NCBI GenBank assembly: GCA_017992455.1
Contig: JAGOOP010000016.1
Location: forward strand, 1-32,467
Source: Candidatus Omnitrophota bacterium
GTDB lineage: Bacteria; Omnitrophota; Gorgyraeia; Gygaellales; Profunditerraquicolaceae
DNA length: 32,467 nucleotides
Reading direction: 5' to 3'
Of the stretch, positions 1 to 32,467 are shown piece after piece (the stretch's first letter is position 1; each line of letters starts with the position of its first letter). Both the position numbers and the translations under genes were made by a program. The notes under the pieces were generated by a model that saw nothing but the letters and a program-made list of their open reading frames with translations, searched no databases and was not told where the DNA came from.

Positions 1-180
1 GGCCTTCAAGGACAATACAAGGTCGCTCCGGCTGATATCAAGGCGCGCGTCAATAATTGGGACAGGCGCCGGGTATCGATTTTGAAGGGTGCTTTATTTA
101 CTTCATTCGGCTCCGGAGCTGGGCTTGTCCTGCTGGCTGCAGGATTATATTTGAGATTCAGGAAATGGAACGGCGCATGA
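1..180 (+). CDS. C-terminal fragment of an unknown membrane protein (partial, 5' end outside window)
   Basis: Frame 1 is open from the first base to a TGA at 178-180, giving 59 residues. They contain a short charged stretch and then one hydrophobic segment (about residues 32-53) followed by a basic tail (RFRKW), which fits a C-terminal membrane anchor or last transmembrane helix with the tail in the cytoplasm. The stop overlaps the ATG of the next gene as ATGA at 177-180, which suggests translational coupling and supports this frame being real. The family cannot be recognised from this fragment. Confidence 0.6.
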   Translation, partial: GLQGQYKVAPADIKARVNNWDRRRVSILKGALFTSFGSGAGLVLLAAGLYLRFRKWNGA

Positions 181-623
181 AAGCGGAGATTACGAGCGTC
201 ATCAGGGTTGTGAGCGTGACGGCATTTATGCTGATCGCTTCCTGCGGATTATGCGCGGACAGCGTTTCGTACGACACGCTGAGCTACGAGAAGTTCGTTG
301 CTGCGCACGAGTTTCCGTATGCGGCGCCGGATTGGCGGACGGCACACATCCGTGATAACTATGTGTACGCGGCCGTCGGCCTGGATAAGGACCGCGTGGC
401 CCGATTATTCGGCGCACCCGACTATGTGCAATACATATATCCGAAGGCGGCTGATCCCGGCCCGCTTGGCTGCTCCTGGGTCTATGTTTTTGCCAAAGAT
501 GACTCGAGGGTCACGAATCGGTCGAGAGATAAGATCGTGTCTGTGATCTTTGATGATGCCGGTCTGGTCAGGTGGATAGCTTCAAGCGTTGAAGGCCTGG
601 CGGATATCGGCGGGCCGAAATAA
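177..623 (+). CDS. Small exported BamE/SmpA-like (OmlA-fold) protein, possible lipoprotein
   Basis: This 148-residue protein begins with a basic and hydrophobic signal sequence ending in IASC (residues about 20-23), a plausible lipobox, so it may be a lipoprotein; cleavage after the nearby LCA by signal peptidase I is the alternative. The mature part carries the pattern of small BamE/SmpA-like domains: a helix with GLDKDRVARLFGAPDYV, a WVYVFAKD strand, and a final IVSVIFDDAGLV strand pair. Start choice: the open frame extends back to 57, but the ATG at 177 overlaps the previous stop (ATGA) and starts directly at the signal peptide. It runs convergently into the minus-strand gene ending at 649. 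The fold assignment is by pattern only, and the role in the envelope is unknown. Confidence 0.6.
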   Translation: MKAEITSVIRVVSVTAFMLIASCGLCADSVSYDTLSYEKFVAAHEFPYAAPDWRTAHIRDNYVYAAVGLDKDRVARLFGAPDYVQYIYPKAADPGPLGCSWVYVFAKDDSRVTNRSRDKIVSVIFDDAGLVRWIASSVEGLADIGGPK

Positions 624-648
624 AATCTGCGCGCCGAATGGGATGGTA

Positions 649-1017
649 TTACTCGCGGAATTCGTCGCTTGCCCGGATGTAATCTGCGATGTATTCCGAA
701 GGATAGGGGTGGCGGTACTGGATCGTGATGGTTTCCCCTGTTTTGAGCTCTTCCAGCTTTATCGGGCGGCCGCTGCGTACGATGGTCGCGTTGGCCGGGA
801 CAGAGAACGTCACGTAGCCCAGGTCGCAGATGAGCATGAGCGAGGAAAAGACAAACGATACTTTGGAGATGGTTCCGGTTATGCGCTTTACATCATCGAT
901 CTCTTCGGTTTCGTTTGTCGTAGCGTTATCGGCAATGCTATATGCTGCCGGCATGCACACTGTCAGGATGCCGAGAAATAAACAGATGATATATCGATGA
1001 CTATCCTGCCTGCCCAT
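649..1017 (-). CDS. Small secreted protein of unknown function (beta-rich, DUF5666-like pattern)
   Basis: A 122-residue protein with an N-terminal signal peptide (hydrophobic IICLFLGILTVCMPAAYS, probable cleavage near residue 30) and a short beta-rich mature domain reading RITGTISKVS, then VTFSVPANATIVRSGRPIKLEELKTGETITIQY. This alternation resembles small OB-like periplasmic domains of the DUF5666 kind, which is a weak comparison. The frame is open back to 1134, but the ATG at 1017 starts at the signal peptide and is preceded by AGGAAG (1027-1032) at 9-base spacing. An extended -10 promoter lies just upstream. It is divergent from otsA, sharing a 141-bp intergenic region. No function is recognised. 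Confidence 0.6.
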   Translation of the reverse strand: MGRQDSHRYIICLFLGILTVCMPAAYSIADNATTNETEEIDDVKRITGTISKVSFVFSSLMLICDLGYVTFSVPANATIVRSGRPIKLEELKTGETITIQYRHPYPSEYIADYIRASDEFRE

Positions 1018-1044
1018 TTCTGATTTCTTCCTTTCGCTCACCGT

Positions 1045-1072
1045 ATTATACCACAACAGAACAACAAGTAAA
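1045..1072 (-). promoter_or_regulatory. Sigma70-type promoter for the secreted protein gene 649-1017
   Basis: On the minus strand a perfect TATAAT (1050-1045) is preceded by TGG, making an extended -10, and by TTTACT (1072-1067, 4 of 6 matches to TTGACA) at a 16-base spacer. The expected start near 1038 gives a leader of about 20 bases containing the AGGAAG ribosome binding site at 1027-1032. This is a normal leadered promoter, in contrast to the divergent one facing otsA. Confidence 0.6.
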
Positions 1073-1123
1073 TCACTAAGAGCCGTTGTTAACCGTATGT
1101 GACTCAAGCTATTCCGGTTTTGG

Positions 1124-1152
1124 TTGACAATCATCCGTATGCGGCGTAGAAT
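1124..1152 (+). promoter_or_regulatory. Sigma70-type promoter of the trehalose operon, predicted leaderless start at otsA
   Basis: A perfect TTGACA (1124-1129) is followed after exactly 17 bases by TAGAAT (1147-1152). The expected transcription start, 6-7 bases beyond the -10 box, falls at 1158-1159, which is the ATG of otsA at 1159. No Shine-Dalgarno-like sequence precedes the ATG (the six intervening bases are ATCACC). The messenger is therefore predicted to be leaderless or nearly so. Confidence 0.7.
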
Positions 1153-1158
1153 ATCACC

Positions 1159-3396
1159 ATGAAAAGAATATTATTATTTATCCTGCCGATTTTGATCATT
1201 ATAGCGGCGGCATTCACGGTGTTCGGCATCGTCCAGGTGAGGTTCGAGGAGGAAAAGCTTCTCGATGACGTGCAGCGCAAGTCCCGGTCGATCGCCGAAA
1301 GCATGGAGATATCCGTTAAGCACGTCCTTGAGGATAATGACCTCAAGACCGCCAATTATCTCGTTGAAAAGTTTCAGACGCGCGAGCGGTTACAGGGATG
1401 CGTTATCTACGACCGGACAGGGGCGGTATTCGCCATTACCCGCAGGTTCCTTGATTGGAAAGAAAAGAATAAGCCGTATCTGACAGAAGCTATAGGAACA
1501 AAGGAGCCCCGCAGCGGCATTGAACGATTCAAGGAATACACGGTGTACAGTTATGTTCTGCCGATCCTGGACGACAATGCGTCCCTTATCGGCCTTGTGG
1601 AAGTTATCCACGACACGTCATTTGTGTTCACCCGCCTTGCCGAGTTGTGGAAAAGGATCAGCGGCACGCTTGTTACGCTGGTTATTTTGATCCTTTTGAT
1701 CTCGATGTTCATCCATAAGCAGATATTCGTGCTTCCGGTCCTGCGGCTGACGGAATGGTTCCATCATTTCCAGAAAGGGGAGACCGATGCGCAGCATCCG
1801 ATCAGGGAAAAAGGAGAGCTTGGAAAGCTGGCGAGCGAGGTCGAGCAGGTCGCGCTGAGCCTGCGGGTCGCGCGCAAGACCATATCCGACGTAGCGTCCG
1901 TGAAACTGCAGAAAGACGATGTCTGGACCGAATCGAAGCTGCGCAACCTTATCCAGGCAAAATTGGGCGATAAGACGCTGTTCGTCGTCTCGAACCGCGA
2001 ACCGTATATGCATGTTATGGACGAGGCGACGGGTTCGGTGGCCTGCATACGGCCGGCGAGCGGCGTTGTTACGGCGATCCATCCGATCCTCTGCGCCTGC
2101 GGCGGCACATGGATCGCGCACGGCGGAGGCAATGCCGATCGGAAATACGTCAATTCCAAGGATAAGCTCGGCGTCCCTCCGAATGATAACCGGTATATCC
2201 TTAAACGTGTCTGGCTCACGAAGCAGGAAGAGGACGGATATTATTACGGATTTTCCAATGAGGGCCTCTGGCCCTTGTGCCACAATACCCACACGCGGCC
2301 CCTGTTCCGGGAAGAGGATTGGCAGATATATAAACAGGTGAACCGGAAATTCGCCGACAGCCTGCTCGAAGAGCTTCCGGCGCAAAGCCCGTTCGTTTTC
2401 ATCCAGGATTATCATTTCACCCTGCTGGGCCAGATGATCAAGGAGAAGCGGCCTGACGCAAAGATCGCGCTTTTCTGGCATATTCCGTGGCCCACGCCCG
2501 AGGCGTTCCAGATATGCCCGTATCAGAAAGAGATCCTTGACGGGATGCTCGGCTGCGACCTGATCGGGTTCCATGTCCAGAATCACTGTAATAATTTCCT
2601 CGACACGGCCAACCGGCTGCTTGAATCCCGCGTTGACACGGAGAAATTCAGCGTCGTGCGGTCTGAGAAAGAGACGTTCGTGCGCTCGTTCCCCATCAGC
2701 GTCGACACGAATCCCGGGGGCGGCGTGTCCGAGCGAGATACGAGGCGCAAAATGGAGCGGCTCCGCCAGGAGTTCAATCTGAAGGATGTGATCGTCGGCG
2801 TCGGAGTGGACCGCATCGATTATACTAAAGGGCTTGTCGAACGGATCCTCGCCATCGACCGCTTTTTCGAGAAGTATCCGCAGTACCGGAGCAAGGTCGT
2901 ATTCGTCCAGCTTGCGTCCCCGAGCCGCACGCACATCAAGCGCTACCACGATCTCATATCGGAGATCGACGAACTGGTGGAGAAAACGAATTGGAAGCAT
3001 ATGGACGGTACATGGAAGCCGATCCTGTACCTGAAACGCCATTTTTCCGCTGATGAGATCGCTCCGTTCTACGCGATGGCTGATTTCTGTATCGTCAGTT
3101 CGCTTCATGACGGCATGAACCTGGTGGCGAAGGAATACGTCTCGGAGAAACGCGACGATCACGGCAGCCTGATCCTGAGCCAGTTCACCGGCGCTGCCCG
3201 GGAACTGACCGACGCGATACTGATCAATCCCTATTCCATCGAGGAGTTCGCCGACAATATATTGCAGGCGGTCGAGATGCCCCTTGAAGAGCAGGTCAGG
3301 CGCATGCAGAACATGCGCAGGATCGTTTCCGAGAATAATGTATACCGTTGGGCGGCTAATATCATCACGGACCTGACCGCGTTAAAGAACGTATGA
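1159..3396 (+). CDS. otsA: Membrane sensor/HAMP-fused trehalose-6-phosphate synthase (GT20)
   Basis: The C-terminal half (about residues 272-745) is a GT20 trehalose-6-phosphate synthase, which joins UDP-glucose and glucose-6-phosphate. Family motifs are present: VVSNREPY (276-283), QDYHF (416-420), FWHIPWPTPEAF (439-450), VDRIDYTKGL (550-559, carrying the Arg and Lys that bind substrate phosphates), HDGMNLVAKEY (650-660) and SQFTGAAREL (674-683). The N-terminal 270 residues do not belong to ordinary OtsA: transmembrane helix 3-25, an extracytoplasmic domain of about 140 residues of Cache/PAS-like appearance (for example LQGCVIYDRTGAVFAITRR), helix 168-190, then a HAMP-like linker (about 188-242) and coiled segment. 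This is chemoreceptor or histidine-kinase input architecture attached to a metabolic enzyme, so activity may be set by an external cue (inference). Typical OtsA is about 450-500 residues. It is the first gene of the operon; otsB starts two bases after its stop codon. Confidence 0.93.
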   Translation: MKRILLFILPILIIIAAAFTVFGIVQVRFEEEKLLDDVQRKSRSIAESMEISVKHVLEDNDLKTANYLVEKFQTRERLQGCVIYDRTGAVFAITRRFLDWKEKNKPYLTEAIGTKEPRSGIERFKEYTVYSYVLPILDDNASLIGLVEVIHDTSFVFTRLAELWKRISGTLVTLVILILLISMFIHKQIFVLPVLRLTEWFHHFQKGETDAQHPIREKGELGKLASEVEQVALSLRVARKTISDVASVKLQKDDVWTESKLRNLIQAKLGDKTLFVVSNREPYMHVMDEATGSVACIRPASGVVTAIHPILCACGGTWIAHGGGNADRKYVNSKDKLGVPPNDNRYILKRVWLTKQEEDGYYYGFSNEGLWPLCHNTHTRPLFREEDWQIYKQVNRKFADSLLEELPAQSPFVFIQDYHFTLLGQMIKEKRPDAKIALFWHIPWPTPEAFQICPYQKEILDGMLGCDLIGFHVQNHCNNFLDTANRLLESRVDTEKFSVVRSEKETFVRSFPISVDTNPGGGVSERDTRRKMERLRQEFNLKDVIVGVGVDRIDYTKGLVERILAIDRFFEKYPQYRSKVVFVQLASPSRTHIKRYHDLISEIDELVEKTNWKHMDGTWKPILYLKRHFSADEIAPFYAMADFCIVSSLHDGMNLVAKEYVSEKRDDHGSLILSQFTGAARELTDAILINPYSIEEFADNILQAVEMPLEEQVRRMQNMRRIVSENNVYRWAANIITDLTALKNV

Positions 3397-3397
3397 C

Positions 3398-4192
3398 ATG
3401 AAATATCTCCTGAAGGAGTGGGGCGCTTTAACAAGGCGGATCAAGGCCGGGTGGTTATTATTGTTCTTTGATTTCGACGGAACGCTTTCACCCATCGTAC
3501 CCAGGCCGGCACAAGCCGGATTGCCTGGTTCGACGAAGTCATTGCTGCGCAGGATCGCGGGTATGTCTTCGTGCCGGGTTGCTATTGTCAGCGGCAGGGC
3601 GCTTGAGGATATCAGGAAAAAGGTCGGCCTCAAGGGCGTCGTATATGTCGGCAATCACGGCTTGCAGATCGCAGGGCCTGGCGTGCGTCATACCGTGCGG
3701 CTGAGCGCAGGGTACCGCAAGGCGATCGGGCTGTTACGGCCGATGATCGCGGAAGCGGTCAGGAAATACAGCGGGGTTTTGATCGAAGACAAAGGGTGTA
3801 CGCTTTCCGTGCATTACCGCCGCGTATCCGCCGGGCAAAGGCGCGCGGCGCGCAATGCCGTTGATAGAATCGTGCGTTCGTACGGCTCCGGACGCCTCGT
3901 CAGGATCCGGCACGGCAAGATGGTCGTCGAGATCAGGCCTGCGTCCGGGTGGAATAAAGGAAACGCAGTGCGCTGGCTTACCGAACGATGGGCCGCGATG
4001 GATAAAGGGGTTGGATCAATCCCGTTGTATTGCGGGGATGACTCGACTGATGAAGACGCGTTCCGCGCGCTTGCGCACAAAGGCATCACGGTCGTCGTGG
4101 GCAGGCGCCGGTCAAGCGCAGCGCGGTATTATCTTCGTTCTCAGGACGAAGTGGACGAACTTTTAAAGCGTATCGTCGCGCAAAGGGCGTGA
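3398..4192 (+). CDS. otsB: Trehalose-6-phosphate phosphatase (HAD superfamily)
   Basis: This 264-residue HAD-family phosphatase removes phosphate from trehalose-6-phosphate made by the upstream OtsA. HAD motif I is DFDGT (25-29, nucleophile Asp25 and acid/base Asp27), motif II is the SGR (65-67) with GNHG (85-88), the motif III lysine is in GWNKGNAV (Lys187), and motif IV is GDDSTDED (213-220). The length is typical for OtsB. It is cytoplasmic, with no signal sequence. Only one base separates the otsA stop from this ATG, so the two are cotranscribed and probably coupled; no strong Shine-Dalgarno is visible. Confidence 0.93.
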   Translation: MKYLLKEWGALTRRIKAGWLLLFFDFDGTLSPIVPRPAQAGLPGSTKSLLRRIAGMSSCRVAIVSGRALEDIRKKVGLKGVVYVGNHGLQIAGPGVRHTVRLSAGYRKAIGLLRPMIAEAVRKYSGVLIEDKGCTLSVHYRRVSAGQRRAARNAVDRIVRSYGSGRLVRIRHGKMVVEIRPASGWNKGNAVRWLTERWAAMDKGVGSIPLYCGDDSTDEDAFRALAHKGITVVVGRRRSSAARYYLRSQDEVDELLKRIVAQRA

Positions 4193-4197
4193 ATATC

Positions 4198-4872
4198 ATG
4201 GATCCCTTACCACAGGCAAAAGAGCCTTTCAGGTTCCACACGCGGTTGAACCTCACTGAATTGACCGGATTGCGCGCATCGGTCCTGCCGCAGCTCTTGA
4301 AATTGATCAAACAGGTCCCCGGCGCATGCATCTATCATCATACCCACCGGTTCCTCGAGCAGCATCAGTATCTGTCGCCTGAGCCGCCGAATGATTTCGC
4401 GTACTGGGTGAGCGAGGTGATCGGCGAGGATGAGCTTGCAGAGCAGCTTGCCAGTATCGATACCGTACAATTCCCCACGATCCGCAGCCTCCGCGATCAG
4501 ATAGCTCAAACCATCGAGACATATGTTGCGCAGAATCCGCTGGCAACGCTGCGTTTTGCCGGCGCGGGAGAAGAGTTCCATTTCATCAAGTCGGTCAGTT
4601 TTATCATACCGACGCCGTATATCGCGAACAACCTCGAAGAGTTCGCTCAGATACTCGAAAAGATCACCATTGATTCGATATACTTCCATGTGTTCGAGGC
4701 CCGGCTGCGCCTTGAGCATCAGACCAATGATTTTTCCAACTGGATCGATACCGCGCTGGGCTGCGCCGATATCGCCGGGAAGCTTGCGCGCCTGGATCCG
4801 TATGCCTACACCATGGAGGAGTTGCGCAGGCGCATCATTTCAATCGTAAGGGCAGGATATGCCAAGACTTGA
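4198..4872 (+). CDS. DUF5752-family protein between otsB and treT
   Basis: A cytoplasmic, mainly alpha-helical protein of 224 residues matching my recollection of the DUF5752 family, which is often encoded next to trehalose synthase genes; no biochemical function is known to me. It is an internal duplication: the first half has IYHHTHRFLEQ followed by NDFAYWVSEVIGEDELAEQLASID, and the second has IYFHVFEARLRLEHQTNDFSNW followed by ADIAGKLARLD, each ending in a helix ..LR..I... The start at ATG 4198 has AAAGGG 10 bases upstream; an in-frame GTG at 4189 overlaps the otsB stop and is an alternative. The end overlaps treT by 14 bases. Position suggests a partner or regulator of TreT (inference). 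Confidence 0.75.
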   Translation: MDPLPQAKEPFRFHTRLNLTELTGLRASVLPQLLKLIKQVPGACIYHHTHRFLEQHQYLSPEPPNDFAYWVSEVIGEDELAEQLASIDTVQFPTIRSLRDQIAQTIETYVAQNPLATLRFAGAGEEFHFIKSVSFIIPTPYIANNLEEFAQILEKITIDSIYFHVFEARLRLEHQTNDFSNWIDTALGCADIAGKLARLDPYAYTMEELRRRIISIVRAGYAKT

Positions 4873-6070
4873 TGATTATATCCCTGTCGTGACCCAGCCG
4901 GTCATCGACGATCTGCGGCTCCTTGCCGAGATGCTGCGGGGGAAGGTCATCCGCAATATCAATTCGACCGCTGTCGGAGGCGGCGTTGCGGAGATCCTCA
5001 ACCGTATGGTGCCGTTCCTGCAGGAACTGGGCATTGACGCGCGCTGGGACGTCATTAAAGGCGGGGAGCGGTTCTTTGCCGTTACCAAGAAGTTCCACAA
5101 TGCCCTGCATGGCAAGTCAGAGCGTATTACCGATGATGATCTGCAGGCTTTTATTCAGACCAGCCGGACGAACCTGGCCGAGATGGACCTGAGCGGGGAC
5201 ATCATATTCGTCCACGACCCCCAGCCGATCATTCTGGTCGAGAAGAAGGCGTCGAACAAGTGGATCTGGCGCTGTCATGTGGATGTTTCCGAGCCCCAGC
5301 ACAAGGTGTGGGATTTCTTGATGCAATATATTCCCCGTTACGACGCGGCGGTGTTCTCTGCGCCGTCTTTTTCCCGGCCGTTGCCCGTGCGCCAGTTCCT
5401 TATCTCTCCGTCCATCGATCCGCTGAGCGATAAGAACAAAGAACTGCCGCAGTCAGCGATCAACGCCGTGCTCGACAAATATGAGATCCCCCGGGACAAG
5501 CCGCTGATCACGCAGATATCGCGGTTCGACCGTTTAAAGGACCCGGTCGGCGTGATCGAGGCGTATAAGCGGGTCAAGAAATACAACGAGTGCCGGCTCA
5601 TCCTTGCGGGAGGCACGGCGACGGACGATCCTGAGGGGCTCCAGGTGCTTGAGGAGGTCAGGGAACGCGCGGGCAAAGATAAGGATATCCATATCCTGCT
5701 CATGCCGCAGAACGACATCGACGTCAACGCGCTGCAGCGCGCCTCGACCGTTATCATGCAGAAATCCCTGCGCGAAGGGTTCGGCCTGACCGTGTCCGAG
5801 GCGCTGTGGAAGGCAAAACCGGTCGTCGCCTCTCATGTCGGCGGGATCCCTTTACAGATCAAGAATAAGTATTCCGGCCTTTTGTGCCGTTCCATAGACG
5901 GCGCCGCGTTCGCGGTAAAGCAATTGCTCAACAACCCCGGATATGCCAAAAAGCTCGGGGAGAACGGCAGGGAGCATATACGCAACAACTTCCTGCTGAC
6001 GCGGCACCTCAAGGATTACCTGCTGTTATTTTTGTCTTTGTATCATGCCGAAGACGTGGTATATTTGTAA
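4859..6070 (+). CDS. treT: Trehalose synthase TreT-type (GT4 trehalose glycosyltransferring synthase)
   Basis: A 403-residue GT-B glycosyltransferase of family GT4. It shows the TreT pattern: an N-terminal AVGGGVAEILNRM (38-50, donor loop), VHDPQP (118-123), RCHVDVSEP (138-146), ISRFDRLKDP (220-229, phosphate-binding Arg222 and Lys227) and the EX7E motif REGFGLTVSEALW (305-317, Glu306 and Glu314). TreT enzymes couple NDP-glucose and glucose directly to trehalose, and in some organisms run in reverse to harvest glucose. GGCAGGA (4851-4857) lies close before the ATG, and the start overlaps the DUF5752 gene by 14 bases. With otsA/otsB in the same operon the cell has two trehalose routes. It is the last gene of the operon. 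Confidence 0.9.
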   Translation: MPRLDDYIPVVTQPVIDDLRLLAEMLRGKVIRNINSTAVGGGVAEILNRMVPFLQELGIDARWDVIKGGERFFAVTKKFHNALHGKSERITDDDLQAFIQTSRTNLAEMDLSGDIIFVHDPQPIILVEKKASNKWIWRCHVDVSEPQHKVWDFLMQYIPRYDAAVFSAPSFSRPLPVRQFLISPSIDPLSDKNKELPQSAINAVLDKYEIPRDKPLITQISRFDRLKDPVGVIEAYKRVKKYNECRLILAGGTATDDPEGLQVLEEVRERAGKDKDIHILLMPQNDIDVNALQRASTVIMQKSLREGFGLTVSEALWKAKPVVASHVGGIPLQIKNKYSGLLCRSIDGAAFAVKQLLNNPGYAKKLGENGREHIRNNFLLTRHLKDYLLLFLSLYHAEDVVYL

Positions 6071-6135
6071 CCGATACACGGCTATGTAAATTAACCCCTC
6101 CCGGGGCATCCAGGCCGCAGCCATCACGGTGCCCC

Positions 6136-7233
6136 ATGAAGATCCTGTTCGAGTTCGAAAAAAAACCGCTTTATTTAGAGGATCCCGTCAAAATAATCTC
6201 GTGTTATCATCCTGCCCGCCTGAACGCATGTTTTGACATGATCGAATCGGCTCTTGCCTGCGGACTGACCGTGGCGGGGTTTTGTTCGTATGAGGCGGGG
6301 TATGCGTTCGAAAAGAAACTGTGGCATGACAAACAGGATGATTTTCCCCTCCTGTACATGGGATGCTATCGGGCGCCGACTTTGCCGGGCGCTTATTCGC
6401 GCACGGCGTGCGGCCCGTACGCGTTAAACGATATTGTCATTAATACTGCGCAGGACAAATATTTTAAGGATATCGATGCGATCCGCAGGTATATCGCCTG
6501 CGGCGACGTGTATCAGATAACCTATTGCATCAAGATGCGGTTCCGATGGGACGGGGATGCATTTGGTTTGTACCGGGCGCTGTATCGCATGCAGCCGGTG
6601 CCGTACCCCGCGTATTTGGAAACGGATCGCTTCCGTATTTTGTCATTATCTCCGGAAATGTTCCTTAAAAAATCCGGCTCTTTCATAAAGACCAAGCCTA
6701 TGAAAGGGACCTGGCCGCGGGGCAGCAATCCGATCAGCGACCTGGCCGCAGGTCTGCGTCTGCATTTTGACAAAAAGAACCGCGCCGAGAACTTGATGAT
6801 CACCGACCTTTTGCGCAATGACCTGGGCAGGTGCGGGAAGGATATCGCGGTGCCTGTTTTGTTCGAAGTCGCGCAATATAATCTATTGTATCAGATGACC
6901 TCGACCGTGACTGCAACTGTCAGGGAGGATATTCCCGTTCGCGAACTTTTCGCGTCGGTGTTTCCGTCGGGCTCGGTGACCGGCGCGCCCAAGATCCGGG
7001 CGATGGAGATCATTCGGGAGCTGGAGAACGAGGAGCGAAGGATCTACACCGGGGCGATCGGATATATACTGCCGAACAGAGATATGTTCTTCAACATACC
7101 GATCCGGACGTTGCTGCTGCGGGATGGGACTGGCGAGATGGGCATCGGCGGCGGCATAGTGTGGGACTCCACTCCTCAAGGCGAATGGGACGAAGGCATG
7201 CTCAAATCCCAGTTCCTAATGAAGACGTTTTAG
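6136..7233 (+). CDS. pabB: Aminodeoxychorismate synthase component I
   Basis: This 365-residue chorismate-binding enzyme makes 4-amino-4-deoxychorismate, the precursor of p-aminobenzoate and folate. Motifs are GDVYQITYC (123-131), KPMKGTWPRG (187-196) with Lys190 in the position that marks PabB-type enzymes rather than anthranilate synthase (which has PIAGT), AENLMITDLLRNDLGR (217-232), FPSGSVTGAPKIRAMEIIRE (276-295) and YTGAIGYI (304-311). It is a stand-alone component I with no fused lyase or amidotransferase. The open frame extends back to 5884 inside treT, but the ATG at 6136 starts at the conserved N-terminus; no clear Shine-Dalgarno precedes it. The last codons (KTF and stop) lie inside the palindromic element at 7222-7346. 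Confidence 0.9.
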   Translation: MKILFEFEKKPLYLEDPVKIISCYHPARLNACFDMIESALACGLTVAGFCSYEAGYAFEKKLWHDKQDDFPLLYMGCYRAPTLPGAYSRTACGPYALNDIVINTAQDKYFKDIDAIRRYIACGDVYQITYCIKMRFRWDGDAFGLYRALYRMQPVPYPAYLETDRFRILSLSPEMFLKKSGSFIKTKPMKGTWPRGSNPISDLAAGLRLHFDKKNRAENLMITDLLRNDLGRCGKDIAVPVLFEVAQYNLLYQMTSTVTATVREDIPVRELFASVFPSGSVTGAPKIRAMEIIRELENEERRIYTGAIGYILPNRDMFFNIPIRTLLLRDGTGEMGIGGGIVWDSTPQGEWDEGMLKSQFLMKTF

Positions 7234-7346
7234 CTAACCCCAAGAGCTATAATTAATTACAATTTAATTCTTTTTGCGTCAATTTGTATTCTAGTAGGAA
7301 TTAATTTGTAATTCTTTGTTTCGCAATGGTTTAGCTAAAGCGTCTT
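7222..7346. repeat. 125-bp AT-rich imperfect palindrome, copy 1 of a two-copy family
   Basis: The two 49-base outer arms (7222-7270 and 7298-7346) are imperfect reverse complements. The best parts are the outer AAGACG(T/C)TTTAGCTAA at 7222-7237 against 7331-7346, with one mismatch, and the inner AATTACAATTTAATTC (7255-7270) against 7298-7313, with one mismatch; the loop is 27 bases. It is much richer in AT than the flanks. It lies between convergent genes and supplies the final codons of both pabB and the 7291-9003 gene. Copy 2 at 22141-22266 has the same ends and length. It may be a MITE-like element and may act as a two-way terminator; no target-site duplication is evident. Confidence 0.75.
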
Positions 7347-9003
7347 GAATTGTGTGGAGATGGTGGGGGGGGAAGTATTTGGAGGAGATGATGATGTTCT
7401 TGATGTTGTATTCTTTCAGTATCCGATATACGTCTGTCTGTTCTTCGGGGGTCGGGCTTCTGAAATGCGCTTCCATCAGATATTTGAAGCCCGGCTGTGA
7501 TGTGTAGTAATCGATGTATTTGTCGTCGATGCGCGCGATCTGGCCCTGGAAGAGAGGATGCTCGTGGACGGTCTGAAAGTATTGGGTTTCCTTGTTGTAA
7601 TAGCCCACGCTTTTGTAACTGGTCTGCCAGCCAAGCGGCAATACGAGGACCGGAGAACCTTTGTCGCGCTGCGCCAGGTCAACATAAACCTGCGGCACGG
7701 TCAGATCAAGTAAAGGATAGGATCCTGGAAGGAATTCAATGATCTGCAGGATTATCAGGAACGTTCCCACGCACACGCCGCTTTGAATGAACAATCGTTT
7801 CATCCTCAGGAATTGCTCCGCGCCGAACCCTGCCACGATATAGACTGAGACCAGCGTTACAAACACGAATCTGACCGGGATCCTCATCTGGCGCAGCGGG
7901 CCGATGCACAAAAGATTGTAGGGGGCAAGAGCACGGAGGTTCGCATGAGGCCCGAAAAGTAACGGCCCTGCGGCCAGCAAATAAAAGACCGTTCCGGTTA
8001 TCACCCAGAAAAGCACGATCTTCTTTTTGTAAGCGACCAGGCGGTTGATCCTCAAAAGCGCAAGGCAGGCGAAAAAAAGCGGGACATATCCGGCGAATGC
8101 GTTGGTTACATGCGCCAGAGGAGTGGCCAGCGACGGCACTGTGCGGTATGCCGCAAGCAGCGGCGAGGGCCGCAGCAAGCCTGCCCAATGGATCGAGAAA
8201 TAATCGATAGCCGCGTCAGGCCATACGGGTAATCGCGTCTGAACAGCGGCTGTCGCGCGTATGAGCCCGATAAGATACCACGATGCGAGCCCGAGGAATA
8301 TCGCAGCCGATATTGCGGCATTCATCCTGAAACCGCTGTGAAGCGTCTTGCGTTTTCGCGCGGAGAAGAACACGACCATGAACACGGCAAGTATGGTCAA
8401 AAATAAAAAATACGTCTGGTCTTCGAACAGGCACAGCGCATACACGGCCGCGGCGCCGGCGCCAAAGCGGAGCCTGCCGTAACCGAGGAATTTCCAGAAG
8501 AAAAATATGAACCAGGGGAAGAACCACACCGACGAGAAATGAAGGAAATAACAGCTTTGCATGATGACATAGGGGCAGAACGCCAGGGTGATGCCCGCCC
8601 AGAAGCCCGCGAATCTGCTGCGGGTATACCATGACACGAGCATGGACATGCCGACGCCCGTCAGGACGAACTGCAGGAAGAACACGAGGTTCATGCTGAC
8701 GATCGGTGAGAAGAACGCCTGGAACGGCAGAGAGAGCAAACCGGAGGTGATGATATAATTATGAAGGAAAAGCGAAGGTGTCTGCGGATAAAAGATGTAT
8801 CCGGTGGTGAGTTTGAAGAAATCAAGGCCGGTCAGGATCGTTTTTTTCAAATGCCAGATGTTCCATGCCGATAAATAGGTATCTGTTTGTTCGAAACCCG
8901 GCAGACGGAACGACATGGTCAGGCAGAGCGGATAGGTATAAAGAAAAGCGATGGCAACGAGGGCGAGGATGATGAAAAAGATCGATATATGCCGTGGCTG
9001 CAT
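7291..9003 (-). CDS. Polytopic membrane protein, GT-C glycosyltransferase-like
   Basis: A 570-residue integral membrane protein with roughly 10-12 hydrophobic helices, starting at residues 7-30. After helix 1 comes an acidic loop (GFEQTDTYLSAWNIW) and then a FYPQTPSLFLHNY segment, the layout of bacterial GT-C proteins that transfer sugars from polyprenyl-phosphate carriers. A soluble C-terminal domain of about 140 residues follows (LVLPLGWQTSYKSVGYYN and onward). No specific family can be named with certainty. The frame opens at a TTG at 9054, but ATG 9003 lies 4 bases past the GT2 stop and begins the first helix. The GT2 enzyme upstream probably makes the lipid-linked sugar (inference). The last 20 or so residues are encoded in the palindromic repeat, just after an 8-C tract (7365-7372). 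Confidence 0.7.
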   Translation of the reverse strand: MQPRHISIFFIILALVAIAFLYTYPLCLTMSFRLPGFEQTDTYLSAWNIWHLKKTILTGLDFFKLTTGYIFYPQTPSLFLHNYIITSGLLSLPFQAFFSPIVSMNLVFFLQFVLTGVGMSMLVSWYTRSRFAGFWAGITLAFCPYVIMQSCYFLHFSSVWFFPWFIFFFWKFLGYGRLRFGAGAAAVYALCLFEDQTYFLFLTILAVFMVVFFSARKRKTLHSGFRMNAAISAAIFLGLASWYLIGLIRATAAVQTRLPVWPDAAIDYFSIHWAGLLRPSPLLAAYRTVPSLATPLAHVTNAFAGYVPLFFACLALLRINRLVAYKKKIVLFWVITGTVFYLLAAGPLLFGPHANLRALAPYNLLCIGPLRQMRIPVRFVFVTLVSVYIVAGFGAEQFLRMKRLFIQSGVCVGTFLIILQIIEFLPGSYPLLDLTVPQVYVDLAQRDKGSPVLVLPLGWQTSYKSVGYYNKETQYFQTVHEHPLFQGQIARIDDKYIDYYTSQPGFKYLMEAHFRSPTPEEQTDVYRILKEYNIKNIIISSKYFPPHHLHTIQDALAKPLRNKELQINSY

Positions 9004-9007
9004 GGGT

Positions 9008-9766
9008 TCAAGCCAGTTTTCTGCCGTTTGCGTCAAAGATACTGAATCGGGCAATACCGGTTTTCTGGAGCACGAACTTCAGCGCAGTCGCAATAACCCC
9101 GGCGCCGTAGCCGATGGACCTGCGCAAACCGATGGACGAAGATTCTTTTGTGTACCGGGCAGGCGAGGTTATTTCGCCGATCCTGCAGTTGAAATAAACC
9201 GCCTGCGCGAGCAGTTCATTGTCGAACACGAAATCGTCGGAGTTCTCAAGCAGCGGCAGACGCGCGAGCGCGTCCCTCGAGAATGCGCGGTATCCGGTAT
9301 GGTATTCCGAAAGCTTTTGTCCCAGGAGGATATTCTCGACGAACGTGAGTATCCTGTTCGCTGCGTATTTATACAGGGGCATGCCTCCTTTGAGCGCCAT
9401 GCCGCCGAGGATCCGCGAGCCCAGCACGATGTCGAACATATCCGATGCGACCAGCCCGGCCATTGCGGTGATGAGCTTCGGAGGGTACTGGTAATCCGGA
9501 TGGAGCATGATGACGATGTCCGCATTGCGCTTGAGCGCCTCGCGATAACAGGTTTTCTGATTGCCGCCGTAGCCCGTATTGCTGTCATGGCGGTATACGG
9601 AAAGACCCATTTCGCCGGCGACGTCGACGGTCCGGTCCTTGCTGCAGTCATCGGTCACGAGGACTTCGTCGACGACTCCCATCGGGATCTCGCGGTATGT
9701 CTTGGCAAGCGTCTTTTCCGCATTGTACGCGGGCATGACCACGACCACTTTTTTGCCTTCAAGCAT
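9008..9766 (-). CDS. GT2 family glycosyltransferase (DPM1/polyprenyl-phosphate sugar synthase type)
   Basis: A 252-residue soluble GT-A glycosyltransferase. Motifs are VVVMPAYNAEKTL (8-20), VTDDCSKDRT (37-46), NTGYGGNQKT (63-72) and MLHPDYQYPP (87-96), where the usual DxD is represented by HPD, followed by GSR and GYRAFSRDAL. This is the pattern of polyprenyl-phosphate glucose/mannose synthases, but there is no C-terminal membrane domain. Such enzymes load a lipid carrier at the inner face of the cytoplasmic membrane. GAGG lies 5 bases before the ATG, and the stop of the upstream barrel gene is 10 bases away. The membrane protein encoded immediately downstream is the likely user of the product. 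Confidence 0.85.
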   Translation of the reverse strand: MLEGKKVVVVMPAYNAEKTLAKTYREIPMGVVDEVLVTDDCSKDRTVDVAGEMGLSVYRHDSNTGYGGNQKTCYREALKRNADIVIMLHPDYQYPPKLITAMAGLVASDMFDIVLGSRILGGMALKGGMPLYKYAANRILTFVENILLGQKLSEYHTGYRAFSRDALARLPLLENSDDFVFDNELLAQAVYFNCRIGEITSPARYTKESSSIGLRRSIGYGAGVIATALKFVLQKTGIARFSIFDANGRKLA

Positions 9767-9776
9767 ACGCGCCTCG

Positions 9777-10595
9777 TCAGAATTTACAGGTCGTTTTTAT
9801 CTGGAAGAAATCTCCCCGCGTCGTATTCCGGGAATAGACATCGCGCAGATACGTAAAGGTGATGCCGGCGACGGGCGTGCGCACGTACACGTCGGCGCCG
9901 ATCGACATGGATTCCCGCCTGCTGTCGCTTACCTTCGCGCCGTTGACCTTTTTGCTTGAGCTCTGCATCCAGTTGAACGAGGGGCCTGCTTTTAATATTT
10001 TCGTCAACTGAATGCCGGGCAGGAACTGCAGATATATCTCGTCGCCCGGGGATACCTTTGTCGCGGGGTTTTCCAGCCGGAAATAATACTTCGCGACCGC
10101 GTCGACGCTGTATCTGCCCCATTGTTTATACAGAAAGACCATCGGCTTGATGTCATACTGGTTGGTCCCGTAATTGACGGTCTTTGCGCTGTCATATTTG
10201 CCGTTGCGGAATTTTACGAACAGCGCAGGCAGGATGTCCGCCTGTTTGACCGGCAGGAAGTGTCCGATGCCCAGGTTGATATCGCCGACGCCTTCAGACG
10301 ACATATGGTAGGCGCCGCTGCGCGTATTGCCGGCAGCGAACATCGCGGTCAGCACCAGGTCGGGCGTGTAATAACAATACCGGAGGATTTCCTCGTTCTT
10401 GACGTAGTCATAATCGTTGTGACTGACCACGCCTTTGGCATTCGTGTATTTGTCCGCAGTGTAGTAGGCGGAATAGGTGAGGATATAATGGCCTTGGGGA
10501 GCCCGTACCCCGTCGTAGAAATTCACCGCGAGCGCATGGGTATGCACCGACGCAGCAAGGATGCATGGGAGGAGGATACGCGCTGTTTTTCGCAT
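9777..10595 (-). CDS. Outer-membrane beta-barrel protein (MetA-pathway/transporter-like)
   Basis: A 272-residue exported protein with a signal peptide (MRKTARILLPCILAASVHTH, cleavage near ALA, residue 22-24), a mature domain of alternating beta strands and a C-terminal aromatic residue (TTCKF), as expected for an outer-membrane barrel. The strand pattern (GHYILTYSAYYTADKY, GVGDINLGIGHFLP, QFLPGIQLTKIL) resembles the family called 'putative MetA-pathway of phenol degradation', whose true roles are mostly unknown. It is first in a minus-strand operon with two glycosyltransferase-type genes. The promoter places the transcription start about 3 bases before the ATG and there is no Shine-Dalgarno. 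Confidence 0.7.
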   Translation of the reverse strand: MRKTARILLPCILAASVHTHALAVNFYDGVRAPQGHYILTYSAYYTADKYTNAKGVVSHNDYDYVKNEEILRYCYYTPDLVLTAMFAAGNTRSGAYHMSSEGVGDINLGIGHFLPVKQADILPALFVKFRNGKYDSAKTVNYGTNQYDIKPMVFLYKQWGRYSVDAVAKYYFRLENPATKVSPGDEIYLQFLPGIQLTKILKAGPSFNWMQSSSKKVNGAKVSDSRRESMSIGADVYVRTPVAGITFTYLRDVYSRNTTRGDFFQIKTTCKF

Positions 10596-10604
10596 GATGA
10601 AGCT

Positions 10605-10633
10605 ATTATAATTGACTTATCCTGCGCATGCAA
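10605..10633 (-). promoter_or_regulatory. Sigma70-type promoter of the barrel/glycosyltransferase operon, near-leaderless
   Basis: On the minus strand TTGCAT (10633-10628) and a perfect TATAAT (10610-10605) are separated by exactly 17 bases. Only 9 bases lie between the -10 box and the ATG at 10595, so the predicted leader is about 2-3 bases, with no Shine-Dalgarno. It stands back to back with the promoter for 10677, whose -35 box begins 10 bases away. Confidence 0.7.
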
Positions 10634-10643
10634 TATTTTTAAC

Positions 10644-10671
10644 TTTATATTCTCGCGCGCCGGGGTATAAT
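10644..10671 (+). promoter_or_regulatory. Sigma70-type promoter for the GIY-YIG gene, leaderless
   Basis: TTTATA (10644-10649, 4 of 6 matches) and a perfect TATAAT (10666-10671) are separated by 16 bases. The ATG begins at 10677, six bases past the end of the -10 box, so the transcription start should coincide with the start codon. No purine-rich ribosome site is at the right distance. Confidence 0.6.
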
Positions 10672-10676
10672 AAATC

Positions 10677-10985
10677 ATGCTCCCGAGGAAACGCCGCTGG
10701 CAGGTATATATATTGCAGTGCAAAAACGGTTCGTTATACACCGGCATGACCTGCGATGTCGAACGCAGGTATAAGGAGCACGTGCGGGGAAGCGCGCGGT
10801 ACACGAGTTATAATCCTCCGGTCAGGCTGCTGTATGCCGAAGACTGCGCTGACCGGTCGAGCGCATTGAAAAGAGAATGTCAGATCAAATCATGGCCGCG
10901 CAGTAAAAAGCTGGCTCTGGTAGACAACGGTGCGCAATGCGCCCGGCGCGCGCGGCGCAGGGCGGCGGAAAGAAGGAGCGTATGA
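10677..10985 (+). CDS. GIY-YIG nuclease superfamily protein (UPF0213/YhbQ-type)
   Basis: A 102-residue single-domain GIY-YIG protein. It has WQVYILQCKNGSLYTGMTCD (the VYI and YTG elements, residues 8-27), RRYKEHVRGSARYTSYNPPV with the conserved Arg and His, the downstream Glu in LLYAED, and SALKRECQIKSW. Members of the UPF0213 group are small putative DNA structure-specific nucleases whose cellular role is poorly defined. The C-terminus is unusually Arg-rich (residues 90-101), partly because the end overlaps the Shine-Dalgarno and start of the next gene (ATGA at 10982-10985). It is the first gene of a three-gene operon with nitroreductase and prmA, with no obvious functional link. Confidence 0.88.
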   Translation: MLPRKRRWQVYILQCKNGSLYTGMTCDVERRYKEHVRGSARYTSYNPPVRLLYAEDCADRSSALKRECQIKSWPRSKKLALVDNGAQCARRARRRAAERRSV

Positions 10986-11803
10986 GCTTATTTACGGTGG
11001 ACCGGTCTTTGTGTAAAGGGGACGGCCGCTGCGCGCAGGTTTGTCCGGTCGGCCTGATCGTCATGAACGAGGAGGGAATACCCGTTCCCGTCGAGGGCGC
11101 CGGAGAGCGGTGCATTAACTGCGGCCATTGCGTCGCGGCCTGCCCGCACGGAGCATTATCGCTTGCGGCTATGCCGGCGTCCGATTGCAATGTGCTGCCT
11201 GCGGGATGGAATCTGACCGTTCCCCAGGTCGAGCAGTTGTTAAAGGGCCGCAGGTCGATACGACTGTTCAAACCCGACATTGTCGAGCGGCCCATGATCG
11301 AGCGTATGATCGACACGGCCCGGTACGCGCCGTCGGGCACGAACCGCCAGCCGGTCCGGTGGGTCGTGGTGCATGAAACGCAGAAAGTCGCGGCGATCGC
11401 CCAGGAGACCATATTCTGGATGAGATCTTTGATCAAGGAAAAGTCTCCGATGGCGGAGGCGTTGAAGTTTGAGAATCTGATCGCCGGATGGGACGCGGGC
11501 AAGGATTTTATCTGCCGCAATGCGCCGCACCTTGTTCTGCTCTACGGAATAAAGGACGATATGATCGCCCAAAGCGCGTGCGTGATCGCAGGGGAATATT
11601 TCGAGCTTGCAGCCCTGCCGCACGGGATCGGCACCTGCTGGGCAGGGTATGCCCAGATGGCGCTTAACCAATGGCCGCCTGCTGCCGGCATCGTGAACAT
11701 ATCGAAGAAATGCGCCTGTTTTGCGGCGTTCCTTATCGGATATCCGCTTTACGCATATGCCAGGATCCCTCAGCGCAACGATCCCGATATCACATGGCGA
11801 TGA
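10982..11803 (+). CDS. Ferredoxin-nitroreductase fusion (4Fe-4S dicluster plus FMN nitroreductase domain)
   Basis: A 273-residue protein with two Fe-S motifs and then a nitroreductase domain. Motif 1 is CKGDGRCAQVCP (Cys11, Cys17, Cys21), where the second ligand position is Asp14 rather than Cys. Motif 2 is CINCGHCVAACPHGAL. The nitroreductase part begins near residue 80 (RRSIRLFKPD, then ARYAPSGTNRQPVRWVV, the FMN-binding start) and ends with FLIGYPL. Such proteins are presumed FMN oxidoreductases that take electrons from a ferredoxin-like domain; the substrate is unknown. The start at 10982 follows AAGGAG and overlaps the GIY-YIG stop; upstream in-frame starts to 10937 are less likely. Confidence 0.88.
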   Translation: MSLFTVDRSLCKGDGRCAQVCPVGLIVMNEEGIPVPVEGAGERCINCGHCVAACPHGALSLAAMPASDCNVLPAGWNLTVPQVEQLLKGRRSIRLFKPDIVERPMIERMIDTARYAPSGTNRQPVRWVVVHETQKVAAIAQETIFWMRSLIKEKSPMAEALKFENLIAGWDAGKDFICRNAPHLVLLYGIKDDMIAQSACVIAGEYFELAALPHGIGTCWAGYAQMALNQWPPAAGIVNISKKCACFAAFLIGYPLYAYARIPQRNDPDITWR

Positions 11804-12702
11804 TATTTGAAGTCAGGGTCGGCTTGCGCGATTCAAACGCCGGCCGGGCGGATATTATCAGATGCGTCCTGGTCAATGCCGGCGTTGCCGACAGCCGGAT
11901 CATCGAGCAATATCGCGCGGATAGATGCACGCTTTCGTGGTACGAACGATCGCGCGCGCAGGCAGATATGCATGCCCGCCGGATACGGTCGTTGAAGCTC
12001 AAAGGCGCAGCAGTATCGGTGGCGGGGATAAAGGATGAGGATTGGACCACGCGCTGGAAAAAATATTTTAAGCCGTTCAACATAACGCCCGATATACGCG
12101 TGGTCCCTTTGTGGACGAAGCATGCCAGGATCCCTGCGGGGGCGATCCCGGTTTATCTGGACACGACGTTCGCTTTCGGTTCAGGTTTGCACGCAACGAC
12201 CCGTATGATGGCCGGGTTCCTGCGGCGCTGCCGGGGCCGCATGGGCAGGTTTCTCGATATCGGCACCGGTTCCGGGCTTCTGGCGCTTATCGCCCGGGCC
12301 TATGGCGCGGCGAACGTATACGCAATAGATATCGATCCTGTCGCGGTCAAGACCGCTTTCGCCAACTGCAAGGCAAATCGCTGCGCGTTCGAATATCTCA
12401 AGTCAGTTTCTTTTGAGGATTTCCGGATCAATGGGCGATTCGATTTTGTCGCAGCGAATCTCCTGACCCAGGACCTGATACGGCTGCAAAAAAAGCTTGT
12501 CGGCGCAGTCGCTCCGGGAGGGTTTCTGGCGGTTTCGGGGATATTTCACGATAATTATCCGCTGTTCCGCAGGAGGTTCTCATCCCGCGCCCTTGTTCGC
12601 GTTGCGGTTGCGCATAAAAAAAATTGGTACGCAGTCCTTTTCAGGAAAAGGGCGCCTGCCGTATCGTCCGTCAGCAGGCAGGGCCAAGTTTCTGTTGAAT
12701 AA
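11800..12702 (+). CDS. prmA: Ribosomal protein L11 methyltransferase-like SAM-dependent methyltransferase
   Basis: A 300-residue protein with the PrmA layout: an N-terminal ferredoxin-like recognition domain, the linker EDWTTRWKKYFKPF (residues about 82-95), LDTTFAFGSGLHATTRMM (the PrmA-type AFGTGxHxTT loop), a Rossmann methyltransferase core FLDIGTGSGLLALIARAYGA with acidic IDIDPVAV, and VAANLL in the catalytic loop position. PrmA trimethylates ribosomal protein L11; close paralogues modify other targets, so substrate is an inference. ATG 11800 overlaps the nitroreductase stop (ATGA), and ATG 11794 is an equally possible start. The 3' end overlaps the -35 region of the next promoter. Confidence 0.85.
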   Translation: MIFEVRVGLRDSNAGRADIIRCVLVNAGVADSRIIEQYRADRCTLSWYERSRAQADMHARRIRSLKLKGAAVSVAGIKDEDWTTRWKKYFKPFNITPDIRVVPLWTKHARIPAGAIPVYLDTTFAFGSGLHATTRMMAGFLRRCRGRMGRFLDIGTGSGLLALIARAYGAANVYAIDIDPVAVKTAFANCKANRCAFEYLKSVSFEDFRINGRFDFVAANLLTQDLIRLQKKLVGAVAPGGFLAVSGIFHDNYPLFRRRFSSRALVRVAVAHKKNWYAVLFRKRAPAVSSVSRQGQVSVE

Positions 12703-12723
12703 CGGCGTATTTTATAGTAATAT
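12695..12723 (+). promoter_or_regulatory. Sigma70-type promoter for the cyclophilin-like operon, near-leaderless
   Basis: TTGAAT (12695-12700) and TAATAT (12718-12723) are separated by exactly 17 bases. Eight bases separate the -10 box from the ATG at 12732, giving a predicted leader of 1-2 bases; the sequence in between (AAGCCATT) has no Shine-Dalgarno. The -35 box overlaps the stop codon of prmA. Confidence 0.6.
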
Positions 12724-12731
12724 AAGCCATT

Positions 12732-13223
12732 ATGGCGCAGGTAGCTTTTAACACCCAGAACAAGAAGTTCCTTGCTGAATTCGATCAGTCTCTGACCGCT
12801 CAAATGATCATAAAGAGCCTGCCCTTTGAGGGGGTGATCAGTGTTTGGGGGGATGAGATATATGTCGATACAGGCATCCAGGCGTCGGATCTCCACGCGA
12901 CCATGGAGGTGAATGTCGGCGATGTCGGATACCGCCATGAGGAAAAAAGATTGTGCGTCTTTTTCGGACGGACGCCGGCAAGCACTTCGGACCGGCCGGT
13001 GCCCGCGTTCCCTGTTGTGGTCATCGGCAGGATATTGTGCCCGCCTGAAGAATTACGCTGTATCAAGGCAGGAGATACAATCAAGATCCTCCTGAACGAA
13101 GAGAAACCTCAGATCCCGGCAGCTTCCGCAGGAGACAGAAAGCTGACCCAGGCCGAGATCGACGAGCTGGTTAAAAAATTGCTGGCGGCGAAATCTGCCG
13201 GCCAGAGCGCAAAACGCGCATGA
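12732..13223 (+). CDS. Cyclophilin-like fold protein (TM1367/Cyclophil_like type)
   Basis: A 163-residue cytoplasmic protein. Residues 1-110 match the cyclophilin-like family typified by Thermotoga TM1367: an LP-containing helix end, ISVWGDEIYVDTG (36-48), GDVGYRHEEKRLCVFFGRTP (63-82) and PVVVIGRIL. These have the cyclophilin beta-barrel without proof of prolyl isomerase activity. A C-terminal tail of about 40 residues (ending in repeated Ala/Lys) contains a helix TQAEIDELVKKLL reminiscent of anchoring helices in flagellar FliN/FliY-like partners, but that comparison is weak. It is followed 6 bases later by an unknown gene and then a true cyclophilin. Confidence 0.8.
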   Translation: MAQVAFNTQNKKFLAEFDQSLTAQMIIKSLPFEGVISVWGDEIYVDTGIQASDLHATMEVNVGDVGYRHEEKRLCVFFGRTPASTSDRPVPAFPVVVIGRILCPPEELRCIKAGDTIKILLNEEKPQIPAASAGDRKLTQAEIDELVKKLLAAKSAGQSAKRA

Positions 13224-13229
13224 GGGAAC

Positions 13230-13559
13230 ATGATCCAATTCGCTGATCTGAAGGGGCGGATCAAGGCCGCCGGGTATGAAACGCTCCGCACTGAAAGCGA
13301 TACGTATTTCGAGGTGGTTTTTCTCAAGGCAAAACTGGAAGATCATATCACAGCTTTGAACGAGCTGTTCGGCAAAATAGCGTGGCCGTCTGATACGCCG
13401 GTTTCCGCGGAGGTCAAAAAAGCCATTGCGCAGTACGGCAGCGTCATGGCAGGCCAGACGCTGTACGCCGAGCAGGAAGGCGGCAATGTGGTGTTCGCGA
13501 TGCTCTGGCCATGGGGGGACCGGGAGCATATCACGCTTAAGGCCGGCGAGACGAAATAA
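13230..13559 (+). CDS. Hypothetical protein, 109 residues
   Basis: This small soluble protein has no signal peptide or membrane helix. It begins MIQFADLKGRIKAAGYETLR, has a central helix with LEDHITALNELFGKIAWPS, and ends in a strand region (QTLYAEQEGGNVVFAMLWPW). The alternation suggests a compact alpha/beta fold. I do not recognise a family. It starts 6 bases after the preceding stop with GAGGGA close upstream, and lies between a cyclophilin-like and a cyclophilin gene, so it is certainly translated with them. Confidence 0.7.
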   Translation: MIQFADLKGRIKAAGYETLRTESDTYFEVVFLKAKLEDHITALNELFGKIAWPSDTPVSAEVKKAIAQYGSVMAGQTLYAEQEGGNVVFAMLWPWGDREHITLKAGETK

Positions 13560-13591
13560 GGCCGGACCGGATGCTATAGCAGGAGGGATGC

Positions 13592-14137
13592 ATGAAACGG
13601 CTGGTGTTGCTTGCGGCAGGGGTGTTGTGTTTATCTATCTTATCCAAAGGAGCTGAAGCTGTGGAGAATCCGATCGTCGTTCTTGAGACAACGCAGGGGG
13701 CCATGGAACTCAAACTCATGGCTGATATCGCGCCGAAGGCATGCGAAAACTTCGTGAAGCTCGTCGAGAAAGGGTATTACGACGGCCTGATCTTTCACCG
13801 GGTCATCAAGCAGTTCATGATCCAGGGAGGGGACCCGACCGGCACCGGCAGGGGCGGGCAGTCGATATGGGGAAAGCCGTTCGAGGATGAGGTGCGCAAA
13901 GACGTCAGGTTCGATAAGCCCGGTATCCTCGCGATGGCCAATGCGGGGCCGAACACCAACGGATCGCAGTTCTTTATCACCACAGTGCCCACGCCCTGGC
14001 TTAACATGAACCACACGATATTCGGGGAGCTTGTCGCCGGAGCGGATGTCCTGAAGAAGATCGAAACGACGCCTGTCGGGCCGCAGGACCGGCCGGTCAC
14101 GGAGCAGAAGATCATAAAGGCGTTCATCAAGAAATGA
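13592..14137 (+). CDS. Secreted cyclophilin-type peptidyl-prolyl cis-trans isomerase
   Basis: A 181-residue cyclophilin that isomerises Xaa-Pro bonds, exported to the periplasm by an N-terminal signal peptide ([20 protein letters not shown], cleavage near AEA at residue 23). Active-site motifs are [19 protein letters not shown] (residues about 69-87, including the catalytic Arg), [18 protein letters not shown] and [12 protein letters not shown]. It belongs to the short PpiA/B-like class. AGGAGG precedes the ATG. The gene is closed by a strong hairpin terminator 10 bases after the stop. Confidence 0.92.
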
Positions 14138-14147
14138 TTCCGGCATG

Positions 14148-14179
14148 AAAGCCCGGGAGCCAGAGCTTTCCCGGGCTTT
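14148..14179 (+). terminator. Intrinsic terminator after the PPIase gene
   Basis: A perfect 11-base stem, AAAGCCCGGGA (14148-14158) pairing with TCCCGGGCTTT (14169-14179), encloses a 10-base loop; the 3' arm ends in TTT and is followed by CTGT. It lies between the PPIase stop and the ATG at 14199. An apparent start at 14145 for the next gene would place the hairpin in its coding region, which argues for 14199. Confidence 0.75.
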
Positions 14180-14198
14180 CTGTATCGTGCGGAGCGTG

Positions 14199-16226
14199 AT
14201 GCCCAAAAACAAGGTCATAGTAACATTCATCGTTTCGTTTTTTGCCTGCCTCAGTCCCTTTGCCGAATGTTGCGCGCAAAGCGCGCCTGTCCTGTATAAC
14301 CGATCCGAGTTCAACAAGTCTATCAAATATTACCGCACCCGCGCCGATTCGGGCGATCTCGACGGGTATCTTAACCTTGCAGTCATCCTCAAGGACCTCG
14401 GCCATTACCGGCAGGGAATCCGCGTGCTGAAAAACGCCGCGGTCCGGTTCCCGAAGGAGGCCCGCATCCTCAAATTGCTTGCCCGGTTCTATTTCCTGAA
14501 CGGCGAGCCGCACAAAGCCGTGGATGTGCTGCAGGGGTTTGTCCGGGGCGGCGGTCAGGATGGTGACGCGCTGCTTTTGCTCGGCTTGTGCTTTGAGAGC
14601 ATAGGGCGCGATACCGATGCCGACGGGTATCTGCACCGGGCGCTTGAGCGCGACCCGGATAACGTGATCGCGCATCTGACCCTTGCGGATATTTATTACC
14701 GCAGCGGCCGGCTTAAGGAATCCGACGCGCAGTATAAGGCGGTCAATCTGCTTGATGCCAGCATCCAGCATATCTATGCGTATTGGGGCGCGGCGCTGGT
14801 GAAGCTCGGGAATTATCGCGAAGCGTACAAGATATATGAAAAGATGCGCGGCCGCGACCCTTCGGATCCGATCGTCCGTGCGCAGCTTGAGATGATCCGC
14901 GCAAAGCTCGGGGAATCGTTTTTTGCGCAGGAAAAAGAAAAGCGCCTCGAGCGCAAGCGATTGAAAAAAGTGTTTGTAAAACCGGCTGATATTCCCGCAA
15001 CGGTCCCCCGCGTACGGGTCGGGTTGGTGGATGCTGCTGACGAGGCGGAACTCATGGTGTCTACCGCGTACACGATCAGGTCTAAACAGGGCGGTTTTTT
15101 GATCAGTAAAGGCAGCCCGGGCCAGGTCTGCAGTGTTTCCGCCACCGCCGATAATAAGATCGTCTGTCAGTTCAGCGGCGGGGAGCGGGTGGTCGTCGAC
15201 GAGCCGGTTGTGTTCGAGCCCGATACGGGCAGGGGTACGTGCACGATATTCGGCGTCGTGGTGGGAAAGGACAGTTTCTGGCACCGGAACGATGACCGTT
15301 CGTACCGCGGTATGATCGAGGTCTCGGCGCACGGTTCCACAGTGCGGCTTATCAACGTATTGAGCATGGAAGAGTATCTGTACAGCGTCGTTCCGTCGGA
15401 AATGCCTTCGACGTGGCCGTTCGAGGCCCTGAAATCGCAGGCAGTCGCGGCGCGGTCAGAGGCAATGCATAAGATCGGCAGGCATAAGGCGGACAAATAT
15501 GATTTTTGCAGCGATGTGCATTGCCAGGCGTACTCGGGCGTCGAACGGGAGACTGCGGCGACGAATCTGGCCGTTGACGAAACGCGCGGGATGGTGCTGT
15601 ATGCGGACGGCAGGCCGATCGACGCGGTATATTCGAGCTGCTGCGGGGGGCATACGCAGGATAATATATTCGGCCGGGAGCCGAAAACGATCCCCTATTT
15701 TAAAGGCACGCCTGATATGTTGCCCCCTGAGGAAACGTTTCCTTTGAGCCCCGGTGGCCTTGAGAGCTGGATTAAAGACCCTCCGGAAGGTATCCTCTGC
15801 AATATACCCGAATTTGCCCGTGCGAGTAATTTCAGGTGGGTGCGTATATATACCGCAGCGGAAATGGATGCGTTCGCTGCCAGGCTGGGGGATGTGGGCA
15901 GGGTGTCTAAGATCGTGATCATCAAACGCAATCCGTCAGGCCATATCGCCGCGTTGAAACTGATCGGAAGCAGGTCCTCGTATCTTATAGAAAAAGAATT
16001 GAATATCCGCAAATCGTTCGGAGACCTTCGAAGCAGTATGTTCAAAGTCGAGGCCCGGTACGACCGCGATCAGAATCCATTGCAATTCGTTTTTTACGGC
16101 GGAGGATGGGGGCATGGCGTGGGCATGTGCCAGGCCGGCGCGTGCGGCCTCGCGAATAGAGGCAAAACGTATAAGGATATTCTTGAGCATTATTTCAAGT
16201 CCGCTGAAATTAAAAAAATGTATTAG
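14199..16226 (+). CDS. Exported TPR plus SpoIID/LytB-domain protein
   Basis: A 675-residue protein. Residues 1-28 are a signal peptide (MPKNKVIVTFIVSFF, cleavage near AQS). Residues about 50-225 hold tandem TPR-like helical repeats (LNLAVILKDLGHYRQGIRVL; AHLTLADIYYRSGRLKES). After a charged linker, residues about 270-675 form a SpoIID domain: SMEEYLYSVVPSEMPSTWP (389-407), LKSQAVAARSEA (411-422), CQAYSGVERET (442-452), VYSSCCGGHT (477-486) and the closing GWGHGVGMCQAGA. SpoIID proteins of sporulating bacteria cleave glycan strands of denuded peptidoglycan; in this non-sporulating context a septal or envelope peptidoglycan role is likely (inference). GGAG at 14191-14194 precedes ATG 14199. Confidence 0.88.
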   Translation: MPKNKVIVTFIVSFFACLSPFAECCAQSAPVLYNRSEFNKSIKYYRTRADSGDLDGYLNLAVILKDLGHYRQGIRVLKNAAVRFPKEARILKLLARFYFLNGEPHKAVDVLQGFVRGGGQDGDALLLLGLCFESIGRDTDADGYLHRALERDPDNVIAHLTLADIYYRSGRLKESDAQYKAVNLLDASIQHIYAYWGAALVKLGNYREAYKIYEKMRGRDPSDPIVRAQLEMIRAKLGESFFAQEKEKRLERKRLKKVFVKPADIPATVPRVRVGLVDAADEAELMVSTAYTIRSKQGGFLISKGSPGQVCSVSATADNKIVCQFSGGERVVVDEPVVFEPDTGRGTCTIFGVVVGKDSFWHRNDDRSYRGMIEVSAHGSTVRLINVLSMEEYLYSVVPSEMPSTWPFEALKSQAVAARSEAMHKIGRHKADKYDFCSDVHCQAYSGVERETAATNLAVDETRGMVLYADGRPIDAVYSSCCGGHTQDNIFGREPKTIPYFKGTPDMLPPEETFPLSPGGLESWIKDPPEGILCNIPEFARASNFRWVRIYTAAEMDAFAARLGDVGRVSKIVIIKRNPSGHIAALKLIGSRSSYLIEKELNIRKSFGDLRSSMFKVEARYDRDQNPLQFVFYGGGWGHGVGMCQAGACGLANRGKTYKDILEHYFKSAEIKKMY

Positions 16227-16234
16227 GTTTTTTG

Positions 16235-16263
16235 TTGATAAAAGGGCTAAAGCAGTATACAAT
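16235..16263 (+). promoter_or_regulatory. Sigma70-type promoter for the CsgG-like gene
   Basis: TTGATA (16235-16240) and TACAAT (16258-16263) are separated by exactly 17 bases. The predicted start near 16270 gives a leader of about 19 bases that carries AAGGAG (16278-16283) five bases before the ATG at 16289. This is a conventional leadered promoter in the same window as the leaderless ones. Confidence 0.65.
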
Positions 16264-16288
16264 ATTGAAATATATGAAAGGAGTTGCC

Positions 16289-17035
16289 ATGAAAAGATTT
16301 CCATTCGTCCTTAAAACGGGTTTTATATGCATTGCGGCTCTTGCAATGGCATCCGGTTCATTCGCCCAACCCCAGCCGACAGCGCAGGTGGATAACAATG
16401 CCGGCACTGCGGCAATGCCTCCGTACAGCGGCCCCAAGGCCCGCATCGCGGTCGCTGAATTCGATGTGAAGGCAGCCAGGGCTGACGGAGAGATCGGAAC
16501 GGGGCTGCGCGAGATGCTCGTGACCGCACTCATGAATTCCAACCGGTTCCGCGTTGTCGAACGGCAGGTGCTCAACGCCCTGATGCAGGAACAGGAACTC
16601 GCTTCATCGGGCGCTGCCCAGGCCGGAGGAGTTCAGCGGGGCCAGATCAAAACCGCCGACATCATGATAACCGCTGCGGTAACCGAGTTCGAGCCTGCGG
16701 CATCCGGCGGCGCCGTCGGGCTTGGCGGCGGCGGAAATATCGGCCGCGGCGTTCTCGGAGCAGTGCTGGGCGGTTCCAAGAACAAGGCGCACATGGCGCT
16801 GGATATACGGATCCTCGATACCTCGACCTCGGAGATACTCGCCGCAACGCGGGTGCAGGGCCAGGCGACCGACATGCAGGGCGGGATACTGGCGGGATTT
16901 CTGGGCAGCTGGGGGCTCGGGGCGGGATTATCGGGGTATGCCAATACTCCCATGGAAAAAGCCATACGCGTCTGCATTATCGAGGCGGTCAAATATATAT
17001 CGCAGCAGGTGCCGGCGAATTACTATAAATATTGA
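16289..17035 (+). CDS. CsgG-family exported protein
   Basis: A 248-residue protein with a signal peptide (MKRFPFVLKTGFICIAALAM, cleavage near SFA, residue 26; no lipobox Cys). The mature part matches the CsgG superfamily: RIAVAEFDVKAARADGEIG, TGLREMLVTALMNSNRFRVVER (helix plus ERxxL), ADIMITAAVTEFEP, and ALDIRILDTSTSEILAATRV. CsgG forms the curli secretion pore, but many family members are periplasmic or outer-membrane proteins of unknown role; no curli genes are nearby and the protein is not a typical lipoprotein. The middle is Gly-rich (about residues 143-170). ATG 16289 is chosen for its strong Shine-Dalgarno and signal peptide. It overlaps the Nudix gene by TGATG. Confidence 0.85.
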   Translation: MKRFPFVLKTGFICIAALAMASGSFAQPQPTAQVDNNAGTAAMPPYSGPKARIAVAEFDVKAARADGEIGTGLREMLVTALMNSNRFRVVERQVLNALMQEQELASSGAAQAGGVQRGQIKTADIMITAAVTEFEPAASGGAVGLGGGGNIGRGVLGAVLGGSKNKAHMALDIRILDTSTSEILAATRVQGQATDMQGGILAGFLGSWGLGAGLSGYANTPMEKAIRVCIIEAVKYISQQVPANYYKY

Positions 17036-17544
17036 TGGCCGCGGAGAAAAAGATATTCCACGGAAAGCTCCTGCGGTTGTACGCGCGTTCGGTCAGGCTG
17101 CCCAACGGGTATGTCGCCGCACTGGAGGTCATCAAACATCCCGGCGCGGCGCTTGTCATACCGTTTATCAACCGCGATACCGTGATCATGCTGCGCCAGC
17201 TGAGGCCGGTGATCGGCGCTTATTTATATGAACTTCCAGCCGGAACGCGCGGACGCGCAGAATCGGCTGCCGCCTGCGCCCGGCGCGAAGTGATAGAAGA
17301 GACCGGCTATGCCGCAGGGTCGCTGAAGCGGCTGGGAATGATCTATCCGGTGCCCGGATATTCGACCGAGAAGATCGATATATTCGTTGCCCGGAACCTG
17401 CGCAAGGCAGCGGTCAGGCCTGAGCAGGATGAGGTCCTGGAATGTATTCCGATGAGCCGCGCCGCGGTCCGTCGGATGTTCAAGAACCGCAGGATCGTCG
17501 ACGCGAAGACGATCTGCGCGCTTTCTTTTATCGGCTGGCTGTAA
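17035..17544 (+). CDS. Nudix hydrolase, ADP-ribose pyrophosphatase type
   Basis: A 169-residue cytoplasmic Nudix hydrolase with a complete Nudix box (GX5EX7REUXEEXGU) beginning at GTRGRAES and ending REVIEETGY. Upstream residues VIKHPGAALVIPF and MLRQLRP, with YLYELPAGT before the box and the PVPGYSTEKIDIFVA stretch after it, are those of the ADP-ribose/sugar-nucleotide pyrophosphatase group (NudF-like), so ADP-ribose is the likely substrate (inference). The start overlaps the csgG-like stop by one base (TGATG at 17033-17037) with no clear Shine-Dalgarno, so translation probably depends on coupling. Confidence 0.87.
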   Translation: MAAEKKIFHGKLLRLYARSVRLPNGYVAALEVIKHPGAALVIPFINRDTVIMLRQLRPVIGAYLYELPAGTRGRAESAAACARREVIEETGYAAGSLKRLGMIYPVPGYSTEKIDIFVARNLRKAAVRPEQDEVLECIPMSRAAVRRMFKNRRIVDAKTICALSFIGWL

Positions 17545-17562
17545 TAAAAAAGCGTCAACGCA

Positions 17563-18339
17563 ATGCGCCTTGTTCGATGCAAATATAATTCGGAATACCG
17601 CTGGGGCATCCTCAAAGATGCCGACGTCGTGCTCCTGAAAGAGCCTCCTTTTCGCGCGATCGTCCCCTCCAAGACAACCATTCCTCTATCGAAACTCAAA
17701 TTCGCAGTGCCTGCAGAGCCGACCAAGATCGTCCTTGTAGGATTGAATTACCGCGACCACGCGGTTGAATTGAACATGCCGCTTCCCATAGACCCGGTCA
17801 TATTTCTGAAGCCTCCGACCGCGCTTCTGGCGCACAAGCAGAAGATCGTCCTTCCCAAAGGAGTTGACCGCCTCGATTATGAAGCGGAAATGGCACTGGT
17901 CATACGCAAAGAGGCGAAGAATATCCCTGTCGAGGACGCGGCCGGGCATATTCTCGGGTACACCTGCCTGAACGACGTGACCGCGCGCGATGTGCAGAAA
18001 AAAGACGGCCAGTGGACCAGGGCGAAATCGTTCGACACGTTCTGCCCGGTCGGCCCCTGGGTCGAGACCTCGTTCGATCCGTCCGCGACCACCGTGCTGT
18101 GCCGCCTGAACGGCTCAGTGAGGCAGCGGTCGCAGACAGCCAATCTTATATTTTCCGTTCCGTACCTGGTATCGTTCGTGTCGCGTGTCATGCGGCTTTT
18201 TCCCGGGGACATCATTTCGACCGGTACACCGCCCGGCGTCGGCGCGATGAAGCCGGGCGACCGGGTCGAGGTCGAGGTCTGCGGTATCGGCACCCTGGAA
18301 AATCGGGTTGTTGAGGAACACAGGGGGGCCAGATCGTGA
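17563..18339 (+). CDS. Fumarylacetoacetate hydrolase family protein
   Basis: A 258-residue FAH-fold enzyme. Conserved elements are VGLNYRDHAVEL (59-70), the metal ligands Glu107 and Glu109 in DYEAEMALVI and Asp138 in NDVTARD, KSFDTFCPVGPW (155-166), and GDIISTGTPPGVGAMKPGD near the C-terminus. Such enzymes are Mg-dependent hydrolases, decarboxylases or oxaloacetate tautomerases/acylpyruvases acting on 2-oxoacid-type substrates; the actual reaction cannot be told from sequence. The start is 18 bases after the Nudix stop, and its end overlaps the next gene as GTGA. Confidence 0.88.
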   Translation: MRLVRCKYNSEYRWGILKDADVVLLKEPPFRAIVPSKTTIPLSKLKFAVPAEPTKIVLVGLNYRDHAVELNMPLPIDPVIFLKPPTALLAHKQKIVLPKGVDRLDYEAEMALVIRKEAKNIPVEDAAGHILGYTCLNDVTARDVQKKDGQWTRAKSFDTFCPVGPWVETSFDPSATTVLCRLNGSVRQRSQTANLIFSVPYLVSFVSRVMRLFPGDIISTGTPPGVGAMKPGDRVEVEVCGIGTLENRVVEEHRGARS

Positions 18340-18881
18340 GGACCGTCTGCATTGTCGTTATGGCGGTTATGATGTGGAGCGCAGCCGCACGGCTCCTGTT
18401 CGCTCAGGAATTCAGTGCGGCGACGCGGAATGTTTATCAGGATAGGGTCCAGGAAGGAAAGGTTTACATATCCGAAAACAAGATCCGGTTTGAAACAGCC
18501 GGTGTGATAAACATTATTCGGCTCGATAAGAAAATATTGTTGTCGCTTGATCCCGGCAGGAAATCGTATGTCGAAACCATCCTGCCTCCTGATCATATCC
18601 CTTCTTTTCGCGGCGAGCTTCCGGGTGAGATCCATCGCACGTTCATCTGCTCGGAGACATTGGACGGCAGGGATGTGGACAAATATATCGTGATCACAAA
18701 AGGATTCGAAGGTAATAAGAATATTCATATATGGGTGGCAAAAGATATTTCGTGGCCCATAAAGCGCAAGTCGACCGACGGCAGTTGGGAAAGCACGTTG
18801 TCCGACATCGCCATAGGCCCGCTGCCGCCTGAATTATTCGAAGTGCCCGAAGGATATCAGAAGGAAGCTCCGCAGGAATAA
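18336..18881 (+). CDS. Exported LolA/DUF4412-like protein of unknown function
   Basis: A 181-residue protein with an N-terminal signal peptide (residues 1-23, ending RLLFAQ). The mature domain reads as a curved beta-sheet of the LolA-like or DUF4412 type: VYISENKIRFETA, INIIRLDKKILLSLDPGRKSYVE, then DKYIVITKGFEGNKNIHIWVAKDISWPIKRKS. Such domains sit in the periplasm and often bind lipid-like ligands. Start is GTG 18336, overlapping the FAH stop; ATG 18360 is possible but would cut the signal peptide. The role is unknown. Confidence 0.65.
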   Translation: MRTVCIVVMAVMMWSAAARLLFAQEFSAATRNVYQDRVQEGKVYISENKIRFETAGVINIIRLDKKILLSLDPGRKSYVETILPPDHIPSFRGELPGEIHRTFICSETLDGRDVDKYIVITKGFEGNKNIHIWVAKDISWPIKRKSTDGSWESTLSDIAIGPLPPELFEVPEGYQKEAPQE

Positions 18882-18967
18882 AGGCCGCATGCAGCGGGAA
18901 ACCGATGATCCGCGCAGGGCGCGATATACTGCGGCAGTAAAGAAGGTCAACAGAACAGGAGGGTGGG

Positions 18968-19138
18968 ATGCTTGGAATACCGGATCCCGGAGTGTGGAGC
19001 GCGTATCTGTTGTGCATCGTCAGCGTCATCATCAGCATCGTGTACGGCGCGGCGAACTGGAACAAAGGGGATGAGCCCGTATATCCTGAAGATGTCAAAT
19101 GGGTAAAGGATGAAAAAGAAGCGAAAGAGGAACTTTAA
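18968..19138 (+). CDS. Symporter small accessory protein (56 residues)
   Basis: This short gene is easily missed. It encodes MLGIPDPGVWSAYLLCIVSV, one transmembrane helix (residues about 10-28), then VYGAANWNKGDEP and a charged tail ending in KEEL. It matches my recollection of the small single-helix proteins encoded directly upstream of many sodium:solute symporters, with the typical MLGI-DP start and the YGxxNWNK motif. AGGAGG (18957-18962) lies 5 bases before the ATG, and the symporter ATG follows 19 bases after the stop. It is presumably a subunit or stabiliser of the symporter in the inner membrane. Confidence 0.85.
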   Translation: MLGIPDPGVWSAYLLCIVSVIISIVYGAANWNKGDEPVYPEDVKWVKDEKEAKEEL

Positions 19139-19156
19139 CCTTTGAGCGGAGGATAT

Positions 19157-20758
19157 ATGGAGAACATCACTCTTTTAACGCTTATCGTAGTGGCGTATTT
19201 GTTCATGATCGGGTATCTGGGGTATTACGGATACCGCAGGACCAAGAATGCGCTTGATTATCTGGTTGCCGGCCGCAGCGCGCATCCGGTGGTCATGGCC
19301 CTGTCCTACGGCGCGACGTTCATCTCAACGTCCGCCATCGTCGGTTTCGGCGGAGCGGCGGGGCTGTTCGGCATGGGGCTGTTGTGGCTGACGTTCCTCA
19401 ATATTTTCGTCGGCATCGTGATCGCGTTCATCGTGTTCGGAAAGCGCACGCGCAAGATGGGCCATAATCTCGATGTGCATACGTTTCCCGAACTGCTCGG
19501 CAGGCGCTTTAAATCGACGTTCATCCAGGGGTTCAGTGGCATGGTTATTTTCCTTTTCATGCCCATATACGCCGCGGCGGTCCTGATAGGCGCGGCGCGG
19601 TTCCTTGAAGCGACGTTCCCCAGCTATATCAATTATAACGTGGCGGTACTCATCTATACGCTGATCATCTGCGCGTACGTGCTGGCAGGCGGTTTAAAGG
19701 GCGTCATGTACACCGACGCGCTGCAGGGCAGCATCATGTTCGTCGGCATGGCGATATTGCTTGTTTTTACGTATGTTAAATTGGGCGGCGTGATCGTCGC
19801 GCACCAGGCATTGACCGCGATCGCGGATAAAGTCCCGCAGGCTTTGGTCGCGCAGGGCCATCGAGGATGGACACACATGCCTGCTTTGGGTTCGAGCCTC
19901 TGGTGGAATCTGGTTTCCACGATCGTCATGGGAGTCGGCATCGGGGTCCTCGCGCAGCCGCAGCTCGCGGTCAGGTTCATGACCGTGAAAAGCAACAAGG
20001 AGCTTAATCGCGCGGTCATGATCGGAGGGATCTTCATCCTCATGATGACGGGCGTGGCGTTCGTGGTCGGGGCGCTCACCAACGTGTATTTTCTTGAGCA
20101 TCCCGGGTTCGGAAAGATCGCCGTCGCAGCAGCGGGCGGCAACATCGACAAGATCATCCCCACCTATATCAACGCGGCTTTGCCCACGTGGTTCGTATAT
20201 GTGTTCATGCTCACGCTTTTGTCCGCGGCGATGTCCACGTCGAGCTCGCAGTTCCATACGCTGGGAAGCGCGTTCGGCAGGGATTTTGTCGAGAAATCGA
20301 TCCTGGCAGGCAGGCAGTTCAAATATACGGTCGGGATCACCCGGATCGGCATCGTACTGGGCGTGCTCGTTACGGTTTTGCTCGGGTTTAAACTGCCGGA
20401 TAACGTCATCGCAGTCGCAACGGCGATCTTTTTCGGCCTGTGCGCGACGACGTTCCTTCCCTCGTATATCGGAGCGCTCTTCTGGAAAGGAATGACCAAG
20501 CGTGGAGTGATCGCCAGCATGATGGTCGGTTTTCTCGGAAGCGCGTTCTGGCTGTTGTTCATCCATCAGAAGGAAGCGGCGGCGCTGGGGCTGTGCAAGT
20601 TCATATTCAACAAGCCCTGTCTTGCGGTCCATCCGTGGAACGTCGTGGACCCGATTGTGGTCGTGCTTCCTTTGTCGCTCATAACGGCGTTCGGGGTGAG
20701 CCTGTTCACCAAAAAACTGTCAAAGGATCATATCGAGGCGTGTTTCAAACATATCTAA
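19157..20758 (+). CDS. Sodium:solute symporter (SSS family)
   Basis: A 533-residue inner-membrane transporter with about 13 hydrophobic helices in the SSS (LeuT-like) pattern: helix 1 LIVVAYLFMIGYLGYYGYRR, then DYLVAGRSAHPVVMALSYGATFISTSAIVGFGG across helix 2, YVLAGGLKGVMYTDALQG, and LSAAMSTSSSQFHTLGSAFGRD near helix 8, with Ser/Thr residues where family members bind sodium. SSS members import organic acids, sugars, amino acids or vitamins; the substrate cannot be assigned. ATG 19157 is preceded by GGAGG (19148-19152). It is cotranscribed with the small accessory protein and with a porin, suggesting uptake across both membranes. Confidence 0.92.
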   Translation: MENITLLTLIVVAYLFMIGYLGYYGYRRTKNALDYLVAGRSAHPVVMALSYGATFISTSAIVGFGGAAGLFGMGLLWLTFLNIFVGIVIAFIVFGKRTRKMGHNLDVHTFPELLGRRFKSTFIQGFSGMVIFLFMPIYAAAVLIGAARFLEATFPSYINYNVAVLIYTLIICAYVLAGGLKGVMYTDALQGSIMFVGMAILLVFTYVKLGGVIVAHQALTAIADKVPQALVAQGHRGWTHMPALGSSLWWNLVSTIVMGVGIGVLAQPQLAVRFMTVKSNKELNRAVMIGGIFILMMTGVAFVVGALTNVYFLEHPGFGKIAVAAAGGNIDKIIPTYINAALPTWFVYVFMLTLLSAAMSTSSSQFHTLGSAFGRDFVEKSILAGRQFKYTVGITRIGIVLGVLVTVLLGFKLPDNVIAVATAIFFGLCATTFLPSYIGALFWKGMTKRGVIASMMVGFLGSAFWLLFIHQKEAAALGLCKFIFNKPCLAVHPWNVVDPIVVVLPLSLITAFGVSLFTKKLSKDHIEACFKHI

Positions 20759-20769
20759 AGGAGGTACGT

Positions 20770-22134
20770 ATGCGGCGATTGTGTGCGGTGATAGTGTTGC
20801 TGGCGGTTATGATATCTGCCGGGATCCCGGCTGCCATGGCGCAGGACGACGCGATCAAGCTCAAGGGCGGATTTTACGAACGGGTGCGCCACGAGTACTG
20901 GAAGAATAACCAGGACATGGAGGATACGTATTACGGCGGAGGAGACCGCAATTATTTCAGGTTCAAGACGAGCGTTTGGGGCCAGGCCGATTATGAACAG
21001 ACCCTGTCGCTATACGGAAAGCTGACCAACGAGATCAAGAGCTATAATCTCCTGGGATCGGGAGGCAGCAAGAAATATTACAGCAGCCACCGCCACTGGG
21101 ACCCGGATGAGATCATATTCGATAACCTGTATCTTGACGTGAAACGGCCCGGGGACATCCCGTTGAGCTTCAGGATCGGGCGCCAGGATTTTGTGGGCCA
21201 GTATGGTGAGAACTTCCTGATCTGCGATGGCACTCCCGGCGACGGCTCGCGCACGTTCTATTTCAACGCGTTGAAGGCGAGCTGGGATTTCGACAGCGAG
21301 AACACGGTCGATTTCATATATCTGAACAATCCGCGCGATGATATCTGGCTGCCGGTTTTCAACGAGGACAAAAACCCTGTTGTTCTGGCGACGACAGCCG
21401 AAGAGGGGTATGCCTTTTATTGGAAGAATCGGTCGATCAAGGATCTGGCGGTCGAGCCGTACTTCATGTATAAATGGGAGGACGACGATTACGGCAGCGG
21501 CTACCAGGCAAAGAAAAGCAAGGTCCAGACCATCGGTATTTTCAGCAAATACCGGATCGCGCCGTGGACGCTCCATGCGCAGATCGCAGAACAGCTTGGC
21601 AAATACGGCCAGGATGACCGGCAGGCGCAGGGCGGGTATCTGTTTGCGGATTTTGACGTGAACGATTCAGAAATGAAGCCGGTGTTGAGCGCCGGGTACG
21701 TGTATTTGTCCGGGAACAAGCAGGGGACCTTGAAGCATGAAGGATGGAACCCCCTGTGGTGCAGGTTCCCCATGTATTCGGAACTGTATGCGCAGGCGTT
21801 CACGTATGAGTCCGGGAATTCATATTGGACGAACCTGGCGATGTATCGGATCGGGATCTCGCTTGTTCCTGTCAAGAAGGCGAAGTTCAATCTTAATTAC
21901 AGCTTCCTGCGCGCTAATGAGCTCGTTGCCGCGAACGCAACGGGTAATCTGTCCGGCACAGGAAAGAATCGCGGGCAGTTGATCATCGGCAAGCTCGATT
22001 ATATGTTCAACAAGAATGTAACTGCGTATTTACTGGGAGAATATTTTATTCCAAATAAAGGGAGCAAAGGGTTCTACACGAGCGACGCAGATCGGGCGAT
22101 CTTCGTTCGTACCCAGCTTGAACTCAAGTTCTAA
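20770..22134 (+). CDS. Outer-membrane porin, alginate-export-like family
   Basis: A 454-residue exported beta-barrel: signal peptide residues 1-24 (RLCAVIVLLAVMISAGIPAA, cleavage at AMA), then many amphipathic strands (FRFKTSVWGQADYEQTLSLYG, LSFRIGRQDFVGQYGENFLI, LDYMFNKNVTAYLLGEYFIP) and a C-terminal Phe (LELKF). The FRIGRQ motif and size fit the alginate-export-like porin group (AlgE relatives), many of which have nothing to do with alginate. AAAGGAGG precedes the ATG, 11 bases after the symporter stop. It probably lets the symporter substrate through the outer membrane. The frame extends back to 20440 but the signal peptide marks 20770. Confidence 0.82.
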   Translation: MRRLCAVIVLLAVMISAGIPAAMAQDDAIKLKGGFYERVRHEYWKNNQDMEDTYYGGGDRNYFRFKTSVWGQADYEQTLSLYGKLTNEIKSYNLLGSGGSKKYYSSHRHWDPDEIIFDNLYLDVKRPGDIPLSFRIGRQDFVGQYGENFLICDGTPGDGSRTFYFNALKASWDFDSENTVDFIYLNNPRDDIWLPVFNEDKNPVVLATTAEEGYAFYWKNRSIKDLAVEPYFMYKWEDDDYGSGYQAKKSKVQTIGIFSKYRIAPWTLHAQIAEQLGKYGQDDRQAQGGYLFADFDVNDSEMKPVLSAGYVYLSGNKQGTLKHEGWNPLWCRFPMYSELYAQAFTYESGNSYWTNLAMYRIGISLVPVKKAKFNLNYSFLRANELVAANATGNLSGTGKNRGQLIIGKLDYMFNKNVTAYLLGEYFIPNKGSKGFYTSDADRAIFVRTQLELKF

Positions 22135-22140
22135 CAATTG

Positions 22141-22266
22141 AAGACGCTTTAGATAAAATATTTTAACGCAAGGAGTTACAAGATCTTTTGCACCGGTTAA
22201 TCGTGTAGGATAAGTGCAAAAGAAGTTGTAAGTTATTCTCCCGTATGAATTTAGATAAAGCGTCTT
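22141..22266. repeat. 126-bp imperfect palindrome, copy 2 of a two-copy family
   Basis: Outer arms AAGACGCTTTAGATAAA (22141-22157) and its complement at 22250-22266 differ at two central bases. Inner arms TTACAAGATCTTTTGCAC (22176-22193) pair with the region ending TTGTAA near 22231, with few mismatches. Copy 1 (7222-7346) has the same terminal sequence, nearly the same length and TTACAA at the same offset (bases 36-41). The left flank CAATTG also resembles the outer flank of copy 1. It begins 6 bases after the porin stop and ends 4 bases before the first iorA ATG. Confidence 0.75.
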
Positions 22267-22270
22267 GATA

Positions 22271-24028
22271 ATGATGATGAAATTTTTGTCGGGCGATGAA
22301 GCGGTGGCGCAGGGGGCTTATGAGGCGGGGCTGCAGTTTGCCGCTTCGTATCCGGGCACTCCTGCTACCGAGGTGCTTGAGTATCTGGCGAAGTTTGCGG
22401 ATGTGGATGCTCAATGGTCGGTGAACGAGAAAGTCGCCTTTGAGGTGGCACTCGCCAGCGCGATCGCAGGCAAGCGGTCGCTGTATTCATCCAAGCATGT
22501 CGGCTTGAACGTCGCGATGGACCCGCTCATGACCTCGGCATACACGGGCGTCAACGCCGGGTTCATCGTGGTCGTTGCCGACGATCCGGGCATCCATTCC
22601 TCCCAGAACGAGCAGGATACCCGTATCTTCAGCCGTGCTGCGAAGATCCCCATGCTCGAACCGGCGAATCCGCTCGAATGTTATCAATACGCACCGATCG
22701 CGTTCAAGATCAGCGAGGATTTCGACACGCCGGTCATGATCCGGCTCACCACGCGCGTGGCGCATACCAAAGAAAATATATCAACCGCCGGCACGCGTAA
22801 TATCGCGCAGAGGGATTTCAAGATCGACGCGGCCAAGTATGTCATGGTGCCCGGCAATGCCTACAGGAAACATCTTGCCCTTGAGGCGAAATTGCTGCGC
22901 CTGAAAGAATATTCGAACCGCACCCTGCTCAACAGCATCGAATTGAACCGCCGTTCGATCGGCTTTATCGCAAGCGGCGTATCGTATCTGTACGTCAAGG
23001 AAATGTATCCCGAAGCATCGGTCCTGAAACTGGGAATGCCGTTCCCGTTCCCGGATAAAAAGGCGAAGGAATTCGCATCCGGGGTCAAGCGCCTGTTCGT
23101 CGTCGAGGAATTGGAGCCTTTTATCGAGGAGGAGCTTGTGCGCCTCGGGATCAGGAAAGCAAAGGCGAAAGACCCGTCGTTCCGCATCGGCGAGCTTCGG
23201 CCCGAATTCATGCCGCGAATCGTGGCCGGGAAGAAAAAGATCGAGGCCGAGCCGACATCGCGCAAGCCGGTGCTGTGCCCCGGCTGTCCGCACCGCGCCG
23301 TATTCATCGCGCTGAAATCGCTGAAAGCCACGGTTGCCGGCGATATCGGCTGTTATACGCTCGGCGCTTTGCCGCCGCTGGGGGCTTTACATTCCTGTTT
23401 GTGCATGGGCACCGGCGTTACCTTTTTCGACGGGTTCAGCCGCGCGCTCGGCAATAATGTCGTCGGAGTGATCGGCGATTCCACGTTCGTGCATTCGGGC
23501 ATCACGGGCCTGGTGAACGCGGCGTATAACAGGACCAAAGGCGTTATCATCATCCTGGACAATTCCACCACTGCCATGACCGGCAGCCAGCCGCATCCTG
23601 CGACCGGCATGACGGCAAAAGGGACGCAGACAAAAAAACTGATCCTTGAGGACCTGTGCAAAGCCTGCGGCGCTGACCATGTCGATGTCATCGATCCGTT
23701 CAGGATAAGTGAACTCAAAGCACTCATCAAACAGCGTCTCAATGAGGCGTCGCTGTCAATCATCATCGCGCGGTCTCCGTGCCGGCTGATCGAGCGCAGC
23801 CGGTCAGAGGCGCCGCACTTCGACGCGTCAAAATGCAAAAAATGCTACCAGTGCCTCGCTGTCAACTGCCCGGCGATATTTAAAACACAAGACGGGCTTA
23901 TCGGGATCAATGCGCAGACCTGCACGGGCTGCGATGTCTGCGTCAGCGCGTGCAGTTTCGGCGCGCTCATTAAACCAAAGAGCCGTTCCCCTGATCAAAA
24001 ACCGGAGAACCGTCCCCAGGATCTATGA
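22271..24028 (+). CDS. iorA: Indolepyruvate:ferredoxin oxidoreductase, alpha subunit
   Basis: A 585-residue TPP enzyme subunit that oxidatively decarboxylates aryl pyruvates to aryl-acetyl-CoA with ferredoxin. The pyrimidine-binding domain comes first (SGDEAVAQGAYEAGLQFAAS, YPGTPATEV, with Glu in SVNEKVAFEVA). The TPP domain has LCPGCPHRAVF, GDIGCYTLGALPPL and VIGDSTFVHSGITGL. The C-terminal ferredoxin domain has CKKCYQCLAVNCPAI and CTGCDVCVSACSFGAL (two 4Fe-4S sites). Three consecutive ATGs (22271, 22274, 22277) are possible starts; none has a good Shine-Dalgarno, because the palindromic repeat abuts them. About 18 residues after the last cluster are encoded by a short-repeat cluster and look like an added tail. 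It overlaps iorB by ATGA. Confidence 0.93.
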   Translation: MMMKFLSGDEAVAQGAYEAGLQFAASYPGTPATEVLEYLAKFADVDAQWSVNEKVAFEVALASAIAGKRSLYSSKHVGLNVAMDPLMTSAYTGVNAGFIVVVADDPGIHSSQNEQDTRIFSRAAKIPMLEPANPLECYQYAPIAFKISEDFDTPVMIRLTTRVAHTKENISTAGTRNIAQRDFKIDAAKYVMVPGNAYRKHLALEAKLLRLKEYSNRTLLNSIELNRRSIGFIASGVSYLYVKEMYPEASVLKLGMPFPFPDKKAKEFASGVKRLFVVEELEPFIEEELVRLGIRKAKAKDPSFRIGELRPEFMPRIVAGKKKIEAEPTSRKPVLCPGCPHRAVFIALKSLKATVAGDIGCYTLGALPPLGALHSCLCMGTGVTFFDGFSRALGNNVVGVIGDSTFVHSGITGLVNAAYNRTKGVIIILDNSTTAMTGSQPHPATGMTAKGTQTKKLILEDLCKACGADHVDVIDPFRISELKALIKQRLNEASLSIIIARSPCRLIERSRSEAPHFDASKCKKCYQCLAVNCPAIFKTQDGLIGINAQTCTGCDVCVSACSFGALIKPKSRSPDQKPENRPQDL

Positions 24029-24095
24029 AGAGAACCGTCCCTAAGGTTTTAGGTTTAGGATCTATGAAGAGAACCGTCCCTAAGGTTTCTAAGGT
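23979..24095 (+). repeat. Cluster of four short GAACCGTCCC-type repeats with a 39-bp tandem duplication
   Basis: Four copies of a 13-base motif occur: AGAGCCGTTCCCC (23979-23991), GAGAACCGTCCCC (24005-24017), GAGAACCGTCCCT (24030-24042) and GAGAACCGTCCCT (24069-24081). The last two sit in a 39-bp direct tandem repeat (24018-24056 and 24057-24095, the second less conserved at its end). The cluster covers the end of iorA and start of iorB and is read through in both frames. It resembles REP-like intergenic repeats rather than coding sequence. Confidence 0.8.
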
Positions 24096-24570
24096 TTTAA
24101 CGACGAATGTGCTGTTCTGCGGAACAGGAGGGCAGGGCGTTCTGTCCGCTGCGGAGGTCCTGAGCTGGGCCGCGATCTATGACGGGTATCACGTCAAAAA
24201 GTCAGAGGTTCACGGCATGGCGCAGCGCGGCGGCTCGGTCGAGTCGCACGTGCGGTTCGGCGCCCGCGTGTATTCCCCGCTTATCCCCGAAGGCACGGCG
24301 GATTACCTGGTATCATTCTTAAAAGACGAAAGCCTGCGCATGAGGCCCATGCTTCGCAGCCGCGGTGTTGATCTGACAACAGACCTTGAAAAAGCGCACG
24401 GCACGATCGAAGAAAAAAAATTCCTTAACAGCTATCTGCTCGGAGTCCTGTCGCGCCATGTGCCGATCAGCGAAGCGAGCTGGTTCCTGGCCATCGATAC
24501 CGTTTTTGCGAAAAAGAACCCGCAGGGCAACAAAGACGCATTTTTGCGAGGAAGGGGTGAGATGAAATGA
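24025..24570 (+). CDS. iorB: Indolepyruvate:ferredoxin oxidoreductase, beta (gamma-domain) subunit
   Basis: A 181-residue small subunit of IOR. The native part starts near residue 27 with TTNVLFCGTGGQGVLSAAEV (the GxGGQG motif), followed by VKKSEVHGMAQRGGSVESHV and the central VSFLKDESLRMRPML. The first 26 residues are two in-frame copies of a 13-residue unit beginning MKRTVPKV, produced by the 39-bp duplication; family members usually begin directly at the TNVLFCG-like strand. Two starts are possible, 24025 (ATGA overlap with iorA) and 24064 in the second copy, each with AGGA just upstream. It partners IorA. The end overlaps paaK as ATGA. Confidence 0.9.
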   Translation: MKRTVPKVLGLGSMKRTVPKVSKVLTTNVLFCGTGGQGVLSAAEVLSWAAIYDGYHVKKSEVHGMAQRGGSVESHVRFGARVYSPLIPEGTADYLVSFLKDESLRMRPMLRSRGVDLTTDLEKAHGTIEEKKFLNSYLLGVLSRHVPISEASWFLAIDTVFAKKNPQGNKDAFLRGRGEMK

Positions 24571-25868
24571 TCTGGAACGAGAAAATGGAATGCATGAAGC
24601 CCGAGGACCTCAAAAATATCCAGTCCGAGCGGCTCAGGAATCTGGCCGCCTATATCCATAAGAACTCTCCCGCGTATGCGGCAAAACTCGACGCGTTCGG
24701 CATATGCCCCAAAGACATCAAGTCCATTGACGATATCAAGAAGCTTCCCTTTACCGTCAAGGACGACCTGCGCGACAGCTATCCGTTCGGTCTTTTCTCG
24801 CGGCAGGTCAAGGATATCAATGAGATCCACGTGTCAAGCGGCACGACCGGCAATCCGACCGTTGTCGGATACACCAAAGACGACCTGAAGCTCTGGTCCG
24901 AGGTCATGGCGCGCGTATTGTGCTGCGCGGGCGCAATGCCGGGAGATATGATACAGATCGCCTACGGGTACGGATTATTCACCGGCGGGCTCGGATTCCA
25001 TTACGGAGCGCTTGAGATGGGGCTGTCGGTCATTCCGGCGTCGTCGGGTCAGACCAAGCGGCAGCTCAAGATCATGCAGGATTTCAAGCCGCGGATCCTC
25101 GGCTGTACCCCCAGCTACGCTTTGTACATGGCCGAAGAGGCCAGATCCATCGGCATCAAACCGAAGGACGCGTCGTGGAAGATCGGCGTGTTCGGCGCGG
25201 AACCGTGGAGCGAGGGAATGCGCAAGGCGCTCGAATCTACCTATGATATGATCGCAACCGATGTCTACGGCCTGTCCGAGATCATCGGCCCGGGCGTGGC
25301 GCAGGAATGCCAGCATAAATCAGGCCTCCATTTGTTCTCCGACGTGTTTTATCCCGAGGTCATCGATCCTAAAACGGGCGTTGAGGTGAAGGAAGGCAGT
25401 AAGGGCGAACTTGTCATCACGACGCTCACCAAGCAGGGTCTGCCGCTCATCCGCTACCGCACGCGCGATATCGTCGCGATCAAATACGAAAAATGTAAAT
25501 GCGGCAGGACCAGCCCCCGCATCTCTAAGATCTCGGGCCGCACCGACGACATGATCATCGTGCGCGGCATCAACGTGTTCCCGTCCCAGATCGAACACGT
25601 GCTCCTCGGCATCGAGGGCACCCAGCCGCATTACCAGCTTGTCGTCGACCGCAAGATCGGCGACCTGGACGAGCTCGAGGTCCTGGTCGAAGTGGAGGAG
25701 AAGATATTTTCCGACGAGATCAAGAAACTGCGCGGCCTCGAGGAGAAGATCAAGAAGGAGATCGAATCGGTGCTGGGCGTTTTCGTCAAGGTGCGGCTTG
25801 TCGAGCCCCGGACGATCGAGCGCAGCGAAGGCAAGGCCAAGCGGGTCATAGACAAACGGGTGCTGTAA
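24567..25868 (+). CDS. paaK: Phenylacetate-CoA ligase family protein (first copy)
   Basis: A 433-residue adenylate-forming ligase that activates an aryl acid with ATP and CoA (or, with IOR, may work on the aryl-CoA product). Motifs: the phosphate loop SSGTTGNPTVVGYT (90-103), GLFTGGLGFHYGALEMG (136-152), the VYGLSEIIGPG adenine-binding motif (233-243), YRTRD (297-301), a CxCGRT element typical of PaaK (310-315), SGRTDDMIIVRGINVFPSQI (323-342), and the C-terminal catalytic Lys region EGKAKRV (421-427). The start overlaps iorB as ATGA. It is paired with an ACT protein gene 18 bases downstream, a pairing repeated in the next two genes. Confidence 0.92.
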   Translation: MIWNEKMECMKPEDLKNIQSERLRNLAAYIHKNSPAYAAKLDAFGICPKDIKSIDDIKKLPFTVKDDLRDSYPFGLFSRQVKDINEIHVSSGTTGNPTVVGYTKDDLKLWSEVMARVLCCAGAMPGDMIQIAYGYGLFTGGLGFHYGALEMGLSVIPASSGQTKRQLKIMQDFKPRILGCTPSYALYMAEEARSIGIKPKDASWKIGVFGAEPWSEGMRKALESTYDMIATDVYGLSEIIGPGVAQECQHKSGLHLFSDVFYPEVIDPKTGVEVKEGSKGELVITTLTKQGLPLIRYRTRDIVAIKYEKCKCGRTSPRISKISGRTDDMIIVRGINVFPSQIEHVLLGIEGTQPHYQLVVDRKIGDLDELEVLVEVEEKIFSDEIKKLRGLEEKIKKEIESVLGVFVKVRLVEPRTIERSEGKAKRVIDKRVL

Positions 25869-25886
25869 ACCATAAAGGAGCCTGCT

Positions 25887-26318
25887 ATGAAGCTTATACA
25901 GATATCGATATTCCTCGAGAACAAAAAGGGGCGTTTGCTTGACGTGTGTTCGCTCCTGGGCGAGAACAAGATCAACCTGCGCGCCCTGACCGTTGCCGAG
26001 AGCGATAATTTCGGCGTGCTGCGCCTGGTCGTGGACAAGCCGCAGGAGGCGACGACGATATTGAAGGCCAAGGGTTTTGTCGCGAATCTCACCGAGATAG
26101 TGGCGGTCGAGGTGCCGGATAAGCCCGGCGGCCTTGCCGAGGTGCTCAAGGTCCTTGCCAAGCATAATATCAACGTCGAGTATATGTACGGGTTCCTCGA
26201 ACGCGCCTCGACGCGCGCGCTGCTTGTGTTCAGGTTCGATAATCCCGATACCGCCATCGAGGTGCTCAAGGCGAACAAAATACGCGTTGTCGGCCAAAAG
26301 GACATGGGGGCTTTGTGA
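25887..26318 (+). CDS. Tandem ACT-domain protein (first copy)
   Basis: A 143-residue protein made of two ACT domains: residues 1-68 (LIQISIFLENKKGRLLDVCS, then INLRALTVAES) and about 70-140 (VVAVEVPDKPGGLAEVLKVL, INVEYMYGFLE). ACT pairs bind small ligands, commonly amino acids, at domain interfaces and regulate enzymes allosterically. It has no catalytic domain. AAGGAG lies before the ATG, and its stop overlaps the next ligase start (TGATG). Its position after paaK suggests that it senses an aromatic amino acid and adjusts the ligase (inference). Confidence 0.85.
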   Translation: MKLIQISIFLENKKGRLLDVCSLLGENKINLRALTVAESDNFGVLRLVVDKPQEATTILKAKGFVANLTEIVAVEVPDKPGGLAEVLKVLAKHNINVEYMYGFLERASTRALLVFRFDNPDTAIEVLKANKIRVVGQKDMGAL

Positions 26319-27628
26319 TGGAAGTGAAATTCTGGGATAAGAAGATTGAGACGATCGGGCGCGGCGCATTAAAGGCTCTGCAGCTCAAACGCCTGAAAGA
26401 GACCGTGCGCCAGGCGTTGAAGACGCCGTTCTACAAGGCGCGGCTTAAGAAATGCGGTATCAGATCGGCTGAGGATATCCGCAAGCTCGACGACCATAAC
26501 CGTATCCCGTTCACCACAAAAGACGATCTGCGCGAATGTTACCCTGCGGGCCTGCTTGCGGTAGCGATGAAGGACGTGATCAGGCTGCATACGTCAAGCG
26601 GCACGACCGGTATCCCGACCGTCATCTATCATACGCGCGGGGATATCGATGTGTGGACCGACTTGCTCGCGCGTTCGATCGTCGCCACCGGCGCAAGCAA
26701 AGAGGATATTTTCCAGAACATGATGTCATACGGCATGTTCACCGGCGGCCTCGGCCTGCATTACGGGGCCGAACGGGTCGGCATGACCGTGATCCCCATG
26801 GGAGGCGGCAATACCAAACGCCAGGTCCAGCTCATGAAGGATTTCGGCACGACCGTGATGCATATAACGCCCAGTTACGCGCTTCACATATTCTCAAAGC
26901 TGGAGGAATGCGGGGTTTCGCGCAAGGACCTGAAGCTCAAGAAAGCGTATCTCGGCGCCGAGCCGTATTCCGAGAATACGCGCAAAAAGATCGAATCCCT
27001 GTATCGTATCGATGCGTATAATTCGTACGGGCTGTCCGAGATGAACGGACCGGGCGTTGCGTTCGAGTGCGTGTACAAGACGGGCATGCACTGCTGGGAA
27101 GACACCTACGTGATCGAGGTCGTCGATCCCCGGACGGGCGAGCCGCTGCCTGACGAAAAAGAAGGAGAGCTTGTGCTCACGAACCTGACGCGGCGCGCGA
27201 CCCCGCTTCTGCGTTACCGCACCCGGGATATCGCCTGCATCCATCGCGGGCCGTGCAAATGCGGCCGCACGCACCGCAGGCTCTCGCGCATCACCGGCAG
27301 GACCGACGATATGCTCATCGTCAACGGGGTCAACGTATATCCGTCGCAGATCGAGGCGGTCATCATGCGCGTTCCCGAGGTCGGGACCAATTACCAGATA
27401 TATCTTGAAAAAGAAGGGACGCTTGACAAGCTCGTCGTCAAGGTCGAGATCTATTCGAAGCTCTTCAGCGGCGATATCGGCCAGATCGACGCGCTCAAAA
27501 GCAGGATCAGGGACGACCTGCGCGCTTCGATCGTCATCAATCCGGTCGTGGAATTGCACGAGCCGGGAAGCCTGCCCGTTTTCGAAGGCAAGGCAAAGCG
27601 CGTTGTTGACGCGCGGGCCAAATTATAG
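26318..27628 (+). CDS. paaK: Phenylacetate-CoA ligase family protein (second copy)
   Basis: A 436-residue paralogue of the ligase at 24567. Motifs are SSGTTGIPTVIYHT (93-106), GMFTGGLGLHYGAERVG (139-155), SYGLSEMNGPG (236-246), YRTRDIA, CKCGRT, SGRTDDMLIVNGVNVYPSQI-type hinge near residues 325-345 and a final EGKAKRV. Compared with the first copy the middle region differs (MGGGNTKRQV for SSGQTKRQL), so the two may prefer different aryl acids, such as phenylacetate and indole- or hydroxyphenylacetate (inference). Start ATG 26318 overlaps the ACT stop; a GTG three bases earlier is possible. Confidence 0.92.
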   Translation: MEVKFWDKKIETIGRGALKALQLKRLKETVRQALKTPFYKARLKKCGIRSAEDIRKLDDHNRIPFTTKDDLRECYPAGLLAVAMKDVIRLHTSSGTTGIPTVIYHTRGDIDVWTDLLARSIVATGASKEDIFQNMMSYGMFTGGLGLHYGAERVGMTVIPMGGGNTKRQVQLMKDFGTTVMHITPSYALHIFSKLEECGVSRKDLKLKKAYLGAEPYSENTRKKIESLYRIDAYNSYGLSEMNGPGVAFECVYKTGMHCWEDTYVIEVVDPRTGEPLPDEKEGELVLTNLTRRATPLLRYRTRDIACIHRGPCKCGRTHRRLSRITGRTDDMLIVNGVNVYPSQIEAVIMRVPEVGTNYQIYLEKEGTLDKLVVKVEIYSKLFSGDIGQIDALKSRIRDDLRASIVINPVVELHEPGSLPVFEGKAKRVVDARAKL

Positions 27629-27671
27629 CGGCAGCAAGCAGGGAGCGTTTTAATAACGGAGGGTGTATCCA

Positions 27672-28097
27672 ATGGCACGAGAATTGAACATATTTGTCGA
27701 GAACCGCCCCGGCAGGCTCCGGTCGGTCGCCGAGGTGCTGTCGCAGAACAGGATCAACGTCCGCACCATGACCCTTGCGGACCGCGGAGAGTTCGGCCTG
27801 ATGAAAATGATCGTGGATAAGCCTCAGGAGGCGCTTCTGGCGCTCCAGGACAAGGGTTTTGCGTGCGCCATAAAGGACATCCTCGCCATCGCGCTCAAGG
27901 ACAAGCCGGGCAGTTTTTTGAAACTCGCCGACCTTTTATACACGCACAAGGTCAATGTGCTTGACGCATACGGGTTCGTTATCGAATCGAGCAAACAGGC
28001 GGTATTCTGCGTAGAGGTCAAGGATCCGTCTGCGATCAAGAAGATACTGCAAAAGAAAGGGTTCGATCTTCTCGAGGACGAATTGCACGAGTTCTGA
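27672..28097 (+). CDS. Tandem ACT-domain protein (second copy)
   Basis: A 141-residue double-ACT protein homologous to the one at 25887: ELNIFVENRPGRLRSVAEVL, INVRTMTLADRGEFGLMKMI and VDKPQEA in domain 1, then IALKDKPGSFLKLADLLY and VNVLDAYGFV in domain 2. The shared VDKPQEA and YGF-[LV]-E pattern show a duplicated paaK-ACT module. GGAGGG (27658-27663) lies 8 bases before ATG 27672. One base separates its stop from the amidohydrolase ATG. Confidence 0.85.
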   Translation: MARELNIFVENRPGRLRSVAEVLSQNRINVRTMTLADRGEFGLMKMIVDKPQEALLALQDKGFACAIKDILAIALKDKPGSFLKLADLLYTHKVNVLDAYGFVIESSKQAVFCVEVKDPSAIKKILQKKGFDLLEDELHEF

Positions 28098-28098
28098 T

Positions 28099-28884
28099 AT
28101 GATCATCGATATTCACGCGCATGCCTGGCCGGAAAAGGTGTCGCAGAAGGCGCGCGAGAGCCTTGAATCGTATTACACGGTCAAATGCTGCGGCGATCCG
28201 ACGGTTTCGACGCTGCTGTCGTTCATGGACGCCAATAAGATCGACGCAAGCGTCATATGCGCGGTCGCGTCCAGGCCGGAACAGGTCACCTCGATCAACA
28301 ACTGGCTGTTTTCCGTCGCCAGCGGCCGCATCAAGGTTTTTGCGTCTTTGCATCCTGCGTTCGAGGCATGGGAAAAAGAGCTTGCCCGCATACGAGTGAG
28401 CGCGCAGGGGATCAAGTTCCAGCCGAGCTTCCAATCGTTCTTTGTCGATGACGAGGCGGTATTCCCTATTTATGAGGCCATTGAGAAGGCAGGCCTGCCG
28501 GTCCTGTTCCACTCCGGGGATGAGCTCGCGCCGCAGTTGACCATACGGGCGACGCCTGAGCGGCTGCTTGCCGTTCACAAACGGTTCCCGGGACTGGTGA
28601 TGATCGCGGCTCACTTCGGCGGGTTCAGGCAGTGGGAAGAGGTCAAGGAAAAGCTTGTGGGCACGGATGTGTATCTCGATACGTCCGCTTCGTTCGGATA
28701 TATCTCCGACGAGGACGTCCGGTATATCCTGAAACATCATCCGCAGGACCGGATCGTGTTCGGAACTGATTTCCCTTTTTTCGACCAGAAGATCGCGCTT
28801 GACCATATCGGCCGGCTCGGCCTGAGCAGGGCTCAGAAAGAGAATATCCTGGGGGGCAACGCCCGCAGATTGCTGCACATATGA
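28099..28884 (+). CDS. Amidohydrolase family 2 (TIM-barrel metal-dependent hydrolase)
   Basis: A 261-residue amidohydrolase. It starts at the first strand with the metal site IDIHAHAW (His6 and His8), with further ligands in VLFHSGDE and VMIAAHFGG, and the Asp of VFGTDFPFF (about residues 214-222). Members of the amidohydrolase-2 family are decarboxylases or hydrolases of aromatic or acyl acids; a decarboxylase or lactonase acting on an aryl intermediate would fit this operon, but the substrate cannot be determined. The stop overlaps malQ as ATGA. Confidence 0.87.
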   Translation: MIIDIHAHAWPEKVSQKARESLESYYTVKCCGDPTVSTLLSFMDANKIDASVICAVASRPEQVTSINNWLFSVASGRIKVFASLHPAFEAWEKELARIRVSAQGIKFQPSFQSFFVDDEAVFPIYEAIEKAGLPVLFHSGDELAPQLTIRATPERLLAVHKRFPGLVMIAAHFGGFRQWEEVKEKLVGTDVYLDTSASFGYISDEDVRYILKHHPQDRIVFGTDFPFFDQKIALDHIGRLGLSRAQKENILGGNARRLLHI

Positions 28885-30731
28885 ACAATGCCACGGAGAC
28901 GAACATGAGAACTGATGAAGCAGTAAAGCAGGACGCGGCGCAGCTTGCCGATAAAGCATGGAGCCGCATCGGCAGGCAGAAGCGCGCCGGCATCCTCGTT
29001 CCGCTGTTTTCCGTTTTTTCGAAAGAAAGCGCCGGCATCGGCGATATCGAGGACATCAAACTGCTGGTCGACTGGTGCGCTGCATCGGGCAATTCCATTC
29101 TGCAGCTTTTGCCCATGAACGAGGTCGGGCCGTTGTTCTGCCCGTATGATTCCTTAAGTTCGTTCGCGCTTGACCCCATGTATATGCGGTTTGAAGGGGT
29201 TGACGGGGCTGACACCGGCACGGCGCGCGCTTCCATCGCGAAGCTGAAAGAGGCGTTCCCTCCGGGCGGAAAGAACGTGGATTACCGGATCAAGGATGAA
29301 AAATTGAAAGTCCTGCGCGGCATCTTCGATGCGCTGCCGGAGTCGAAAAAGGCCGGATTCAGCGCGTATGCGGACGCGAACAGGTATTGGCTGGAAGATT
29401 TCGCCTTGTTCTGTTATCTCAAAAAAGCCCATACGGGATACGCGTGGTGGCAATGGGAGAAGGAATACCGGGACCGCGACCCTGTCGCTCTCAAGAACAT
29501 CGCAGTCGAGCACGCCGGCGATCTTGATTTTTACAAATGGCTCCAGTGGCAGTTATTCAAGCAGCTCGCAGGGGTTAAAAAGTACGCGCTGAAAAAAGGT
29601 ATCCTGCTCAAAGGCGACCTGCCCATCCTGGTTTCCAGGGATTCGGCTGACGTATGGGCGCATCCCGCGTATTTCAAGCTCGATTTTGTCGCCGGCGCTC
29701 CGCCTGATATGTACTGCGCAAAGGGCCAGCGCTGGGGCACGCCGACGTATGAGTGGGACGCGATCTTCTCCGACGCGGGCACGTATCTTGCGGAAAAGCT
29801 CGCCTACGCCCAGAATTTCTACGATATCCTGCGCATCGACCATGTGGTCGGGCTTTTCAGGATCTGGGCGATCCCGTTCAACGATCCCGAGGAGAACAAG
29901 GGGTTGAACGGCGCCTACGACCCCCGGGACGAACTGCAGTGGGAGGCGCACGGCAAGCGCATCCTGTCGTTCATGCTCGCTCATACGTCCATGCTTTTAT
30001 GCGCGGAAGACCTGGGAACGATCCCGCCGGTATGCACGAAAACCCTTCTCGAATACAACATCCCCGGCAACGACGTCCAGCGCTGGATCAAGGATTGGAA
30101 AGTAAAGCACGATTTTCTTCCCCCGGATGAATACCGGCCGCTGGCGGTTTCGATGCTGTCCACGCATGACACGACGAACTGGGCGGCCTGGTGGGAGAAC
30201 GAGGCGGGCACGATCGACGAAGGGCTGTTCGACCGCACCTGCGCCGGCCGCGGCATCGACGCGGCAGCGATGAAAAAAGCGCTGTTCGATCCGGAACTGT
30301 CAATGCACGGCAGGCTGCGCTGGCTCACGGCGGTCGATTCCGTCGATACGCTTCTTTCCGTCCTCGGCAGGAGCCGCGAGGAGTCGTGGCAGTTCATCGA
30401 CCTGTACGAGAACTCGTATATGGAGAAAGAGAAGCTCTGGAAGCAGATGGCCATGAAAGGCGCAATGAAAGAAAAAGCGTCCCGGCCGCTCATCAACGAG
30501 GTAATGCGGACCAACCTGCAGACCGCTTCGGTATTTTCGGTCAACCTGATCACCGATATCCTGTATCTTTTCGGAGCGATCGGCGGGGATCCGTATGAGA
30601 ACCGCCTGAACACGCCCGGCACGGTCGGCCCGGCAAATTGGTCGCTGATCATGCCGCTGTCGATAGAAGAGATGCAGGATGAAAAATACACGTCTATCTT
30701 GCGTAAAATGATCAAGGCTTCAGGCCGGTAA
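28881..30731 (+). CDS. malQ: 4-alpha-glucanotransferase (GH77)
   Basis: A 616-residue GH77 amylomaltase that disproportionates maltodextrins. The catalytic triad is visible: nucleophile Asp320 in [16 protein letters not shown], acid Glu376 in [10 protein letters not shown] and Asp430 in [10 protein letters not shown]. Other family elements are [10 protein letters not shown] (75-84), [17 protein letters not shown] (244-260) and [17 protein letters not shown] (272-288). An alternative start is ATG 28905. It is in the same run as paaK/ACT genes by ATGA overlap although its role is glycogen or maltodextrin metabolism, so it links to the trehalose genes functionally rather than to its immediate neighbours (inference). 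Confidence 0.92.
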
Positions 30732-30762
30732 CCGGCAGGGGCCTAAACAAAGGAGCGCGCGT

Positions 30763-32112
30763 ATGGAAACAACGAGGTTTGTGCTTGGCGAAAAAGACAT
30801 CCCGCAGGCCTGGTATAATGTCGCGGCTGACCTGCCGTTCGAGCTGCCGCCGCCCATACATCCGGGCACATTACAGCCGTTACAGCCGAAGGACCTGTCG
30901 CATATATTTCCGATGGAGCTGATCAAACAGGAGATGTCGACGAAACGGTGGATCGATATCCCGTCCGAGATCCTCGATATTTACCGTATCTGGCGGCCGA
31001 CCCCGCTCAAGCGCGCGGTGAGGCTCGAAAAAGCGCTCAAAACCAAAGCGCGCATTTATTACAAGGACGAGAGCGTTTCTCCCGCGGGCAGCCATAAGCC
31101 CAATACCGCGGTCGCGCAGGCCTATTACAATAAAAAAGCGGGGATCGAACGCCTCACGACCGAGACGGGGGCGGGGCAGTGGGGAAGCGCCTTGAGCTTT
31201 GCGTGCAACATATTCGGCCTCAAGTGCACGGTGTATATGGTCAAGGTCAGTTACCATCAGAAGCCGTTCCGCCGGTCGCTCATGCATATTTGGGGGTCGA
31301 ATGTCATCGCGTCGCCTTCGGATACGACCGATGCGGGCAGGGCCATGCTCAAGGACGACCCTCATTCACAGGGATCCCTCGGAGCGGCCATATCCGAGGC
31401 GGTCGAGGATGCGGCCAGGCATAAAAACACCAATTATTCCCTCGGCAGCGTCCTGAATCATGTCCTGCTTCATCAGACCGTCATTGGTCTTGAGCTGAAG
31501 AAACAGCTGAAAATGGCGGGAGAAACTCCTGATTATCTTATCGCGTGCGTCGGCGGAGGGAGCAACTTCGGCGGGTTTGCCCTGCCGTTCATCGCGGATA
31601 AGCTCAAGCGGCCGGCTTTGAAGATCATTGCGGTCGAACCGAGCGCATGCCCGAGCCTCACGCGCGGCATATACGCGTATGACTTCGGCGACACCGAGAT
31701 GCTTACGCCGCTGTTGAAGATGTTCACCCTCGGCCATAAATTCATGCCGCCGGGGATCCACGCGGGCGGTTTGAGGTATCACGGCTGTTCTTCGCTCATC
31801 AGCGCGCTGTGCGCCAAGAAGCTCGTCGATGCCGTATCATGCGAGCAGCTTGACATATTCAAGGCAGCGATGCTCTTTGCTCAGACCGAAGGCACGCTTC
31901 CCGCTCCGGAAAGCGCGCATGCGATCAAGACCGCGATCGATGTTGCCAAGCGGGCGCCGAAAGGCAAATGCATCGTCTTCAACCTGAGCGGCCACGGGTT
32001 CCTCGACCTGGGTTCCTACGATAAATACATGGCGGGAGAGCTCGTTAATTACGCGCATCCCTCAGCCGAGATCGCGCGCGCATTGAAAGATCTTCCGAAA
32101 GTGACCGCATAG
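30763..32112 (+). CDS. trpB2: TrpB2-type tryptophan synthase beta chain
   Basis: A 449-residue PLP enzyme of the TrpB2 group: an N-terminal extension with LPPPIHPGT and [23 protein letters not shown], the PLP lysine in [17 protein letters not shown] (Lys112), [30 protein letters not shown], the phosphate loop VGGGSNFGG and C-terminal SGHGFLDL. TrpB2 enzymes make tryptophan from indole and serine, and often act alone, without TrpA, probably in indole salvage. AAGGAG precedes the ATG. No trpA is in the window; the neighbouring IOR genes give it an aromatic-amino-acid context. Confidence 0.93.
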
Positions 32113-32137
32113 CAGCCGGAAGAAACGAAAGGCAGAT

Positions 32138-32467
32138 GTGGAAAAAGAGCTGATTGTTGTGGGCGACCGCGTCCTTATTGACCCTGACACGGAGGATGAA
32201 AAGACCGATACCGGCCTGTATCTGCCGCAGGGGGTCAAGGAAAAAGAGAAGGTCCAGGCAGGCACGATCATCAAGACCGGGCCCGGATATCCCATGCCCA
32301 GCCCCGAAGACCTTGAGGTAGAACCGTGGCAGTCGCCGGAGCAGCAGAAGAAATATTTCCCTTTGCAGGCACGGGAGGGTGATTATTGCATATTTCTGCG
32401 CAATTCAGGCGTTGAGATCACGTATGAGTCGAGAAAGCTTGTTATCGTGCCTCATTCCGCGATCCTG
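32138..32467 (+). CDS. GroES-like co-chaperonin (partial, 3' end outside window)
   Basis: A GTG-started frame stays open for 110 codons to the window edge. It reads ELIVVGDRVLIDP, then DEKTDTGLYLPQGVKEKEKV (mobile loop and following strand, LYL replacing the usual IVL), AGTIIKTGPGYP, and later GDYCIFLRNSGVEITYESRK and LVIVPHSAIL, the GroES fold signature. Between the GPG and the GD strand is an insert of about 25 residues (PSPEDLEVEPWQ and onward) absent from ordinary GroES, so it is a divergent GroES-like protein. AGG lies close before the GTG. It starts 25 bases after trpB2. Confidence 0.75.
   Translation, partial: MEKELIVVGDRVLIDPDTEDEKTDTGLYLPQGVKEKEKVQAGTIIKTGPGYPMPSPEDLEVEPWQSPEQQKKYFPLQAREGDYCIFLRNSGVEITYESRKLVIVPHSAIL

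Follow-up and report, generated by a model that had tools for sequence, protein, structure and literature searches.

Among the Omnitrophota, uncultured bacteria about which little is known, a gene occurs in which a membrane-bound sensor is joined directly to a predicted trehalose-6-phosphate synthase (TPS). We analyzed a stretch of 32,467 nucleotides from one such bacterium (contig JAGOOP010000016.1), which we call the window. The protein encoded by this gene consists, in order, of a transmembrane (TM) helix, a Cache-type domain, a second TM helix, a HAMP domain, a short coiled-coil stalk and a complete GT20 catalytic domain. This Cache-HAMP-GT20 fusion is a conserved family found in Omnitrophota and no fewer than three other phyla. 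Each of the parts is known; what is new is their combination and the use of a metabolic enzyme as the output of HAMP. On a slight balance of probability, we regard these proteins as an ancient one-component receptor family of Omnitrophota and neighboring phyla, whose HAMP domain would directly gate the synthesis of trehalose 6-phosphate (T6P). Metabolic flux would then be set by an outside ligand, without a kinase, a second messenger or transcription as intermediary.

Domain architecture of the fused protein

The features of the gene and its neighbors are listed in Table 1. A preliminary description of this DNA had claimed two membrane segments, HAMP similarity in residues 188-242 and a complete GT20 domain with the motifs of its family. 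These claims hold. Hydropathy (Kyte-Doolittle) gives two TM segments, family members match the Pfam HAMP model, a family profile matches the HAMP-containing PDB sequences of Tsr and AF1503, and the catalytic residues of GT20 are intact.

Table 1. Positions in the window of the fused gene, its domains and the adjoining genes of the operon
Feature	Position	Strand	Basis
Whole gene, Cache-HAMP-GT20 trehalose-6-phosphate synthase (predicted)	1159..3396	+	Single ORF without internal stop, 745 aa; at least 72 further one-ORF homologues
TM helix 1	1168..1224, aa 4-22	+	Kyte-Doolittle peak 3.05; helix in AlphaFold model
Extracytoplasmic Cache-type sensor domain (predicted)	1231..1653, about aa 25-165	+	Weak Pfam sCache_3_2/dCache_1 at 34-149; profile match to WalK Cache (5is1); Foldseek
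TM helix 2	1657..1713, aa 167-185	+	Kyte-Doolittle peak 2.69
HAMP domain	1720..1875, aa 188-239	+	AS1 to aa 205, 14-residue connector, AS2 from aa 220; Pfam 191-236 (12 of 14 members); PDB Tsr and AF1503; helix-loop-helix in model; Pro193 and Ala232 in 92 of 92
Stalk (AS2 helix on to aa 252) and WT-x-x-x-L helix (aa 256-269) before GT20	1876..1974	+	AlphaFold model helices 220-252 and 258-269
GT20 trehalose-6-phosphate synthase domain (predicted)	1975..3378, aa 273-740	+	Pfam; OtsA structures; Foldseek
Trehalose-6-phosphate phosphatase (OtsB type), same operon	3398..4192	+	PF02358, E = 1e-41; TIGR00685, 160.8 bits, above cut-off
DUF5752 protein, same operon	4189..4872	+	PF19027, E = 1.1e-67; conserved neighbor
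TreT-type trehalose synthase (GT4), same operon	4859..6070	+	PF21269, E = 1.1e-54

Taken alone, the window protein scores below the Pfam cut-offs for both sensor modules. HAMP (PF00672, residues 191-236) gives 14.5 bits (E = 0.047; curated cut-off 25) and sCache_3_2 gives 19.3 bits (cut-off 28.4) at residues 34-149, where dCache_1 likewise falls under its cut-off. Therefore, evidence from the family was needed for both assignments. Among the N-termini of 14 close family members, the HAMP model matches 12 (best E = 4.7e-5) and sCache_3_2 matches all 14 (best E = 2.4e-5). We also built a profile from 33 N-termini, some of which share no more than about 21-27% identity with the window protein, and searched it against PDB sequences. 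Residues 31-147 matched the extracellular Cache domain of WalK (5is1; E = 6.4e-5), residues 167-236 matched TM2-HAMP of a Tsr-type chemoreceptor (E = 6.7e-5), and the HAMP domain of AF1503 was found as well (E = 0.002). PDB sequence matches to MCM2 and ubiquitin were dismissed as chance.

An AlphaFold model of residues 1-270 (mean pLDDT 80) contains TM1, a Cache-like domain, a long helix that comprises TM2 and AS1 and ends at residue 205, a HAMP connector of 14 residues (206-219) and an AS2 helix that runs on to residue 252. Confidence in the full-length model is lowest at the HAMP connector and stalk (pLDDT 50-60). When residues 1-270 were compared with known structures by using Foldseek, the top match was full-length WalK (9a5d), with its TM-Cache-TM-HAMP arrangement, over 256 columns (E = 4.2e-12). 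Below it were sensor domains of KinD, WalK, DcuS and CitA (TMt 0.50-0.82); the matched KinD and CitA entries include ligand-bound forms. From these profile and model comparisons, the region between the two TM helices is predicted to adopt a Cache fold closest to those of WalK, KinD, DcuS and CitA.

HAMP domains comprise two helices and a connector of 14-15 residues (PMC5936718). The geometry in the window protein is canonical, in that the connector length fits this range, the domain directly follows TM2, and P193 is 100% conserved. Conserved hydrophobic residues at positions 194, 197, 201 and 204, and at 221, 224, 228, 231, 235 and 238, follow a/d spacing. Compared with shuffled sequences, hydropathy is significantly periodic in AS1 (0.02), and the result for AS2 (0.07) is marginal and falls short of significance. 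According to Pfam, the DHp and ATPase domains of a sensor histidine kinase are absent from the window protein, and GT20 comes after HAMP.

The GT20 domain matches PF00982 over residues 274-740 with 410.9 bits (E = 9.3e-123; cut-off 32.5), and it resembles OtsA structures in both profile (5jij, E = 1.2e-83) and Foldseek (5jio, TMt 0.91) comparisons. Active-site residues were placed by alignment to 5jij and from the residues named in a published study (PMC6879718). All are present: R280, Y362, D417, H441, R552, K557, R590, D651-G-M-N-L655 and E659. Across 93 sequences, no substitution occurs at the scored active-site positions, and gaps are confined to truncated sequences. Residues equivalent to the published ligands of glucose 6-phosphate and of the donor are kept, with the exception of Gln146, which corresponds to His419 here (PMC6879718).

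T6P is the putative product. Among the matches listed, the top product-specific GT20 model, apart from PRK14501 (484.2 bits; cut-off 634), is TIGR02400, the NCBIfam equivalog for OtsA. Its score of 435.6 bits is under the cut-off of 564.85, which could mean that the domain yields another product, such as glucosylglycerol phosphate, and that the receptor controls another solute. We consider this very unlikely, because the model for glucosylglycerol-phosphate synthase scores far lower (316.8 bits; cut-off 569), the adjoining gene encodes a T6P phosphatase (TPP) that exceeds its own cut-off, and the glucose-6-phosphate ligands other than Gln146 are retained.

Distribution, operon context and descent

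A genome scan for the N-terminal module found at least 75 loci. Among the matches listed, 72 of 75 carry this module and GT20 in one ORF. All 20 of the divergent members retrieved, with N-termini that are 24-30% identical, are also full fusions. The preliminary description had read the window gene as one intact frame and had named a frame error joining two genes as the way in which this could be wrong. The reading is borne out. The probability that a frame or assembly error created the fusion is negligible, since the one-ORF homologues (at least 72, plus the 20 divergent ones) come from independent assemblies and several phyla, and an artefactual fusion is thereby ruled out.

A few loci depart from the common form. 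In a genome of the same genus (JAKPTF010000097.1; L018 and L026), a TAG stands at codon 200 in place of the conserved W200 in AS1 of HAMP. No other defect interrupts this frame, in which translation from an ATG at residue 233 might yield a soluble synthase of 513 aa. This TAG may be a sequencing error, a pseudogene or a natural un-fusion. In another metagenome-assembled genome (MAG), the ORF at 240-2135 of locus L094 has lost aa 139-250 in frame, that is, part of Cache, TM2 and HAMP, and its product has 631 aa and one TM helix; the loss may be a real deletion or an assembly chimera. Locus L020 (G015 contig C46) has a divergent GT20 domain within an open frame of 4210 aa.

The N-terminal profile matched 125 of the 384 sampled Omnitrophota genomes. 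By hand count, 77 of the matches are close and nearly all full-length, and about 35 more are divergent; some of the weak matches left over are probably HAMP kinases. Roughly 110 of the 384 genomes carry the N-terminal module, and GT20 is above its cut-off in 217. Among 74 genomes of Margulisbacteria, six strong matches and one weaker match were found, and clear matches were present in 4 of 45 genomes of the phylum Goldbacteria and 2 of 4 of the phylum Desantisbacteria. For these three groups, named as in the depositors' titles, the basis is an open frame of about 750 aa, with one or two genomes per group fully checked. In the phylum of a genome titled Eisenbacteria (G400), GT20 frames are mostly 500-620 aa, and loci L085 and L078 may therefore reflect transfer or mis-binning.

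The preliminary description suggested checking whether GT20 proteins with HAMP cluster in a clade. They form a conserved family, and in a tree of catalytic domains, one branch (SH-aLRT 92) divides the fused from the soluble groups. The fused side includes one sequence from Aminobacter, on a long branch. This GT20 protein (L121:2785-4602), from Aminobacter aminovorans plasmid pAA02, is 47% identical to the window protein and has a single N-terminal TM helix, with neither Cache nor HAMP. Membrane attachment alone is therefore possible in this GT20 lineage. On plasmids, no fusion of this build was found in a search that would miss a diverged sensor: none of 359 records reaches 80% coverage of the query. 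The simplest reading of the tree, whose root is not firmly fixed, would be that the fusion arose once and was then inherited vertically, with some transfers and with losses.

The order TPS, TPP, DUF5752, TreT is kept in nearly all sufficiently long loci among the matches listed. DUF5752 separates TPP from TreT in nearly every locus, whether TPS is fused or soluble, and its protein is likely a functional partner in trehalose metabolism. The operon in the window (3398-6070) combines two routes to trehalose, TPS/TPP and TreT. In sister Omnitrophota genomes, the same slot is occupied by a soluble TPS of about 490 aa that has a 47-52% identical catalytic domain and no TM, Cache or HAMP, and that belongs to the separate soluble clade. 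Most of these soluble enzymes begin at the W-x-x-x-L helix, which is the HAMP-to-enzyme linker of the fused form. One genome (G063) has receptor-fused and soluble TPS together (L107 and L153). Some Omnitrophota do carry OtsA-OtsB fusions, of about 724-744 aa; therefore, ORF length alone was not used to assign fusions within this group. For the window gene, an OtsA-OtsB fusion was rejected, since its additional residues lie at the N-terminus and TPP has an ORF of its own.

Conservation of the relay and its possible function

Spacings along the path from membrane to enzyme are almost invariant. The distance from W164 to P193 is 29 residues in 91 of 91 sequences, and those from P193 to G207 (14) and from L224 to A232 (8) are the same in 92 of 92. 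From A238 to W256, which spans HAMP to enzyme, the distance is 18 in 88 of 92 sequences and 17 in the other four, and W256 and R280 are separated by 24 in all 93. These spacings stay near-fixed even when N-terminal identity is about 25%, whereas the HAMP connector and the Cache loops vary. Among close members, mean pairwise identity is 0.72 for HAMP and 0.74 for the enzyme, compared with 0.48 for TM2. Estimated from substitution rates, the sensor is under strong purifying selection: dN/dS in the sensor and in HAMP is about 0.03-0.09 wherever dS can be estimated, and one divergent pair gives 0.11 for HAMP plus linker.

The near-fixed HAMP spacing and stalk length, together with this selection on the sensor, favor a ligand-sensing receptor. 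The protein is probably a receptor that spans the membrane as a dimer and has an enzyme as its output; on binding of a small solute, HAMP would gate TPS activity directly. Dimerization, ligand binding, coupling to TPS activity and the sign of the effect are all predicted elements of this proposal, and direct post-translational switching of TPS is our best inference. In brief, the extracytoplasmic Cache domain would bind a small solute, and binding would shift TM2. The parallel four-helix bundle predicted for HAMP in the dimer would then change its packing, and the fixed-length stalk would relay this change to the N-terminal Rossmann domain of TPS, whose first strand it would move. TPS activity would be altered as a result, by activation or inhibition, and the T6P formed would be dephosphorylated by the adjoining TPP. 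When OtsA closes, helix 1 and a neighboring loop of the N-terminal domain shift by up to about 12 Angstrom (PMC6879718), and therefore strain there is a plausible means of opening or closing the active site. Depending on species, OtsA forms dimers or tetramers (PMC6879718), which suits a dimeric HAMP.

An alternative is that TM-Cache-HAMP is only a membrane anchor and dimerizer, which holds the synthase near the envelope, transporters or partner enzymes, and that HAMP no longer signals. The Aminobacter relative indeed has a bare TM anchor, and the soluble synthases that fill the same operon slot in sister genomes imply that the sensor is dispensable for catalysis. However, an anchor needs no Cache domain kept by purifying selection, no canonical HAMP connector and no near-fixed distance from HAMP to enzyme. 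We therefore consider it unlikely that the module only anchors, and prefer the ligand-gated receptor.

The domain architecture given in the preliminary description, and its idea of a HAMP-linked sugar synthase, are backed by sequence, structure, conservation and comparative genomics. Osmolarity, which it suggested as the signal, is possible but gains no specific support here. A direct osmosensor would respond to osmolarity itself, as membrane tension or crowding, instead of to a ligand, and would switch on the synthesis of trehalose. Consistent with such a role, trehalose belongs to the compatible solutes, and Omnitrophota MAGs have been inferred to make it (PMC8542988). Against it are the nearest Cache folds, with the ligand-bound forms among the KinD and CitA entries, and the sequence and context, which offer no pointer to osmolarity. 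Direct osmosensing is accordingly quite improbable in our estimation. Since KinD, DcuS and CitA bind small molecules, a soluble ligand is the likelier signal.

Relation to known receptors and enzymes

To our knowledge, the known OtsA proteins are soluble. The window protein shares with OtsA (CAZy GT20; 1gz5, 5jij) a complete catalytic domain (30-35% identity), the same active-site residues and an adjoining T6P phosphatase gene, but it differs in having a membrane receptor fused at its N-terminus. In published work, OtsA is controlled by metabolites that act at an interfacial site (PMC6879718).

With WalK-type sensor histidine kinases, of which 9a5d gives the top structural match to residues 1-270, the protein has the TM-Cache-TM-HAMP order in common. 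The cytoplasmic output of WalK consists of PAS/DHp/CA kinase domains, whereas here it is a biosynthetic glycosyltransferase. As in HAMP-linked receptors generally, HAMP would relay from TM2 to the cytoplasmic output. Such receptors include histidine kinases, adenylyl cyclases, chemoreceptors, phosphatases and diguanylate cyclases. The outputs covered in two papers on HAMP (PMC3585426, PMC5936718) are signaling proteins, with no metabolic biosynthetic enzyme among them. In the open-access literature, we found no report of HAMP joined to an output domain that is a trehalose synthase, a GT20 enzyme or a glycosyltransferase of any kind. Domain databases may hold HAMP-GT20 architectures elsewhere.

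If the coupling is true, HAMP relays would reach beyond signaling outputs, with a receptor acting directly on a metabolic enzyme. Because the enzyme is easy to assay and soluble counterparts in the same position of the operon provide matched controls, this family would permit a clean test of HAMP transmission. It would also begin to show which signals uncultured Omnitrophota perceive when producing trehalose.
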